Below, one piece after another: positions 1 through 64,000 of a DNA stretch of 64,000 nt (position 1 is its first letter; the number at the start of each line of letters is the position of its first letter). Source of the DNA: Microbacterium hatanonis (GTDB lineage Bacteria; Actinomycetota; Actinomycetes; Actinomycetales; Microbacteriaceae); the NCBI RefSeq assembly GCF_008017415.1, contig NZ_VRSV01000001.1, forward strand, positions 1-64,000. Reading direction: 5' to 3'. The notes beneath the pieces are model-generated. The model saw only the letters and a list, made by a program, of their open reading frames with translations, was not told where the DNA came from and ran no database searches. Both the position numbers and the translations under genes were made by a program.

Positions 1-85
1 TTACATTCCGAACCCGGAAGCTAAGCCTCACAGCGCCGATGGTACTGCAGGGGGGACCCTGTGGGAGAGTAGGACACCGCCGGAC
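1..85 (+). rRNA. rrf: 5S ribosomal RNA, 3' part
   Basis: The window opens inside a 5S rRNA. The conserved run with CCGAACCCGGAAGCTAAG at about 7-24, the GCGCCGATGGTACTGC segment at about 33-48 and the closing GTAGGACACCGCC segment are typical of actinobacterial 5S. About 30 bases of the 5' end lie outside the window. It is presumably the last gene of a 16S-23S-5S operon. The exact 3' end is estimated. Confidence 0.95.
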
Positions 86-96
86 TTCTTTTCAGT

Positions 97-128
97 GAAA
101 TGGCCACCCAAAGCTGGGTGGCCATTTC
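97..128 (+). terminator. rRNA operon terminator hairpin
   Basis: Perfect 14-bp inverted repeat (97-110 with 115-128) around a 4-base loop, starting 12 bases after the 5S end. A long U tract is missing, but the position fits the first terminator of the rRNA operon. Confidence 0.75.
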
Positions 129-157
129 CATGTGCGGACTGTTTCGCAGTCCGAGAG

Positions 158-184
158 AAAGGCCCCGCCATCGGCGGGGCCTTT
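158..184. terminator. Bidirectional terminator between rRNA operon and mesD
   Basis: Perfect 12-bp stem (158-169 with 173-184) with a 3-base loop. AAA on the left and TTT on the right flank a GC-rich core, so it can end transcription from either side. It lies between the rRNA operon and the convergent methionine synthase gene. Confidence 0.8.
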
Positions 185-216
185 CTGCGTTAACGGACGT
201 CACGCGTCGTTGTGTG

Positions 217-1272
217 TCACACGGCTTCGAGTTCGCCGCGCACGATCGCGGTGCCTGCCGACAGAGCGCTCAGCTTGTCGAACGCTATGCTCCGCGGCAA
301 AGGTGCCATGCCGCAGTTCGAGCTCGGGATGAGCTTGTCGGGCGCCACGAATTCGAGAGCTCTCCGAAGGGTACCGGCTACCTCCTCCGGGGTCTCGACT
401 CGCTCGGTGGCGACGTCGATCGCGCCGAGCATGACTTTCTTGCCGCGGAGGAGTTCGACGAGGTCCATCGGTACGTGGGAGTTGTGGCTCTCCAGCGACA
501 CGGTGTCGATGACGGATCGCTGCAGGAGCGGGAACGACTCCTCGTACTGGCGCCACTCCGACCCCAGGGTGGCCTTCCACGCGGTGTTCGCGGCGATCCC
601 ATAGCCGTAGCAGATGTGCACGACGGTCTCCGCACGGAGTCCTTGGGCCGCCCTCTCGAGTGTCGCGACGCCCCAGTCGCGCATGTCGTCGAAGAAGACA
701 TTGAATGCGGGTTCGTCGAACTGGATGATGTCGACTCCCGCCGCCTCGAGTTCCCTCGCCTCCTCGTTGAGGATCGTCGCGAACTCCCAGGCCAGCTTCT
801 CTCGGCTTCGGTAGTGGCGGTCGTACAGCGTGTCGATCATCGTCATCGGCCCGGGGAGCGCCCACTTGATCGGCTGATCGGTCTGCGTCCTCAGGAATGC
901 CGCGTCGCGCACGAACACGGGCTCGCGGCGGCTGACGGCGCCGACGACGGTCGGTACGCTCGCGTCGTATCGATCACGGATCCGCACCGTCTCGCGCTGC
1001 TCGAAATCGACCCCGCTCAGGTGCTCGATGAATGTCGTGACGAAGTGCTGGCGGGTCTGCTCCCCGTCGCTGATGATGTCGAGGCCGCGGCGATGCTGTT
1101 CGTGCACCGCGATCCGCAAGGCGTCGTGCGTGCCCTCGCGCAGCGCCTCACCCTGCAGCGCCCACGGAGACCAGAGGGTCTCCGGCTGCGCGAGCCACGC
1201 GGGTTTCGGCAGACTGCCCACGATCGAGGTGGGAAGGAGCGTGTGCATGATCGAGGATCCTCCGTCGCTCAT
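217..1272 (-). CDS. mesD: MesD-like core methionine synthase (cobalamin-independent MetE C-terminal family)
   Basis: This 351-residue protein matches only the catalytic barrel of cobalamin-independent methionine synthase, about half the length of MetE. The zinc site is intact: His219 and Cys221 in VHICYG, Glu261 in VSLESHNS and Cys320 in SSNCGMAP. It should methylate homocysteine to methionine in the cytoplasm. Its partner upstream is a DUF1852 protein. That pairing defines the MesD group, which works without the folate-binding N-terminal half of MetE and is reported to need the DUF1852 partner (MesX) and oxygen; the methyl donor is unknown. The start at 1272 was chosen because its ATG overlaps the partner's stop (ATGA), which indicates translational coupling. 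A later ATG at 1248 is possible. Confidence 0.88.
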   Translation of the reverse strand: MSDGGSSIMHTLLPTSIVGSLPKPAWLAQPETLWSPWALQGEALREGTHDALRIAVHEQHRRGLDIISDGEQTRQHFVTTFIEHLSGVDFEQRETVRIRDRYDASVPTVVGAVSRREPVFVRDAAFLRTQTDQPIKWALPGPMTMIDTLYDRHYRSREKLAWEFATILNEEARELEAAGVDIIQFDEPAFNVFFDDMRDWGVATLERAAQGLRAETVVHICYGYGIAANTAWKATLGSEWRQYEESFPLLQRSVIDTVSLESHNSHVPMDLVELLRGKKVMLGAIDVATERVETPEEVAGTLRRALEFVAPDKLIPSSNCGMAPLPRSIAFDKLSALSAGTAIVRGELEAV

Positions 1273-2261
1273 CGGGCCGGTACCGCGTCGCCGGCGGCCC
1301 ACTGGTCAAGCACGTGTCCGTACGGCCTCATGAAATGCTCCTCCGCGTAGGTGCCCTGCGTGATCGCCAGCTGACTGCGCTCCACCCGGTCGTAGGCGAT
1401 CTGCGTCCGCGAGAAGTCCTGGTGCTCCAGGCTCGGTCGATAGATGCGGCCGGCGAACGAGTTCGAGTTGTAGATCTCGGGCCGGTAGATCTTCTGGAAC
1501 GTCTCCATCGTGCTGATCGTGCCGATCAGCTGCAGGTCGGAGTAGTCGCTCAACAGATCGCCACGGAAGTAGAAGGCCAGCGGCGCGACGCTGCCGCGAG
1601 GCATGAAGTATCGGACCTGCAGTCCCATCTTGGCGAAGTACTGGTCCGTCATCGAGAACTCGTCCTGCTCGTACTCGACGCCGAGCACTGCGTGCCGGTT
1701 CTCGGTGCGGCGATACGTCTTGCTCGTCGAGACGCTGATGCAGATCACGGGCGACATCGGGAATCGTTCCCGGTACGCCTCCGACTGGAGGAAGCGTCGG
1801 AACAGCTTGCCGTGCAGATCTCCGAAGTCGTCGGGCACGGTGGCGCCGGTCTCGGTAGCGCGGGATCGGGGCAGGAGCACGCTGAAGTCGTAGTCGCGGA
1901 TGTACGACGAGAAGTTGTTCCCCACGATTCCCTGGTGGCGTTCGCCGGTCCGGAGGTCGACGATCCGGATGTCAAGCACCTCGAGCAGCGGGAAGTCCTG
2001 GTCGCCGCTGCCGTCGCCGAACCGCAGGTACACCGAGACGATCTCGAGCTCGACGGTGTATCGATCCTGCGTCGGGTTGTCCGAGCGTGCGAGATCGTTG
2101 AAGCGTCGGTCGATCATGTTCAGCGCGTTGCGGAGGTTCTGCTGACGATGCTCGCCCCGTGCGAGATTCGCGAAGTTGGTCGTCGCGCGCGAGCTGTGCG
2201 ACGGGGCGTAGTCGTCGTCGAAGCTCGTGGTGGTGATGCGGAATGCGAGTGCGTTCGCCAT
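1269..2261 (-). CDS. mesX: MesX-like DUF1852 protein, partner of MesD
   Basis: This 330-residue protein resembles DUF1852 (MesX) over its whole length. It begins MANALAFRITTTSFDDDY and is rich in aromatic and acidic residues, with no signal peptide or membrane segment. DUF1852 proteins occur next to short MetE-like synthases and are needed for their activity; the biochemical role (methyl donor handling or oxygen chemistry) is not settled. The stop codon overlaps the mesD start, so both are made from one message running leftward. No good Shine-Dalgarno sequence precedes the ATG at 2261. Assignment rests on overall similarity plus the diagnostic neighbour. Confidence 0.85.
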   Translation of the reverse strand: MANALAFRITTTSFDDDYAPSHSSRATTNFANLARGEHRQQNLRNALNMIDRRFNDLARSDNPTQDRYTVELEIVSVYLRFGDGSGDQDFPLLEVLDIRIVDLRTGERHQGIVGNNFSSYIRDYDFSVLLPRSRATETGATVPDDFGDLHGKLFRRFLQSEAYRERFPMSPVICISVSTSKTYRRTENRHAVLGVEYEQDEFSMTDQYFAKMGLQVRYFMPRGSVAPLAFYFRGDLLSDYSDLQLIGTISTMETFQKIYRPEIYNSNSFAGRIYRPSLEHQDFSRTQIAYDRVERSQLAITQGTYAEEHFMRPYGHVLDQWAAGDAVPAR

Positions 2262-2383
2262 GACTGGCCAATCCGGTAACGGGAGGCCGGCCTGGCCTCG
2301 CGGACGTCGATGCCCCCATCGTGCGATGACACCGGAGCCATCGGGTAACTCGCTCGATCTATGGTTGCCTATAGGCTTGATCT
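2262..2383. promoter_or_regulatory. Divergent promoter region mesX / LysR gene, with dyad and direct repeat
   Basis: Spacer between divergent mesX and the LysR gene. On the + strand TAGGCT (2372-2377) lies 6 bases before the ATG at 2384, suggesting a leaderless message. CTATGG-N4-CTATAG (2359-2374) is an imperfect dyad over this -10, and GATCTATGG occurs twice, 23 bases apart (2356-2364 and 2379-2387). LysR proteins usually bind dyads in such spacers, so this is a candidate autoregulatory site. Protein binding is inferred. Confidence 0.5.
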
Positions 2384-3325
2384 ATGGCTCGAAGAGGAAG
2401 CGGCATCACGCTGCAGCACCTCCAGGCGTTCGTCGAGGTGGCCGCCGAGGGGTCGATCACAGCGGCCGCCGACCTGCTCTACGTCGCCCAGCCGACCATG
2501 TCCGCCGCGATGAAGGATCTCGAGTCACGGGTGGGTCGCCCCCTGCTCGCGCGGTCCGCCCGCGGTGTCACGCTCACGGCCGACGGCACGGAGTTCCTCG
2601 GCTACGCGAAACAGGTCGTCGAGCAGGTCGCGCTCCTGGAGCAGCATTACCTGGGTCGTCCGCCGTCGCGACGTCTGCTCGGTGTGTCGACGCAGCACTA
2701 CTCCTTCGCGGTCGACGCGTTCGTCAGGATGGTCCGAGCGACAGGAGTGGCCGAATACGAGTTCTCGCTGCGCGAGACCCGCACCTGGGACATCATCGAG
2801 GACGTCAGAACGCTCCGCAGTGAGCTCGGCATCCTCTATCGGAACGACTTCAACCGGAATGTCCTCGACAAACTGCTGCGGGACTCTGGTCTCGTCTTCC
2901 ACCCGCTCTTCGTCGCGGAGCCGCACATCTTCATCTCACGGAGGAATCCGCTCGCCTCCCGAAGCCGCGCGACGCTCGACGACCTCGCCGACCTGCCGCG
3001 GCTCACGTTCGACCAGGGGGCGAACAACTCGTTCTACTTCGCCGAAGAGATCCTCTCGACGCTGTCGAGCAAGCAGGAGATCCGGGTGTCCGATCGTGCG
3101 ACGATCTTCAACCTGATGATCGGTCTCGACGGCTACACGATCTCGACGGGCATCATCAGCGACGACCTCGACCCCGAGATCGTCGCCGTCCCCCTCGACG
3201 TCGACGAACGCATCGAGATCGGCTGGATCGGCCATTCCGCGATCCCCCTCACCGAGCAGGCGCAGCGGTATCTCGCCGAGGTGCGGGCCGTGGTCACCGG
3301 CTTCGGCGTGGCGGTGCTCGGGTAG
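2384..3325 (+). CDS. LysR-family transcriptional regulator
   Basis: A 313-residue LysR-type regulator. The N-terminal winged helix-turn-helix spans about residues 8-66 (LQHLQAFVEVAAEGSITAAA onward), followed by a linker helix and a two-lobe effector domain from about residue 95. It is divergent from mesX-mesD, the usual LysR layout, so the methionine pair is the best candidate target. The LLM monooxygenase genes downstream may also be controlled. The effector is unknown; a sulfur amino acid or its precursor is a reasonable guess. The start is supported by its position 6 bases after a -10 element rather than by a Shine-Dalgarno sequence. Confidence 0.9.
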   Translation: MARRGSGITLQHLQAFVEVAAEGSITAAADLLYVAQPTMSAAMKDLESRVGRPLLARSARGVTLTADGTEFLGYAKQVVEQVALLEQHYLGRPPSRRLLGVSTQHYSFAVDAFVRMVRATGVAEYEFSLRETRTWDIIEDVRTLRSELGILYRNDFNRNVLDKLLRDSGLVFHPLFVAEPHIFISRRNPLASRSRATLDDLADLPRLTFDQGANNSFYFAEEILSTLSSKQEIRVSDRATIFNLMIGLDGYTISTGIISDDLDPEIVAVPLDVDERIEIGWIGHSAIPLTEQAQRYLAEVRAVVTGFGVAVLG

Positions 3326-3545
3326 CGGCGACGGCGAGCAGACGCGCGGGCGTCGGGAAGCGCGCGTCGTCCACCGACGCGACGAGCCGCACGCGCGGAA
3401 CGTGGTCGGCGGGCGTCAGGCGGGTCGCTCGCGCGTTACGGCATCTGGCGTCGTGAGTCGTCGTGTGTCACGCAACGTTGGCGCGTGCCGGCGCGCGCGG
3501 CGAGGGTGAATCCTGCGGACAGTCGCACGGAGGAAGGACGCGTTC

Positions 3546-4754
3546 ATGACCGATCAGGTGCATCTGGCCATCGCCCTCGAACGGGCGGGCTGGCATCCCG
3601 CCGCGTGGCGCGAGTCCACCGCGCGTCCGCACGAACTGCTGTCGCCGCGCTACTGGGCGGAGCTGCTGCGGACGGTGGACGACGCCGGCATCGCGCTGGC
3701 GACGATCGAGGACGCCCTGTCGCTTCCCGACAGGTTCGACGCATCCGAGCCCCTCCGGCGCGACCGCGTCCGCGGGCGCCTGGACGCATCGCTGATCGCG
3801 TCGTTCGTCGCGCCGCTCACGCGCCGCATCGGTCTCGTGCCGACGGTCACGACGTCGCACACCGAGCCCTTCCACGTCGCGACCGCCCTGCAGACGCTCG
3901 ACTTCGCGAGCCGGGGGCGTGCGGGTGTGCGACTGGTCGCCGGTGCGTCGTCGGCCGAGCGAGCCAATTTCGGCCGCCGTTCGTCGGGTGTCGACACCCT
4001 GCCGCCATCGGGCCGCGTCGAGGACTCCCCGGAGCTGCTCGCCGCGTTCCGGGAGGCCGGCGAGTTCGCCGACGTGCTCTCGCGCCTCTGGGATTCCTGG
4101 CAAGACGACGCGATCATCCGCGACGTCTCGTCCGGCCGTTTCCTCGACGCCGATCGCGTGCACGCCATCGAGTACGAGGGGGAGTTCTTCTCGGTCACCG
4201 GTGCCTCGATCGTGCCCCGTTCGCCGCAGGGGCGACCCCTGATCACGGTGCTCGCACACCAGAGCGTCCCCTACCGCCTCGCCGCGGAACGCGCCGACCT
4301 CGTCTACATCACGCCGCACGACGAACGCGGACTCGCTGCCATCCGCGCGGAGCTCCAGGCTGCATCGGACGAGCTCCGCGGCCCGGGGGAGCGCCTGCGT
4401 GTCTATGCCGACCTGCTCGTGCTGATCGAGGAGACGTCCTCCGCGGCCCGCGACGCCGCCGCGAGGCTGGACGATCGGGCAGGCGAGCCTCTCGCCTCCG
4501 ACGCACGCATCGTCGTCGGATCCGCGGCCGACGTCGCCGAGGCCGTGCGCGAGCTCGCCGCTGCGGGGGTCGACGGAGTGCGGTTGCGCCCGGCCCGCCA
4601 GCCCGCCGACGTCGCGGCGATCGCCGAGCAGGTGGTGCCGCTCCTCCGATCCACCCAGACCCTCCGCGAGGACGACGGCGCCGGAACACTCCGGGCCCGC
4701 CTCGGTCTCGCCCGACCGGAGAGCCGTTACGTCCGAGAGAAGGTCGCGCTGTGA
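3546..4754 (+). CDS. LLM-class flavin-dependent monooxygenase (first of operon)
   Basis: A 402-residue protein of the bacterial luciferase-like fold that uses reduced FMN and O2. Visible family features are the N-terminal strand HLAIALERAGWHP, the segment RIGLVPTVTTSHTEPFHVA around residues 97-115, GRAGVRLVAGAS near residue 130 and PRSPQGRPLI near 228, which also occurs in the next gene. Compared with that gene, the C-terminal half is more divergent and shortened. A strong ribosome binding site (AGGAAGGA, 3531-3538) precedes the ATG. The stop overlaps the next start in GTGA. The substrate is unknown; relatives oxidise sulfonates, sulfur heterocycles, aminopolycarboxylates or modified cysteines. 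Confidence 0.85.
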   Translation: MTDQVHLAIALERAGWHPAAWRESTARPHELLSPRYWAELLRTVDDAGIALATIEDALSLPDRFDASEPLRRDRVRGRLDASLIASFVAPLTRRIGLVPTVTTSHTEPFHVATALQTLDFASRGRAGVRLVAGASSAERANFGRRSSGVDTLPPSGRVEDSPELLAAFREAGEFADVLSRLWDSWQDDAIIRDVSSGRFLDADRVHAIEYEGEFFSVTGASIVPRSPQGRPLITVLAHQSVPYRLAAERADLVYITPHDERGLAAIRAELQAASDELRGPGERLRVYADLLVLIEETSSAARDAAARLDDRAGEPLASDARIVVGSAADVAEAVRELAAAGVDGVRLRPARQPADVAAIAEQVVPLLRSTQTLREDDGAGTLRARLGLARPESRYVREKVAL

Positions 4755-6115
4755 GCAGCCCCGTACGTCAGATCCACCTCGCCGCGCACTTCCCCGGCGT
4801 CAACAGCACGACCGTGTGGACCGATCCGACCGCCGGCAGCCAGGTCGACTTCGCGTCGTTCGAGCACTTCTCCCGCACCGCCGAACGCGGGTTGTTCGAC
4901 TACGTCTTCCTCGCGGAAGGTCTGCGGCTGCGCGAACACAAGGGCCGCGTTCACGAGCTCGATGTGCTCGGACGACCGCACACGCTGTCGATCCTCGCCG
5001 CGATCGCGGCGATCACCGAGCACGTCGGCCTCGTCGGCACGCTCAACACGACTTTCAACGAACCGTACGAACTCGCTCGCGCCCTCGCGACCCTCGACCA
5101 CCTCTCGGGAGGCAGGGCCGGGTGGAACGCGGTGACGAGCTCGGACGCGTTCCACGGCGCGAACTTCCGCCGCGGCGGATACCTCGACCACGCCGACCGG
5201 TACGAGCGCGCGAGGGAGTTCGCCTCACTCGCGAAGGAGCTGTGGGACTCGTGGCCCGACGACGGCGTACGGGCGGATGCGTCGGGCGGCGTCTTCCTCG
5301 ACGACGGGGTTCCCTCGCGGGTGCGTCACCGCGGGGCGCAGTTCGACGTCGACGCCGTGTTCGACGTGCCGCGTTCGCCCCAGGGCCGCCCGGTCATCGT
5401 GCAGGCGGGCGACTCCGCCGACGGGCGCGGCTTCGGTGCCGAGCACGCGGAGGTGATCTTCTCGCTGCACACGAGGTTCGATGACGCCCGCGCGTTCTAC
5501 GACGATGTCAAAGGGCAGCTGGGTGCGTGGGGACGCGACGAGGAGTCGCTCAAGATCCTGCCGGCGGCGACCTTCGCCATCGGCGACACCGCGGAGGAGG
5601 CGCGCGAGAGGTCGCGGGAGATCGCGCTCTCACAGGTACGCCCGGAGACCGCGCTCACGTACGTCGAGCAGGTCTGGGGGAGCGACCTGTCGGGCTACGA
5701 TCCCGACGGACCGCTCCCCGACATCGATCCCGACACCGGGGCCGAGACGGCGAAAGGCTGGGCCAACCGGCACGCGTCGGCGCGGAAGCGCGTCGCGGCG
5801 CTGCGCGAGCTGTCCGAGAGCGAGGGCCTCAGCATCCGCGAGACCGTCATCCGTCTCACGGCCAACCACACCTTCGTGGGCACGCCCGACCGCATCGCGG
5901 CGGAGATCGACCGGTACGTGCAGGAGCGCGCCACCGACGGCTTCACGCTCGTCGGGCACCTCACCCCGCACGGGCTCGACGAGTTCGCCGATCGCGTCGT
6001 GCCCCTGCTGCAGGAGCGGGGTTCGTACCGCGAGTCGTACCCCGAGGGCGCGACGCTCCGAGACCTCCTGGGTCTCCCGGCAGCCCGTCGGGTGCCCGCG
6101 TTCGCGACGCCGTGA
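4751..6115 (+). CDS. NtaA/SnaA/DszA-type FMN-dependent monooxygenase
   Basis: At 454 residues this has the full length and motif order of the NtaA/SnaA/DszA branch of LLM monooxygenases: AAHFPGVNSTTVW at the N terminus, DYVFLAEGLR near residue 45, GTLNTTFNEPYELAR near 96, SGGRAGWNAVTS near 120, RSPQGRPVIVQAGDS near 208 and NHTFVGTPDRIA near 375. Members use FMNH2 supplied by a separate reductase; no obvious small flavin reductase is visible nearby. GTG 4751 was chosen because it overlaps the previous stop by 4 bases. A role in scavenging sulfur or an organic S/N compound fits the methionine genes nearby but is inference. Confidence 0.9.
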   Translation: MSSPVRQIHLAAHFPGVNSTTVWTDPTAGSQVDFASFEHFSRTAERGLFDYVFLAEGLRLREHKGRVHELDVLGRPHTLSILAAIAAITEHVGLVGTLNTTFNEPYELARALATLDHLSGGRAGWNAVTSSDAFHGANFRRGGYLDHADRYERAREFASLAKELWDSWPDDGVRADASGGVFLDDGVPSRVRHRGAQFDVDAVFDVPRSPQGRPVIVQAGDSADGRGFGAEHAEVIFSLHTRFDDARAFYDDVKGQLGAWGRDEESLKILPAATFAIGDTAEEARERSREIALSQVRPETALTYVEQVWGSDLSGYDPDGPLPDIDPDTGAETAKGWANRHASARKRVAALRELSESEGLSIRETVIRLTANHTFVGTPDRIAAEIDRYVQERATDGFTLVGHLTPHGLDEFADRVVPLLQERGSYRESYPEGATLRDLLGLPAARRVPAFATP

Positions 6116-7986
6116 CCGGCCGCGCGCGCCTGCTGATCGTGGGGGCCGGTCCTCGAGCGGCGATGCTGCTCGAGCGCCTTCTGGCACGTGCGGATGCGCA
6201 TACGCGGCTCGACATCGACCTCGTAGACCCCCACCCGCCGGGTGCCGGCCGCATCTGGCGCCACACCCAGTCGCCGCTCCTGAAGCTCAATTCGATGACG
6301 CGTGACGTCACGGTGTTCACCGACGACACCTCGACCATCGAGGGACCGGTGCGCCCGGGACCGTCGTTGAGCCAATGGATCGAGCAGTGGCGCGAGGGCG
6401 CACTCCCCGACGTCGAGCTCGACGAGCTGTCGGCGGCCGAGGCCCGGTCGCTCAGCTCCGACGGGTTCCCGTCGCGGCGACTGCACAGCCACTACCTCGA
6501 CTGGTTCTTCCGGCAGACCGTCGCGAGCGCCCCCGGCGGCGTCACCGTACGTCTGCATGTGGGTGCCGTCCGCAGCGTGCGGTCGACCAGCGGCGGGCGG
6601 TACGCGGCCTCGATCTCGAACGGTGCAGAGGTGGAGGCGGATGCTGTCGCCTACTGTCTCGGCCACACCGAGCGCGATCTCGACGCGGGCTCCGCGTCGT
6701 TGGTCGAGGCGGCCGCGAACTTCGGGCTCGCCTACGTACCGCCGGCCTTCACCGCGGACGCCGATCTGTCGGACGTGCCGGAGGGCGAGGACGTGATCGT
6801 CCGCGGCATGGGGCTGGCCGCGATCGACCTCGTCGTACTCCTCACCCAAGGACGCGGCGGTCGATTCGACCGGGCCCCCGACGGGACGCTGCGATACGTC
6901 GCGTCGGGGCGCGAACCGAGACTGCACCTGGGCTCGCGCCGCGGCGTGCCGTACCGCTCGAAGGCCACCTCGACGATCCAGGGCGAGCCGCCGCGACGAG
7001 ACGTGCTGACTGCCGAGGTGATCGCGGAGCTCGCCTCGTCCGACGTCCCGCTCGACTTCGAGCGCGACGCCTGGCCCCTCATCGCCTCGGAACTGCTGCA
7101 CGGGCATTATCGCGAGCTGTTCACCGGGCATCCCGATCGCGTCACGACGACGTGGGCGGACTTCCGACCCGTGCTGGCCGCGCACCGTTGGGACGATCCG
7201 GAGCTGCGCACACGGATCGAGTCGGTCGTACCCGACCCGCTCGACCGGTTCGATGTCGCCCTTTTCGACCGGCCGTTCGCCCACGCACGCTTCGTCGACG
7301 CGGACGACGTGCAGCGCAGGGTCCGTGCGCACATCGTCGAGGATCTGCGGCTGCGCACCGAGCAGCGGCACAGCCCGTCGCAGGCCCTCTTCATCGCCGC
7401 GCTCCTGTCGTTCATGGCACTCGCGGAGATTCCCAAGGACCGATGGAACGCCCGCTCGCGCGCCCACGCACTGCCGGTGCGCTGGCACACCTTCTTCAGC
7501 TACCTCGCGAGCGGTCCGCCGCCGCACCGTCTCGAGGAGCTGCTCGCGCTCGCCGAGGCCGGGATCGTGGCCTTCCTCGGACCGGACGTCGCCGTCACCG
7601 TCGACGACGGCGGCTTCGCCGCATCCAGTCCTCAGGTTCCGGGCAGGACCACGGCGAGGGTCATGATCGACGCGTGGCTGCCCGCCGCCGACGCCACACT
7701 CAGCACCGACGGGGCGCTGCGCGAGCTCGCGACGGTGCACGGCAGCGAGCTGCGCGTCGCGGACTCCGACTACCAGGGCTCGCTCGGACGCGTGCGCGTG
7801 ACCGAGGACGGTCGAGTCTTGAGAGCCGATGACACGGCGCACGACGCACTGTTCGCGATCGGACCGTTCACGTCGCTCCCCGAAGCGGGGGCCTTCACCC
7901 GCCCCGCGTCGGATTCGCTGTCTTTGCGGCAGACCGACCGGGTCGCCGGGGCGCTCTCCGCGCGACTGGGGGTCGCGAGCGTCTGA
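6112..7986 (+). CDS. Large FAD/NAD(P)-binding protein, third gene of the LLM operon
   Basis: A 624-residue protein beginning with a Rossmann dinucleotide fold, LLIVGAGPRAAMLLERL (about residues 6-22), as in the FAD-NAD(P)-binding family typified by HI0933/NAD_binding_9 proteins. A second nucleotide-binding stretch may be DVIVRGMGLAAIDLVVLLT near residues 227-245. There is no signal peptide. The GTG start overlaps the previous stop (GTGA), so all three genes are coupled. Proteins of this type are poorly characterised; some relatives occur beside N-hydroxylases or LLM enzymes. It could oxidise the same substrate or its product. An electron-supply role for the two LLM enzymes is possible but unproven. 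Confidence 0.75.
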   Translation: MTGRARLLIVGAGPRAAMLLERLLARADAHTRLDIDLVDPHPPGAGRIWRHTQSPLLKLNSMTRDVTVFTDDTSTIEGPVRPGPSLSQWIEQWREGALPDVELDELSAAEARSLSSDGFPSRRLHSHYLDWFFRQTVASAPGGVTVRLHVGAVRSVRSTSGGRYAASISNGAEVEADAVAYCLGHTERDLDAGSASLVEAAANFGLAYVPPAFTADADLSDVPEGEDVIVRGMGLAAIDLVVLLTQGRGGRFDRAPDGTLRYVASGREPRLHLGSRRGVPYRSKATSTIQGEPPRRDVLTAEVIAELASSDVPLDFERDAWPLIASELLHGHYRELFTGHPDRVTTTWADFRPVLAAHRWDDPELRTRIESVVPDPLDRFDVALFDRPFAHARFVDADDVQRRVRAHIVEDLRLRTEQRHSPSQALFIAALLSFMALAEIPKDRWNARSRAHALPVRWHTFFSYLASGPPPHRLEELLALAEAGIVAFLGPDVAVTVDDGGFAASSPQVPGRTTARVMIDAWLPAADATLSTDGALRELATVHGSELRVADSDYQGSLGRVRVTEDGRVLRADDTAHDALFAIGPFTSLPEAGAFTRPASDSLSLRQTDRVAGALSARLGVASV

Positions 7987-8002
7987 CCGGGAACGACGGA
8001 TG

Positions 8003-8749
8003 CTACGCGCGCGCCGCCTGTGAGTCGACGGGGGTCCGCACGCCCGCGAAGGTCGTGGTGCGGCGCAGCGCGAAGCCGAGGCGCTCGTAGGTCGCGATGG
8101 CGTTCACGTTCGTGGCGGCGGCGTGCATGAGCGCGCGGTCGCCGCGCTCGCGGATATGGAAGGCCACGTCGAGGACGAGGCGCGAGGCGAGCCCGCGCCG
8201 ACGGAAGTCCGGATCGGTCGAGACGGCACTGATCTCGGTCCACCCGGTGGGGTGCAGGCGTTCGCCGGCCATCGCGACGAGGCGCCCCTCCCGTCGGATG
8301 CCGACGTAGCGGCCGAGCTCGTACGTGCGAGGGCGGAAGGGGCCGGGCTGGTTGCGCTCCACGATCGCGAGCATCTCGGCGACGTCGGCGGCGCCGAGCT
8401 CGACGGCCTCGTCGTCGGGGCGGGGGTCGAGCGCCGGCGTCTCGACGAGCTGCACCCCTGCGCCGCGCCACAGGACGTCCCACCCCGGCGGAAGATCGGG
8501 GTCGGCGCCCGAGAACCCGACCTCGCCGCCGGGACCGACGAGGTCGATGAGGGCGTCCCACACATCGGGGTCGTCCCACGAGCGCACGGCCAGGAAGGGC
8601 GCGACGTCGTCGGGATACTTGCGCACCAGATCGTTGCCGATGGCGAAATGCGCGTGCGGGCCGGTGAGGGCGTGCCAGGCCGGATTGTCGAGAACCGTCG
8701 CCTCGGCGTGAGGTGATGCGTCGTCGGGGGCTCGGGGAGGAAGTGCCAC
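8003..8749 (-). CDS. GNAT-family N-acetyltransferase
   Basis: A 248-residue protein whose C-terminal half is a GNAT acetyltransferase domain. The acetyl-CoA loop is DPDFRRRGLASRLVLDV (about residues 180-196, motif A), followed by NVNAIATYERLGFALRRTT (motif B). The N-terminal 110 residues form a second, weaker GNAT-like half, as in FR47-like proteins. The acceptor is unknown. It is convergent with the FAD gene, only 16 bases away, and divergent from another GNAT gene. The GTG start is preceded by GGGGG and also by GATGCT 6 bases upstream, so initiation could be either Shine-Dalgarno or leaderless. Confidence 0.85.
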   Translation of the reverse strand: MALPPRAPDDASPHAEATVLDNPAWHALTGPHAHFAIGNDLVRKYPDDVAPFLAVRSWDDPDVWDALIDLVGPGGEVGFSGADPDLPPGWDVLWRGAGVQLVETPALDPRPDDEAVELGAADVAEMLAIVERNQPGPFRPRTYELGRYVGIRREGRLVAMAGERLHPTGWTEISAVSTDPDFRRRGLASRLVLDVAFHIRERGDRALMHAAATNVNAIATYERLGFALRRTTTFAGVRTPVDSQAARA

Positions 8750-8931
8750 GCCCCCAGCATCCGCGCCTGCCCCCCGCCTGGCAAACCGGCGTCGTCATCG
8801 CGGGCAACGAGGCGACGGATCCGCGCCCGCCGTTACGGCCCGTGAAGCGGAGTGACGGGCTGTGACGCCCGCAACCGGTTCATCGTGACCGTCGACGCCC
8901 GCGATCGCCGCGGCGTGGCACACTCTCTCCG

Positions 8932-9474
8932 GTGAGCTCGAATCCTCTGACCGGCGGCGGCGTCCCTCCCGTGCGCGGCTCCGTGTCGTTCGAGGTCGTC
9001 CCCTGGGCCGACCCGCGTGCGGTCGCGTTGCGCGCATCGATGGACGACGAGATCGCACCGCGCTACGCGGGACGGCTCGATCACGTCGACCCCGTCGAGG
9101 CGGAGCGGATGTCTCGCGCGCTCGCCGTCGACCCCGACACGATCGCGGCGACCGTGCTCGTGCTCGCGGACGGGCGTGCGGTCGGTCATGCGGCGCTCCG
9201 CGATCTGGGCGACGACTTCGCCGGATCGCTGGAGGTCAAGCGCGTCTACGTCGTGCCCGATGCGCGGGGGACGGGGATCAGCCGGCGACTCATGGCAGAA
9301 CTCGAACGGCTCGCGGCGGTCGCCGGCGCGCACCGGCTCATCCTGCAGACGGGCGATCGGCAGCCCGAGGCCGTCGCGCTCTACGAGCGGATCGGCTACT
9401 CCCGCATCCCGATCTACCCGCCCTACCTGCCCATCTCGTTCTCGCAGTGCTTCGAGAAGACGATCGGACGATGA
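8932..9474 (+). CDS. GNAT-family N-acetyltransferase
   Basis: A 180-residue single-domain GNAT enzyme. The acetyl-CoA motif VKRVYVVPDARGTGISRRLM (about residues 102-121) and QPEAVALYERIGYSRI (about 143-158) are clear. The acceptor is unknown. The stop overlaps the start of the following flavoenzyme gene (ATGA), so the two are translated together; a shared small amine or amino acid substrate is possible but only inferred. The GTG start follows CACACT by 7 bases and has no good Shine-Dalgarno sequence. Confidence 0.85.
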   Translation: MSSNPLTGGGVPPVRGSVSFEVVPWADPRAVALRASMDDEIAPRYAGRLDHVDPVEAERMSRALAVDPDTIAATVLVLADGRAVGHAALRDLGDDFAGSLEVKRVYVVPDARGTGISRRLMAELERLAAVAGAHRLILQTGDRQPEAVALYERIGYSRIPIYPPYLPISFSQCFEKTIGR

Positions 9475-10574
9475 GGCTCGATGCGCAGGTCGTCATCGTC
9501 GGCGGCGGCGTGATGGGATCAGCCACCGCCTGGCAGCTCGCCCGCCGCGGCGTGGACGTGCTGCTGGTCGAACGGTTCCGCATCGGCCACGCGCACGGCG
9601 CCTCGCACGGGACGTCACGGAACTTCAACATCGCCGCGTACACCGACCCGACCTCGCTCGCCTGGCTGCATGAGGCGGCGCGCGACTGGCGCGAGCTCGA
9701 GCGCGCCAGCGGCGCGACCATCCTCACCCGCACGGGCATCGTCAATCACGGCACGGGGCGCGAGGCGGACGTGGCGGCGGCGATCACCGCCGGCGGCTTC
9801 GCCGCCGAACTCCTCGACCCGCCCGCAGCAGCCGCTCGCTGGCCGGGGCTGCGATTCACGGGTGCGGTGCTCCACACGCCCGAGGCGGGTCGGCTCCACG
9901 CCGACCGCGCCGTGGGCGCGTTCATCGCCGCGGCGAGGGCCCTGGGCGCGCGCGTGGTCGACGAGACACGGGTCGTGGGCGGATCGATCGAGGACGACCG
10001 AGCGACGCTGCTCGTGCAGGACGCCTCCGGCGACGAGACCGAGATCGCGGCCCGGCGGGTCGTCGTGACCGCCGGTGCCTGGACGACGAGCGTGCTCCAC
10101 ACGCTCGGTGCCGTCTTCGCTCTGCCGCCGCTGAGGGTGACGCAGGAGCAACCGGCGACGTTCGCTGCGCTGTCACCGCCGGACGGCTGGCCCGGCTTCA
10201 ACCACGCCCCCACCGTCGACCATCCCGATACCGCGTGGTTTCCGAGCGGCGTGTACGGCATGGGCGTCCCCGGTGAAGGGGTCAAGTTCGGCTGGCACGG
10301 CGTAGGCCCCGAGGTGCACCCCGACCGTCGGTCGTATCTCCCCGATCCGGAGCTGGCGGCGCTTCTGCGCCGCTACGCGCGCGAGTGGGTGCCCGGTGTC
10401 GACCCCGACCGGGCCGTCGACATCTCGTGCACCTACACGTCGACGCCCGATTCCGCGTTCGTGTTCGACCGGATCGGACCGGTCAGTCTCGGCGCGGGCT
10501 TCTCGGGTCACGGCTTCAAGTTCGCCCCCACGGTGGGGCGGATGCTGGCCGACCTCGCCACGCGCGACTCCTGA
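9471..10574 (+). CDS. FAD-dependent oxidoreductase (DAO / monomeric sarcosine oxidase-like)
   Basis: A 367-residue D-amino-acid-oxidase-fold flavoenzyme. The FAD motif VVIVGGGVMGSATAWQLA is at about residues 6-23, followed by GASHGTSRNFNIAAYTDP, the segment typical of monomeric sarcosine oxidase and SolA-like enzymes. SGHGFKFAP near the C terminus is the second FAD-contact motif of that family. The family usually oxidises N-methyl amino acids to an imine, releasing H2O2. The Cys that holds FAD covalently in sarcosine oxidase (in a CxYT context) appears as SCTYTSTPDS near residue 322. Start chosen at 9471 by ATGA overlap with the GNAT gene. Confidence 0.87.
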   Translation: MRLDAQVVIVGGGVMGSATAWQLARRGVDVLLVERFRIGHAHGASHGTSRNFNIAAYTDPTSLAWLHEAARDWRELERASGATILTRTGIVNHGTGREADVAAAITAGGFAAELLDPPAAAARWPGLRFTGAVLHTPEAGRLHADRAVGAFIAAARALGARVVDETRVVGGSIEDDRATLLVQDASGDETEIAARRVVVTAGAWTTSVLHTLGAVFALPPLRVTQEQPATFAALSPPDGWPGFNHAPTVDHPDTAWFPSGVYGMGVPGEGVKFGWHGVGPEVHPDRRSYLPDPELAALLRRYAREWVPGVDPDRAVDISCTYTSTPDSAFVFDRIGPVSLGAGFSGHGFKFAPTVGRMLADLATRDS

Positions 10575-10597
10575 GACGGGTCCCGGGGGACGAGAAG

Positions 10598-10627
10598 GGC
10601 GGGGCGACGCCGTAGCGCCGCCCCGCC
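10598..10627. terminator. Bidirectional terminator
   Basis: Inverted repeat GGCGGGGCG (10598-10606) with CGCCCCGCC (10619-10627), loop of 12 bases, between the convergent flavoenzyme and ABC substrate-binding genes. There is no U tract, so efficiency is uncertain. Confidence 0.6.
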
Positions 10628-10636
10628 GCATCCGCC

Positions 10637-11647
10637 TCAGGACTTCGGGAGTCCTGCCGGATTCACGTCGGACTCCTCGACCGCCTCGCTGTCGAGACCC
10701 CAGAACTCCAGCAGATCGGTGTAGGTGCCGTCCTCGATGATCGTGTTGAGCACGATGCTCACGGCGTCGATGAGGCCGTTGCCCTTCGCCGTGGCCGCGG
10801 CGATCGACGCCGTCTGCGGCCAGCCGCCGGGCACGATGCCCACGAGCTTCGTGTCACCGGTCTCGCGCGCCGCCCAGGCCGACGTCGCATTCGGGCCGAA
10901 GTTCGCGTCGGCGCGTCCCGACTGGATCGCCAGCGTCGCGGCCGCCGTGTCGTCGAAGTACTGCAGTTCGGCCGGCGGCTCGCCCGAGGCCTCCAGCTCC
11001 TCGTTCCAGGCCAGGAGCACCTGCTCCTGATTCGTGCCCGAGCCGACGATGATCTTCAGACCCGAGATGTCAGCGGCCTCGGTGATGGAGTCGATCGCAC
11101 TGTCGGCCTTCACGTAGAAGCCGAGGAGGTCCTGCCGGTAGCTCGCGAAGTCGTAGAGCTCCTTGCGCTCCTCGGTGACCGTCACGTTCGCTGCGATGAG
11201 GTCGTACTTGCCCGACTGGATGCCCAGCGGCCAGTCGGCCCACGCGACGACCTGCGGGTTGTACTCGAGACCCAGACCCTCGGCGATGAGCGAGCCGATG
11301 TTCGGCTCGGTGCCCGCGACCTCGGTCGGGGCGGAGGTGCCGTCGGGCTGGTAGCTCAGCGGTGGTGTGAAGGCCCCGACGGCGACGGTGAGCTTCCCCG
11401 CTTCGATGGGTTCGAACCCGCTCGCCTCGAGCGCTTCGACGGCCTCGGGGACGGGGCCGTCGAGGTGGAACCACTCGATCTCGTCGGTGGTGGTGTTAGC
11501 CGCCTCCGCGATCGCCCCGTCGGCGGGCGCCGCCGCTTCCGCGGTGCCGCCGTTCAGGTTGACCGCGGCGATGACGCCGCCCACGATCGCCGCCACGACG
11601 ACGACACCCGCTCCGAGGGCGATGCCTTGCTTCGTGCTGATGGCCAT
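10637..11647 (-). CDS. Polar amino acid ABC transporter, substrate-binding protein
   Basis: A 336-residue family 3 solute-binding protein. After a hydrophobic N-terminal segment (about residues 10-29) come the family signatures: GKLTVAVGAFTPPLSY, WPLGIQSGKYDLIAANVTVTEER, and LKIIVGSGTNQEQVLL. It should capture a polar amino acid or similar outside the membrane. Unlike most Gram-positive binding proteins it has no lipobox cysteine, so it is either secreted after cleavage near AEAAA or held by an uncleaved anchor. It is the last gene of a leftward operon of permease, ATPase and binding protein. The start at 11647 follows AGAGAG. Amino acid specificity cannot be read. Confidence 0.87.
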   Translation of the reverse strand: MAISTKQGIALGAGVVVVAAIVGGVIAAVNLNGGTAEAAAPADGAIAEAANTTTDEIEWFHLDGPVPEAVEALEASGFEPIEAGKLTVAVGAFTPPLSYQPDGTSAPTEVAGTEPNIGSLIAEGLGLEYNPQVVAWADWPLGIQSGKYDLIAANVTVTEERKELYDFASYRQDLLGFYVKADSAIDSITEAADISGLKIIVGSGTNQEQVLLAWNEELEASGEPPAELQYFDDTAAATLAIQSGRADANFGPNATSAWAARETGDTKLVGIVPGGWPQTASIAAATAKGNGLIDAVSIVLNTIIEDGTYTDLLEFWGLDSEAVEESDVNPAGLPKS

Positions 11648-11693
11648 GCTGTGTCTCTCTTTCACTGATGGATGCCGGAACCCGCGCGACGCG

Positions 11694-12482
11694 TCAGGCC
11701 AGGACTTTGGCGAGGAACTCCCGCGTACGCGGGTGCTCCGGGTCGACGAGCACCCGGCTCGGCGGGCCTTCCTCGAGGATTCGGCCGGCGTCGATGAAGA
11801 CGATCCGATCGGCGACCTCCCGGGCGAACCCGATCTCGTGCGTGACGATGACGAGGGTCGTGCCGCTCTGCGCCAGGGCGCGGATGACGTCGAGCACCTC
11901 GCCGACGAGCTCGGGGTCGAGCGCGCTCGTGGGCTCGTCGAAGAGCAGCACCTTCGGGTCCAGCGCGAGGGCACGGGCGATGGCGACGCGTTGCTGCTGG
12001 CCCCCGGACAACTGCCTCGGGAAGTGGTCGGCCTTGTCGCTCAAGCCCACGCGGCCCAGCAGCCGCTCTGCGAGGTTCCGCGCCCCGGCTCTCGTGGTGC
12101 GCCCGAGGGCCAACGGCGCCTCGACGATGTTCTCGAGCGCGGTCAGGTGCGGGAAGAGGTTGAAGTTCTGGAACACGATGCCGACCTGGGTGCGACGGCG
12201 CAGGATGTCCTTCTCGCGGAGCTCGTGGAGCCTGCCGCCGCGCAGTTCGTAGCCGATGAGCTGCCCGTCGACCGTGACCGATCCGCGGTCGACGCTCTCG
12301 AGGTGGTTGATCGTGCGCAGCAGGGTGGACTTGCCCGAGCCACTCGGACCGAGGATCGCCACGACCTCGCCGGGCGCGATCGTCAGGTCGATGCCGGCGA
12401 GCACCTCGACGCCCCCGTAGCTCTTGTGCACGTTGTGGATCTCGACGAGCCCCGTGGTGGGGGCGGGTGCGGCGATGCTCAT
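11694..12482 (-). CDS. Polar amino acid ABC transporter, ATP-binding protein
   Basis: A 262-residue ATPase of the GlnQ/HisP type. It shows Walker A GPSGSGKST (about residues 44-52), Q-loop FQNFNLFPHLT, signature LSGGQQQRVAIARAL, Walker B VLLFDEPTSALDPE and the switch histidine in VTHEIGFA. It powers import with the permease and binding protein encoded beside it. The start at 12482 overlaps the permease stop (ATGA), which fixes both the start and the coupling. Confidence 0.95.
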   Translation of the reverse strand: MSIAAPAPTTGLVEIHNVHKSYGGVEVLAGIDLTIAPGEVVAILGPSGSGKSTLLRTINHLESVDRGSVTVDGQLIGYELRGGRLHELREKDILRRRTQVGIVFQNFNLFPHLTALENIVEAPLALGRTTRAGARNLAERLLGRVGLSDKADHFPRQLSGGQQQRVAIARALALDPKVLLFDEPTSALDPELVGEVLDVIRALAQSGTTLVIVTHEIGFAREVADRIVFIDAGRILEEGPPSRVLVDPEHPRTREFLAKVLA

Positions 12483-13567
12483 CGTGTCTCCTCGGTGGCG
12501 TCGATGCCGGCACCCGGGCGGGGCGGCGGGCTCGGGGCTGCGGGAGGCTTCGCCGAGGGGGCGGGCGAGTCCCCGAGACGCGCCCACTGCGCGGCGATCC
12601 AGCGTCGGACGCGCTGGAAGGGCGTCGGCGGCAGCGTGCGCACCGATCCCCGGGCGTAGTGCCGCTCGATGTAGTACTGCGCGACGCTGAGGATCGTCGT
12701 GATGATCGTGTACCAGACGACGGCGACGAGCAGGAGCGGGATGACGCGGCTGTTGCGCATGTAGATCACCTGGACGGCGTAGAAGAGCTCGGGGATCGCG
12801 ATGACGAACACCACCGAGGCGCCCTTGACCAGGCCGATCACCTCGTTCGTCGCGTTCGGCACGATCGAACGCATCGCCTGCGGCAGGATGATGCGGCGCA
12901 GCCGTTTGCCGGCGGGGATGCCGAGGGCCGCAGCTGCTTCGAGCTGGCCCTGATCGACGGAGAGGATGCCGCCTCGGACGATCTCGGCGGAGTAGGCGGC
13001 CTGGTGGAGGCTGAGTCCGAGGATCGCCGCGGCGAAGGCGCTGATCAGCTGAACGGTCGGGAACTCCACGATCCAGAAGTCGGTGGTGAAGGGTGTGCCG
13101 AGGCCCAGCGTCGGGTAGAGGTACCCCAGGTTGTACCAGACGACCAGCTGCACCACGAGGGGCACCGAGCGGAAGAACCAGATGTACAGCCACGCGGCCG
13201 ACTGCAGCAGCGGCGACTTCGACAACCGGCCGAGGGCGAGCACCGTGCCCAGGACGAAGCCGATGGACGCGGAGATCGCCGTCAGCGAGAGCGTGTAGCC
13301 CACGCCGATGAGCACCGGCTCGGTGAAGAAGTATCCGGCGAAGACCTCCCACTCGTAGTTCGGGTTCGTGATCAACGACCAGACGAACTGCGCGACGGCG
13401 AAGGCGATGATCGCGCTGAGGGTCCACCGGAACCAGTGGCGGGTGTGGATCACGCGGACCGTGCCGAGGTCGACGCGGTCGCGGTCGAGCACCGGGGCGT
13501 CGTCGGCGGCGCCGCGGTCATCGCCGCGGGCGTTCTCACGCAGGCGATCGTGTGCTGTCGTGCTCAT
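12479..13567 (-). CDS. Polar amino acid ABC transporter, permease
   Basis: A 362-residue inner-membrane permease of the HisM/GlnP family with about six hydrophobic segments. The loop that docks the ATPase (EAAAALGIPAGKRLRRIILP) is near residues 225-244. The N-terminal 35 residues are hydrophilic, and the C-terminal 45 are rich in Pro and Ala and poorly conserved. Only one permease gene is present, so it probably acts as a homodimer. It is the first gene of the operon; the 229-base spacer to the divergent sulfurtransferase gene (13568-13796) should hold both promoters, but I see no clear consensus there. Confidence 0.92.
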   Translation of the reverse strand: MSTTAHDRLRENARGDDRGAADDAPVLDRDRVDLGTVRVIHTRHWFRWTLSAIIAFAVAQFVWSLITNPNYEWEVFAGYFFTEPVLIGVGYTLSLTAISASIGFVLGTVLALGRLSKSPLLQSAAWLYIWFFRSVPLVVQLVVWYNLGYLYPTLGLGTPFTTDFWIVEFPTVQLISAFAAAILGLSLHQAAYSAEIVRGGILSVDQGQLEAAAALGIPAGKRLRRIILPQAMRSIVPNATNEVIGLVKGASVVFVIAIPELFYAVQVIYMRNSRVIPLLLVAVVWYTIITTILSVAQYYIERHYARGSVRTLPPTPFQRVRRWIAAQWARLGDSPAPSAKPPAAPSPPPRPGAGIDATEETR

Positions 13568-13796
13568 GGCGTCCTCATTCGTGTCGGCGCGGCTTCGGGG
13601 CCGAGTTTTCGATCACGGTAGGCGGGCGTCGACAGCGCGTGAGGCGGGCCGGATCACATCCCGACACGCAGCGTCTTTCGCGTTAACAGTGGCCATGAGC
13701 CCGCGGTGTGAAGCAATGTGTCGTGGTCTTTCGGCGTCTTGCGCTGCGTGTCGACGCATCTCGCCAGGAGCCCCCGCAGCATCCGACTCTGGAGAC

Positions 13797-14651
13797 ATGG
13801 CCCACGTGATCGATGTCCCCGCCCTCGGCGCGGCGCTCGCCGGAGACCGACCGGTGCGGTTGCTCGACGTGCGCTGGCGTCTCGATCTGCCGGAGGGAAG
13901 GCCGGCCTACCTCGCCGCGCACATACCGGGCGCGGTCTACGTCGATCTCGAACGCGACCTGTCCCGTGCAGGACACCCGGAGGAAGGGCGGTACCCCCTC
14001 CCCTCGCTGACCGACCTGCAGCACGCGGCACGTCGATGGGGTGTGGACGACGGAGATCTGGTCGTCGCCTACGACGACAACGACGCGGTGGCCGCCTCCC
14101 GCGCGTGGTGGCTGCTGCGTCGGCGCGGGCTGGATGTGCGGGTGCTCGACGGCGGGATCCGCGCGTGGATCGCCTATGGCCTCCCGGTGGAGATCGGCGA
14201 TCACGGTTCGCGGCCGGGGAACGTGCGCCTGGTCGACGCCGATCCCGGCATCGCGACGATCGACGATGCGGCGCGGGCGCCGTCCTCGGGGGTGCTCCTC
14301 GATGTGCGGGCCCCCGAGCACTACCGGGGGCAGGCAGCCGGTGTCGATCCGGCGGCGGGCCACATCCCCGGCGCGGTCAACCTGCCCACCATCGCCCACA
14401 TCGGTCGCGACGGGATGCTGCGATCACCGGACGAGATCCGCGGGATCATCCGGTCGATCGGCGTCGACGTCGACCGCGACATCGTGCTCTACTGCGGAGT
14501 CGGGATCGCGTCCGCGCACTCCGCGCTGGCATTCGCCGAGGCCGGGATCGACACGCGGGTCTACGCCGGGGCGTGGAGCCAGTGGTCGCGCAGCAGGGGG
14601 CGCCCGGTCGCCGTGGGGCGCACGCCGTCGGGCGCGCTCCGGGGCTGGTGA
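13797..14651 (+). CDS. Sulfurtransferase (two-domain rhodanese, SseA-like)
   Basis: A 284-residue tandem rhodanese. The first domain is inactive (VVAYDDNDAVAASR lacks the cysteine). The second carries the active cysteine in LYCGVGIASAHSALA (Cys near residue 233). The loop C-G-x-G-I-A is closer to the 3-mercaptopyruvate sulfurtransferase type (CGSGVT) than to the thiosulfate type (CRKGVT). CAHIPGAVYVDLERDLS-like and GHIPGAVNLP segments are the usual rhodanese domain marks. It transfers sulfane sulfur in the cytoplasm. Start chosen at ATG 13797, which gives the usual family length; the GGAG 2 bases away is too close, so the start is not certain. Confidence 0.88.
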   Translation: MAHVIDVPALGAALAGDRPVRLLDVRWRLDLPEGRPAYLAAHIPGAVYVDLERDLSRAGHPEEGRYPLPSLTDLQHAARRWGVDDGDLVVAYDDNDAVAASRAWWLLRRRGLDVRVLDGGIRAWIAYGLPVEIGDHGSRPGNVRLVDADPGIATIDDAARAPSSGVLLDVRAPEHYRGQAAGVDPAAGHIPGAVNLPTIAHIGRDGMLRSPDEIRGIIRSIGVDVDRDIVLYCGVGIASAHSALAFAEAGIDTRVYAGAWSQWSRSRGRPVAVGRTPSGALRGW

Positions 14652-14764
14652 CCGCGGCGCTCGAAACGAATCCGAGAAAATCTCCTCCTCCCTGCATCCG
14701 CCGGGGCCCCTCGGCCGGAAGTACTGGGTGCGGGTGTTCGGCCCGCTCCGATGAAGGAGGAAAC

Positions 14765-15598
14765 GTGCGCAAGACACTCGCAGCCGGCGCGATCGCCGGT
14801 CTCGCCCTCGCGGCGGGCTTCGCAGCCCCCGCGCAGGCCATCTCGGCCACGACGGCCGATCTCTCCGTACTCCACGCCATCCCCGACACACCAGTGGACG
14901 TGTACGTCAACGGTGCGTTGACCCTCGACGACTTCCAGCCCGGCACTCTCGCGGGCCCGCTCGACCTGGCCGCCGGGTCGTACGACATCGCCATCACGGC
15001 GCCGGACGCCGCTGACGCCAGCGCCCCGATCCTCGCGGCGACCGTCGAACTCGCCGCCAATACGAGCTACACCGCCGTCGCTCACCTCAGTGAGGCCGGT
15101 GCTCCCACGGTCACCCCGTTCGTCAACGACACCAAGACGACGGCGGCAGGCGAAGGGCGCCTCACGGTCCGTCACGTCGCCGCGGCCCCCGCGGTGGACA
15201 TCCTCGCCGGTGGATCGCCGGTCGTGGAAGACCTCGTGAACCCGAAGGAGGCGACCCTCGACCTCCCCGTCGGGACCGTCTCGGCGGCCGTCGCCCTCGC
15301 CGGCACCACCGACCCCGTGATCGGCCCGGCAGACGTCGCCATTCAGGACGGCGTGCTGACGGTGGTCTACGCCTGGGGCAGCGCGGCGGACGGCAACCTC
15401 GCCCTCGCCACGCAGACCGTGACGGTCGGTCACACCGTTCCGGGTGCCGTCATCTCGGGTACCGCCGGGTACGCGGCACAGCGCGACGCGACCACGCAGG
15501 GTCTGTGGGCGATCGGATTCGCAGCGCTCGCGGGTGCTGTGGTGGTAGCCGCCACCGCGATCGTCCGACGCTCGCGCGGTGCGAAGCACACCGTCTGA
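14765..15598 (+). CDS. Secreted DUF4397 surface protein with C-terminal membrane anchor
   Basis: A 277-residue protein with a cleavable signal peptide (MRKTLAAGAIAGLALAAGFA, cleavage likely after AQA near residue 24). Two DUF4397 beta repeats follow, LSVLHAIPDTPVDVYVNG and LTVRHVAAAPAVDILAGG, and the C terminus is a hydrophobic helix with a basic tail (RRSRGAKHTV). The tail resembles a sortase sorting signal, but there is no LPXTG; PGAVISGTAGYAA just before the helix is the only candidate motif. A strong ribosome binding site (AAGGAGG) precedes the GTG. It heads an operon with a sortase and a sigma/anti-sigma pair. Its function is unknown. Confidence 0.85.
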   Translation: MRKTLAAGAIAGLALAAGFAAPAQAISATTADLSVLHAIPDTPVDVYVNGALTLDDFQPGTLAGPLDLAAGSYDIAITAPDAADASAPILAATVELAANTSYTAVAHLSEAGAPTVTPFVNDTKTTAAGEGRLTVRHVAAAPAVDILAGGSPVVEDLVNPKEATLDLPVGTVSAAVALAGTTDPVIGPADVAIQDGVLTVVYAWGSAADGNLALATQTVTVGHTVPGAVISGTAGYAAQRDATTQGLWAIGFAALAGAVVVAATAIVRRSRGAKHTV

Positions 15599-15626
15599 CC
15601 TGGCACCGAGACCGGAGAGCCCTCTT

Positions 15627-16262
15627 ATGAACCTGCGACGCACAGCTCCCCTCGCACTGGTTCTCATGCTCTCCGCCTGCGCGCCCGCCCCGACCCCCCT
15701 CGGGGCGGGCGCACCCACCGCCTCCACGTCGACCCCGTCCGCGACTCCCTCCGCCCCGGTCGTCGACATCCCCCGCGTCGACAGCTCACTGCGCGCCCCC
15801 CGTGCTGCAGTGCCCCCGGTGCGGGTGAGCATCGCGGATGCGCGCGTCGACGTGGAGGTGGTACCCGTCGGCGTCGAGACCGGCGGTTTCATGGAGCTGC
15901 CCGTCGACCCGGCGATCGCCGGGTGGTACAGGTTCGGTTCAGACCCGTGGAGCCCGGACGGCAACACCGTGATCTCGGCGCACATCGATGCGCCGGACTA
16001 TCCGATCGGTCCGTTCGCGGTGCTGCGCGATCTCGCACCGGCGACACAGGTCGAGGTCGTCGGACAGGACGGCCGGAGCGCCCTGTACGCCGTCGAGTCC
16101 GTCACCTACTATCCGAAGGACGCCCTGCCGACGGAGGATCTCTTCGCCCGGGAGGGTACGAACGATCTCGTCCTCATCACGTGCGGCGGGGAGTTCGACA
16201 GCCGAACGGGCCACTACGACGACAACGTCGTGGTCGTCGCCGCACCGGTGGCTGCACGATGA
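15627..16262 (+). CDS. Class F sortase with lipoprotein signal
   Basis: A 211-residue sortase-fold protein. The catalytic triad of the class F group is visible: His119 in ISAHID, Cys186 in LITCGG and Arg193 in FDSRTGHY. The N terminus is a lipoprotein signal ending LMLSAC (Cys18), then a Ser/Thr/Pro-rich linker to about residue 60. Most sortases are held by a transmembrane helix, so lipid anchoring is unusual. It probably trims or attaches surface proteins outside the membrane; the DUF4397 protein encoded just upstream is the obvious candidate substrate. The ATG at 15627 gives the intact lipoprotein signal. Its stop overlaps the sigma gene start. Confidence 0.88.
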   Translation: MNLRRTAPLALVLMLSACAPAPTPLGAGAPTASTSTPSATPSAPVVDIPRVDSSLRAPRAAVPPVRVSIADARVDVEVVPVGVETGGFMELPVDPAIAGWYRFGSDPWSPDGNTVISAHIDAPDYPIGPFAVLRDLAPATQVEVVGQDGRSALYAVESVTYYPKDALPTEDLFAREGTNDLVLITCGGEFDSRTGHYDDNVVVVAAPVAAR

Positions 16263-16849
16263 ACCGACAGGGAGGCCGTGACCCCGTGGCAGACCCTGAT
16301 GGCGAGCTCTCGGCGGAGGAGGCGTTCGCCGCCGGCGACGAGGTCGCCCTCGCCCATGCCTATCGGCGGTGGTCACCGGTGGTGTACACCCTCGCGCTGC
16401 GCTCGCTCGGCGACCGCGCCGACGCGGAGGACGTCACGCAGAAGACCTTCGTCTCGGCGTGGACGTCGAGGACCACGTACGACCCGGCGCGAGCGCGCCT
16501 GTCGACGTGGATCATCGCGATCGCCAAGCGTCGCATCGCCGACACGCACGAGGCTCGGCGCCGCATCCGTGCACTGCAGGAGGAACTGCAGCGCGTGACG
16601 ATCCCCGACGATCTGAGAGCATCGCTGCCGGTCGACCTCGGGGACACGCTCTTGGTCGCGCAGGAGATCGATCGTCTCGAACCCGATGCCCGAAAAGTGA
16701 TGCGGTTGGCGTTCTTCGACGACCTGACCCACGACGAGATCTCCCGTCGCATCGGGATGCCGCTGGGTACCGTCAAGAGCCATATCCGTCGCAGCCTGGA
16801 ACGCATGCGCACTCGACTGGAGGTGACACATGGAGCACATCGATCCTGA
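16259..16849 (+). CDS. ECF RNA polymerase sigma factor (SigK-like)
   Basis: A 196-residue group 4 sigma factor. Region 2 spans about residues 35-100, with DAEDVTQKTFVSAW, where most members read DAEDVTQ-VF. Region 4 carries the helix-turn-helix LTHDEISRRIGMPLGTVKSHIRRSLERMR at about residues 157-185. The start overlaps the sortase stop (ATGA) and its own end overlaps the anti-sigma gene by 20 bases, so all are coupled. The nearest well-known pair with an RskA-type inhibitor is mycobacterial SigK/RskA, which controls secreted surface proteins; similar autoregulation of this operon is an inference. Confidence 0.92.
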   Translation: MNRQGGRDPVADPDGELSAEEAFAAGDEVALAHAYRRWSPVVYTLALRSLGDRADAEDVTQKTFVSAWTSRTTYDPARARLSTWIIAIAKRRIADTHEARRRIRALQEELQRVTIPDDLRASLPVDLGDTLLVAQEIDRLEPDARKVMRLAFFDDLTHDEISRRIGMPLGTVKSHIRRSLERMRTRLEVTHGAHRS

Positions 16850-17558
16850 GATGCTCGCGCTGATCGCGCTCGGCGAGCCCGTCGCGACGTCGGAGGTCGA
16901 GCGTCATCTCGACGCGTGCGACGAGTGCGCCGACGACCTCGCCGGCCTCCGTCGTGCGGCGCTCGCCGGGAGGGCGACCCTCGACGCGGGTGACCTCGAG
17001 CGACCGCGCGAGGTCGTCTGGGAGCGCATCTCCGCCGAACTCGCGCTCGGAACGACCGCAGGGCCGGCCGCCCCCGCCCCGGAGCCGTCCCGCTCTGCCA
17101 CACGCAGACGCTCCGTCGGGCGCAGGCGCTCCGGCCGGAACTGGGGCCTCGCCGCCGTCGCACTCCTCGTCGCCGGTGCGAGTCTGGGAACCTGGGCGTG
17201 GACGAGGTCGACGGCACCCATCGAGGTGGCGCAGGCTTCGCTCGCCGCTTTCCCCGATCACCCCGGCGCCGAGGGCACCGCGGTCGTGGAGGAGAACCCG
17301 GACGGCTCACGATTCGTGCGGGTGGAGGTATCGGCGGATGCGGCGCCCGACACCTATCGGGAGGTGTGGCTCATCGCCCCCGATGCGTCCGAGCTGGTGA
17401 GCCTCGGTGTCCTCGACGACGACACGGGTACGTTGACCGTGCCCGCGGGAGTGGATCTCGCCCGTTTCCCGTTGGTGGACGTCTCGCAGGAACCCGTGGA
17501 CGGCGACCCCGACCATTCGGGCGACTCGATCGTGCGGGGCGAGCTCTCCTTCTCCTGA
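16830..17558 (+). CDS. Membrane anti-sigma factor, RskA type with zinc motif
   Basis: A 242-residue anti-sigma factor. The cytoplasmic N-terminal part has the zinc-binding anti-sigma motif His26-x3-Cys30-x2-Cys33 (HLDACDEC). A basic linker (RRRSVGRRRSGRN) precedes one transmembrane helix at about residues 106-124. The extracellular part is an RskA C-terminal domain (YREVWLIAPDASELVSLG near 175-192). It should hold the upstream sigma factor inactive until a surface signal triggers proteolysis. It is the last gene of the operon. The 20-base overlap with the sigma gene is typical of stoichiometric co-expression. Confidence 0.92.
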   Translation: MEHIDPEMLALIALGEPVATSEVERHLDACDECADDLAGLRRAALAGRATLDAGDLERPREVVWERISAELALGTTAGPAAPAPEPSRSATRRRSVGRRRSGRNWGLAAVALLVAGASLGTWAWTRSTAPIEVAQASLAAFPDHPGAEGTAVVEENPDGSRFVRVEVSADAAPDTYREVWLIAPDASELVSLGVLDDDTGTLTVPAGVDLARFPLVDVSQEPVDGDPDHSGDSIVRGELSFS

Positions 17559-17588
17559 CCTCCGGGGTCGTGCCCGGGCGGGGCGCCG

Positions 17589-18104
17589 TCAGGGGGTGGC
17601 GGCGGGGAGGATCCGCACCCATCCCGTCTCGATGAGGTCGGTGTCGGTGAAGCTCAATTGCACGACCCCGTCGTAGCCCGTGACGGTGAACGTGCCGCGG
17701 TACGGCTCGTCGCACCGCAGAGACGACGACGTCAGGTTGCGGCGCTCATCGCCGGAGACGGCCGTCTCGACCTTGTAGGCGGCGCGGGTGCCGATGCACG
17801 CTCCCTCCACGGTGTAGGTGCCGCCGTCGGCCACCGTGTCCTCCGCGATCGAGCTCGCGCTGGGGATCCCGTCCGCGCCGATCACGAACTCCGCGCGGGC
17901 CACCTCGCCCTCGGCCACCTCGGGAATGACGAGGGACGTGGGCTCCGGGGAGGCTGGGGACGCCGAAGAGGGTGCGGCCGGGGGAGTGGTCGTGGGCTCG
18001 GAATCCGACTCCGTCGTGCCGCCCGCCGTGCACGCGCCCAGCAGGAGCGCAACCGGGAGCAGTGAGACGGCCAGCCGCAGCCGACGCTTCTGTGTGTCCG
18101 TCAT
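17589..18104 (-). CDS. Putative lipoprotein of unknown function
   Basis: A 171-residue lipoprotein. The signal sequence ends LLLGAC (Cys25) and is followed by a Thr/Pro/Ser-rich linker to about residue 58, then a compact beta-rich domain with two cysteines (EGACIG and LRCDEPY) that could form a disulfide. No family recognised. It is convergent with the anti-sigma gene (30 bases apart) and divergent from the acyl-CoA ligase. On the minus strand TAGCGT (18111-18116) is 6 bases before the ATG, with GGAGGG between, so the message is probably leaderless. Confidence 0.75.
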   Translation of the reverse strand: MTDTQKRRLRLAVSLLPVALLLGACTAGGTTESDSEPTTTPPAAPSSASPASPEPTSLVIPEVAEGEVARAEFVIGADGIPSASSIAEDTVADGGTYTVEGACIGTRAAYKVETAVSGDERRNLTSSSLRCDEPYRGTFTVTGYDGVVQLSFTDTDLIETGWVRILPAATP

Positions 18105-18254
18105 CCCTCCACGCTAGGCAGCCCCTCAGCGACCGCAACCCCCTGCCGCTCCACCTCGATCCCCTGCACGCGCGCCCGAGATGCGCAAGCGAAGGCGGCG
18201 CACACCCGGGCCGTCTACCCTGGAATCCCGCTTCTACCCCAGGGAGGCCCGCCC

Positions 18255-19958
18255 GTGGCGACGTCCAATCCGCACGAGTCGAAGGTCTGGCTCGCCGCAT
18301 ACGCTCCGGGGGTCCCCGCCGAGATCGACGAGGTCGTCGAAACGCTCCCCGATATGATCGAGGCGAGCGTCAAGACGCACGGCAAGGCTCCCGCTCTGGA
18401 GTTCTTCGGCGCGGTCACCTCCTATCGCGATCTGGGCGAGCAGATCGAGAGGGCCGCCGAGGGACTCTGTCGTCTGGGGGTCGCCAAGGGCGATCGGGTC
18501 GCCCTTATCCTCCCGAACTGCCCGCAGCACGTGGTGGCCTTCTACGCGGTGCTGCGCCTGGGGGCGATCGTCGTCGAGCACAACCCGCTCTACACCCCGC
18601 GGGAGCTGCGTCACCAGTTCGAAGACCACGAGGCGAAGTTCGCCATCGTCTGGGACAAGGTCTACGACGTCGTCGACGACTTCCCGCAGGACGTCCGTCC
18701 CGAGCAGATCGTCGCGGTCGACATGACCGAGGCCTTCCCGTGGTCCAAGCGGGTGGCGCTGCGCCTCCCGGTGGCGAAGGCGCGCGAAGCGCGGGCCAAG
18801 CTCACCGCGAAGCCGCGGGCGAAGCATCCCGTCTCGTGGGACTCGCTCGTCGGCGGCCGGCGCCTTCCCCGGCGCACGCCTCGTCCGTCGGTCGACGACA
18901 TCGCGCTGCTGCAGTACACCAGCGGGACGACGGGGTCGCCGAAGGGGGCGATCCTCACGCACGGCAATCTGCGCGCGAACGCGATGCAGGGACGGGCGTG
19001 GGTGCCGGGTCTGCGCGAGGGCGAGGAGACCTTCTACGGCGTGCTGCCGCTCTTCCACGCCTATGGCATGACCCTCTGCCTCACCTTCGCGATGAGCATC
19101 GGAGCCCGTCTCGTGCTGTTCCCCACCTTCGACGTGTCGCTGGTGTCGGAGGCGGCGAAGAAGAGCCCGCCGACGTTCCTCCCCGCCGTGCCGCCCATCT
19201 ACGATCAGCTCTCGCGGGCCTCCGCGCAGGGGTCGATCGACCTGACATCGGTGAGATTCGCCATCTCGGGGGCGATGAGCCTCCCGGTCGCGACCGTCGA
19301 GAGGTGGGAGGAGGCCACCGGTGGTCTGCTCGTCGAGGGTTACGGCATGACCGAGACCTCGCCCGTCGCGCTCGGCAACCCCATCGGCCCCTCGCGACGT
19401 CCGGGGACGGTCGGGGTCCCGTTCCCGAGCACCGAGATCCGGGTGGTCGACCCCGACGACCCGTCGGTCGACGTCGAGGCCGGCGAGCCGGGTGAACTGC
19501 TCATCCGCGGCCCCCAGGTCTTCCAGGGCTACTGGCGCCGACCGGGGGAGTCGGCCGACTCCCTCCTCGAGGGAGGGTGGGTGCGCTCCGGCGACATCGT
19601 CACGGTCGCGCCCGACGGCTTCGTCACGATCGTCGACCGGCTGAAGGAGCTCATCATCACGGGGGGCTTCAACGTGTCGCCGACCGAAGTCGAGGAGACG
19701 CTGCAGCAGCATCCCGACGTCGCCGACGCCGCCGTCGTCGCCCTCCCGCGACGCGACGGCGGAGAGATCGTCGCGGCGGCCGTCGTGCTGCGACCCGGTG
19801 CGACGATCGACGTCAACACCCTGCGCGATTTCTGCCGCACCCGACTGGCGGCCTACAAGGTGCCCAAGCGCGTCTTCGTCGTCGAGGATCTGCCTCGTTC
19901 GCTCATCGGCAAGGTGCTGCGGCGCGAGGTGCGGTCGCGTCTGCTCGGCGAGGCATAG
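18255..19958 (+). CDS. fadD: Long-chain fatty acid-CoA ligase
   Basis: A 567-residue AMP-forming ligase of the FadD type. The P-loop YTSGTTGSPKGA is near residues 220-231, the A5 motif GYGMTETSP near 361-369, the hinge DGFVTIVDRLKELIITGGFN near 454-473 and the C-terminal catalytic lysine in SLIGKVLRRE near 553. It activates a carboxylic acid to the acyl-CoA with ATP in the cytoplasm, for degradation or lipid synthesis. AGGGAGG (18241-18247) supports the GTG start. A MarR regulator follows 57 bases downstream and may sense a related ligand, although it has its own promoter. Confidence 0.93.
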   Translation: MATSNPHESKVWLAAYAPGVPAEIDEVVETLPDMIEASVKTHGKAPALEFFGAVTSYRDLGEQIERAAEGLCRLGVAKGDRVALILPNCPQHVVAFYAVLRLGAIVVEHNPLYTPRELRHQFEDHEAKFAIVWDKVYDVVDDFPQDVRPEQIVAVDMTEAFPWSKRVALRLPVAKAREARAKLTAKPRAKHPVSWDSLVGGRRLPRRTPRPSVDDIALLQYTSGTTGSPKGAILTHGNLRANAMQGRAWVPGLREGEETFYGVLPLFHAYGMTLCLTFAMSIGARLVLFPTFDVSLVSEAAKKSPPTFLPAVPPIYDQLSRASAQGSIDLTSVRFAISGAMSLPVATVERWEEATGGLLVEGYGMTETSPVALGNPIGPSRRPGTVGVPFPSTEIRVVDPDDPSVDVEAGEPGELLIRGPQVFQGYWRRPGESADSLLEGGWVRSGDIVTVAPDGFVTIVDRLKELIITGGFNVSPTEVEETLQQHPDVADAAVVALPRRDGGEIVAAAVVLRPGATIDVNTLRDFCRTRLAAYKVPKRVFVVEDLPRSLIGKVLRREVRSRLLGEA

Positions 19959-20002
19959 GGGCGATGTCGGCACTCGCCCGGCCCCGCCGGCGAGCGCTGA
20001 CA

Positions 20003-20015
20003 TAGAATTTGCTCC
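20003..20015 (+). promoter_or_regulatory. Leaderless promoter of the marR gene
   Basis: TAGAAT (20003-20008) is a near-consensus -10 element, and the GTG start follows after 7 bases. There is no Shine-Dalgarno sequence. Transcription should begin at or next to the start codon. No clear -35 element is visible. Confidence 0.7.
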
Positions 20016-20552
20016 GTGGAACACGCACAGACCGACTCGCGCTACTGGTACGGCGCGACCGAAGCGGGGCAGCGCCAGCGCGCGGTGGAGGTGCTCCAGG
20101 CCTTCCGCCTGTACCGCGCCGCCGAGGTCGCGATGCGTCGCCGCACCCGCGACTCGATGTCGATGGGCGAGAACGAACTGCTCGTCCTCCGATACCTCCT
20201 GAAGGCGGCACGCGAGGACCGCCAGGTCACACCGAGCGAGCTGACCCGCTACCTCGGCGTCTCGACGGCCTCCACGACGGCCATCATCGATCGCCTCGAG
20301 CGGTCGAAGCACGTCGTCCGGGTGCCGCATCCCACCGATCGTCGAAGTGTCCGGGTCGTGGCCACCGCCCGTTCTGACGAAGAGGTGCGCGCGACGCTCG
20401 GCGATATGCACGGGCGCATGATGGCCGCCGTCATCGACATGACCCCGGAGGAGAGCGCCGCCGTGGTGTCGTGCCTCTCCCGGTTGCAGGAAGCCGTCGA
20501 CCGGGTGGACGCGCACCCGGCGGAGGACGACGCATCCGACGTTCTGCCGTGA
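20016..20552 (+). CDS. MarR-family transcriptional regulator
   Basis: A 178-residue MarR-type winged-helix protein. The DNA-binding helices are TPSELTRYLGVSTASTTAIIDRLERSKHVVRVPHPTDRRSVRV (about residues 76-118), including the DRRSVRV wing of the family. It should act as a dimer that releases DNA on binding a small phenolic or lipophilic ligand. The target is unknown; its own gene and the upstream acyl-CoA ligase are candidates. Confidence 0.9.
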   Translation: MEHAQTDSRYWYGATEAGQRQRAVEVLQAFRLYRAAEVAMRRRTRDSMSMGENELLVLRYLLKAAREDRQVTPSELTRYLGVSTASTTAIIDRLERSKHVVRVPHPTDRRSVRVVATARSDEEVRATLGDMHGRMMAAVIDMTPEESAAVVSCLSRLQEAVDRVDAHPAEDDASDVLP

Positions 20553-20628
20553 GGTCGTGAGGCGGGCAAGTAGCTCGCTTGACTAGGCATCGAAATAACA
20601 TTCGACTGTCCGGCGAGGCCGTGGAACC

Positions 20629-20889
20629 ATGGCTCGTATGGAGACCAGAAGTGCGGATGCGGCGACGCCCGCCTCCTCGGACGACGACGGGCGCGTCGTC
20701 ATCGAGGGCGTCGAAGTCGTGCCGTTCGCGACCGTCGTCTCACGCCTGTGCATCGACTACCCGACCGTGTCGGTCACAAGGATCGAGACGATCATCATGC
20801 GCGAGTGGGAGGCCTTCACCGCCGGCCGGCCGCTCGTCGTGCCGGCAGCGCTCGAGGACGGCGTGCGCGAGATGCTCGACCAGCGCTGA
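20629..20889 (+). CDS. Small helical protein, possible three-helix dimerisation domain
   Basis: An 86-residue protein. After a disordered N-terminal 25 residues, the segment from VPFATVVSRLCIDYPTVSV to the end reads as three helices. This resembles the small three-helix dimerisation domain found alone or at the N terminus of ArsC/tyrosine-phosphatase-like proteins in Actinobacteria. The resemblance is moderate and the function unknown. Two starts are possible, ATG 20629 or ATG 20638; neither has a good ribosome binding site. It ends 9 bases before a convergent gene. Confidence 0.6.
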   Translation: MARMETRSADAATPASSDDDGRVVIEGVEVVPFATVVSRLCIDYPTVSVTRIETIIMREWEAFTAGRPLVVPAALEDGVREMLDQR

Positions 20890-20898
20890 CCTCTCGGT

Positions 20899-21219
20899 TC
20901 AGGCGGATCGGCTGCTGTCATCGGTGGGTTCGGCGACCAGCATGAGGCCGCCGGAGGAGTTCGCCGATGCCGCGAGCTCCTCGATCCAGGCGCGGCTCAA
21001 CAGCGTCGGCTCGGGGTCGTCGAACACGAACCGCAGAGGGATCGACGGGTGCAGCCAGACCGTGCTGCGTCCGGGCTCGGCGTCGTCGGTGTGCGTCCAC
21101 GAGAGGGTGAAGCTCTCGCCCCTGCGCAGTTTGGTCGCTATGACCACCTTGAGGTGCGCCAGCGCGCGGTCCTCGATCTCGATCGGCGCCGAGGAGTCTC
21201 CGTAGTAGATCGTTCCCAC
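20899..21219 (-). CDS. DUF7882-like small protein, paralogue 1 of 3
   Basis: A 106-residue protein of a small actinobacterial family (DUF7882-like; entries have sometimes been labelled ATP-dependent DNA ligase without apparent basis). Conserved blocks shared with its two neighbours are the start MGTIYYG, EDRALAHLKVVIATKLRRGE, VWLHPSIPLRFVF and RAWIEELAASANSSGGL. It has no signal peptide or catalytic motif that I recognise. The GTG start follows TAGCGT (minus strand, 21226-21231) by 6 bases, so the message is probably leaderless. Nearly identical blocks at 21651-21980 imply a recent duplication of these two copies. Confidence 0.8.
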   Translation of the reverse strand: MGTIYYGDSSAPIEIEDRALAHLKVVIATKLRRGESFTLSWTHTDDAEPGRSTVWLHPSIPLRFVFDDPEPTLLSRAWIEELAASANSSGGLMLVAEPTDDSSRSA

Positions 21220-21318
21220 CCGGTCACGCTACCCCGTCGTCGCATCCTCGGAGGGGGCTTGCGAGCGGTGCGTCGGGATGACAAGAGGGACGACCGCGAC
21301 GACGGGTAGGCTCGCCAT

Positions 21319-21636
21319 ATGGGCAGATTCATCTACGACACGATGGCCAACTCGGTCGACATCGATGACCGCACGCTGGCGCACCTTCGCATCGTGGTGA
21401 TGAACAAGCTGCGACGCTCCGAGTCGTTCATGTTCGACATCGAGGTGGGCGACGGCAGCGGGCGGCGCAGCTTCTGGATGCACCCGTCGGTGCCGATCCA
21501 GTTCCACTTCTTCGGCAGCCGCAGCCCCCGCATCAATCGGGCATGGGTCGAGGAGCTGATGCTCGTCGCCAGCGGCCCGAACGGGCTGGCGATCGTGCCG
21601 GAGCCCTCCGAGGACTCCTTCGTCGAAGAGGGCTGA
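21319..21636 (+). CDS. DUF7882-like small protein, paralogue 2 of 3
   Basis: A 105-residue relative of the genes on either side, but on the opposite strand and more divergent: MGRFIYDTMANSVDIDDRTL at the N terminus, RIVVMNKLRRSESFMF, FWMHPSVPIQFHFFGSRSPR and NRAWVEELMLVASGPNGL. Function unknown. TAGGCT (21307-21312) lies 6 bases before the ATG, so it is probably leaderless. It shares a divergent spacer of about 100 bases with paralogue 1 and is convergent with paralogue 3. Confidence 0.8.
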   Translation: MGRFIYDTMANSVDIDDRTLAHLRIVVMNKLRRSESFMFDIEVGDGSGRRSFWMHPSVPIQFHFFGSRSPRINRAWVEELMLVASGPNGLAIVPEPSEDSFVEEG

Positions 21637-21650
21637 CCCCGCCGTCGGCC

Positions 21651-21980
21651 TCAGCTGGCGCTGGGCTCCGGCGTCGCGACGTCGAAGAGCTCGGCGACGA
21701 GCATGATCCCGCCCGAGGAGTTGGCGGAATTGGCGAGCTCCTCCACCCATTCCCGGCTCAGGAGCGCGGGCTCGGGGTCGTCGAAGACGAAGCGCAGGGG
21801 GATCGACGGGTGCAGCCACAGGGTGCTGCGGCCGTGCGGCTGGTCGTCGGGATGGCGCCAGGAGACCGTGAAGCTCTCGCCACGACGCAGCTTCGTGGCG
21901 ATCACGACCTTCAGATGCGCGAGCGCGCGGTCCTCGATCTGGATGGGAGTCGCCGACCCGCCGTAGTAGATGGTGCCCAT
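21651..21980 (-). CDS. DUF7882-like small protein, paralogue 3 of 3
   Basis: A 109-residue protein closely matching paralogue 1 through MGTIYYG, IQIEDRALAHLKVVIATKLRRGE, PSIPLRFVFDDPEP and LANSANSSGGIMLVAE. Start at 21980 was preferred over longer in-frame options because conservation begins there and TAGGGT (minus strand, 21988-21993) lies 7 bases upstream, giving a leaderless start. Function unknown. Confidence 0.8.
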   Translation of the reverse strand: MGTIYYGGSATPIQIEDRALAHLKVVIATKLRRGESFTVSWRHPDDQPHGRSTLWLHPSIPLRFVFDDPEPALLSREWVEELANSANSSGGIMLVAELFDVATPEPSAS

Positions 21981-22100
21981 ACGCCTCACCCTAATGGGCG
22001 GTGCGAGGGGATGCGCATCGCCTGCGAGCTTGTCAAGGGGACCGGCCGTTCGAGACGCGGCTGTCATTGTGGGGTGATGACCGGAAGGGAGAACCCGGCT

Positions 22101-22247
22101 GTGACGACACACCCTGGCCCCACGGCGTCCGACAACGACGGGCACCCCAACGACGCAACCGACCCCGCGGATGTCTTCGCGGGTCTGACGGCTATCGACG
22201 TCGTCGACGGCGAGCTCGTGCCCCGCCGCGCGCGCGTCTCTCGCTGA
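22101..22247 (+). CDS. Possible small protein, 48 residues
   Basis: A short frame of 48 codons starting at GTG 22101, preceded by AAGGGAG (22085-22091) with 9 bases spacing. An in-frame ATG at 22077 would add 8 residues and lies 6 bases after CATTGT, a weak -10. The product is acidic and hydrophilic in the first half (rich in Asp, Pro, Asn) and ends with the basic PRRARVSR. No family recognised. It fills the gap between the paralogue cluster and the convergent LacI gene. It may be a real small gene or chance. Confidence 0.35.
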   Translation: MTTHPGPTASDNDGHPNDATDPADVFAGLTAIDVVDGELVPRRARVSR

Positions 22248-22256
22248 ACCCGCCGA

Positions 22257-23282
22257 TCAGGCGATCGTCCGTGCGGTGATGGCGCCGCGCGGAGGCGCCG
22301 TCGTCGCGCGTGGAACGAGGCGCGTGGGCAGCTCGACGTGCGTCTGCTCCGGAGCCTGTCCCGCCATGAGTGCGACCAGCATCGCGGCAGCAGTGGCTCC
22401 GAGCCGCTGCATCGGCTGGCGGACGGTCGTGAGGGGGATCGCGGACTGCGAAGCGTCGGGGATGTCGTCGAATCCGATCACCGACAGGTCTTCGGGAACC
22501 CCGATGCCGAGTTGCTCGGCCACGCGGATGAGCCCGAGTGCCGACATGTCGTTGGCTGCGAAGACCGCGGTGGGCGGCCGGTCTGTCTCCAGGAGGATGC
22601 GGGCCTCGACGGCCACCGCATCGGCGAGGTAGCCGCCCACGCGCGTGAGACGCGGATCGTGGAGGAGCCCGGCATCCGAGAGCGCTCGACGGTACCCGGC
22701 TTCGCGCAGGATCGACGAGCGCAGGTCGGGGCGCCCGGCGAGGAAACCGATGCGGGTGTGGCCGAGCTCGACGAGATAGGTGGTCGCCTGGTGGGCGCCG
22801 GCGAAGCTGTCGGATTCGACGGTCGGGAGATCGGCGTGACCGGTGTGCGGGTCGACCGCGACGATCGGCACCTCGGTGTTCACCTCGAGCACGGTGGGGG
22901 TGACCATGATGACGCCGTCGATGAGCGTGCCGCTGAGGCGGCTGAGCGATCGGCGCTCCCACCCCTGGTCGGAGTGCTGTCTCGAGCCGCTGTAGGCGAG
23001 GAGATCGTAGTGCGTCTCGCGCAGGCCCCACCCGACGCCCTTGAGGATCTCGGCGCTGAAGGGCTCGAAATCGGCGACGAGGACGCCGATCACCCCGGTG
23101 CGTCTCGACCGCATGCTGCTGGCCACGAGGCTCGACTCGTATCCGAGATCGGACACCGCCTGGAGCACGCGCGCGGCGGTCGCGTCGGCCACGCCGTACC
23201 GGCCGTTCACCGCCTTCGACACCGTCGCGACCGAGACGCCGGCCGCCGCGGCCACGTCGTGAATCGTCGCTCTTCTCGCCAT
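22257..23282 (-). CDS. LacI-family transcriptional repressor
   Basis: A 341-residue LacI/GalR regulator. The N-terminal helix-turn-helix and hinge read TIHDVAAAAGVSVATVSKAVNG (about residues 5-26), followed by a periplasmic-binding-protein-like effector domain with FAANDMSALGLIRVAEQLG near 241-259. It is divergent from a sugar ABC importer and GH3 gene, which it presumably represses until a sugar is bound. ATG 23282 was chosen because MARRATIHDV starts exactly at the conserved domain. Confidence 0.93.
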   Translation of the reverse strand: MARRATIHDVAAAAGVSVATVSKAVNGRYGVADATAARVLQAVSDLGYESSLVASSMRSRRTGVIGVLVADFEPFSAEILKGVGWGLRETHYDLLAYSGSRQHSDQGWERRSLSRLSGTLIDGVIMVTPTVLEVNTEVPIVAVDPHTGHADLPTVESDSFAGAHQATTYLVELGHTRIGFLAGRPDLRSSILREAGYRRALSDAGLLHDPRLTRVGGYLADAVAVEARILLETDRPPTAVFAANDMSALGLIRVAEQLGIGVPEDLSVIGFDDIPDASQSAIPLTTVRQPMQRLGATAAAMLVALMAGQAPEQTHVELPTRLVPRATTAPPRGAITARTIA

Positions 23283-23312
23283 GAGACCCGATCCTAGGAC
23301 CATTGAAAATGA

Positions 23313-23353
23313 TTTCGAAAACGTTTGACGGTCTCGAAACGCCGGGTGACACT
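23313..23353 (+). promoter_or_regulatory. LacI operators overlapping the sugar operon promoter
   Basis: Two overlapping palindromes with a central CG, TTTCGAAA (23313-23320) and AAACGTTT (23319-23326), match the style of LacI-family operators. They overlap TTGACG (23325-23330), a good -35, followed after 17 bases by GACACT (23348-23353) as -10. Binding here would block the promoter of the importer operon. This is inferred from sequence only. Confidence 0.65.
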
Positions 23354-23452
23354 GGACGCGTCCGCAGGCCCTCGCACCGCACCATCGGCACGGACAGGAC
23401 CCGGCCGCTCGTCGACAGAGCGCGCACTCAATGAAGAGAACAGGTGGATCAC

Positions 23453-24739
23453 ATGAAGCTCAGCAGAATCGGGGCAGGCGTCGCCGTCGCCCTCACCGGA
23501 GCGCTCGCGCTCGCCGGATGCTCGGGAGGCGGCTCCGAGTCCGCCGACGGCAGCGTCTCGATGACCCTCTGGCACAACTCCTCGACCGGCCCGGGACAGG
23601 AGTTCTGGAAGAAGACGGTCGCCGATTTCGAAGCGGCCAACCCCGGCGTGACGATCGAGATCCAGGCGCTCCAGAACGAGGAGCTCGACGGCAAGCTGCA
23701 GACGGCGCTCAACTCCGGCGATGCGCCCGATCTCTTCCTGCAGCGCGGCGGCGGGAAGATGGCGGCCATGGTCGAAGCAGGTCAGGTCAAGGACCTCACG
23801 GGCCTCCTCTCGGACACCGCGACCAGCGAGATCCCCGAGGCGTCGTTCGGCGCCAACACGCTCGACGGCAAGGTCTACGCGATGCCCGTCGCCGTGCTCC
23901 CCGGCGGCATCTTCTACAGCCAGGATCTGTTCGACGCCGCGGGAATCGAGGGCACCCCCGAGACGATCGACGACCTCGAGGCCGATGTCGAGGCACTGAA
24001 GGCCACCGGCGTGTCGCCGATCGCCCTCGGCGGCAAGGATGCCTGGCCCGCTGCGCACTGGTACTACTTCTTCGCGCTGCGCGCCTGCAGCCCCGAAGCG
24101 ATGGCGGATGCCGCCTCGGAGATGAACTTCGACGACCCGTGCTGGCTGGAGGCCGCGGAGAACCTCCAGAGCTTCGCCGACACCGAGCCGTACAACGAGG
24201 GCTTCCTGTCGACGTCCGCTCAGCAGGGCGCCGGCTCGTCGGCCGGTCTGCTGGCGAACCGCCAGGCGGGCATGGAGCTCATGGGCGCCTGGAACCCGGG
24301 TGTCATCAGCTCGCTCACGCCCGACCAGCAGCCGCTGCCGGACCTCGCCTGGTTCCCGTTCCCCGAGGTCTCGGGCGGTGACGGCGAGCCCGGCTCGATC
24401 ATGGGCGGTGTCGACGGGTACTCGTGCTCTGTCGGTGCTCCCGACGCGTGCGTCGACTTCCTGAACTATCTCGCCACGTCCGACGTGCAGGTGGAGTACT
24501 ACAAGGCCTTCGCCGCTCCGCCGGTGAACACGGTCGCTCAGGAGGCCGTCACCGAGCCCTACCTGCAGCAGATCATCGAGGCGTACAGCGCAGCCCCGTA
24601 CGTGTCGCAGTGGCTCGACACCGTGTACGGACTCAACGTCGGCAACGCGCTGAACGTCGCCGTGGTCGACCTGCTGGCCGGACAGAGCGGGCCGCAGGAG
24701 CTCGTCGACGCGGTCAACGCCGCCGCGGCGAAGGGCTAG
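23453..24739 (+). CDS. Sugar ABC transporter, substrate-binding lipoprotein
   Basis: A 428-residue family 1 solute-binding protein. The lipoprotein signal ends LALAGC (Cys23). SMTLWHNSSTGPGQEFWKK, ALNSGDAPDLFLQRGGGKM and GLLANRQAGMELMGAWNPG are typical of oligosaccharide-binding proteins. It should bind a sugar outside the membrane for the two permeases encoded next; the ATPase is not in the operon and is probably a shared MsiK-like subunit encoded elsewhere. Start at ATG 23453 follows AGGTGG. Context with a GH3 enzyme and xylAB suggests xylo- or other beta-linked oligosaccharides. Confidence 0.92.
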   Translation: MKLSRIGAGVAVALTGALALAGCSGGGSESADGSVSMTLWHNSSTGPGQEFWKKTVADFEAANPGVTIEIQALQNEELDGKLQTALNSGDAPDLFLQRGGGKMAAMVEAGQVKDLTGLLSDTATSEIPEASFGANTLDGKVYAMPVAVLPGGIFYSQDLFDAAGIEGTPETIDDLEADVEALKATGVSPIALGGKDAWPAAHWYYFFALRACSPEAMADAASEMNFDDPCWLEAAENLQSFADTEPYNEGFLSTSAQQGAGSSAGLLANRQAGMELMGAWNPGVISSLTPDQQPLPDLAWFPFPEVSGGDGEPGSIMGGVDGYSCSVGAPDACVDFLNYLATSDVQVEYYKAFAAPPVNTVAQEAVTEPYLQQIIEAYSAAPYVSQWLDTVYGLNVGNALNVAVVDLLAGQSGPQELVDAVNAAAAKG

Positions 24740-24749
24740 GACACCGCAC

Positions 24750-25769
24750 ATGCACGTCCGCGACACATCGACCACGGAGCCCCCGGCTTCCGTCGAGGTC
24801 GCGGGACACGGCGGGGGCGACGTCACCACGTCGCTCCCGCCGGTCGGCCGGCGCCCCAAGGGCATCGGCTGGGCGGGGCGCATCGAGATCGCGCTCCTCG
24901 TCGGTCCCGCGCTCCTCGTCTTCCTCGGCTTCGTCATCTTCCCCGTCGTCGCCGCCGCCTACTACGGCTTTTTCAACTGGAAGGGCTACGGGGCGCCGAC
25001 CGATTTCGTCGGGTTCGACAACTACCTGATCATCCTGCAGGACAGGAACTTCCACGAAGCCCTGGGGCACAACGCCTTCATCGTCGTTGCCTCCCTCGTG
25101 CTGCAGGGCCCGGTGGCGCTCATCCTCGCGCTGCTGCTGAACCGCCGGATGCGCGGGCAGTCGATCATCCGCGTGCTCATCTTCGTCCCCTACGTCATCG
25201 CCGAAGTGGTGGTCGGGGTCGGCTGGAGTCTCATGCTCCAGCAGCAGGGGGCCCTGAACGGCCTGCTCGCGAACCTCGGTCTGAGCAGCCTCGAGCAGGA
25301 CTGGCTCGCCAACCCGTCTCTCGCCATCTGGACCCTCATGGTCATCATCACGTGGAAGTACGTCGGCTTCGCCGTCATCCTCTTCCTCGCCGGGCTCCAG
25401 GGCATCCCCGAGGAGCTCTCGGAGGCGGCCGCCATCGACGGTGCCTCGTACTGGCAGATCCAGTGGCGGATCACGCTTCCGCTGCTCGGACCCACGCTGC
25501 GCATCTGGGCGTTCCTGTCGATCATCGGCTCGCTGCAGCTGTTCGATCTCGTGTACATCATCTGGGGGCAGTACGTGGCCTCCACGGCGGGGACGTCCAC
25601 CATGGCGACCTACATGGTCTCCGAGGGACGCAACGCCGGCAACTACGGCTACGGCAACGCCGTCGCCGTCGTCATCTTCGTGATCTCGCTCGTCGTCGCG
25701 CTGATCTATCAGCGCTTCGTGCTGCGGCGCGACACGCAGGGCGCACTGACCGGAGGGAAACGCCGATGA
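24750..25769 (+). CDS. Sugar ABC transporter permease (MalF/LacF-type)
   Basis: A 339-residue membrane permease. It has a hydrophilic N-terminal tail of about 45 residues and then about six transmembrane segments. The ATPase-docking motif EAAAIDGASYWQIQWRITLP is near residues 226-245. It pairs with the next gene to form the channel. Start ATG is 11 bases after the binding-protein stop, and the end overlaps the next start (ATGA). Confidence 0.93.
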   Translation: MHVRDTSTTEPPASVEVAGHGGGDVTTSLPPVGRRPKGIGWAGRIEIALLVGPALLVFLGFVIFPVVAAAYYGFFNWKGYGAPTDFVGFDNYLIILQDRNFHEALGHNAFIVVASLVLQGPVALILALLLNRRMRGQSIIRVLIFVPYVIAEVVVGVGWSLMLQQQGALNGLLANLGLSSLEQDWLANPSLAIWTLMVIITWKYVGFAVILFLAGLQGIPEELSEAAAIDGASYWQIQWRITLPLLGPTLRIWAFLSIIGSLQLFDLVYIIWGQYVASTAGTSTMATYMVSEGRNAGNYGYGNAVAVVIFVISLVVALIYQRFVLRRDTQGALTGGKRR

Positions 25770-26647
25770 GCACTGCGACAGCCGTCGTGACGACGCGCAC
25801 CGGCGGGCGGAAGAACCGCGACCGTCCGAAGCTTCCGTGGGGGAACCCGTTCGTCTACTTCCTCGCGCTCGTGGTGATCGCGCTGCTCCTGGCTCCCGTC
25901 GCCTACATCGTGCTCGGCGGATTCCGGTCGAACTCGCAGATCACCACCGACCCCGCAGGATTCCCCGGTCCGTGGCTGGTGGAGAACTACCTCAGCGTGC
26001 TGCAGGGCGGGATCTTCTGGCGACAGGTGCTCAACTCCGCCATCGCCGCTCTGACCACGACGGCCGGGGCGGTCATCCTCGGCCTCATGGCGAGCTACGT
26101 GCTCGCGCGGTACCGATTCCGCGGACGCGGGGTGCTCTACGCGCTCTTCGCCGCCGGTCTGATGTTCCCCATCACGGTCGCGATCACGCCGCTGTACATC
26201 GTGGTGCGCAACCTCGGACTGATGAACTCGCTCCCCGGGGTGATCCTCCCGCAGATCGCGTTCGCGCTGCCGACGACGATCATCATCCTCGTGCCGTTCC
26301 TGCGGGCCATTCCCGACGAGATCGAAGAGGCCGCCTTCATCGACGGGGCGAGCCGCATCGGGTTCTTCTGGCGGATGGTGATCCCGCTGTCGATGCCCGG
26401 CGTCATCACCACCGGCATCCTCGCGTTCATCGGCAGCTGGAACAGCTACCTCCTGCCGCTGTTCATCCTGAACAACGAGGCGACGTTCACTCTGCCGCTG
26501 GGGGTGCAGGCGTTCTCGTCGCAGTACTCGGTCGACACCGCCCGGGTGCTCGCCTTCACCTCGTTGTCGATGATCCCGGCGCTGGTGTTCTTCAGCCTGT
26601 TCGAGCGCCGCATCGTCGGCGGACTGACCGGCGCGGTCAAGGGCTGA
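25766..26647 (+). CDS. Sugar ABC transporter permease (MalG/LacG-type)
   Basis: A 293-residue membrane permease with six predicted transmembrane segments and the docking loop EAAFIDGASRIGFFWRMVIP near residues 190-209. Its ATG overlaps the stop of the other permease gene. The order binding protein, MalF type, MalG type is the usual one for CUT1 importers. Confidence 0.93.
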   Translation: MSTATAVVTTRTGGRKNRDRPKLPWGNPFVYFLALVVIALLLAPVAYIVLGGFRSNSQITTDPAGFPGPWLVENYLSVLQGGIFWRQVLNSAIAALTTTAGAVILGLMASYVLARYRFRGRGVLYALFAAGLMFPITVAITPLYIVVRNLGLMNSLPGVILPQIAFALPTTIIILVPFLRAIPDEIEEAAFIDGASRIGFFWRMVIPLSMPGVITTGILAFIGSWNSYLLPLFILNNEATFTLPLGVQAFSSQYSVDTARVLAFTSLSMIPALVFFSLFERRIVGGLTGAVKG

Positions 26648-26658
26648 GAGGGCTCGCA

Positions 26659-28956
26659 GTGATAGATCCGACGATGACCGGCGCTTCGCCGCGCGTACGC
26701 GCGCTGTGGGCGCAGATGACACTCGACGAGAAGCTCGGCCAGCTGGTCGGCTTCTGGGTGGACCAGGGCGACGAGGTCGTGGCGCCGATGGCCGGCGAGA
26801 TGGCCACGGCCACCACCTACGCCGACGCCACCGTGCACGGCCTCGGGCACCTGACCCGCGTCTACGGCACACGTCCGGTCGACCCGGTCGAGCGCGCCGC
26901 CTGGCTGTGGGGCGAGCAGCGGCGGCTGAAGACCGAGACCCGACTGGGCATCCCCGCGCTCGTGCACGAGGAGTGCCTCACCGGGCTCGCGGCGTGGACA
27001 GCCGCGACCTTCCCGACCCCGCTCGCGTGGGGAGCAGCGTTCGACCCCGACCTCGTCGAGGAGATGGGTCGTGCGATCGGGGGATCGATGCGGGAGCTCG
27101 GGATCCATCAGGGTCTCGCGCCGGTGCTCGACGTCGTCCGCGATCCCCGGTGGGGGCGGGTCGACGAGTGCATCGGCGAAGACCCGTACCTGGTCGGAAC
27201 GGTGGGGTCGGCGTACGTGAGCGGCCTGCAGAGCACCGGTGTGCACGCCACGCTGAAGCACTTCGTGGGGTACTCGGCGTCGCAGGCGGGGCGCAACCAC
27301 GCCCCGGTGCACGCCGGTCCGCGGGAGATCGCCGACGTCTTCCTGCCGCCGTTCGAGATGGCGATCCGCGACGGAGGGGCGCGGTCGGTCATGAACTCCT
27401 ACGCCGAGATCGACGGCGAGCCCGTCGGAGCGACCCCGCGCTACCTCGAGGGGATCCTCCGCGACCAGTGGGGTTTCGACGGCGTGGTCGTGTCGGACTA
27501 CTTCTCGGTGGCGTTCCTCCACACGATGCACGCCGTCGCCGCCGACCTGGGCGCGGCCGCCGAGCTCGCCCTCCGGGCGGGCATCGACGTCGAGCTCCCC
27601 ACCGGCGACGCGTTCCTCGCCCCGCTGGCGGAGGGGGTGCGCTCGGGAAGGATCGACGAGGCGCTCGTCGATCGTGCCGTGCTGCGGGTGCTCGCTCAGA
27701 AGGAACAGCTCGGGCTGCTCGACGAGACCTTCGCCGAGCCTCCGACGTCGGTCGACCTCGACACCCCCGCTCATCGCGACATCGCCCGGCGCCTCGCCGA
27801 GGAGTCGGTCGTTCTGCTCGCCAACGATGGGACGCTGCCCGTGACCGGGCCGCGGCGGGTCGCCGTCATCGGCCCGAACGCCGCAGCATCCGAGCCCCTG
27901 ATGGGCTGCTACTCGTTCGTCAACCACGTGCTCGCCCACCACCCGGGCACCCCGCTCGGCATCGAGATCCCGACAGTGCTCGACGCCCTCCGTCTCGAAT
28001 TCGCCGGGGCGGAGATCACCGCGGCGACCGGATGCGACGTCGAGGGCGCCGATCGAACGGGCTTCGCCGAAGCGGAGAGGATCGCGCGCGAGGCAGACGT
28101 CGCGATCGTCGTCGTCGGCGACCGCGCCGGACTCTTCGGCCGCGGAACCGTCGGTGAGGGCAACGACCGCGAGAGCCTCGACCTCCCCGGGCTGCAGCGA
28201 GAGCTCGTCGAGGCGCTCGTCGCCACCGGAACGCCGGTGGTCGCGGTGCTGCTCACCGGTCGCCCGTACGCCATCGACTGGGCGTTCGACGGCGACCGCC
28301 GCCCCGCAGCCGTCCTGCAGGCGTTCTTCCCGGGCGAGGCCGGGGGTGAGGCCATCGCCGCGGTTCTCTCGGGCCGTGTGAACCCGTCGGGGCATCTGCC
28401 GGTGTCGCTGCCCCGCTCAGCCGGTGCGCAGCCGTTCAGCTACCTGCATCCGATCCTCGGCGGGGATTCGGAGATCACGAGCGCCGACAGCTCCCCGACG
28501 CTGCCGTTCGGTCATGGGCTGGGCTACACCACGTTCGAGCGCCGCGATCTCCGCATCCCCGACGAGGCGCCGGCGGGGGCGTCGTTCTCGGCCGCGGTGA
28601 CCGTGCGCAACACCGGTGCCGTCGCGGGGACCGAGCTGGTGCAGCTCTACGCGCGCGATCTGTTCGCCAGCGTCACCCGCCCGGTGGCGCAGCTCGTCGG
28701 CTACCAGCGAGTGGACCTCGCCCCGGGCGAAGAGGTGCGGGTGGTGTTCGAGGTTCCCACGACGCGCCTGGCCTTCAGCGATGCATCGATGCGCCGCATC
28801 GTCGAGCCCGGCGACGTCGAGCTGTGGGTCGGTCCCTCGTGCGCCGAGAAGGAGGCGACCGCCCTGCTGCGCGTCGTCGGCGACGTCCACGAGGTCGCAC
28901 CGGCCGACGCGCGTCTCGTGGTCGCCCGCATCGATCGCGCGTCGGTGTCGGTCTGA
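26659..28956 (+). CDS. Glycoside hydrolase family 3, probable beta-xylosidase/beta-glucosidase
   Basis: A 765-residue GH3 enzyme without a signal peptide, so it works on imported oligosaccharides. The TIM-barrel domain contains GRVDECIGEDPYL and KHFVGYSASQAGRNHAP, with the catalytic nucleophile Asp in VVVSDYFSV near residue 280. The second domain begins near 385 (AEESVVLLAND) and a fibronectin III-like domain lies near 650-740 (AAVTVRNTGAVAGTELVQLY). It follows the importer genes by 11 bases, and xylA/xylB lie downstream, which favours beta-xylosidase, but beta-glucosidase activity cannot be excluded. GTG 26659 has GAGAGG upstream; ATG 26674 is an alternative. Confidence 0.9.
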   Translation: MIDPTMTGASPRVRALWAQMTLDEKLGQLVGFWVDQGDEVVAPMAGEMATATTYADATVHGLGHLTRVYGTRPVDPVERAAWLWGEQRRLKTETRLGIPALVHEECLTGLAAWTAATFPTPLAWGAAFDPDLVEEMGRAIGGSMRELGIHQGLAPVLDVVRDPRWGRVDECIGEDPYLVGTVGSAYVSGLQSTGVHATLKHFVGYSASQAGRNHAPVHAGPREIADVFLPPFEMAIRDGGARSVMNSYAEIDGEPVGATPRYLEGILRDQWGFDGVVVSDYFSVAFLHTMHAVAADLGAAAELALRAGIDVELPTGDAFLAPLAEGVRSGRIDEALVDRAVLRVLAQKEQLGLLDETFAEPPTSVDLDTPAHRDIARRLAEESVVLLANDGTLPVTGPRRVAVIGPNAAASEPLMGCYSFVNHVLAHHPGTPLGIEIPTVLDALRLEFAGAEITAATGCDVEGADRTGFAEAERIAREADVAIVVVGDRAGLFGRGTVGEGNDRESLDLPGLQRELVEALVATGTPVVAVLLTGRPYAIDWAFDGDRRPAAVLQAFFPGEAGGEAIAAVLSGRVNPSGHLPVSLPRSAGAQPFSYLHPILGGDSEITSADSSPTLPFGHGLGYTTFERRDLRIPDEAPAGASFSAAVTVRNTGAVAGTELVQLYARDLFASVTRPVAQLVGYQRVDLAPGEEVRVVFEVPTTRLAFSDASMRRIVEPGDVELWVGPSCAEKEATALLRVVGDVHEVAPADARLVVARIDRASVSV

Positions 28957-28963
28957 GCAGCGC

Positions 28964-30124
28964 TCAGGCGGGCGAGGGTGCGCGAAGGAGCTCGGCGAAG
29001 GCGAGCTCGGCGGCTCCGATGAGCAGCCGATCCTCGGCGAGCACCGCGAGCCGCAGCTCGAGCGCGTCGGCCACTCCGGGCATGGACTGAGCCCGGACGC
29101 CCTCGACGAGGGAGGGGATCGCATCGGCGGCGATCGTGGCCAGGAACCCGCCGAGCACCACCACGGCCGGGTTCAGGACGTTGACGGCGTTGGCGAGGGC
29201 GGTGACGAGGATGCGGCGCTGCCGGGCGACCTCCTCGGCCACGCCGGGCGCCGTCGCCGAGGCGAGGGCCGCCGCGAGCGTGGGTTCGTCGGAGCTCTCC
29301 AGGCCCACCGCCGCGAGCAGCCGCGAACGGCTGACCTCGTCTTCGAGCACGCCCTCCGTCGCGCGGCGGTCGCCACCGGCCGCGGGGCGGTTCTGGCCGA
29401 ACTCGCCCGCGTAGCCGCCGGCGCCCCCGACGGGCACCCCGTGCACGATCAGCCCGCCGCCGATGCCGCTCGCTCCGCCGTTGAGGTAGATGACGTCGTC
29501 GGCCCCGCGGGCGGCGCCGAACAGGTGCTCGGCCAGTGCTCCGAGGCTCGCGTCGTTGCCGACCGCGGTGTACAGGCCCGTCGCTTCGGCCACGAGGTCG
29601 CGCAGCGGTGCGTCGGTCCATCCGAGGTGCGGGGCGATCCGGACGAGCCCGTCCGCGGAGCGCACGAGCCCCGGCACCGCGAGCCCGATGCCCTCGATGC
29701 GGCTGTCGCGGAGGATGCCGGTGCGCCACGCGCCGAGGTGCGTCGCGACGAGGGCCGCGGTCTCCTCGGGCGTGGGGGGCCCCGCCGTCTCGATGCGGTC
29801 GCGTGCGACCACGCGCCGGTCGAGACCGACGGCGGCGATCGTCGTCGCATCGACTTCGGGGTTGACGGCGATCGCGACCACGCGGCCGTCGGGCGCGACG
29901 ACGGGGGAGGGGCGCCCGACACGGCCGAGCGAATCGGGCGCGAGCTCCTCGACGAGACCCGCGTCGACGAGCTCGCCGACGAGCGCGGCGATCGTGGATC
30001 GGTTCAGGCCCGTCGCCTCGGTGAGGGCGGCCCGCGACCGCGGTCCGTCGAGGTGCACGAGGCGCAGGATGCGCGAGAGGTTGGCGCGCCGGACGCCGTC
30101 CCCTCTCGCCGCCGCTTCGCTCAC
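28964..30124 (-). CDS. xylR: ROK-family repressor, XylR-like
   Basis: A 386-residue ROK regulator. The N-terminal winged helix covers about residues 10-70 (RANLSRILRLVHLDGPRSRA then LTEATGLNRSTIAALVGELV). The sugar-kinase-like domain has VGNDASLGALAEHLFG and the GGGLIVHG glycine loop. It is divergent from xylA and ends 8 bases from the convergent GH3 gene, matching XylR repressors that release DNA on binding xylose. The GTG start at 30124 lacks a proper Shine-Dalgarno; CACAGT 6 bases upstream may serve as a weak leaderless -10. Confidence 0.88.
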   Translation of the reverse strand: MSEAAARGDGVRRANLSRILRLVHLDGPRSRAALTEATGLNRSTIAALVGELVDAGLVEELAPDSLGRVGRPSPVVAPDGRVVAIAVNPEVDATTIAAVGLDRRVVARDRIETAGPPTPEETAALVATHLGAWRTGILRDSRIEGIGLAVPGLVRSADGLVRIAPHLGWTDAPLRDLVAEATGLYTAVGNDASLGALAEHLFGAARGADDVIYLNGGASGIGGGLIVHGVPVGGAGGYAGEFGQNRPAAGGDRRATEGVLEDEVSRSRLLAAVGLESSDEPTLAAALASATAPGVAEEVARQRRILVTALANAVNVLNPAVVVLGGFLATIAADAIPSLVEGVRAQSMPGVADALELRLAVLAEDRLLIGAAELAFAELLRAPSPA

Positions 30125-30162
30125 GCCTCTACTGTGCCAGAGGACGGCCGCCGCGCCGGTAC

Positions 30163-30217
30163 TGGACGCGACCGATCGGATGGATTAGGTTGTTAAGGCC
30201 AACATATTTGTTCAAGG
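30163..30217 (+). promoter_or_regulatory. xylA promoter with candidate XylR operator
   Basis: TGGACG (30163-30168) and TAGGTT (30186-30191) are separated by 17 bases and form a good promoter. The dyad TGTT-N6-AACA (30191-30204) covers the expected transcription start. A direct repeat TTGTTAAGG (30190-30198) and TTGTTCAAGG (30208-30217) adds a second half site. This suits repression by the divergent ROK protein. The binding is inferred. Confidence 0.6.
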
Positions 30218-30233
30218 TCGAGCAGGAGCCCCC

Positions 30234-31424
30234 ATGACCACCCCCACCCGCGCTGACAAGTTCTCCTTCGGTCTCTGGACCGTCGGCTACAACGGCACCG
30301 ACCCCTTCGGCGGTCCCACCCGCCCCGCCCTCGACGTGGTGCACGCCGTGGAGAAGCTCGCCGAGCTGGGCGCCTACGGCCTCACGTTCCACGACGACGA
30401 CCTGTTCGCGTTCGGGTCGACCGACGCCGAGCGCCAGACGCAGATCGACCGCCTCAAGGGCGCGCTGTCCGACACCGGCCTGATCGTCCCGATGGTCACG
30501 ACCAACCTCTTCAGCGCTCCGGTCTTCAAAGACGGCGGCTTCACCTCCAACGACCGCGACGTGCGTCGCTTCGCCCTGCGCAAGGTCTTCCGCCAGCTCG
30601 ACCTCGGTGCCGAGCTCGGCGCCAAGACGTTCGTCATGTGGGGCGGCCGCGAGGGTGCCGAGTACGACTCGGCGAAAGACATCCGCGCCGCGCTCGAGCG
30701 CTACCGCGAGGCCGTGAACCTCCTCGGCGACTACGTCACCGACAAGGGATACGACATCCGGTTCGCGATCGAGCCCAAGCCCAACGAGCCCCGCGGCGAC
30801 ATCCTCCTGCCGACGCTCGGACACGCGATCGCCTTCATCGACTCGCTCGAGCGCCCCGAGCTCGTGGGCGTCAACCCGGAGGTCGGCCACGAGCAGATGG
30901 CCGGGCTCAACTTCTCCGCCGGCATCGCCCAGGCGCTGTACCACGGCAAGCTCTTCCACATCGACCTCAACGGCCAGCGCGGCATCAAGTACGACCAGGA
31001 CCTCGTCTTCGGTCACGGCGACCTGCACAACGCGTTCGCGCTGGTCGATCTGCTCGAGAACGGCGGCCCGGGCGGCGTCCCCGCCTACGACGGTCCGCGT
31101 CACTTCGACTACAAGCCCAGCCGCACCGAGGACGAGACGGGCGTGTGGGACTCCGCCAAGGCGAACATGCACACCTACCTCCTTCTGAAGGAGCGCGCCG
31201 CGGCCTTCCGCGCCGACCCCGAGGTGCAGGAGGCGCTCGCCGCGGCTAAGGTCGCCGAGCTGTCGCAGCCCACCCTCAACGAGGGCGAGACCTACGACGA
31301 CTTCCTCGCCGATCGCTCGGCCTACGAGGACTTCGACGCCGATGCGTACCTCGGCGGACACGGCTTCGGCTTCGTGCGCCTGCAGCAGCTCGCGACCGAG
31401 CACCTGCTCGGCGCCCGCGGCTGA
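30234..31424 (+). CDS. xylA: Xylose isomerase
   Basis: A 396-residue class I xylose isomerase, the normal length for the actinobacterial type. It converts D-xylose to D-xylulose (and can isomerise glucose) as a metal-dependent tetramer. Catalytic His53 and Asp56 are in FHDDDL; the metal-binding Glu and Lys are in [11 protein letters not shown] near residue 180; further metal ligands sit in [12 protein letters not shown] and [14 protein letters not shown] (30224-30228) precedes the ATG. It should be derepressed by xylose through the ROK protein. Confidence 0.97.
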
Positions 31425-31450
31425 CCCCGCATCCGCCACCCATCGAGAGT

Positions 31451-31494
31451 CCAAGACACCCGGGCGCGACCATCGCGCCGCCCGGGTGTCTTGG
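31451..31494 (+). terminator. Terminator after xylA
   Basis: Perfect 15-bp inverted repeat (31451-31465 with 31480-31494), followed by GCTTTC. It lies between xylA and xylB, so xylB either has its own promoter or is expressed by read-through at a lower level. Confidence 0.8.
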
Positions 31495-31536
31495 GCTTTC
31501 AGTCGAGACGTTCGACGTGAACAGAAGGAGAGCGCG

Positions 31537-32934
31537 ATGACGCTCGTCGCAGGAGTCGATTCGTCGACGCAGTCGTGCAAGGTCGTCGTGGTGGATGCTG
31601 CCACCGGGCTCATCGTGCGGGAGGGGCGCGCGTCGCACCCCGACGGCACCGAGGTCGATCCCGAGGCGTGGTGGACGGCCCTGCAGTCGGCGATCGCCGA
31701 TGCCGGCGGGTTCGCCGACATCGCCGCGGTGTCGGTCGCGGGACAGCAGCACGGCATGGTCGCGCTCGATGCCGACGGTCGTGTGATCCGACCCGCGCTG
31801 CTGTGGAACGACACGCGTTCGGGACAGGCGGCCGCCGACCTCGTCGCCGAGGTGGGCGCCGGAGAGTACGCACGCCGCACCGGCGTGGTGCCGGTGGCCT
31901 CCTTCACCGCGACGAAGCTCCGCTGGCTGCGCGACGCCGAGCCCGAGGCGGCTGCGCGCGTGGCCGCCGTCGCCCTGCCGCACGACTGGCTGACCTGGCG
32001 CCTGCGGGGCTACGGCCCCGGGCGACCCGACCTCGACGCGCTGACCACCGACAGGTCGGAGGCGTCGGGCACGGCCTACTGGGGGGCCGCGGGCTACGAC
32101 CGCGAGCTGCTCGTGCGAGCGCTCGGTCACGATGCGGTGCTGCCGCGTGTGCTCGACCCGCAGGAGAGCGCGGGGACGACGGCCGACGGCGCGGTCGTCG
32201 CCGCGGGCGCCGGCGACAACGCGGGAGCTGCCCTCGGACTCGACGCGAAGCCCGGCGACGTGGTCGTCTCGCTGGGCACGTCGGGGACGGTGTTCGCGGT
32301 GACCGAGGATCCGGTGACGGATGCATCGGGGACCGTCGCCGGATTCGCCGACGCCGCCGGAGGCTATCTGCCGCTGGTGGCCACCCTCAACGCGGCACGC
32401 GTGCTCGATGCCACCGCACGGCTCCTCGACGTCTCGCACGAGAGGCTGGGCGCCCTCGCGCTGGAGGCGGAGCCCGGCGCGGGCGGAATGGTGCTCGTCC
32501 CGTGGTTCGAGGGCGAGCGCACGCCGAACCTGCCGGGGGCGCGGGCGTCGATCTCGGGCCTGTCGCTGGCGAACACCACGCGATCCGACCTGGCCCGTGC
32601 GGCGATCGAGGGCATGCTCGCGGGGCTCGCGACCGGGCTCGACGCGATCCGTTCGCTCGGCGTCGAGGCGCGACGCGTGCTGCTCGTGGGGGGCGCCGCG
32701 CGCAATGAGGGTGTCGCCGTGATCGCCGGGCAGGTCTTCGATGCCCCCGTCGCCGTCCCGGCGCCGGGGGAGTACGTGGCCCTGGGGGCTGCGCGCCAGG
32801 CGGCGTGGGCGCTCACGGGTGCGCGCCCGGGATGGCCGGTCGCGGTCGACCGCGAACCTCCGCACGACACGCGTCGCAGCATCCGTTCCCGCTACGACGA
32901 GATCGCCGCCCTTCGCGCCGCCGAGTCGCGCTGA
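31537..32934 (+). CDS. xylB: Xylulokinase
   Basis: A 465-residue FGGY-family kinase that phosphorylates D-xylulose to xylulose 5-phosphate, feeding the pentose phosphate pathway. Visible are the N-terminal phosphate loop [17 protein letters not shown], the sugar-binding VAGQQHGMV near residue 67, the catalytic aspartate in [11 protein letters not shown] near 225, and the ATP-site [11 protein letters not shown] near 386. AAGGAG precedes the ATG at 31537. It follows xylA after a terminator. Confidence 0.95.
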
Positions 32935-32952
32935 CGCTCCTTCGCCGCCGAC

Positions 32953-33011
32953 GGTGCCCGTTTCGGCCGAACGTGCCCGCTTTTTCGGGCGCCGATGGCA
33001 GGAACGGGCAC
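32953..33011. terminator. Inverted repeats between xylB and tetR, possible bidirectional terminator
   Basis: The 100-base gap between convergent xylB and the TetR gene contains GTGCCCGTTT-like arms at 32954-32962 opposed by AACGGGCAC at 33003-33011, and a small hairpin GCCCG-N6-CGGGC (32975-32990) with a run of five T in its loop. Termination in both directions is plausible but not certain. Confidence 0.45.
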
Positions 33012-33034
33012 TCTCGGCGACGGCGCGCTGAGGC

Positions 33035-33607
33035 TCAGCGCCCGAGCACCGCGTCGAGGAGGCGCTCGGCGTCGCCGGGGGCGACCGGCTCGCGGCTCAG
33101 GGCGCGCAGCAGCACCGCACCGATGAGCGCCTCGGCGAGCTCTTCGACGGGGGCGTCGGGCGGCAGGTTCGAGGTCGTGCCGATGGCCGCCGTGAGGCGC
33201 GCTGAGAGCGAGTCGGCGCGGAAGAGCGCGTCGCGAAGGCGTCGACCGACGTCGGCGTTCTCGGCGGCGGCGCCGATCAGCGAGCGCAGGATGCTCTCGC
33301 CCTGCTCGCTGCCGAGATAGCCGAAGATCTCTCCCAGCCAACTCGCGAGGTCGCGTCGGACGTCACCGGTGTGCGGCAGCTGAAACCGCCCGGGAACGAG
33401 CATCCCCTCGAAGAGGCACTCCGCCGTCACGGCGCCCTTCGACGGCCACCAGCGGTAGATCGTCTGCTTGCCGACACCCGCGCGAGCGGCGATGCCCTCC
33501 ATCGTGAGGTGGTCGTAGCCGCGCTCGGCGATGAGGGCGGCGGTCGCCTCGAGGATCGATAGACGCGCGGCTTCGCTGCGCACGGGTCCGCTGCGGGGAA
33601 GGGGCAT
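33035..33607 (-). CDS. TetR-family transcriptional regulator
   Basis: A 190-residue TetR regulator. The N-terminal helix-turn-helix is at about residues 10-56 (AARLSILEATAALIAERGYD then MEGIAARAGVGKQTIYRWWP). The C-terminal domain resembles the TetR_C_11/16-like type. It is divergent from an MMPL transporter gene, so it most likely represses that exporter and itself. ATG 33607 was chosen because AGAGGAG sits 6 bases upstream; a longer form starting at 33655 would cross the promoter. Confidence 0.88.
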   Translation of the reverse strand: MPLPRSGPVRSEAARLSILEATAALIAERGYDHLTMEGIAARAGVGKQTIYRWWPSKGAVTAECLFEGMLVPGRFQLPHTGDVRRDLASWLGEIFGYLGSEQGESILRSLIGAAAENADVGRRLRDALFRADSLSARLTAAIGTTSNLPPDAPVEELAEALIGAVLLRALSREPVAPGDAERLLDAVLGR

Positions 33608-33713
33608 ACGGGCTCCTCTCACTGAAGACGAGACGGTCCGTGTTATCTTAGCCACGCTTATCGGAGTCGAGGCGCCTCCTCCGTGGGGTCTGCCCGCGGA
33701 TCAGAGGACGACA
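33608..33713. promoter_or_regulatory. tetR / MMPL divergent regulatory region
   Basis: Contains the odd palindrome ACGGTCCGT (33633-33641) next to ATCTTA (33645-33650), which reads TAAGAT on the minus strand, and TATCTT (33644-33649) on the plus strand; these could be the -10 elements of tetR and mmpL. The palindrome would be a short TetR operator. The MMPL leader is then about 60 bases. Confidence 0.45.
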
Positions 33714-36224
33714 ATGGCCGAGCTGCTTCACCGCCTGGGAACCTTCGCCGCGCGCCGCGCGTGGACGGTGATCGTCGCGTGGTTGGTGATCCTCGGGATC
33801 GCCGGCGCCGGCTTCGCCGTCGGCTTCAAGGGGCTCAGCTCGAGCTTCGACATCCCCGGCACCGCTTCGGGCGACGTCATCGCCCAACTGCAGGAGGACC
33901 TGCCCGACTTCAGCGGCGCCTCGGGTCAGGTCGTCTTCCACACCACCGACGGATCGCCGTTCACCGACGCGCAGCGCGCCGAGATCACCTCTCTCGCCGA
34001 GTCGGCGACAGACCTCCCCGACGTCGCCGACGTGATCGATCCGTTCGCCGCCGCGCAGCAACTCGCCGACCAGGCCGCCCAGGTCACCGACGGTCAGGCG
34101 CAGATCGACGCCGCGCGTGAGCAGGCGGAGAACGGCCAGGCCCAGCTCGACGCCGGCCGCGCCCAGCTCGAGGCGGGCCAGGCCCAGCTCGACGCGGCGA
34201 AGGCGCAGGCCGAGGCGGCCGGGTTCCCCACGACCGAGATCGATGCGCAGCAGGCGCAGCTCGACGCGCAGCGCGCCCAGCTCGACGCCCAGCAGCAGCA
34301 GCTGACCGACGGTCTCGCCACGATCGACGAGAACGAGGCCGAGCTCCAACGTGGAGCGGATCTGCTCTCGCTCGCCGACGGCATCGGCGTGCTGTCGGAC
34401 GACGGAGCCACGGCGCTCGTCAACGTCTCCTTCACCGAGCCCCGGCTCGAACTGTCCCAGGAGTCGAAGGATGCTGTCGTGGAGCACTTCGAGTCCGCAC
34501 CCGTCGATGGGGTCGAGGTCGCCTTCTCGACCGACATCTCGCAGGGAGTGCCGGAGATCCTCGGTGTCGGCGAGGTCGTCGGCGTCGCGATCGCCGCGAT
34601 CGTGCTCGTCGTCGTGCTCGGATCGCTCCTGGCCGCCGCCTTCCCCCTCATCACCGCGATCGTGGGGGTCGGCATCGGCGCGATGGCGACGCTGTCGTTC
34701 TCGGGCGTCGTGCAGATGGCCTCGGTCACCCCGATCCTCGGTGTCATGCTCGGCCTCGCGGTGGGCATCGACTACTCCCTCTTCATCCTCTACCGACACC
34801 GCAAGCAGCTTCTCCAGGGCGCCGAGGTGCGCGAGTCGGTGGGGCTCGCGAACGGCACCGCCGGCAACGCGGTGGTCTTCGCCGGCACCACGGTGATCGT
34901 GGCGCTCCTGGCGCTCAACATCACCGGCATCCCGTTCCTCGGGCTGATGGGCACGGCGGGCGCGATCAGTGTCGCGGTGGCCGTGCTGATCGCGGTCTCG
35001 CTCACCCCGGCGCTGCTCGGTCTCGCCGGCACCCGGGTGCTCGGACGCCGCGCCCGCGCCCGCGCCGAAGCTGCGGCCGCAGCATCCGCCTCGGGGCAGC
35101 CCGAGACGCCGCGCACGCGCGTTCGTCCGATGTCGACTCTGCGGGCGGTCGTGACCGCCGTCGTCGCCGTGGTGGCGCTGCTCGTCGTCGCGATCCCCGC
35201 GCTGTCGATGCGTCTCGGTCTTCCCGACGGCGGCTCGGAGGCCGAGGACTCCACCGCGTACCGCGCCTACACGCTTACGCAGGACGCGTTCGGCGAGGGC
35301 GTGAACGGACCGCTGCTCGTGGTCGCGACCTTCCCCGACGGCCTCGACGACGACCAGGTGCTCGACGCGCAGCTGAACGTCGCCCGGACGCTCGCCGATC
35401 AGGACGCCGTCGTCGCGGTCGCCCCGGTGGCCGTCTCGGACGACAACCGCATCGGCGCGTTCCAGGTGGTTCCCGCCGAGGGCCCGAACAGCGTCTCGAC
35501 CGAGACGCTCGTGCGCGACCTCCGCCAGCTCCCGCCCGTCGACGGCGACATCGCGCTCGGGGTCGCGGGCCAGGCGGCGATCAACATCGACATCTCGGAG
35601 GGCCTCGCCGACGTGCTGCCGGTCTACCTCGTCGTGGTGGTCGGGCTGTCGTTCCTCATCATGATCATGGTGTTCCGCTCGATCCTCGTTCCGCTCATCG
35701 CCACCGCCGGGTTCGTGCTCTCGCTGTTCGCGACGTACGGCGCGGTGACCGCGGTGTTCCAGTGGGGCTGGTTCGCCGACCTGCTCGGCGTGCACAACCC
35801 CGGACCGATCCTGAGCTTCCTGCCGGTGATCCTCGTCGGCATCCTCTTCGGGCTGGCGATGGACTATCAGCTGTTCCTGGCCACGGGCATGCGCGAGGCG
35901 TACATGCACGGCGCCCCCGCGCGTCTCGCGGTCGCCCAGGGCTTCCGCGCCGGTCGCACGGTCGTCATCGCCGCGGCGCTGATCATGATCGCGGTGTTCG
36001 GCGGCTTCATCACGAGCGAGTCGGTGATCATCAAATCGATGGGTCTCGGGCTCTCGCTCGGCGTGCTGTTCGACGCGTTCATCGTTCGGATGCTGTTGAT
36101 GCCCGCGATCATGCACCTGCTCGGCCGTTCCGCGTGGTGGCTGCCCCGCTGGCTCGACAGGATCACGCCCAACGTCGACGTCGAGGGCTCGGCACTGGAG
36201 CGCCGCCACCCCGTGCATCACTGA
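33714..36224 (+). CDS. MMPL/RND-family membrane transporter
   Basis: An 836-residue RND-superfamily exporter of the MMPL type, using the proton gradient. After the first transmembrane helix (about residues 15-37) there is an extracellular domain with a repetitive coiled coil of QLDA-type heptads (about residues 130-200). Two blocks of transmembrane helices follow (about 285-450 and 635-800), each with the family motif: GLAVGIDYSLFILYRHR and GLAMDYQLFLATGMRE. Relatives export lipids, lipopeptides or drugs. It is divergent from a TetR regulator. AGAGGA supports ATG 33714. Confidence 0.92.
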   Translation: MAELLHRLGTFAARRAWTVIVAWLVILGIAGAGFAVGFKGLSSSFDIPGTASGDVIAQLQEDLPDFSGASGQVVFHTTDGSPFTDAQRAEITSLAESATDLPDVADVIDPFAAAQQLADQAAQVTDGQAQIDAAREQAENGQAQLDAGRAQLEAGQAQLDAAKAQAEAAGFPTTEIDAQQAQLDAQRAQLDAQQQQLTDGLATIDENEAELQRGADLLSLADGIGVLSDDGATALVNVSFTEPRLELSQESKDAVVEHFESAPVDGVEVAFSTDISQGVPEILGVGEVVGVAIAAIVLVVVLGSLLAAAFPLITAIVGVGIGAMATLSFSGVVQMASVTPILGVMLGLAVGIDYSLFILYRHRKQLLQGAEVRESVGLANGTAGNAVVFAGTTVIVALLALNITGIPFLGLMGTAGAISVAVAVLIAVSLTPALLGLAGTRVLGRRARARAEAAAAASASGQPETPRTRVRPMSTLRAVVTAVVAVVALLVVAIPALSMRLGLPDGGSEAEDSTAYRAYTLTQDAFGEGVNGPLLVVATFPDGLDDDQVLDAQLNVARTLADQDAVVAVAPVAVSDDNRIGAFQVVPAEGPNSVSTETLVRDLRQLPPVDGDIALGVAGQAAINIDISEGLADVLPVYLVVVVGLSFLIMIMVFRSILVPLIATAGFVLSLFATYGAVTAVFQWGWFADLLGVHNPGPILSFLPVILVGILFGLAMDYQLFLATGMREAYMHGAPARLAVAQGFRAGRTVVIAAALIMIAVFGGFITSESVIIKSMGLGLSLGVLFDAFIVRMLLMPAIMHLLGRSAWWLPRWLDRITPNVDVEGSALERRHPVHH

Positions 36225-36231
36225 CCCCCGA

Positions 36232-36269
36232 CGGTGGGCGCGAGGCGGTGGGCGCGAGGCGGTGGGCGC
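36232..36269. repeat. Short tandem repeat, 14-base unit
   Basis: CGGTGGGCGCGAGG is repeated head to tail at 36232-36245 and 36246-36259, with a third partial copy at 36260-36269. It lies just after the MMPL stop and about 30 bases before the alarmone synthetase promoter. No function is apparent. Confidence 0.85.
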
Positions 36270-36312
36270 AGCTCACAGCCCCTTCGTAGCCGTCGTCGAT
36301 AGCGTGGAGACC

Positions 36313-36987
36313 ATGCCCGAGCGCGACGAGCAGCAGATCACCGTCTCGGCCACGGCTCTGCGCGCGATGCGCGACGAGTTCCAGCGCTTCCTCATGGAGT
36401 ACCGCTTCGGACTGCAGGAGATCGAGACGAAGATCTCGATCCTCCGCGAGGAGTTCGAGGAGGTGCACGACTACAACCCGATCGAGCACGTCTCGGGTCG
36501 CGTCAAGTCGCCCGACAGCCTCGCGGAGAAGGTGCGCCGCAAGGGCGTCGACGCCGATTTCGAGAGCATCCGCGCATCGATCACCGACATCGCCGGCGTG
36601 CGCATCACCTGCAGCTTCACCACCGACGCCTATCGGCTGTTCGATCTCCTGACGCAGCAGGACGACATCACCGTCATCAGCGTCAAGGACTACATCGCCG
36701 AGCCCAAGCCCAACGGCTACAAGAGCCTGCACGCGATCGTCTCGGTGCCGGTCTTCCTGTCGACGGGTCGGGTCGACGTTCCGGTCGAGGTGCAGTTCCG
36801 CACGATCGCGATGGATTTCTGGGCGAGCCTCGAGCACAAGATCTACTACAAGTACGACCGCCTCGTGCCCGACGAGCTGCTCGCCGGACTCAAGGATGCT
36901 GCCGACACGGCCGCCGAGCTCGACCAGCGCATGGAGCGGCTGCACCGCGAGATCCGCGGCGGCGCTCCCGGGGTCGTCTCGATCTGA
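36313..36987 (+). CDS. Small alarmone synthetase (RelQ/YjbM-like GTP pyrophosphokinase)
   Basis: A 224-residue single-domain (p)ppGpp synthetase without the hydrolase domain or the ribosome-sensing C-terminal half of RelA. Synthetase motifs are GVRITCSF near residue 96, KPNGYKSLHAIV near 136-147, EVQFRTIAMDFWASLEHKIYYKY near 162-184, which includes the catalytic Glu. Such enzymes make alarmone from GTP or GDP plus ATP, controlled by transcription or ligand binding. TAGCGT (36300-36305) is 7 bases before the ATG, with GGAG in between, so the message is probably leaderless. Confidence 0.93.
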   Translation: MPERDEQQITVSATALRAMRDEFQRFLMEYRFGLQEIETKISILREEFEEVHDYNPIEHVSGRVKSPDSLAEKVRRKGVDADFESIRASITDIAGVRITCSFTTDAYRLFDLLTQQDDITVISVKDYIAEPKPNGYKSLHAIVSVPVFLSTGRVDVPVEVQFRTIAMDFWASLEHKIYYKYDRLVPDELLAGLKDAADTAAELDQRMERLHREIRGGAPGVVSI

Positions 36988-37011
36988 CCCGGGCCGCCGC
37001 CGCGGAGAGCC

Positions 37012-38139
37012 TCAGAGCGTGCGGGCGAAGGGGTCGAAGTCGACCGGCATCGATGCGATCGGGCCGACGCGGCTCTCGACGTCGACGAACTCGCCGCGCT
37101 CCGCCGACTCCTCGGCCGACAGCATGATGTCGAGCACGTGGTATCCGACGGTGCCGCTGGCGCGATGGTCGCGTCCTTCGGCGATCGCGCGCACCATGTC
37201 GAGCAGACCCAGACCGCGGCCGGCCACGACGCCCTCCTGCTCGATCTCGATCCAGTCCTGCTCGGCCGGGCCGTCGATCCCGATCTCGGCGAGCGGTCGC
37301 ACGTAGGCGACGCGGCCCTCGAACATGTTGGGGTCGGGCAGCACGAGGGTTCCTTCGGTGCCGTTGATCTCCACGATGCCCTGCCGGGCGAGCGCCGAGT
37401 CGAAGCTGAGGAGGCTCTGGGCCTGCTGTCCCGCCTCAAACGCGGTCAGCAGCGACATCGTCGAGGGGACCTCGACGGGGAAGGAGCTGCCGGCGTCGGG
37501 GCCGACCTTGACGGTCCGCTCGGCGAGGCCCTTGAGGCCGAGGGCGGCGACCTTCGTCGCGGAGCCGAAGAGGTTCACGAGCGCCGTGATGTAGTACGGC
37601 CCGATGTCGAGGAGCGGCCCCGCGCCCTTCGCGAACAGGAACCCGGGGTTGGGGTGGAACAGGTCGGGGCCCTGGTACTGCATCGAGGTCGAGGCGAACA
37701 GCGGCGTGCCGATGACGCCGCGCTCGATCGCGCGCTTGGCGGTCTGCAGACCCGGGCCGAGCACGGTGTCGGGGGCGACGCCGATGCGCACCCCCGCAGC
37801 ATCCGCCTCGCGCAACAGGGCGGCGGTGCTCTCGCGGTCGAGCCCGATGGGCTTCTCGACCCACACGTGCTTGCCCGCCGCGATCGCGCGGGAGGTGACC
37901 TCGGCGTGCGCCGCCGGGATCGTCAGGTTCACGACGACCTCGACCTCGGGGTGGGTCAGCACGTCGTCGGGGGAGCCGTGGGAGGTGATGCCGTACTTCT
38001 CGGCCTGTGCCTTCGCGCGCTCGGGAACGAGGTCGCCGAGGGCGACGACCTTCACATCGGGGAACGAGGTCAGGTTCTCGAGGTAGGTGTCGCTGATCAT
38101 CCCCGTGCCGATGAAGCCGACACCGATGGGCCCGGTCAC
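37012..38139 (-). CDS. Gfo/Idh/MocA-family NAD(P)-dependent oxidoreductase
   Basis: A 375-residue sugar or polyol dehydrogenase-like protein. The Rossmann motif GVGFIGTGMISDTYLENL is at about residues 6-23, the catalytic lysine in WVEKPIGLD near residue 96 and the substrate-side segment GPLLDIGPYYITALVNLFGS near 173-192. The substrate is not known. The GTG start overlaps the stop of the upstream sugar isomerase gene (GTGA), so both act together, a common pairing in oxidation and isomerisation of inositols or unusual sugars. Confidence 0.92.
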   Translation of the reverse strand: MTGPIGVGFIGTGMISDTYLENLTSFPDVKVVALGDLVPERAKAQAEKYGITSHGSPDDVLTHPEVEVVVNLTIPAAHAEVTSRAIAAGKHVWVEKPIGLDRESTAALLREADAAGVRIGVAPDTVLGPGLQTAKRAIERGVIGTPLFASTSMQYQGPDLFHPNPGFLFAKGAGPLLDIGPYYITALVNLFGSATKVAALGLKGLAERTVKVGPDAGSSFPVEVPSTMSLLTAFEAGQQAQSLLSFDSALARQGIVEINGTEGTLVLPDPNMFEGRVAYVRPLAEIGIDGPAEQDWIEIEQEGVVAGRGLGLLDMVRAIAEGRDHRASGTVGYHVLDIMLSAEESAERGEFVDVESRVGPIASMPVDFDPFARTL

Positions 38140-38951
38140 GCGACGAGTCCTTCCGCGCGGAGGAACGCCAGGCTCGCGGCGATGTCGTCGAACACGTCGC
38201 CGGGGGCCTGGTCGTACTCGATGACCGCGAGCTCGATCGCGTCGTTGGCACGGAGCGCGTCAGTGAGCGGCACGTCGCCCGTTCCCGCGGGGCGCTGGTC
38301 GAGATCGCCGACCGATCCGCCCTCGGCCCACGGGTTCTCGGTGGGCACCACGCCGTCCTTGACGTGCACGGCGAGGAGGCGATCGCCCAGGCGCGCGGCG
38401 AGCGCGGGCACGTCCTGTCCGCCGGTGAGGGCCCAGAAGAGGTCGAGCTCGAGGGCCACGCGCTCGTCGAGCTGAGCCACCACGTGCTCGTAAGCGCTCA
38501 CGCCGTCGAACGAGGCCACGAACTCCTGCGCGTGGTTGTGGTATCCGACGCGCAGGCCGAAGCCGGCCGCGACGTCGGCGACGGCGTTCAGCCGCGCGGC
38601 GATGTCATCGGCGCCCTCGCGGGTGAGCCAGCGCTCGGGGGCGACGAACGGGTCGATGACGGTCCGGATGCCGGCGACCGCGGCCGCTTCGAAGACCTTC
38701 TCGGGAGCGGGAGACGGGACGACCCCCTTCGGGGTCCAGAGCTCGTCGGAGAGTAGCGGTGCGTGGCCGGTCGGGGCGAGGAGCCCGCTGGCGTCGAGGG
38801 CGGCGCGGAGCTCGGGCGCCCGGTCGACGAAGGCGAAGGCTTCGACGCGTGTCAGGCCGATGGCCGCCAGCTTGTCGAGCGAGCCGCCCATGTCGGCGAA
38901 GAACGCGTCGGCCAGGGAGTACAGCTGCACGGAGGCAGTGGGGAGGGCCAC
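38136..38951 (-). CDS. Sugar phosphate isomerase/epimerase (xylose isomerase-like TIM barrel)
   Basis: A 271-residue AP-endonuclease-2/IolE-like TIM barrel. Typical segments are VALPTASVQLYSLADAF at the start, LRVGYHNHAQEF near residue 138 and LLAVHVKDG near 200; the His, Asp and Glu residues there would bind a divalent metal. It probably isomerises or epimerises a sugar that the coupled dehydrogenase acts on. GTG 38951 was chosen because AGAAGG lies upstream; a longer in-frame start would run into the TetR gene promoter. Confidence 0.88.
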   Translation of the reverse strand: MALPTASVQLYSLADAFFADMGGSLDKLAAIGLTRVEAFAFVDRAPELRAALDASGLLAPTGHAPLLSDELWTPKGVVPSPAPEKVFEAAAVAGIRTVIDPFVAPERWLTREGADDIAARLNAVADVAAGFGLRVGYHNHAQEFVASFDGVSAYEHVVAQLDERVALELDLFWALTGGQDVPALAARLGDRLLAVHVKDGVVPTENPWAEGGSVGDLDQRPAGTGDVPLTDALRANDAIELAVIEYDQAPGDVFDDIAASLAFLRAEGLVA

Positions 38952-39057
38952 TCGGGCACCTTCTTTCGGGGGGATCGTCGTCGATGGGCGACCGGCTCGG
39001 GGGCCGGATGCGTCGAGCATAACAGGCAATCCCACCGCATGGAGGTTTTCTCCCGGA

Positions 39058-39069
39058 TACTGTGGACCC
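39058..39069 (+). promoter_or_regulatory. Leaderless promoter of the tetR gene
   Basis: TACTGT (39058-39063) followed after 6 bases by the ATG at 39070, with no Shine-Dalgarno sequence. The divergent sugar isomerase operon starts about 120 bases away; TATGCT on the minus strand near 39017-39022 may be its -10. Confidence 0.6.
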
Positions 39070-39669
39070 ATGACGACCGACCCGCCGCCGATCGGGCGCC
39101 CCGGCGCATACGGCAAGGGCGTGGCGCGCCGTCGCGAGATCCTCGACAAGGCCATCGAGGTGTTCGCGGCGAGGGGGTCGCAGGCGACCTCCCTGCGTCA
39201 GATCGCCCAGGCGATCGGGGTCTCCCACGCCGCTCTCCTGCACTACTTCGACTCGCGCGAGCAGCTGCTGGTCGCCGTCTACGACCACGCCTCACGGCTG
39301 AGCCCGCCGCACGCGGCCTTCGACGAGCGCCCGGGCGCGGTCGAGGAACTCGTCGAAGCGGCCTCCCGCAACGTCGGGATGCCGGGCATGGTGCTCCTCT
39401 ACTCCACCCTGGTCGCCGCCTCGCTCGAGGAGTCGAGCGGTGTCACCACCGAGTACTTCTCCACCCGGTTCGAGCGCGTGCGGTCGGACCTCACCGCCCT
39501 CCTCGTCCGCGATCAGGCGCGCGGTCTCATCCGGCAGGACGTGGATGCCGCGGAGATCGCGGCGCTCCTGGTCGCCGCATCCGACGGCCTGCAGATCCAG
39601 TGGTTGCTCACCCCGTCGATGCATCTGGAGTCGACGCTCCGCGTCTTCGCCACCCTCCTGAAGCCCTGA
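39070..39669 (+). CDS. TetR-family transcriptional regulator
   Basis: A 199-residue TetR regulator. The helix-turn-helix spans about residues 19-65 (RREILDKAIEVFAARGSQAT then LRQIAQAIGVSHAALLHYFD). It is divergent from the isomerase/dehydrogenase operon, its most likely target. The inducer is unknown; a sugar-type metabolite of that operon is the natural guess. Confidence 0.9.
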   Translation: MTTDPPPIGRPGAYGKGVARRREILDKAIEVFAARGSQATSLRQIAQAIGVSHAALLHYFDSREQLLVAVYDHASRLSPPHAAFDERPGAVEELVEAASRNVGMPGMVLLYSTLVAASLEESSGVTTEYFSTRFERVRSDLTALLVRDQARGLIRQDVDAAEIAALLVAASDGLQIQWLLTPSMHLESTLRVFATLLKP

Positions 39670-39707
39670 CCTCGTCGAGCGACAGCGCGCGGGAGCACAA
39701 TGGAGCC

Positions 39708-40568
39708 ATGGTGAGCACCGCCGCGCCCGACGACGTCGATGCGGTCGCCGACGACCTCTACGCCGTCACGCCCGGCGAATTCACCTCCGCGCGCAACGCG
39801 CGGGCCGCCGAGGTCACCGGTCCGTTGGCCGCTCGGATCAAGGCACTGCGCAAGCCGACGGTCGCCGCGTGGGCGGTGAACCTCCTCGTGCGCGACGGTC
39901 AGCTGGGGCAGGCGGTCGAGCTCTCGCAGGCGCTGCGCGAGGCGCAGGACGACCTCGACGCCGCCGAGCTCGCCCGGCTCGGGAAGCAGCGGCGGGCGCT
40001 CGTGGCCGGGCTCGCCCGGCGCGCGGCCGCGCTCGCCGCAGACGAGGGGACGACCCTCAGCGCGGCGGCGCGCGACGAGGTGGAGAAGACGGTGAACGCG
40101 GCGGTGGTGGATGCTGCCGCGGCCGCCGTCGTGCTGACGGGGCGGCTCGTCCGCACCCTGGAGGCGAACGGGTTCGGCGGGTCGCCGCCGCCCGACGACC
40201 TCGTCGCAGGATCGGTGCCGGGGCTCGCACCGGCGGCTCCGGCGCGCTCGCGCGACGACCTCGCCGAGCGTCGGAGGCGCAAGGCCGCCGAGGCGGCCGC
40301 ACGGGAGGCGCAGCGTGCCGCGGCTGACGCCGGCCGCGAGCTCGCGCGCGCGGAGGAGCGCCGGGCGAAGCGGCGGGAGCGCGCCGACCGCCTGCACGAG
40401 CGCGTGGAGGACCTGCGCGGCGAACTGGCGAGGATGACGGCGGACGCGGAGGCCGCCGACGAGGAGGTCGCCCGACTCGACGAGGAGCACGCCCGGCTTC
40501 TCGAGCGGTCGAAGAAGGCGGAGAAGGAGGCCGAGCGGGCGGCAGCCGCCGTACCCGCTGCCGACTGA
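39708..40568 (+). CDS. Alanine-rich coiled-coil protein of unknown function
   Basis: A 286-residue cytoplasmic protein. The first 170 residues are helical, with RNARAAEVTGPLAARIKALRKP and AAWAVNLLVRDGQLGQAVEL. The last 100 residues (about 185-280) form a long charged coiled coil rich in Arg, Glu and Ala. Homologues are common in Actinobacteria but uncharacterised; no enzyme motif is visible. CACAAT lies 6 bases before the ATG at 39708, so leaderless expression is possible, and GGAG overlaps the gap. Confidence 0.75.
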   Translation: MVSTAAPDDVDAVADDLYAVTPGEFTSARNARAAEVTGPLAARIKALRKPTVAAWAVNLLVRDGQLGQAVELSQALREAQDDLDAAELARLGKQRRALVAGLARRAAALAADEGTTLSAAARDEVEKTVNAAVVDAAAAAVVLTGRLVRTLEANGFGGSPPPDDLVAGSVPGLAPAAPARSRDDLAERRRRKAAEAAAREAQRAAADAGRELARAEERRAKRRERADRLHERVEDLRGELARMTADAEAADEEVARLDEEHARLLERSKKAEKEAERAAAAVPAAD

Positions 40569-40595
40569 ACAGGTGTCCGGCCCTCGCGCCCTCGA

Positions 40596-40607
40596 TAGTG
40601 TGTGCCC
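40596..40607 (+). promoter_or_regulatory. Leaderless promoter of the antiporter gene
   Basis: TAGTGT (40596-40601) lies 6 bases before ATG 40608. This decides the start: the in-frame GTG at 40602 would be only 0 bases from the -10 and is excluded. Confidence 0.65.
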
Positions 40608-41864
40608 ATGGCGCTCCTCGACGCGGGATTCTTCCTCCTCCCGCTGCTCGCGGTGCTCGCCCCGCTCGCCGCCCGGGGTCTCGGGCGATGGGTTCGCGTA
40701 CCGATCGTCGTGTTCGAGCTGGCTCTCGGCATCATCGTCGGCCCGAGCGTGCTCGGGTGGATCGCGCCGTCCGACATCGTCGGCATCTTCGCGGCGTTCG
40801 GGCTCGCCATGCTCTTCTTCATGGCCGGGAACGAGATCGACTTCGCGGCCATCCGTGGGCGGTCGGGGGCGCGGGCCGGAGCCGGGTGGGTGGTGAGCCT
40901 GGTGGCGGGACTCGGCGTCGGATGGCTCGTCGCGCCCGGCGAACCCGCCGTCTTCATCGGCATCGCGCTGGCCTCGACCGCGCTCGGCGCGCTCATGCCG
41001 ATCCTCCGCGATGCCGGTGAGCTCGGCACACCCTGGGGGCGTGCGGTCACCGCGGTGGGGGCGGTGGGCGAATTCGGGCCGCTCCTGGCGATCTCGCTCT
41101 TCCTCGGCACCCGCGACTTCGGCACCGCGTCGATCGTCCTGGGCGTGTTCGTCGTCGTGGCGGCGGGAGCCGTCTTCCTCGCCGCGCGCTTCGAGCACGG
41201 ACGCATCCACCGGCTCGTCAACGCCACTCTGCACACGTCGGGACAGATGGCTGTGCGGATCGTCTTCCTCATCGTCGGGGCTCTCGTCGCGCTGAGCATC
41301 TGGCTCCAGCTGGACATGCTGCTCGGCGCCTTCGTCGCCGGTGTGCTGTGGAAGCTCGTCATGCGCAACGCGCGGCCGCCGCTGCGCGAGGCGGTGGAGA
41401 GCAAGGTCGAGGCCGTGGCATTCGGCTTCCTCGTGCCGGTCTTCTTCCTCTACACCGGCATCACGTTCGACCTGCAGGCGATGGTGTCCTCGCCGCGCAC
41501 GATCGCCCTGGTTCCGCTGTTCCTCGTCGTCCTGCTCGTGGTGCGCGGCATTCCCGCCTCGTTCGCCGCTCCCGCCGGCTCCTCTCGCCGCGATCGGGCC
41601 GCGCTCGGGTTGCTCGGGGCGACCGCCCTCCCGATCGTCGTCGCGGTGACGGGCATCGGCGTGGCCGACGGCACCCTGGACTCGGGGACGGCCGCGGCCC
41701 TCGTGGGAGCCGCGATGCTGTCGGTGCTGCTGTACCCCTTCCTCGGGATGGCGGTCCGCGGAGACCGGTCGGTCGTGACGAAGCCCGCCTTCGATCCCGT
41801 CGTGCTCGACACGCGCCCCGCCACGCGCACCCGCCGCGCCGACGACGGGGCGGGCGACCGGTGA
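40608..41864 (+). CDS. Cation:proton antiporter, CPA2/Kef type
   Basis: A 418-residue membrane protein with about 12 hydrophobic segments, matching the Na+/H+ exchanger fold of the CPA2 family (VPIVVFELALGIIVGPSVLG near residues 32-51, LFFMAGNEIDF near 71-81, ALASTALGALMPILRD near 126-141). It has no C-terminal TrkA-type nucleotide-binding domain. It should exchange Na+ or K+ for H+. The end overlaps the next start (GTGA), so the following unknown protein may act with it. Confidence 0.9.
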   Translation: MALLDAGFFLLPLLAVLAPLAARGLGRWVRVPIVVFELALGIIVGPSVLGWIAPSDIVGIFAAFGLAMLFFMAGNEIDFAAIRGRSGARAGAGWVVSLVAGLGVGWLVAPGEPAVFIGIALASTALGALMPILRDAGELGTPWGRAVTAVGAVGEFGPLLAISLFLGTRDFGTASIVLGVFVVVAAGAVFLAARFEHGRIHRLVNATLHTSGQMAVRIVFLIVGALVALSIWLQLDMLLGAFVAGVLWKLVMRNARPPLREAVESKVEAVAFGFLVPVFFLYTGITFDLQAMVSSPRTIALVPLFLVVLLVVRGIPASFAAPAGSSRRDRAALGLLGATALPIVVAVTGIGVADGTLDSGTAAALVGAAMLSVLLYPFLGMAVRGDRSVVTKPAFDPVVLDTRPATRTRRADDGAGDR

Positions 41865-42337
41865 TCGCCGACATCCTCGAGACCGCGCGACGCCGCCTCG
41901 GCGGTGCGCCGAAGGAGGCGCTGGGTGAACTGCGCGCTCCGCGCCCCATCCTCGGCATCGCCCGTGCCCCGCGGATCGTGCCGGTGGGGGAGGCGTGGCA
42001 CCTGGGCGTGCTGCTGCTCGCCGACGAGCAGCTGGCCGCGACGGGTCGGATCGTGCGCGCCCGCGAGGAGGCTCGGCGCGGCTACACGGCCGAGTCGCAA
42101 CGCGAGCGCGCGGCGCTGGCCGCCGCGGCGTTCCGCGGTGGTTTCGGCGAGGGGAGCACCGTTCACGTCGACTGGCACCTCATCGACGTCGACGCCCTGG
42201 ACGCTGCGAGCTCGCCCGTCGCTCTCGTCGACGGGCAGCCGATGGTGCGGTGGAGCGCGACCGGCGGCCTGATGCCGCTCGAGCGCTACCTCGACGAACG
42301 CATCGGGCTGCTGCAGCATCCGCCCGAGCGCGCCTGA
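41861..42337 (+). CDS. Hypothetical protein coupled to the antiporter
   Basis: A 158-residue soluble protein. It starts VIADILETARRRLGG and contains IVPVGEAWHLGVLLLADEQLAATGRIVRARE and VHVDWHLIDVDALD. I recognise no family or catalytic motif. The GTG start overlaps the antiporter stop by 4 bases, which fixes the start and suggests a related function, such as regulating transport, but nothing in the sequence confirms this. Confidence 0.75.
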   Translation: MIADILETARRRLGGAPKEALGELRAPRPILGIARAPRIVPVGEAWHLGVLLLADEQLAATGRIVRAREEARRGYTAESQRERAALAAAAFRGGFGEGSTVHVDWHLIDVDALDAASSPVALVDGQPMVRWSATGGLMPLERYLDERIGLLQHPPERA

Positions 42338-42364
42338 GGCCTACTCGACGACCCGGGTCTCGTC

Positions 42365-42391
42365 AACGGCCTCCCCCCGGACGGGGCCGTT
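42365..42391 (+). terminator. Possible terminator after the antiporter operon
   Basis: AACGGCC (42365-42371) pairs with GGCCGTT (42385-42391) around a C/G-rich loop in the 80-base gap before treX. There is no U tract, so this is tentative. Confidence 0.4.
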
Positions 42392-42404
42392 CCGATCCCT
42401 CGGC

Positions 42405-42417
42405 TATCTTTAGCCAC
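42405..42417 (+). promoter_or_regulatory. Leaderless promoter of treX
   Basis: TATCTT (42405-42410) followed by 7 bases and the GTG start at 42418. No Shine-Dalgarno sequence is present. This supports GTG 42418 as the start of the treXYZ operon. Confidence 0.6.
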
Positions 42418-44631
<2,214 letters not shown>

Positions 44632-44634
44632 CCG

Positions 44635-47070
44635 GTGGCCGCGCATCCGCTGTCGACCTACCGTCTGCAGATCCGCAAGGGCTTCGATCTGGATGCTGCG
44701 GCCGCCGTCACCGGCTACCTCCGCGATCTGGGGGTGTCGTGGGCGTACCTGTCGCCGATCCTGACGGCGACGCCGGGCTCCGACCACGGCTACGACGTCG
44801 TCGACGTCACCCGGATCGATCCCGACCGCGGGGGCGCTGAGGGGCTCGATCGCTTCGCCGCCGCCGCCCGTGCCGACGGACTCGGCATCCTCATCGACAT
44901 CGTGCCCAACCACATGGGGGTCGCCGAACCGCGAGAGAACCCGTGGTGGTGGGACGTGCTGCGGCAGGGTCGGGCCTCCGCCCGCGCCGACGCGTTCGAC
45001 ATCGACTGGGAGTTCGGCGGGGGGCGGGTGCGCGTACCCGTCCTCGGCTCGTCGCTCGATGAGGTGACCGCGGCGGGCGAGCTGAGCGTCGACCTCGAGC
45101 CCGCGCCCGACGCGCCCGACGGGGTGCTCCGCTACTTCGATCACGTGTTCCCGCTGGCGCCGGGTTCGGTGACCGACGTCGAGCGCGCCTCGGGCGACGT
45201 CGACGCGCGCACCGTGCACGACCGCCAGCACTACGAGCTGCGCTTCTGGAAGGACGAAGCGGCCGAGCTCAACTACCGCCGCTTCTTCGCCGTGACCACG
45301 CTCGCCGGTGTGCGGGTCGAGATCCCGGAGGTGTTCGCCGACGCCCATGCCGAGATCCTGCGATGGATCTCCGAGGGACTGGCCGACGGTCTGCGCGTGG
45401 ACCATCCCGACGGCCTGCTCGATCCGGGCGGCTACCTCGAGCAGCTCGGCGCGGCATTGCGTGCCACCGGCCGGGGATCGTACGTGCTGATCGAGAAGAT
45501 CCTCGAGCACGGCGAGCTGCTCCCGTCGTGGTGGGAGACAGACGGTACGACCGGGTACGACGCTCTGGCCGAGTTCGGCCGGGTGCTCGTCGACCCGGAC
45601 GGCGAGGCGCCCCTCGACGCCCTCGACGTGCGGCTGCGCACCGAGACCGGAACGCTCCCCGCACAGGAGTGGCACGACCTCATCCACGACACCAAGCGCA
45701 TGATCGCCGAGACGATCCAGATCGCCGAGATCCGTCGTCTCGTCCGAGGCCTCAGCCCGGCCGCGCCCGACGTCGTCGAGGATTTCACCGACGAGGTGCT
45801 GCACGACGCGCTCGCCGAGCTTCTCGTCTGCTTCCCGGTCTACCGTTCCTACCTGCCCGCCGGACGCGACGAGCTCGATCGTGCGGCGGTGGAAGCATCC
45901 GACCGTCGTCCGGAGCTCTTCGACGCGATCGCCGCGCTCGTGCCGGTGCTCGCCGACCCCGCGCACGAGGTGGCGCGACGGTTCCAGCAGACCACGGGGC
46001 CCGTGATGGCCAAGGGCGTGGAAGACACGGCCTTCTACCGGTACAACAGGCTCGGCGCCCTCACCGAGGTCGGCGGGGATCCGTCGGAGTTCGCCCTTCC
46101 CGTCGCCGGGTTCCACGCCGCGCAGGCATCACGCCAGGCCTCGTGGCCCCGCGCCATGACCGCGCTGTCGACGCACGACACGAAGCGCGGCGAGGACGTG
46201 CGCGCCCGCCTCACCGTGCTCGCCGAGGTGCCCGACCGCTGGGAGGCGGCGCTCGAGGAGTTCCGCGGCATCGCCTCGACCGGTCACGGCCCCTTCGACA
46301 CCCTGCTGTGGCAGGCGATCGTCGGGGCGTGGCCCACGGCCTCGGCGCCGCTCCCCGAGGACTTCGCCGACCGCCTTCACGCCTACGCCGAGAAGGCGGC
46401 GCGCGAAGCGGCCGACGCCACCGGGTGGTGGGAGCCTAACGACGCGTTCGAGAAGCGCATGCACGCGCTCGTCGACTCCGCCACCGGCGACGCCGCCGCG
46501 AGCGTAGCGGCCTTCGTCGCAGAGATCGAGCCGTTCGGGTGGACCAACTCGCTGTCGCAGAAGCTGCTGCAGCTGGCCGGCCCCGGGGTACCCGACGTCT
46601 ACCAGGGATCGGAGTCGTGGGAGCAGTCGCTCGTCGACCCCGACAACCGTCGTCCGGTGGACTTCGTCGCGCGCGCGGCGACGCTCACCGCCATCGACGC
46701 CGGGTTCGCCCGGGGGGACCTCCCCGCGGTCGACGCCACGGGCGACGCCAAGGTGCTCGTGACCTCGCGCGCCCTGCGCACACGGCGCGACCGCCCCGAA
46801 CTGTTCTCGGGGTACGTGCCGGTCACCGTGGTCGGCGAGGGCGCGGCGCACGCGATCGCCTTCGACCGCGGCGGTGCGCTCGCCATCGCGACGCGCCTGC
46901 CCGTCGGCCTCGACGCGCGCGGCGGGTGGGGCGATACGGTGCTGCTTCGTCGCCCCGGCACCTCCGTCGACGTCTTCACCGGACGGCGGTACGAGGGATC
47001 GGAGATCCTCGTCGCCGAGCTCCTCTCGACCTATCCCGTTGCCCTGCTCGTCTCGGAGGAAGAATCATGA
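44635..47070 (+). CDS. treY: Maltooligosyltrehalose synthase
   Basis: An 811-residue GH13 enzyme that turns the reducing end of a maltooligosaccharide into a terminal alpha,alpha-1,1-trehalosyl unit. The start [16 protein letters not shown] and SDHGYDVVD are typical of TreY. Catalytic regions are [18 protein letters not shown] (nucleophile Asp), VLIEKIL (acid/base Glu) and [18 protein letters not shown] 44635 follows the treX stop by 3 bases and treZ starts in its stop codon. Confidence 0.95.
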
Positions 47071-48803
47071 CGATCGACGTCTGGGCGCCGAAGGCGCGAC
47101 GCGTCCGACTGCGCCGGCCCGGTCAGGAGTCCGATCTCGACCTCGCCGTCCGTGACGGCGGCTGGTGGAGCGCCGACATCGCGCTGGCCGACGGCGAGGA
47201 GTACGGGTTCGTGCTCGACGAGTCCGACGACCTGCGGCCCGACCCCCGATCGCGTCGTCAGCCGCGCGGGGTCCACGACGCCTCCGCCTTCTTCGACCCG
47301 TCGGCGCACGAGTGGCAGGACTCCGCGTGGACCGGCCGTCCGCTCGCGGGTGGCGTGATCTACGAACTCCACCTGGGGACCTTCACCTCGGAGGGAACGC
47401 TGGATGCTGCGGTCGGCAAGCTCGACCACCTCGTCGACCTCGGCGTCACCCACATCGAGCTGCTGCCGGTGAACGGCTTCAACGGCGTGTGGAACTGGGG
47501 CTACGACGGGGTGCTCTGGTACACGGTGCACGAGGCCTACGGTGGACCCGCCGCCTACCAGCGGTTCGTCGACGCCGCTCACGCAGCCGGTCTCGCCGTG
47601 ATCCAGGACGTCGTCTACAACCACCTGGGTCCGAGCGGCAACTACCTCCCCGAGTACGGTCCCTACCTCCGCGAAGGCAGCCGGAACACCTGGGGCGACT
47701 CGGTGAACCTCGATGAGGACGCCGTGCGCGACTACATCGTCGACAACGCCCTGATGTGGCTGCGCGACTACCACGTCGACGGTCTGCGCCTCGATGCCGT
47801 GCATGCCCTTCACGACGAGCGCCCCGTGCACATCCTGCAGGAGCTGGCCGAAGCATCCGACGCCCTCTCGGCCCACCTCCAGCGCCCGCTGACCCTGATC
47901 GCGGAGTCGGATCTCAACGACCCGACGCTGATCCTCCCGCGCGAAGCGGGCGGCTACGGACTCACCGCGCAGTGGTCCGACGACTGGCACCATGCCGTGC
48001 ACGTCGCCGTGAGCGGCGAGACGGTCGGCTACTACGAGGACTTCGCCGATCTCGGCGCGTTCGGCAAGGTCACGACCGAGGGGTTCTTCCACAACGGCAC
48101 CTTCTCGTCGTTCCGCGGGGAGGACCACGGGTTCCCCATCCCCGACGCGGTGCCGACGTGGCGCCTGGTGACGTTCGCTCAGGACCACGATCAGATCGGC
48201 AACCGCGCAGCCGGCGACCGGCTCTCGCAGACGCTGTCGTACGGGCGCCTCGCGGTCACCGCCGTGCTCACGCTCACCGCCCCCGGCACGCCGATGCTGT
48301 TCATGGGCGAGGAGTGGGGTGCCACCACGCCGTGGCAGTTCTTCACCTCGCACCCCGAGCTCGAGCTCGGCGAGGCGACCGCCAAGGGGCGCATCGAGGA
48401 GTTCGCGAAGATGGGGTGGGACCCGGCGACGGTTCCCGACCCGCAGGACCCCGCGACCTTCGAGCGGTCCAAGCTCGACTGGAACGAAGCGCTCGACGGC
48501 GATCACGCCCGCCTGCTGCAGCTCTACCGCGATCTCGCGCACCTGCGTCGCGAATTGCCGGAGCTCACCGATCCGACCTTCGCCGACCGGGCGGCCGGAG
48601 CGACCGAGGCGCCGGGCGGCCGCGTGTACGGACTGTGGTCGGGGGCGGTCGCGGTGCTCGCCAACCTCTCGGCCGAGCCCGCGGTCTTCGACGTCGATTC
48701 CGACGTCGTCGTCCTGCTCGCCACGGACGCCGGGGTGTCGCTCGAGGGTGGGCGCGTCACGCTCCCGTCCGAGACGGCGGTGATCGTCGGACCCGCCCTC
48801 TGA
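47067..48803 (+). CDS. treZ: Maltooligosyltrehalose trehalohydrolase
   Basis: A 578-residue GH13 enzyme that releases free trehalose from the TreY product. An N-terminal beta domain ([12 protein letters not shown]) precedes the barrel. GH13 regions are [24 protein letters not shown] (nucleophile Asp), [10 protein letters not shown] (acid/base Glu) and AQDHDQIGN. The ATG overlaps the treY stop (ATGA). Trehalose serves as compatible solute or reserve in Actinobacteria. Confidence 0.95.
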
Positions 48804-48811
48804 GGCGTAAC

Positions 48812-48936
48812 GCGGAGGAAACGCGCAGCGGGTACGGTGAGCGCGACGCTCATGAAAGCAGAGCACCCGTCCGGGTGCGGAAAGCGTGAAGCGGCTGCCT
48901 GACCCGGCCGCCGATCGGCGGCCTCCGACAGAGGAG
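48812..48936 (+). ncRNA. Structured leader before the dioxygenase gene, candidate cis-regulatory RNA
   Basis: The 138-base spacer between treZ and the dioxygenase gene holds three strong hairpins in a row: TGAGCG-CGA-CGCTCA (48838-48852), GCACCC-N4-GGGTGC (48863-48878) and the 18-base palindrome GGCCGCCG-AT-CGGCGGCC (48906-48923), which lies 7 bases before the ribosome binding site AGAGGAG (48930-48936). Between the last two is a purine-rich stretch with AAAGCGTGAAGCGG. This looks like a riboswitch or attenuator, but I cannot match it to a known class (TPP, SAM, glycine, cobalamin, guanidine, M-box). It may instead combine the treZ terminator with an ordinary leader. Confidence 0.4.
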
Positions 48937-48941
48937 TTGCC

Positions 48942-49985
48942 ATGACCTTCCACGTTCCACTCGTCGACATCGCGCCGTACGTCGGCGACGGTTCCCCCGA
49001 GGCCCGAGCTGAGGTGGCGCGTCGTATCGACGACGCGTGCCGCACGGTCGGATTCATCCAGATCACCGGCCACGGCATCCCCGAGGTTGTGATCGATGGG
49101 TTGACCGGGGCGATCGACGCGTTCTTCGCGCTCGACCTCGAGGAGAAGAAGCGCTACCGCACGCCACCGCAGATCAATCGCGGCTACAGCCCGCCGAAGT
49201 CCGAATCGCTCAGCCTCTCGCTGGGAGTCGAGTCGGCCAACCGCATGAACGACTTCTTCGAGGCGTTCAACGTCGGCGCCACGCAGGCGACTTACCCCGA
49301 CTCGCCCGGCCTCCCGCAGCCCGACTACGCCGACAATGTCTGGCCCGACGTCGATGGCTTCGAGGCGGGGGTGTCGGCGTACTTCGCCGAAGCCGCGCGC
49401 GTCGCGCGGGTGATGACGCGCATCTTCGCCGATGCGCTGGATCTGCCCGCCGACTTCTTCGCGGAGCGCACGGGGCACTCCCTCGACGTGATGCGCATGA
49501 ACAACTACGCGCTGCCGCCCGGCACCGACGTGACGTTGGACGGCGACCTCGTCGGGATGGGCGAGCACACCGACTACGGGATCGTGACGATCCTGTGGGC
49601 GGATCGCGTGCGCGGACTGCAGGTGCTCGGATCGGACGGGTCCTGGAACGACGTGGCGCCGGCGGACGGTGCGCTCCTCATCAACCTGGGCGATGTGACG
49701 GCCCGCTGGACGAACGAGCGGTGGATGTCGACGCTGCACCGGGTGAAGCCGCCCGTGATCGACGGCACGATCGAGCGGCGCCGATCGGTGGCGTTCTTCC
49801 ACGACGGCGACGTGGACGCGCTGATCGAGACGCTTCCGTCGTGCGTCGACGCGCAGCATCCCGACCTGTACGAACCCGTCACCGTGGGAGACCACATCGC
49901 CGCGAAGCTCGCCGGTTCGCGGGCGGGTGTGAGCAACGCCGCCGCGGAGCGCGAATCGGCGCGCGTCCTCGCCAGCCGGCGCTGA
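48942..49985 (+). CDS. Isopenicillin N synthase-family 2-oxoglutarate/Fe(II) dioxygenase
   Basis: A 347-residue non-haem iron dioxygenase. Domain order is the N-terminal DIOX_N part (VPLVDIAPYVG and GFIQITGHGIPE, about residues 5-50), then the jelly roll. Iron ligands are His and Asp in GEHTDYG near residue 208 and the distal His in STLHRV near 266; the 2-oxoglutarate Arg is probably in RRRSVAFF near 282. The substrate cannot be read from sequence; relatives hydroxylate or oxidise small acids, nucleobases or amino acids. AGAGGAG precedes the ATG by 5 bases. Confidence 0.9.
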   Translation: MTFHVPLVDIAPYVGDGSPEARAEVARRIDDACRTVGFIQITGHGIPEVVIDGLTGAIDAFFALDLEEKKRYRTPPQINRGYSPPKSESLSLSLGVESANRMNDFFEAFNVGATQATYPDSPGLPQPDYADNVWPDVDGFEAGVSAYFAEAARVARVMTRIFADALDLPADFFAERTGHSLDVMRMNNYALPPGTDVTLDGDLVGMGEHTDYGIVTILWADRVRGLQVLGSDGSWNDVAPADGALLINLGDVTARWTNERWMSTLHRVKPPVIDGTIERRRSVAFFHDGDVDALIETLPSCVDAQHPDLYEPVTVGDHIAAKLAGSRAGVSNAAAERESARVLASRR

Positions 49986-50011
49986 GACGAGGTCGGCGGA
50001 CTGTCAAGCTG

Positions 50012-50046
50012 TTGCCGGAGATCGCTAGATTATCTAGTGTTCTTGC
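50012..50046 (+). promoter_or_regulatory. Sigma-70-type leaderless promoter
   Basis: TTGCCG (50012-50017), 17 bases, TAGTGT (50035-50040), then 6 bases to the ATG at 50047. It is the clearest promoter of the window, with both elements at the standard spacing and no Shine-Dalgarno sequence. Confidence 0.75.
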
Positions 50047-50862
50047 ATGAGCACAGTGACAGCCCGCCGCTCCTCGGACCTCCTCCGCCAGATCGTCGTG
50101 TTGTCGGCGGTGACCTTCATGCTCATCGCCGCCATGGTCGGCGTGGGTCTGTTCGGCGGCACCGCCGTGCAGGACCTTCAGGGCGGAGCGCTCGATTCGG
50201 ATGCGTCGTACCTGGCTCCGGCGTCGAGCGCGTTCTCGATCTGGTCGGTCATCTACATCGGTCTGATCGCCTATGCGATCTGGCAGGCGCTGCCCGGCCA
50301 GCGGACGAACGACCGCCAGCGCGCCCTGGGGTGGCTCGTGGCCGTCACCGCGGTGCTGAACGGCGTCTGGCTCGTCGTCGCCCAGTATGCGACGCTGCCA
50401 CTGACCGTCGTCGCGATCGTCGCGCTCCTGGTGGCACTGGCCATCACCTTCCGGCGGGCGGTGTCGACCCGCAGCCGTGGCGACGGAGCGATCGACGCCA
50501 TCCTCCTCGACGGAGTCACCGGACTGCACCTCGGTTGGGTGACGGTGGCGACCGTCGCGAACACCGCGGCGCTGCTCACCCAGTCCGGGCCGGAGTCGTG
50601 GGCGTCGGCCGCCGATGTTCTCGGCGTCGTCGTGCTGATCGTCGTCGGGGCGATCGGGCTCGGCATCGCCTTCGCGAGCACGTGGCGTGTGACGCCGTCC
50701 CTGGCGATCGGCTGGGGAGTGTTCTGGCTCGGCATCGGCCGCCTGGGGGGTGAGCCGTCCAGCACCGTCATCGGGGTGACGGCGATGGTCGTCGCGGCGC
50801 TCGTCGTGGTCGTCCCGATCATCGTCGCCGGTCTGCGTCTGATCCGCCCGTCGACCGATTGA
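50047..50862 (+). CDS. TspO/MBR-related membrane protein
   Basis: A 271-residue integral membrane protein with about eight hydrophobic segments. The motif PASSAFSIWSVIYIGLIAYA near residues 59-78 and LHLGWVTVATVANTAALLT near 159-177 resemble the tryptophan-rich sensory protein/TspO-related group, although it is longer than the classic 160-residue TspO. Relatives bind porphyrins or are uncharacterised. It stops 6 bases before the convergent GATase gene. Confidence 0.7.
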   Translation: MSTVTARRSSDLLRQIVVLSAVTFMLIAAMVGVGLFGGTAVQDLQGGALDSDASYLAPASSAFSIWSVIYIGLIAYAIWQALPGQRTNDRQRALGWLVAVTAVLNGVWLVVAQYATLPLTVVAIVALLVALAITFRRAVSTRSRGDGAIDAILLDGVTGLHLGWVTVATVANTAALLTQSGPESWASAADVLGVVVLIVVGAIGLGIAFASTWRVTPSLAIGWGVFWLGIGRLGGEPSSTVIGVTAMVVAALVVVVPIIVAGLRLIRPSTD

Positions 50863-50868
50863 GCCGGG

Positions 50869-51603
50869 TCAGGCGGCGAAGCGCTCGGCGAACGCCTCGA
50901 GAAGGCGCGGCGGTTCCGTGACGGATGCCCGCAGCACGCGCGCCGCGATGACGTCGTAGTCCTTCGCGGGGAAGTAGCCGCCGTCGCGGTAGACGGCCAT
51001 CCGCTCGGTGAACGCGCGAGGGGTGGACTCCGGGTGGAACTGCGTCGCGTAGAGGCGCTCGCCCACGCGGTAGGCCTGCACCGGGCACCCGTCGTTCGTC
51101 GCCAGCAGCACGGCACCCGGGGGTACGGCGGCGGCCCCCTCCTTGTGCGCGGTGAGGGCGGCGAACCGCAGGGCCAGGTCGCCCAGCAGCGCGTCGGCGC
51201 GGCCGTCGGCGGTCAGTTCGATCGTGGTGGCGCCGGTGGGCTCCGGGTGTTCGCGGGTCACCTCGCCGCCGAGCAGACGCGTGACGACACCGATGCCGTA
51301 GCAGGTGAACAGCGCCGCCGTGCGCGAATCGGCGGCCGCGGCGGCGATCTTCTCGAGGTCGGATTCGAGCCGGAGCTGCGCCTCGGACTTCGACGACGCG
51401 GGGTCGGTGACGTTGAACGGGCTCCCGCCGACGACGAATCCGCTGTACCGCTCGAAGGCGTCGGCGGGCAGCGCCTCGCGCACCAGGTCGTGGCGGGCGA
51501 GGGACTCCGGACCGACCCGCATGCCGGAGAGGAACGACGCGTACTCGGCATCGGCCGCATCACGTTGCGGCCGGGCCGAGACGTAGAGCAGCGGGGCGGG
51601 CAC
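50869..51603 (-). CDS. Class I glutamine amidotransferase-like protein
   Basis: A 244-residue GMP-synthase-type GATase domain on its own. The nucleophile is in FTCYGIG near residue 100 (Cys), and the catalytic His-x-Glu is in QFHPES near 191. GFVVGGSPFNVTD carries the oxyanion strand. No synthetase partner is encoded nearby, so it may be a free-standing glutaminase or gamma-glutamyl hydrolase. TAGACT on the minus strand (51610-51615) is 6 bases before the GTG start, so the message is probably leaderless. Confidence 0.85.
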   Translation of the reverse strand: MPAPLLYVSARPQRDAADAEYASFLSGMRVGPESLARHDLVREALPADAFERYSGFVVGGSPFNVTDPASSKSEAQLRLESDLEKIAAAAADSRTAALFTCYGIGVVTRLLGGEVTREHPEPTGATTIELTADGRADALLGDLALRFAALTAHKEGAAAVPPGAVLLATNDGCPVQAYRVGERLYATQFHPESTPRAFTERMAVYRDGGYFPAKDYDVIAARVLRASVTEPPRLLEAFAERFAA

Positions 51604-51667
51604 CCGGGAAGTCTAAAGCGGATGCTGCGGGTCGATGGCGGGGCTTGTCATGCGGCGAAAAGAACGG

Positions 51668-52402
51668 TCACCGCGAGGAGTTGGCCGTCCGCCCCCGGAC
51701 GATGCCGACGAAGGCGTCGACGTCGGCGGTGGTCGCCTCGCGCGGCCACGCGAGCGCGACCGTCGAGACGGGCGCGTCGCGGACGGGTCGGGCGGCGACG
51801 TCTTTGCGCGCGTGCAGGCGTGCCAGCGACATCGGCGCGAGCACGACCCCGATGCCGGCAGCCACCGTCTCCACAGCATCCTGAATTGCCGCCGGGGGTG
51901 CGAAGGCGGGCGAGACTGCTCCGGGCACCGTGGCGGAGAGCACGTCGTCCCCGGGCACGATGATGATCTCACCGGCGAGGTCGGCCAGTTCGAGCTCGTC
52001 CGTCGCGGTGAGGTGCGAGTCCGCCGGCACGATCGCGACCGGCACCTCGTCGTACAGCCGCACGATGTGGAGGTCGTCGTCGTCGAGCGGGAGGCGCACC
52101 AGCGCGGCGTCGACGCGGCGCTCGCGGAGCGCGTCGTGCTGGTCCGCCACGGCGAGAGGGAGGAGGGCGAGTTCGACCCGCGGCATCCGCTCCCGCCAGG
52201 CCGAGATCCACTTCCCCGGCGTCGTCCCGGGGACGAGTCCGAGGGTGAAGGTGCGCGGGGCTTCGTCGGGCGCGGGCACCGCCCTCGAGGCGGTCGGTCT
52301 CTTCTTCGCCGCGACGGTCTTCTTCGCGCCGGGAGCCTTCTTCGCCCCGGGCGCGGGCCTCCGGGGAGTCGGACGGCGGCGCGACCCACCGTTACCTGCC
52401 AT
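51668..52402 (-). CDS. LysR effector domain without helix-turn-helix, basic N-terminal tail
   Basis: A 244-residue protein. Residues from about 50 to the end match the periplasmic-binding-protein fold of LysR regulators (FTLGLVPGTTPGKWISAW, LRERRVDAALVRLPLDDDD, VAIVPADSHLTATDELEL). The usual N-terminal winged helix is absent. In its place are 48 residues rich in Lys, Ala, Pro and Arg, including APGAKKAPGAKKTVAAKKRP-like repeats. It may be a ligand sensor that acts through this tail on DNA or partner proteins. TACGCT on the minus strand (52409-52414) is 6 bases before the ATG, so it is probably leaderless. Confidence 0.8.
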   Translation of the reverse strand: MAGNGGSRRRPTPRRPAPGAKKAPGAKKTVAAKKRPTASRAVPAPDEAPRTFTLGLVPGTTPGKWISAWRERMPRVELALLPLAVADQHDALRERRVDAALVRLPLDDDDLHIVRLYDEVPVAIVPADSHLTATDELELADLAGEIIIVPGDDVLSATVPGAVSPAFAPPAAIQDAVETVAAGIGVVLAPMSLARLHARKDVAARPVRDAPVSTVALAWPREATTADVDAFVGIVRGRTANSSR

Positions 52403-52435
52403 GACCACAGCGTAGCCGGGCGCTATGGTTCGATC
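52403..52435. promoter_or_regulatory. Back-to-back leaderless promoters in a 33-base spacer
   Basis: Two -10 elements point away from each other: TACGCT on the minus strand (52409-52414), 6 bases from ATG 52402, and TATGGT on the plus strand (52424-52429), 6 bases from ATG 52436. The two transcription starts would be about 33 bases apart, so the -35 region of each falls within the other gene. Confidence 0.6.
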
Positions 52436-52834
52436 ATGGTCGCCATCGTCGCAACCGTGTTCGCAGCGCTCGCGGCGCTCCTGCACGTCTACATCTTCCT
52501 GCTCGAGAGCGTGCAATGGCAGCGTCCTCGGGTATGGCGACGATTCGGTGTCGCCAGCCAGGAAGATGCCGACACCACGAGGCCGATGGCCTACAACCAG
52601 GGGTTCTACAACCTGTTCCTGGCGATCGGAGCGATGATCGGCATCGTGCTGTTCTGGGTCGACGGCTCGGGCACCGTCGCGGATGTGGCCGGACGCACGC
52701 TGGCGCTCTTCAGTCTGGGCTCGATGGTCGCGGCATCGCTCGTGCTCGTGACGTCGGGTCGGAAGTATCTCGCGCCCGCCTTGACGCAGGGCACGCTGCC
52801 GCTGATCGGGTTCGTCTTCTTCCTGCTGGCCTGA
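52436..52834 (+). CDS. DUF1304 family membrane protein
   Basis: A 132-residue protein with four transmembrane segments. It matches the DUF1304 family: N-terminal helix ALAALLHVYIFLLESVQW, then the conserved NQGFYNLFLAIG near residue 54, and two further helices. The function is unknown, although conserved polar residues (His17, Glu24, Asn54, Gln55) lie at membrane edges. The start is decided by the leaderless promoter. Confidence 0.85.
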   Translation: MVAIVATVFAALAALLHVYIFLLESVQWQRPRVWRRFGVASQEDADTTRPMAYNQGFYNLFLAIGAMIGIVLFWVDGSGTVADVAGRTLALFSLGSMVAASLVLVTSGRKYLAPALTQGTLPLIGFVFFLLA

Positions 52835-52851
52835 TCCGGACGACGTCGCCG

Positions 52852-53322
52852 TCAGGCGGCGAGGTGCAGTCCGCGCGGGTCGGTGGCCACGGCGTCGCCG
52901 TCGGCGACGTTCTCGTCGTCGCGGATGAGCGAGCCCACCGCGACGCGTGCGTTCGTGCCGACGTGCGCACGCACGCCGATCTTCGCCTTCGCGCCGATGG
53001 CCGCACCCGAACCGATGTGTGCGTGCGGGGCGATGCGAGCCTCCGGCCCGATCACCGCGTCGCTCTCGATCCACGCGCCGCGCCCGACTTCGGCGCCCGC
53101 GGCGATCTGCACGCCCGGCTCGACGTACGCGCCGGCTTCGACCACCGCGGTCGGGTGCACCTTGGCGCCGTTCGCGATGAGTCCTCGGCCGTTGGTGTGC
53201 TTGCGGTAGCGCAGCGTCTCACCACGGTCGTTCTCGATGTCGATGTAGTTTTTACCCACGATCCCCTCCGGCGGCACCGTCGGTGCCGACAGTGATTGCA
53301 ACGGCACGTTCTCGATATTCAT
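52852..53322 (-). CDS. Left-handed beta-helix (hexapeptide repeat) protein
   Basis: A 156-residue protein made mostly of hexapeptide repeats from residue 53 to 130 (VVEAGAYVEPGVQIAAGAEV and IGSGAAIGAKAKIGVRAHVG), giving about six turns of a left-handed beta helix. Proteins of this fold are acyltransferases or gamma-carbonic-anhydrase-like enzymes. I see no His cluster for zinc, and no C-terminal helix for acyl-CoA binding. It may be a short, possibly non-catalytic member. Cytoplasmic. Confidence 0.8.
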   Translation of the reverse strand: MNIENVPLQSLSAPTVPPEGIVGKNYIDIENDRGETLRYRKHTNGRGLIANGAKVHPTAVVEAGAYVEPGVQIAAGAEVGRGAWIESDAVIGPEARIAPHAHIGSGAAIGAKAKIGVRAHVGTNARVAVGSLIRDDENVADGDAVATDPRGLHLAA

Positions 53323-53410
53323 TCCCCCGCATGATCTCTTCGGAGCCGCTATCGCGCCGGATGTCTCGACGTCGAGATGAGACGATGGAGGTTCCTACCC
53401 GGAGACCGTG

Positions 53411-54088
53411 ATGACCGCTGCCGACACCACCCCTGACGACGCGCCCGATGCCGATCCGCCCTCGACCACCCCGACGCTCGTCTTCGACGACCGCGCGACC
53501 GCCCACAGCATCCCCGAAGACGTCCTCGGCCTCCTCACGGGCACGTTCACGGCCGCTTTCGGGCTGTACCTCCTCGCCTCGAGCGACGCGGTCACCGGCG
53601 GTACGGCCGGTCTCGCCCTCCTCGTCACGTACGCCTCGCCGCTGCCGTTCTGGCTCGTCTACGCGCTGGTCAATCTCCCCTTCGCCGCGCTCGCGCTGTG
53701 GAAGAAGGGGGTGAGCTTCACGATCCGCACCGTGGTCTCGATCGCCCTGGTCTCGGGCTTCACCGTGCTGGATGCCGCGATGCTCCCGATCGAGCGGGTC
53801 GACCCCGTGTTCGGCGTTCTCGCCGGGAACCTGTTCGCCGGGGTGGGTCTGCTGATCCTGTTCCGTCATCGTGCCAGCCTCGGCGGGATCAACATCATCG
53901 CGCTGATCGTGCAGGACAAGACCGGGTTCCGCGCCGGATGGACGCAGATGGTGTTCGACGTGGCGATCATCGCGGTGTCTTTCGCGCTGCTCCCCTGGGA
54001 GGTCGTGCTGCTCAGTGCCGGCGGCGCGGTGGTGCTCAACCTCGTGCTCGCGATGAACCACCGGCCGGGCCGCTACATCGGTCACTGA
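53411..54088 (+). CDS. YitT-family membrane protein
   Basis: A 225-residue membrane protein with five or six hydrophobic segments. LLTGTFTAAFGLYLLASSDAVTGGTAGLALL near residues 40-70 and HRASLGGINIIALI near 156-169 match the YitT/DUF161 core. The function of YitT is not established; a channel or transport role has been suggested. ATG 53411 is preferred because GGAG lies 6 bases upstream; GTG 53408 is too near. Confidence 0.85.
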   Translation: MTAADTTPDDAPDADPPSTTPTLVFDDRATAHSIPEDVLGLLTGTFTAAFGLYLLASSDAVTGGTAGLALLVTYASPLPFWLVYALVNLPFAALALWKKGVSFTIRTVVSIALVSGFTVLDAAMLPIERVDPVFGVLAGNLFAGVGLLILFRHRASLGGINIIALIVQDKTGFRAGWTQMVFDVAIIAVSFALLPWEVVLLSAGGAVVLNLVLAMNHRPGRYIGH

Positions 54089-54093
54089 CCCGC

Positions 54094-54870
54094 TCAGCCC
54101 GCCTGGCACCTCGGGCACCAGAACACGTTGCGCTCGCTCGTGGCGTTCGCGCCGAGCGATCCGGCGCGGATCAGCGTGCCGCACCGGCGGCATGCCTTGC
54201 CGTCGCGCCCGTACACCCAGAACCGGCGTCCCGGGCGGGTGTCGCCGGTGAAGGTGCGCTCGGGGCGCGGCAGATTGGCGCGGATCATCCGCGCGCCCAG
54301 GTCGATGAGGGCGGTGACGTCGATCTCGCTCGCGGGGGTCGTGGGCGCGATGCCGCGCACGAACAGCATCTCGTTGGCGTAGACGTTGCCGAAACCGGCG
54401 ACGTTGCGCTGATCGAGAAGGGCGACGTGGGCCGCGCGCGAATCGGCGCTCACGCGCCGCACCGCTTCGACGGCGTCCCACTCGTCGGCCAGGGGATCGG
54501 GGCCGAGGTGCCCGACGATGCGGTCTTCATCGTCGGTGCGCAGCACCTCGACCATGGCCAGGTCGAAGCCGACCGTCTCCCAGCGGGCGTTGCCGACGAT
54601 CGCGCGAGCCGTATAGGCCGGACGCCGCCACCGGCCGCCCACCGGGTAGACGTCCCACCGGCCCTCCATCTTGAGATGCGAGTGGAGGGTGTATCCGCCG
54701 ATGCGTTCGAGCAGGTGCTTGCCGCGGGGGATGACGCTGCGCACGGTCTCGCCGCGAAGGTCGGCCGTGGCGCTGCCGGGCACCCGGATGTCGAACCGGG
54801 TCACGACCGTGCCGGTGAGCGCCTCGGCCAGCTTCGCGGCGGCCCGGTGCACGGTATCGCCCTCAGGCAC
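54094..54870 (-). CDS. nei: Fpg/Nei-family DNA glycosylase, Nei type
   Basis: A 258-residue bifunctional DNA glycosylase/AP lyase. It begins PEGDTVHRAA; the PEGD start marks the Nei (endonuclease VIII) group rather than Fpg (PELP). The Pro is the catalytic residue after removal of Met. The helix-two-turn-helix is near residues 150-185 (LLDQRNVAGFGNVYANEML) and a C-terminal zinc finger has four cysteines (CRRC and CPRC). It removes oxidised pyrimidines. Its start overlaps the Lhr stop by 8 bases, so the two repair genes are coupled. Confidence 0.92.
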   Translation of the reverse strand: MPEGDTVHRAAAKLAEALTGTVVTRFDIRVPGSATADLRGETVRSVIPRGKHLLERIGGYTLHSHLKMEGRWDVYPVGGRWRRPAYTARAIVGNARWETVGFDLAMVEVLRTDDEDRIVGHLGPDPLADEWDAVEAVRRVSADSRAAHVALLDQRNVAGFGNVYANEMLFVRGIAPTTPASEIDVTALIDLGARMIRANLPRPERTFTGDTRPGRRFWVYGRDGKACRRCGTLIRAGSLGANATSERNVFWCPRCQAG

Positions 54871-57800
54871 GCGTCGCCTCTCGCAGTGCGTCGCCCGCGG
54901 TGACGCGTCGGAGCGTGAGACCCCGCGGCGACTCGACGAAGCCGGCGTCGCGCAGTGCCCGCCCCACGGCCGTGCCGTAGACGAAGGCGCCGTTGACCTG
55001 CTCGATCGTGAGGGTGTCGAGCCGCCGCGCCTTCGCCGTGCCCGCGAGATCGCGAGTGGCCGCCTGCAGCACGGCCTCGTCGTCGGTGAAGGCGAGGGCG
55101 GTGCGCCCGCCGCGCTCGAGGTAGAGCACGAGAGAGCCGTCCACGAGCACGACGAGACCGCCGGCCTTCCGACCGGGGCGGTGGGTGATCCCGTCGAGCG
55201 CGGGCCACGCGAGCGCGGCGCCGTACGGGTTGGCGGGATCGGTCGCCGCGAGGGTGACCGAGCGCAGCGGCGCGGGGTCGGGGAGCGCGGCGAACTCGCG
55301 CAGCCGGTCGACCGTGGCGGAGGCGGCGAACTGCGCGGCGCCGAGCTTCTCGATGACGTACCCGCGGCGGCAGTGCCCGGCCTCTTCGAAGCCGGCGAGC
55401 ACGCGGTAGACCTGCGCGAATCCGCCCGGCACGCCCTCGGCCTGCACCGCGCCCCGGGTGACGACGCCGTAGCGGTCGAGCAGCAGGCTGCCCGTCGCCG
55501 TCGCCCGCACCGCGGGGTCGGCCTCGCGGCCGGGCAGCAGCGACCACCGCCCGCCGAGAGCGGGCGGACGCGGCGGTGCCGACGCGCGGGGGATCGCCGC
55601 GCCGCGGTACATCCGCGCCCGCGGAGCCTTGCGAGCCACCCGGTGGGCCTGCCCGCCCCCGCCGACGAGCGTGCGGATGGGTGCGAAGGTGTCGTTCGTC
55701 ACCCGACCCGCCCATGTCAGCGACCACAGTGCGTCGACGATCGACTGCTCGTTGTCGGCGCCCGCTGCCTGCTTCAGCTGGGCGGCGAAGTAGGCGCCGC
55801 CTCCGGTGAGGGCCTCGATCACCCGTGCTTCGAGCGAATCGGCGGCGACGTCCTCCTCCGGCTCGGCGAGCGTGAGGGCGGCGGCGTCGGCGGGATGCAG
55901 CGCGACCCACCCGTCGCGGCCGGGGAGCGTGCCCGTGCCCGACCAGACGATCTCTCCCGTCGCCGTCAGCTCGTCGAGCATGGCCGGCGTGTAGTCGCGC
56001 ACCCGCGACGGCAGGATCAGCGATTCCCACGCGCTCGCCGGGATCGGCACGCCCGCGAGCTGCTCGACGACGGCGGCCACCCCGTCGATCCCTTCGAGCG
56101 GACGCTGCAGGTGCTGCCAGACGGGGAGGAACCGGGCGTACGCGGTCGGCGGAACCGGCTCGACGCTCCCGCGGATCGCCGCGAGCGACCGCATCCGGAG
56201 CCGCCTCAGCACCTCGGTGTCGCACCACTCGGTCTCGTCGCCGCGCCCCTCGGCGCCGCCGGACTCGGACGAGGGCAGGAAGAATCCGCTCGACACGCGT
56301 CCCTGCGACTCGAGGCGCTGCAGCGTGTGGCGGGCGACCGCGATGCCGACGCCCAGCCGGCGAGCGACCGCGTCGGCGGTGAACGGACCGTGGGTGCGCG
56401 CGTGCCGGGCGACGAGGTCGCCGAGCGGGTCGGGCATCGGCTCGAGGAACGCGTTGGGCAGTCCGACCGGAAGCGCCGCGCCCAGCGCGTCGCGCAGGCG
56501 CGCCGCGTCTTCGATCGCGGCCACCCTCGCCTCGCCCGCGATCGTCACGCGGATCGCGCGGCGCTCGTCGACGAGAGCGTCGAGATGGGCGGATGCTTCG
56601 GCCGCCGTTGCGGGCGGCGCCGCGGTCTCGTCGTCGGTCGTCACCGCGTCGGCGGACGCGAGGCGCAGGGCCGCCTCATCGGCGCTCAGCGGACCGAGGA
56701 TGCGGATGAGGTCGGCGACCCCTTCGATCCCACGGGCGCGGCGTTCGGGGTCGAGCCGCTGCGCCTCGCGTTCGAACTGCGCGATGACGTCGGGGTCGAG
56801 GAGCTCCCGCATCTCGACGCGGCCCAGCAGTTCGCTCAGCAGGGCCGGGTCGACCGAGAGGGCGGCGGCCCGACGCTCGGCGAGCGGCGAGTCGCCCTCG
56901 TACATGAAGGCGCCGACGTACCCGAAGAGCAGGTCGCGGGCGTAGGGCGACGGCTGCGAGGTGGTGATCTCGACCAGCCGGATGCGTCGGTCGGCGATGC
57001 TGCGTGAGATGCGCAGGAGAGCGGGGAGGTCGTAGACGTCCTGCAGCACTTCGCGGAGGGTCTCGAGGATGATCGGGAACGTCGGATGCCGGCGGGCGAC
57101 TTCGAGAAGCTGCGCCGAGCGCTGACGCTGCTGCCACAGCGGCGACCGTCGGTTGGGGTTGATGCGGGGGAGCAGCAGCGCGCGCGCCGCGCACTCGCGG
57201 AAGCGGGAGGCGAACAGCGCCGAGCCGCCGACCTCGTCGGTGACGATCTGCTCGAGCTCGGCCGCATCGAAGACGAAGAGCTCGGCCCCCGGGGGCTCGG
57301 CCGTCGCATCGGGGATGCGCGCGATGATGCCGTCGTCGCTCGCCACGGCGGACCCTTCGACACCGAGACGCTCGCGGATGCGGGCGTTGACCGCCAGCGC
57401 CCAGGGCGAGTGCACCTGCATGCCGTACGGGGAATGCAGGATCACACGCCAGTCGCCGACCTCGTCGCGACTGCGCTCGACCGTCAGGGTCTTGTCGGTG
57501 GGCAGGGTGCCGGTGGCCTCCCGCTGCTCCGCGATGTAGGAGAGGAGGTTCGTGATCGCGTTGTCGTCGAGGCCCGACTCGCGCAGACGAGCCTCGGCCT
57601 TCGAGTGCTCGGCCGCAGAGACGTCGCGCGAGAATCTGCCCAGCGCCTCGCCGAGCTCGGCGGGCCGGCCGATGCCGTCGCCGTGCCAGAACGGGAGCTT
57701 CCCGGGCTGCCCGAACGCCGGCAGCACGTTCACGCGATCGTGCGTGATCTCGACGATGCGCCAGCTCGTGGTGCCGAGGGTGAAGATGTCGTTCACACGC

Positions 57801-59632
57801 GACTCGTAGACCATCTCCTCGTCGAGCTCGCCGACGCGGGCGTTCTGCGACTCGCCCGCGATGAACACGCCGAACAGGCCGCGGTCGGGGATCGTGCCTC
57901 CGCTCGTCACCGCGATGCGCTGGGCTCCGGGGCGCCCGGTGAGCGTGCCGGCGTCGCGATCCCAGACGACGCGGGGGCGGAGCTCGGCGAACTCGTCGGA
58001 CGGGTAGCGGCCGGCGAGCAGGTCGAGGGTCGCCTCGTACGCCGAACGGGGGAGCGAGCGGAACGGCGCGCTGCGCTTGACGGTCTCGAACCACTCCTCG
58101 ACGTCGATCGCCCCCAGCGCGCAGGCGGCGACGGTCTGCTGCGCGAGGATGTCGAGGGGATTCTGCGGCACCGAGATCGCCTCGATCTGGCCCGCCAGCA
58201 TCCGTTCCGTCACGACCGCGGTGTGGAGCACGTCGCTGCGGTGCTTGGGGAAGAGGGCGGCGCGGCTGACCTCGCCGACCTGGTGCCCGGCTCGTCCGAT
58301 GCGCTGCAGCCCCGAGGCCGCGCTCGGCGGTGCCTCGACCTGGATCACGAGGTCGACCGCACCCATGTCGATGCCCAGCTCGAGGCTGCTCGTCGCGACG
58401 ACGCAGCGCAGCACGCCCGACTTCAGCTCGTCTTCGACCTGGGCGCGCTGCTCTTTGGAGACCGAGCCGTGGTGCGCCTTCGCGAGCACGGGATCGGCGC
58501 CGGCCGACGAACCGGCCTGCGCCATCATGGCTGCGGGCACGGTCGGGTCGGGCAGGTCGAGACCGAGACGCTCGGCGTAGATCTCGTTCAGCCGACCCGT
58601 CAGTCGCTCGGCGAGGCGGCGGGAGTTGGAGAAGACGATGGTCGAGCGGTGTTTCAGGATGCGGTCGACGATCGCCTCTTCGACGTGCGGCCACACCGAC
58701 CCCGTGACCTCGGTGTTCTCGCTCGGCGACCCTTCGGCGAACCAATCCTCCCCGCCCGGTGCCGGCGCGTCGGAGCCCGGGGGCGGAGGCGGATTCATCA
58801 TGTCGTCGACGGGGACGACGACCGAGAGATCGAAGGCCTTGGTCGCCCGCGGCGCGACGATGTCGACGGGAGCCGCCCCGCCGAGGAAGCGGGCGACCTC
58901 GTCGATCGGCCGCACGGTCGCGGAGAGCCCGATGCGCTGGGCGGGCGCGACGTCGGGGTCATGGCTGCGCCGCAGCGCGTCGAGACGTTCCAGGCTCACC
59001 GCCAGGTGCGCGCCGCGCTTGGTGGCGGCGACGGCGTGCACCTCGTCGATGATGACCGTGTGAACCCCGCGAAGGGTGTCGCCCGCCTGGCTGGTGAGCA
59101 TCAGGTAGAGCGATTCGGGGGTCGTGATGAGGATGTCGGGCGGGTCGGAGACGAGCTTGCGGCGGTCGCTCGACGTCGTATCGCCCGAGCGCACCCCGAC
59201 GGTGACGGCGGGGGCTTCGAGACCCAGCCGTCGGGCGGACTGCCCGATTCCCACGAGCGGGGAGCGGAGGTTGCGCTCGACGTCGACGCCCAGCGCCTTC
59301 AGCGGTGAGATGTAGAGCACACGGGTGCGGGGTTCGCCGGGCGTCTTCGCATCGCGGGCCGTCGACGCGCCGCGACGTCGGCCGTTCGCGGTGGCCGCAG
59401 CATCCGACTTCTTCTCGCGCCGGTCGGCGGCGACGCGGTCGCGGAACACCCGGTCGATCGCCCAGAGGAAGGCCGACAGCGTCTTTCCCGACCCGGTCGG
59501 GGCGACGACGAGCGCGCTGCGGCCCGCGGAGATGGCCTCCCAGGCGCCGGTCTGGGCGCTCGTGGGCGCGGGGAACGCTCCCCGGAACCAGTCCTGCGTC
59601 GCGGGGCTGAAACGCTCGAGCACGTCGCTCAT
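54863..59632 (-). CDS. lhr: Lhr ATP-dependent DNA helicase
   Basis: A 1589-residue superfamily 2 helicase, near the usual length of bacterial Lhr. Motifs: Walker A APTGSGKT near residues 44-51, ISPLKALGVDVERNL, DEVHAV in the DExH box near 175, GLSATVRPIDEV, and QRIGRAGHQVGEV in motif VI near 455. The Lhr-Core winged-helix part extends to about residue 880 and the C-terminal domain (PLEGIDGVAAVVEQLAGV and EQVNGAFVYGTAVG) follows. It unwinds DNA or RNA:DNA hybrids 3' to 5' in DNA repair. ATG 59632 fits the conserved N terminus (DVLERFSPATQDWF). Confidence 0.95.
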   Translation of the reverse strand: MSDVLERFSPATQDWFRGAFPAPTSAQTGAWEAISAGRSALVVAPTGSGKTLSAFLWAIDRVFRDRVAADRREKKSDAAATANGRRRGASTARDAKTPGEPRTRVLYISPLKALGVDVERNLRSPLVGIGQSARRLGLEAPAVTVGVRSGDTTSSDRRKLVSDPPDILITTPESLYLMLTSQAGDTLRGVHTVIIDEVHAVAATKRGAHLAVSLERLDALRRSHDPDVAPAQRIGLSATVRPIDEVARFLGGAAPVDIVAPRATKAFDLSVVVPVDDMMNPPPPPGSDAPAPGGEDWFAEGSPSENTEVTGSVWPHVEEAIVDRILKHRSTIVFSNSRRLAERLTGRLNEIYAERLGLDLPDPTVPAAMMAQAGSSAGADPVLAKAHHGSVSKEQRAQVEDELKSGVLRCVVATSSLELGIDMGAVDLVIQVEAPPSAASGLQRIGRAGHQVGEVSRAALFPKHRSDVLHTAVVTERMLAGQIEAISVPQNPLDILAQQTVAACALGAIDVEEWFETVKRSAPFRSLPRSAYEATLDLLAGRYPSDEFAELRPRVVWDRDAGTLTGRPGAQRIAVTSGGTIPDRGLFGVFIAGESQNARVGELDEEMVYESRVNDIFTLGTTSWRIVEITHDRVNVLPAFGQPGKLPFWHGDGIGRPAELGEALGRFSRDVSAAEHSKAEARLRESGLDDNAITNLLSYIAEQREATGTLPTDKTLTVERSRDEVGDWRVILHSPYGMQVHSPWALAVNARIRERLGVEGSAVASDDGIIARIPDATAEPPGAELFVFDAAELEQIVTDEVGGSALFASRFRECAARALLLPRINPNRRSPLWQQRQRSAQLLEVARRHPTFPIILETLREVLQDVYDLPALLRISRSIADRRIRLVEITTSQPSPYARDLLFGYVGAFMYEGDSPLAERRAAALSVDPALLSELLGRVEMRELLDPDVIAQFEREAQRLDPERRARGIEGVADLIRILGPLSADEAALRLASADAVTTDDETAAPPATAAEASAHLDALVDERRAIRVTIAGEARVAAIEDAARLRDALGAALPVGLPNAFLEPMPDPLGDLVARHARTHGPFTADAVARRLGVGIAVARHTLQRLESQGRVSSGFFLPSSESGGAEGRGDETEWCDTEVLRRLRMRSLAAIRGSVEPVPPTAYARFLPVWQHLQRPLEGIDGVAAVVEQLAGVPIPASAWESLILPSRVRDYTPAMLDELTATGEIVWSGTGTLPGRDGWVALHPADAAALTLAEPEEDVAADSLEARVIEALTGGGAYFAAQLKQAAGADNEQSIVDALWSLTWAGRVTNDTFAPIRTLVGGGGQAHRVARKAPRARMYRGAAIPRASAPPRPPALGGRWSLLPGREADPAVRATATGSLLLDRYGVVTRGAVQAEGVPGGFAQVYRVLAGFEEAGHCRRGYVIEKLGAAQFAASATVDRLREFAALPDPAPLRSVTLAATDPANPYGAALAWPALDGITHRPGRKAGGLVVLVDGSLVLYLERGGRTALAFTDDEAVLQAATRDLAGTAKARRLDTLTIEQVNGAFVYGTAVGRALRDAGFVESPRGLTLRRVTAGDALREATRA

Positions 59633-59740
59633 CCGTCCATCTTCTCCCGCCCCTCCGACATCGGCTCGGGCTTGACGGCTCCGACCCCCGGAGGAGCGGA
59701 TCTCCCCCGCCCGGGGGACGCCTCGATGTCTCCGGATCCG

Positions 59741-59752
59741 TAGGTTCGACGC
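59741..59752 (+). promoter_or_regulatory. Leaderless promoter of the small membrane protein gene
   Basis: TAGGTT (59741-59746) lies 6 bases before ATG 59753 with no Shine-Dalgarno sequence. It is divergent from lhr with a spacer of about 120 bases. Confidence 0.6.
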
Positions 59753-60094
59753 ATGACCAGACGGATGAGTCCCGGAGGAAGGCGGGCGACCCTCATCGCC
59801 CTCGGCGGTCTCGCCGCCGGGGCGGTGACGGCGATCATCATCGTGTCGACGACGGGCAACATCGGCCTGGGGTTCGCCGTCGGCGGGGCGCTGGCGCTGC
59901 TGCTGGGCGGCTCGGGGGCAGCGGCCGCCACCGGTTCCCCGCCGCGTCGGAGCCGAGGCGGCTCGGACTCCGGGGCATCCGTCGCCACGGGCGACTCGTC
60001 GCGAGACACCCACGACACCGGGTCCGACGGAGGCGCCGGGTCGGAGGGTGGGGCATCGGGCGGTGGCGATGGCGGCGGGGGCGGCGGCGACTGA
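59753..60094 (+). CDS. Small membrane protein with Gly/Ser-rich tail
   Basis: A 113-residue protein with two hydrophobic segments (LIALGGLAAGAVTAIIIV near residues 13-31 and GLGFAVGGALALLLGG near 37-53) and a disordered tail of about 55 residues made of Gly, Ser and Asp, ending with a run of glycines. No family recognised. It is convergent with the ABC-F gene (3 bases apart). Confidence 0.6.
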   Translation: MTRRMSPGGRRATLIALGGLAAGAVTAIIIVSTTGNIGLGFAVGGALALLLGGSGAAAATGSPPRRSRGGSDSGASVATGDSSRDTHDTGSDGGAGSEGGASGGGDGGGGGGD

Positions 60095-60097
60095 CCG

Positions 60098-61774
60098 TCA
60101 GCGCACGGCGAGACCCTCCGGCGTGAGAGTGAGCGTCGTGTCGATGCCGAGCCGGTCGAGGAACCCCCGGTCGTGGCTGACGACGAGCACGGCTCCGCGG
60201 TAGGCGGCGAGCGCTTCGACGAGTCGGTCGACCGTGTCGAGGTCGAGGTTGTTCGTCGGTTCGTCGAGGACGAGCAGCTGCGCCGGTGGCTCGGCCAGGA
60301 GCAGCCGGGCGAGCGCCACGCGGAACCGTTCCCCGCCCGAGAGCGTCCGCACCGGCCTCTCGACGGCGTCGCCGCGGATGAGGAACCGTGCGAGCCGATT
60401 GCGCAGTTCTCCCGTCGGCACGTCGGGGGCCGCCTGGCGGACGACGGCGAGCACCGAGGCGTCGTCGTCGAGCCCGTCCACGCGCTGCGGCAGGTACCCC
60501 ACCCGGTCGGTGTGCAGCGCCGCGAAGACACAGCTCCTGCATTCCGCGCCCGGATCGGTCGCGGAGGGCGTAACGGCGGGGAGATCGCGCGGATCGCAGG
60601 AGTCGTGTCCGCCCCGCACCAGCTGCTCGAGCAGGCGTGTCTTGCCGACGCCGTTCGCCCCGACCAGGGCCACCCGCTCGGGGCCCTGGATCACCCATTC
60701 GCCGAGCGTTGCGATGCGGCGCCCCGCGGCGACCCCGGGGTTGGGGAGGTCGATGCGGATCGCGTCGTCGTCGCGCACCCGGCGCTCGGCCGCCTCGCGG
60801 GCGGACCGGGCCGCGGCCTCCTTCTCGCGCACCTCGGTGCGGAGCCTGCCTGCCGACACCTGGGCGGCGCGTTTGCGGGCGCCCATGACGATCTTCGGCT
60901 CCCGCTTCTCGGCGAAGGCCTTCTCACCCATCTGGCGCCGGCGCGAGATCGTCGTCTCCGCCTCGATGCGCTGCCGCTTCTCACGGCGTTCCGATTGGAC
61001 GGCGTCGCGTTCTGCCCGGCGCGCCGCCTCCTGCTCGGCGTCCGACCACGCGCGCCACGCGGAGTAGGGCCCGCCGAAGACCGACAGCTCGTTCTCGTAG
61101 AGCTCGGCGGTGTCGTCCATCAGATCGAGCAGCTCGGTGTCGTGGCTGACGACCACCAGCGCCCCGCGCCATCCGCGCACGATCTGCCCGAGGCGTTCGC
61201 GCGCATCGCGGTCGAGGTTGTTCGTCGGCTCGTCGAACAGCGCGATCGCTGCTCCGCTCAGTCGGATGCCGGTGATCGCGGCGAGCACCGCTTCGCCGCC
61301 CGAGAGCTCGCCCACCCGTCGGTCGAGCGCGGTCGGGTCGAGACCCGCCTCGGCCAGGGCGGCGTGAGAGCGCGCCTCGACGTCCCAGTCGTCGCCGACC
61401 GCGTCGAAGTGATGGGGGGCGACGTCACCCGATTCGATCGACCGCAGTGCCGCGAGCGTCGGCGCGACGCCGAGGAGATCCGCGACCGGTCGGTCGACGT
61501 CGAGCGTCAGCCGCTGCGGCAGGTAGGCGGTGGCGCCCACCCGGTGCACCGCGCCGGAGGTGGGCACGAGTTCGCCCGAGGCGAGACGCAGGAGGGTGGA
61601 CTTGCCCGAGCCGTTGCGGCCGATGAGGCCGGTGCGTCCGGGGCCGAACGCCCCGGAGAGGCCGCGGAGGGCGAGGGTGCCGTCGTCCCACTCGAGGGAG
61701 ACGGCGTCGAAGAGGAGGGCAGGGGTGTGGGAGGGGGTGGGCACGATGCTCCGATGGTGTGCAAGCACTGACAC
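60098..61774 (-). CDS. ABC-F family ATPase (possible ribosome protection factor)
   Basis: A 558-residue protein with two ATP-binding cassettes and no membrane segment. Walker A loops are GRNGSGKST near residue 53 and GANGVGKTR near 375; signatures are LSGGEAVLA and LSGGERFRVALARLL; Walker B motifs are ALFDEPTNNLD and LVLDEPTNNLD. The charged linker (RRREKRQRIEAETTISRRRQ region, about 250-330) is the ribosome-contacting arm in ABC-F proteins. Between Walker A and Q-loop of the second cassette is an insertion with three cysteines (SCDPRD and ECRSC). GTG 61774 is used; GTG 61744 after GGAG is an alternative start. Confidence 0.9.
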   Translation of the reverse strand: MSVLAHHRSIVPTPSHTPALLFDAVSLEWDDGTLALRGLSGAFGPGRTGLIGRNGSGKSTLLRLASGELVPTSGAVHRVGATAYLPQRLTLDVDRPVADLLGVAPTLAALRSIESGDVAPHHFDAVGDDWDVEARSHAALAEAGLDPTALDRRVGELSGGEAVLAAITGIRLSGAAIALFDEPTNNLDRDARERLGQIVRGWRGALVVVSHDTELLDLMDDTAELYENELSVFGGPYSAWRAWSDAEQEAARRAERDAVQSERREKRQRIEAETTISRRRQMGEKAFAEKREPKIVMGARKRAAQVSAGRLRTEVREKEAAARSAREAAERRVRDDDAIRIDLPNPGVAAGRRIATLGEWVIQGPERVALVGANGVGKTRLLEQLVRGGHDSCDPRDLPAVTPSATDPGAECRSCVFAALHTDRVGYLPQRVDGLDDDASVLAVVRQAAPDVPTGELRNRLARFLIRGDAVERPVRTLSGGERFRVALARLLLAEPPAQLLVLDEPTNNLDLDTVDRLVEALAAYRGAVLVVSHDRGFLDRLGIDTTLTLTPEGLAVR

Positions 61775-61904
61775 CGGACCAGGCCCTCGAGGGGCGGGTC
61801 TACCGAGTTACGGCGGGTCGACGGTTCAGCGCGCGGACAGGGGCGCGGAAGCAGCGTCGATCTTCACCGGAGGGATCCTCTTGCTCGGGACGGGGACTCC
61901 GATG

Positions 61905-62627
61905 CTAGCCGAGCGGATGCTGCGGCGCACGCTCTTCTTCGGCGGGCGGCACCCGCTCGGCGCCGGCGCTCGACCCCGCGGCATCCGCCAACCGCCTCCC
62001 GAGGAACCCGCGCACGTCGTCGAGCTCGGGGCCGGAGACGCCGTGGGTGAGCCCCGGGTAGACACGTCCGCTGAGGTCGCAGTGGCGGGGGAGCCAGTCG
62101 ATCGTGTGATCGACGAGAGCACCCGGGATGACGTCGTCGTGCGTGCCCCGCCCCCAGAAGACGGGCGGTCGCCGCTCGGCGAGCGCGGCGTCGCCGGGCA
62201 GCTCGCCCGGGGAGGCGTAGCCGGAGAGGTTGACGGCGAAGGCGAACCGCTCGGGGGAGACCCGCAGCGCCTGCAGCGACACCGCACCGCCCTGCGAGAA
62301 GCCCAGGAGACCCACGGTGGCGGCATCGGTCGACGCGTCGACCCACTCGATCAGCCGCTCGGCCGCGGCGGTGACGTCGGCGGAGTCGCGGCCGTTCAGC
62401 CCCTCGATCGGGTACCACGAGAACCCGGGCGCGGGAAAGGGCGGGGTCAGCGGCGCGCGCACCGCCGCGACCACGAACTCGGGCGGCAGGTGCACCGCGA
62501 GGGCGAACAGATCGGCCTCGTCGGCGCCGTAGCCGTGCAGCACGACGAGCACCGGACGGTCGGAGCGCTCGGCCGGTTCGGCGGACCAGAGCACGGCGGA
62601 CGGGTCGAGAGGCGCGATCTCGCTCAT
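61905..62627 (-). CDS. Phospholipase/carboxylesterase-type alpha/beta hydrolase
   Basis: A 240-residue hydrolase of the acyl-protein thioesterase/carboxylesterase group. The catalytic triad is visible: Ser in LLGFSQGGAVS near residue 112, Asp in THDDVIPG near 165 and His in GLTHGVS near 194. VVLHGYGADEADLF near 27-40 carries the oxyanion hole. It hydrolyses esters of unknown identity in the cytoplasm. The 130-base spacer to the ABC-F gene (61775-61904) shows no clear feature. Confidence 0.9.
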   Translation of the reverse strand: MSEIAPLDPSAVLWSAEPAERSDRPVLVVLHGYGADEADLFALAVHLPPEFVVAAVRAPLTPPFPAPGFSWYPIEGLNGRDSADVTAAAERLIEWVDASTDAATVGLLGFSQGGAVSLQALRVSPERFAFAVNLSGYASPGELPGDAALAERRPPVFWGRGTHDDVIPGALVDHTIDWLPRHCDLSGRVYPGLTHGVSGPELDDVRGFLGRRLADAAGSSAGAERVPPAEEERAPQHPLG

Positions 62628-62716
62628 GACTCCAGTGTCGCAGGACGCCCCGACATCCGCCTCCCTGGTGGAGCGTGCCCTCGGCGGATGCGCGCCGGTC
62701 TTGATATACAGGGAGC

Positions 62717-63337
62717 ATGCCCGTGCGCACCCCCGATCCCGAACCCGACGACAGCGGCGACGAGAGCCCGCGCGACCCGTTGGGCTCGACCTTCGGCACT
62801 CCGTCGACGCAGAGCAACGGGAACCCCGGGTGGCTGAGCGACATCGAGCTCACCGAGGCGCGCCGCCGGCTGCCGATGATCTACGTCGAGGCCCTCCCCG
62901 TGCGCACCGACGGCATGGGTGCGGTCGTGCAGGTCGGCATCCTCCTGCGCGCGACCCCGATCGGCGAGATGACCCGCACGCTCGTGTCGGGGCGCATCCG
63001 GTACGGCGAGACCGTGCGCGACGCGCTCTTCCGCCACCTCGAGAACGACCTCGGGCCGATGGCCTTCCCCCTGCTGCCGCCCTCGCCGACCCCGTTCACG
63101 GTCGCCGAGTACTTCCCGATGCCGGGGCTCAGTCCCTTCCACGACGATCGTCAGCACGCCGTCTCGCTGGCATTCGTCGTGCCCGTGACCGGCACGTGCG
63201 AGCCGCGTCAGGACGCGCTCGAGGTCACGTGGCTCTCGCCCGAGGAGGCGGCATCCGACGCCCTCGCCGACGAGATGGAGGGCGGGCGCGGAACCCTCAT
63301 CCGTCTGGCCCTGGCGAGCGTGGGCGCCCTGCGCTGA
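62717..63337 (+). CDS. Nudix-like protein, DUF4916 family
   Basis: A 206-residue protein matching DUF4916, a Nudix-fold family of Actinobacteria. A disordered N-terminal 35 residues precede NPGWLSDIELTEARRRLPMIYVEALPV. The segment RIRYGETVRDALFRHLENDLG near residues 93-113 corresponds to the Nudix box but lacks the standard REUXEE glutamates, so hydrolase activity is doubtful. TATACA lies 6 bases before the ATG and may be the -10 of a leaderless message. Confidence 0.8.
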   Translation: MPVRTPDPEPDDSGDESPRDPLGSTFGTPSTQSNGNPGWLSDIELTEARRRLPMIYVEALPVRTDGMGAVVQVGILLRATPIGEMTRTLVSGRIRYGETVRDALFRHLENDLGPMAFPLLPPSPTPFTVAEYFPMPGLSPFHDDRQHAVSLAFVVPVTGTCEPRQDALEVTWLSPEEAASDALADEMEGGRGTLIRLALASVGALR

Positions 63338-63340
63338 CGC

Positions 63341-64000
63341 TCAGGTGAGCTCGGCCACGGCGGCGACGAACGCGTCGACGTCTCCCTCGGTCGTGTCGAA
63401 GCTGCACATCCAGCGCACCTCGCGGCGCGCCTCGTCCCAGTCGTAGAAGCGGAAGCGCTCGCGCAGACGGTCGGCCACGCCCCCGGGCAGCACCGCGAAG
63501 ACGCCGTTCGCCTGCGTGGGCTGCGTGAACGACACCCCGGTGATCGATCCATCGGCGATTCCGGCCTCCACGCCCGCGCGCAGACGCTGGGCCATCGCAT
63601 TGGAGTGCCGGGCGTTCTGCAGCCAGAGATCGCCGTCGAGCAGCGCGATGAGCTGCGCCGAGACGAAGCGCATCTTGCTCGAGAGCTGCATGTTGAGCTT
63701 GCGGAGGAAGGGGAGGCCCTCGGATGCCGCGGGGTCGAGCACGACGACGGCCTCGCCGATCATGGCGCCGTTCTTCGTGCCGCCGAAGCTCAGCACGTCG
63801 ACGCCCGCGTCGCGCGTGAAGGCGCGCAGCGGCAGGTCGAGGGCGGCGGCGGCGTTGGCGATGCGCGCGCCGTCGAGGTGCAGGCGCATGCCGAGCGGGT
63901 GGATGTGATCGGCGATCGCACGGATCTCGTCGGGGGTGTAGAGCGTGCCGAGCTCGGTCGACTGGGTGATCGAGACGACCAGGGGCTGCGCCCGGTGCTC
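63341..64000 (-). CDS. ltaE: Low-specificity threonine aldolase, 5' end beyond window
   Basis: The last 219 codons of a PLP-dependent threonine aldolase, open to the right edge of the window. The reading frame upstream of the visible Met continues (TQSTELGTLYTPDEIRAIAD), so the true start is outside. HLDGARIANAAAAL carries the PLP-ring Asp and the lysine is in SFGGTKNGAMIGE. It splits L-threonine into glycine and acetaldehyde. It is convergent with the Nudix-like gene, 3 bases apart. Confidence 0.9.
   Translation of the reverse strand, partial: EHRAQPLVVSITQSTELGTLYTPDEIRAIADHIHPLGMRLHLDGARIANAAAALDLPLRAFTRDAGVDVLSFGGTKNGAMIGEAVVVLDPAASEGLPFLRKLNMQLSSKMRFVSAQLIALLDGDLWLQNARHSNAMAQRLRAGVEAGIADGSITGVSFTQPTQANGVFAVLPGGVADRLRERFRFYDWDEARREVRWMCSFDTTEGDVDAFVAAVAELT

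Follow-up and report, generated by a model that had tools for sequence, protein, structure and literature searches.

Sortases in general use His, Cys, and Arg as catalytic residues, and to our knowledge, the substrates of class F-like sortases are largely unknown. What class F sortases do physiologically was described as unknown in a 2026 study of Actinoplanes; quadruple deletion of these enzymes left the phenotype unchanged, and the neighbors of srtF1 and srtF4, which have a C-terminal helix and a basic end and no known pentapeptide, were therefore set aside (PMC13251363). On the side of regulation, the SigK-RskA pair of Mycobacterium controls MPT70 and MPT83, which the M. kansasii annotation lists as fasciclin-domain proteins; high conservation of SigK sites across Actinobacteria has also been described (PMC7509140, PMC9861118). 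A search of the open-licence literature returned no paper joining DUF4397 with a sortase or a sigma factor. Here we describe a four-gene locus in which such elements are found side by side.

Layout of the Locus

The locus lies in the window, by which we mean the whole stretch of 64,000 nucleotides that was analyzed; it belongs to a complete 3.55-Mb Microbacterium genome in two contigs (G000). Its features are as follows.

14693..14724, + strand: candidate SigK-like promoter site, TGCATCC-N17-GGAAGTAC (33 upstream regions aligned; fixed-pattern counts; own-genome match)
14765..15598, + strand: DUF4397 surface protein (PF14344, 1.9e-29; model pLDDT 84)
15440..15469, + strand: tail motif of that protein, P226-G-A-V229-I-S-G232-T-A-G235 (conservation; modeled as disordered, directly ahead of the helix)
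15627..16262, + strand: class F-like sortase (PF04203, 1.9e-13; NF033748, 115.7 bits; lipobox LSAC)
16259..16849, + strand: ECF sigma factor, SigK-like, ECF19 type (Sigma70_r2 and r4_2; SigK models among the best)
16830..17558, + strand: RskA-type anti-sigma factor (RskA_C, 4.4e-14; one membrane helix)

An earlier, sequence-only reading of this DNA had described four adjoining or overlapping genes, with the sortase encoded directly before the sigma/anti-sigma pair. Profile matches and coordinates agree with both statements, as a gap of 28 bp between the DUF4397 and sortase genes is followed by overlaps of 4 and 20 bp. The DUF4397 gene begins with GTG, with AAGGAGG in front. The ATG at 16259 assigned to the sigma gene has no ribosome-binding site, whereas GGGAGG precedes a GTG in the same frame at 16286, and translation may start at the latter; with the start in doubt, the 4-bp sortase/sigma overlap may instead be a short gap. 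Within the four-gene region, a standard terminator scan found no terminator-like site and a standard sigma-70 promoter scan gave no match. Just past the anti-sigma gene, a putative lipoprotein with no Pfam match is encoded convergently (17589-18104, - strand). Further along, the stretch 20899-22145 encodes a row of three small proteins that resemble each other (MGTIYYGDSSAPIEIEDRALAHLKVVIATKLRRGESF-like, ~ 105 residues or longer) and alternate in orientation.

The Sigma/Anti-sigma Pair

The two regulatory proteins match PF04542, PF08281, and PF10099 above cut-off, covering regions 2 and 4 of the sigma factor and the RskA C-terminal domain of its partner. The anti-sigma stretch HIDPEMLALIA is identical to the AS19-2 consensus HLDPDQLALLA at seven of 11 positions, and the second AS19-2 helix motif, GEPLDADERAHL, has the counterpart GEPVATSEVERHL, both matches being judged by eye and not with the model of the authors of PMC7406223. 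The protein also contains an H-x3-C-x2-C motif. The partners of AS19-2 anti-sigma factors are ECF19 sigmas (PMC7406223).

In the five relatives' loci where the sigma pair stands detached from the other two genes, a small fasciclin protein is encoded beside it in every case, and most of these fasciclin genes also have the promoter site. The window genome itself holds a second sigma/RskA pair at C1 ~ 393-396 kb (L113, ~ 393300-395600), which is divergent from a fasciclin lipoprotein gene and is closer to the classical SigK-RskA-MPT83 arrangement; its sigma factor is 32% identical to that of the window. Based on the fasciclin neighbors of the detached sigmas, the AS19-2 motifs, and this separate pair, the window pair is best placed in the ECF19/AS19-2 type and regarded as a sibling of the mycobacterial SigK-RskA pair.

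The likeness to the M. tuberculosis system extends to co-encoding of an ECF sigma with an RskA-type anti-sigma, to secreted surface proteins as predicted targets, to a conserved promoter type with predicted autoregulation, and to fasciclin genes, recalling mpt70 and mpt83, that adjoin the sigma gene in relatives. In contrast to M. tuberculosis, the window anti-sigma belongs to AS19-2 and not to AS19-1 (PMC7406223), the main predicted targets are the DUF4397 and sortase genes, and the genome carries the additional SigK/RskA-like pair with its fasciclin lipoprotein. The cysteine pair 133/183 of SigK is likewise missing from the window sigma, which has no cysteine at all; this pair is present in 56% of ECF19 and hence is not obligatory (PMC7509140).

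Promoter-like Site and Predicted Autoregulation

A promoter-like site, TGCATCC-N17-GGAAnnAC, sits 72 bp 5′ of the DUF4397 start. When the regions 5′ of 33 DUF4397 genes were aligned, all of them had GCATCC and, at a distance of ~ 17 bases, a GGAA-like element, with the full heptamer TGCATCC present in nearly all. Our label of SigK-like refers to this conservation of TGCATCC-N17-GGAA. Searched as a fixed pattern, the site precedes the DUF4397 gene in 28 of 29 four-gene loci of Microbacterium, 71-95 bp upstream, and stands directly before the sortase, sigma, or anti-sigma gene in none of the 29. It also precedes the sigma gene in all five detached loci and the DUF4397 gene in all four split genomes. 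The background of the fixed pattern is < 0.02 per 200 bp, a count that includes the true sites. Among class-level loci of the same order, the pattern was found in nine of 20, with looser matches in more.

The site thus accompanies whichever gene heads the unit, which is what autoregulation by this sigma would lead one to expect. Probable autoregulation, with a single promoter-like site tied to the sigma at the head of the operon, is supported by these comparisons. The circuit proposed in the sequence-only reading, in which the sigma would raise expression of the sortase and its substrate, likewise finds good support in the comparative data, since the operon begins with a SigK-like site and the detached sigma genes are preceded by the same kind of site.

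In genus-wide and genome-wide scans, the promoter pattern alone is near background; it cannot by itself support further targets, and we claim no regulon. Three matches in the window genome were rejected as targets, two lying inside genes (C1:953062 and C1:2079937) and one missing the full -10 element (C1:138031). A looser form of the pattern fits G000:C1:1674335-1674365, of which an identical copy is present in the sister genome G050.

Conservation of Gene Order

Following the suggestion to look for the same order in other Actinobacteria, we found DUF4397, sortase, ECF sigma, and RskA-type anti-sigma genes in this order in 29 of 119 Microbacterium genomes, which corresponds to 29 of the 33 Microbacterium loci with a DUF4397-sortase pair of the window's kind. 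Across the 119 genomes, DUF4397 occurs in 44, the window-like sortase in 49 (two of them weak matches), and the sigma in 34. No genome has DUF4397 without a window-like sortase (Fisher p 2e-27, a value that overstates the strength, as related sequences are not independent). In four genomes (G110, G012, G017, and G095), the DUF4397-sortase pair lies apart from the sigma/anti-sigma pair, and in G065, the sigma pair is present with neither partner.

In a sample of 395 genomes drawn across the class, DUF4397 was detected in 87 and a close sigma in 78, and a sortase of this kind accompanied DUF4397 in 83 of these 87 genomes, versus 147 of the 308 others. The class-level loci that were fetched include 20 with the four-gene order, from ten families; elsewhere, the genes are rearranged or divergent, with the sigma or anti-sigma found on either flank of the DUF4397-sortase pair. 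Recurrence of one order at 29 of 33 Microbacterium loci and 20 class loci indicates more than chance. Hence, the set is not rare, and the comparison identifies it as a widespread actinobacterial module, not peculiar to the window genome.

The Sortase

The predicted structure of the sortase (pLDDT 89) is confident and confirms the fold; comparison with solved sortases gave a Foldseek value of 8.5e-9 and Z scores of up to 16.8. The matches span several classes at about the same level, and C. diphtheriae SrtF is one of them but does not outrank classes A, C, and E, so that the class is not settled by the fold. Among all sortase models, NF033748 gives the best match, and because its 115.7 bits stay below the curated NCBIfam cut-off of 166 bits, we use the name class F-like. 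A PDB sequence search with single proteins returned no relative. Matches to class F sortases are common in the class, occurring in 281 of the 395 sampled genomes (~ 230 at E below 1e-10).

All 50 relatives in the alignment keep His119 and Cys186. Asn200 is equally invariant (50/50), and by sequence alignment, it occupies the position where the canonical sortases of the same genome have the catalytic Arg. A lipobox, L-S-A-C, is present at residues 15-18, which the sequence-only reading took as a replacement for a transmembrane anchor. This feature holds within the genus, with the small residue and Cys kept in 33 of 33 Microbacterium orthologues, but does not generalize, as many class relatives outside Microbacterium have a plain hydrophobic N-terminus and no lipobox. 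Lipid anchoring of the sortase is thus predicted to be a trait of some lineages.

In summary of its kinship, the window sortase resembles the actinobacterial class F enzymes (NF033748) in family match, fold, and invariant His and Cys, and like Actinoplanes srtF1 and srtF4, it adjoins a secreted protein with a C-terminal helix and basic end (PMC13251363). Unlike them, it scores under the curated cut-off, has a lipobox, is encoded inside a sigma-factor operon, and has a dedicated neighbor with a defined non-LPXTG motif.

The DUF4397 Protein and Its Tail

The DUF4397 protein consists of a signal peptide, two beta-sandwich domains, the tail motif, a C-terminal membrane helix, and a basic end. In its model, a low-confidence stretch at 228-237 precedes a helix at 237-272, and among solved folds, the extracellular domains of the peptide transporters PepT1 and PepT2 come closest. 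Of the linker residues, P226, V229, and G232 are found in 41 of 41 proteins and G235 in 40, and the helix itself is variable; R269 is likewise kept in 40 of the 41. The conserved tail can therefore be written as P-x-x-V-x-[STA]-G-x-x-G, followed by the membrane helix and basic end. Like LPXTG and LAXTG signals, it combines a short motif, a membrane helix, and a basic end, and places a small residue and then Gly at the presumed cut. Unlike them, it has no L-P or L-A; neither pentapeptide is present in the window tail, which reads TVPGAVISGTAGYAAQRD.

Presence of the motif follows presence of the sortase. Among 116 distinct tails surveyed, 106 of the 108 encoded next to a sortase have the motif, versus one of six that lack such a neighbor (p 8e-7, which overstates the strength, as the sortase-less cases are few and the sequences related); calling a locus sortase-less required adequate flank, and L179 and L216, near contig ends, were excluded. 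The sole motif-bearing exception, L164, has a nearby sortase match at a looser cut-off. The DUF4397 proteins of G309, G441, and G291 end straight after the domain; G309 and G441 have no strong class F match anywhere in the genome, and in the two of these three genomes that were checked, no tail was found in other frames past the stop. In L195 and L206, the helix is retained and the motif is lost. At the other extreme, a single uninterrupted frame in L194 (genome G135) contains the DUF4397 domain, a similar tail and its helix, and a class F-like sortase together with a lipobox.

As the motif is present with the sortase and is missing or eroded without it, recognition of the motif by the adjacent class F-like sortase is the simplest reading; the motif would then be a putative sorting signal, and the DUF4397 protein most likely behaves as the substrate of that sortase. 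This agrees with the substrate role assigned to the protein in the sequence-only reading, which had nevertheless overlooked the absence of LPXTG from the tail.

Proposed Mechanism and Alternatives

From these comparisons, we consider it likely that the four genes form one autoregulated, sigma-driven operon whose DUF4397 product is sorted by the adjacent sortase. The membrane-bound RskA-type anti-sigma would keep the SigK-like ECF sigma inactive until an envelope event frees it, probably via regulated proteolysis of the anti-sigma, by analogy with RskA-type factors. The trigger might be a surface signal and the physiological role a response to stress, as originally suggested. The freed sigma would then transcribe all four genes from the TGCATCC-N17-GGAA promoter at 14693. 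Upon export, the DUF4397 protein would be retained by its C-terminal helix, and the presumably lipid-anchored sortase would cut within P-x-x-V-x-[S/T/A]-G, most likely at S231/G232. The cut protein would finally be joined to the envelope, probably onto a peptidoglycan precursor. Counting against this reading are the near-background frequency of the promoter pattern in whole genomes, its fixed form in only nine of the 20 class-level loci, the missing canonical Arg of the sortase, and a class F score under the NCBI cut-off.

The sigma pair could also control the operon while the DUF4397 tail, its linker conserved, does no more than hold the protein in the membrane; the sortase would then act on other proteins or have lost its transpeptidase function. 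Such an anchor would be compatible with a tail devoid of LPXTG or LAXTG, with the replacement of the catalytic Arg by Asn in all 50 relatives, and with the unaltered phenotype of the Actinoplanes quadruple deletion (PMC13251363). However, it does not explain why three linker residues are invariant while the helix varies, why the motif disappears with the sortase even where the helix persists (L195, L206), or why the His and Cys of the sortase are invariant, and we regard it as unlikely. Marginally less probable still is a closed-loop envelope sensor, in which the extracytoplasmic RskA_C reads the state of the anchored protein and thereby sets sigma activity, making the DUF4397 protein or the sortase an input as well. 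Many families keep both genes in an operon with the sigma pair, which hints at such feedback, as do the rearranged loci that keep the sigma or anti-sigma on either side; against it, the two pairs are separable, as in the four split genomes and in G065 with its lone sigma pair. The separation in four Microbacterium genomes would also fit two unrelated gene pairs that are mere neighbors under separate regulation. This last explanation seems very improbable to us, since each pair has this type of promoter at its head where the two are split, the joined unit has it a single time, and the order recurs across ten families.

Within the preferred reading of a sigma-driven operon with a sorted DUF4397 product, the conserved non-LPXTG tail, as a putative sorting signal, is a more novel result than the circuit itself. 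With more reserve, we lean toward the broader view that actinomycete class F-like sortases and DUF4397 proteins belong together as enzymes and their dedicated substrates, with P-x(1,3)-[VI]-x-[STA]-G taking the place of LPXTG and without need of the canonical Arg, and that in this lineage the pair is the self-amplifying output of a SigK-type sigma factor. With a conserved motif that resembles a sorting signal, a substrate family that can be named, and a sigma factor predicted to be in control, the role of a class F sortase would become directly testable, addressing both the missing roles of these enzymes and the neighbors with this tail layout and no known pentapeptide (PMC13251363). SigK-RskA control, known for mycobacterial antigens, would at the same time be extended to a second kind of surface protein.

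Other Microbacterium genomes contain a second kind of DUF4397 locus (L087, L089-L096, and L101; e.g., L093:3735-5357). These loci encode a lipobox protein of ~ 540 residues, a fusion of a family 8 glycosyl hydrolase with a class F-like sortase, and the tails of the neighboring DUF4397 proteins read P-V/I-G-G-I-x-T-G-G-G-G.
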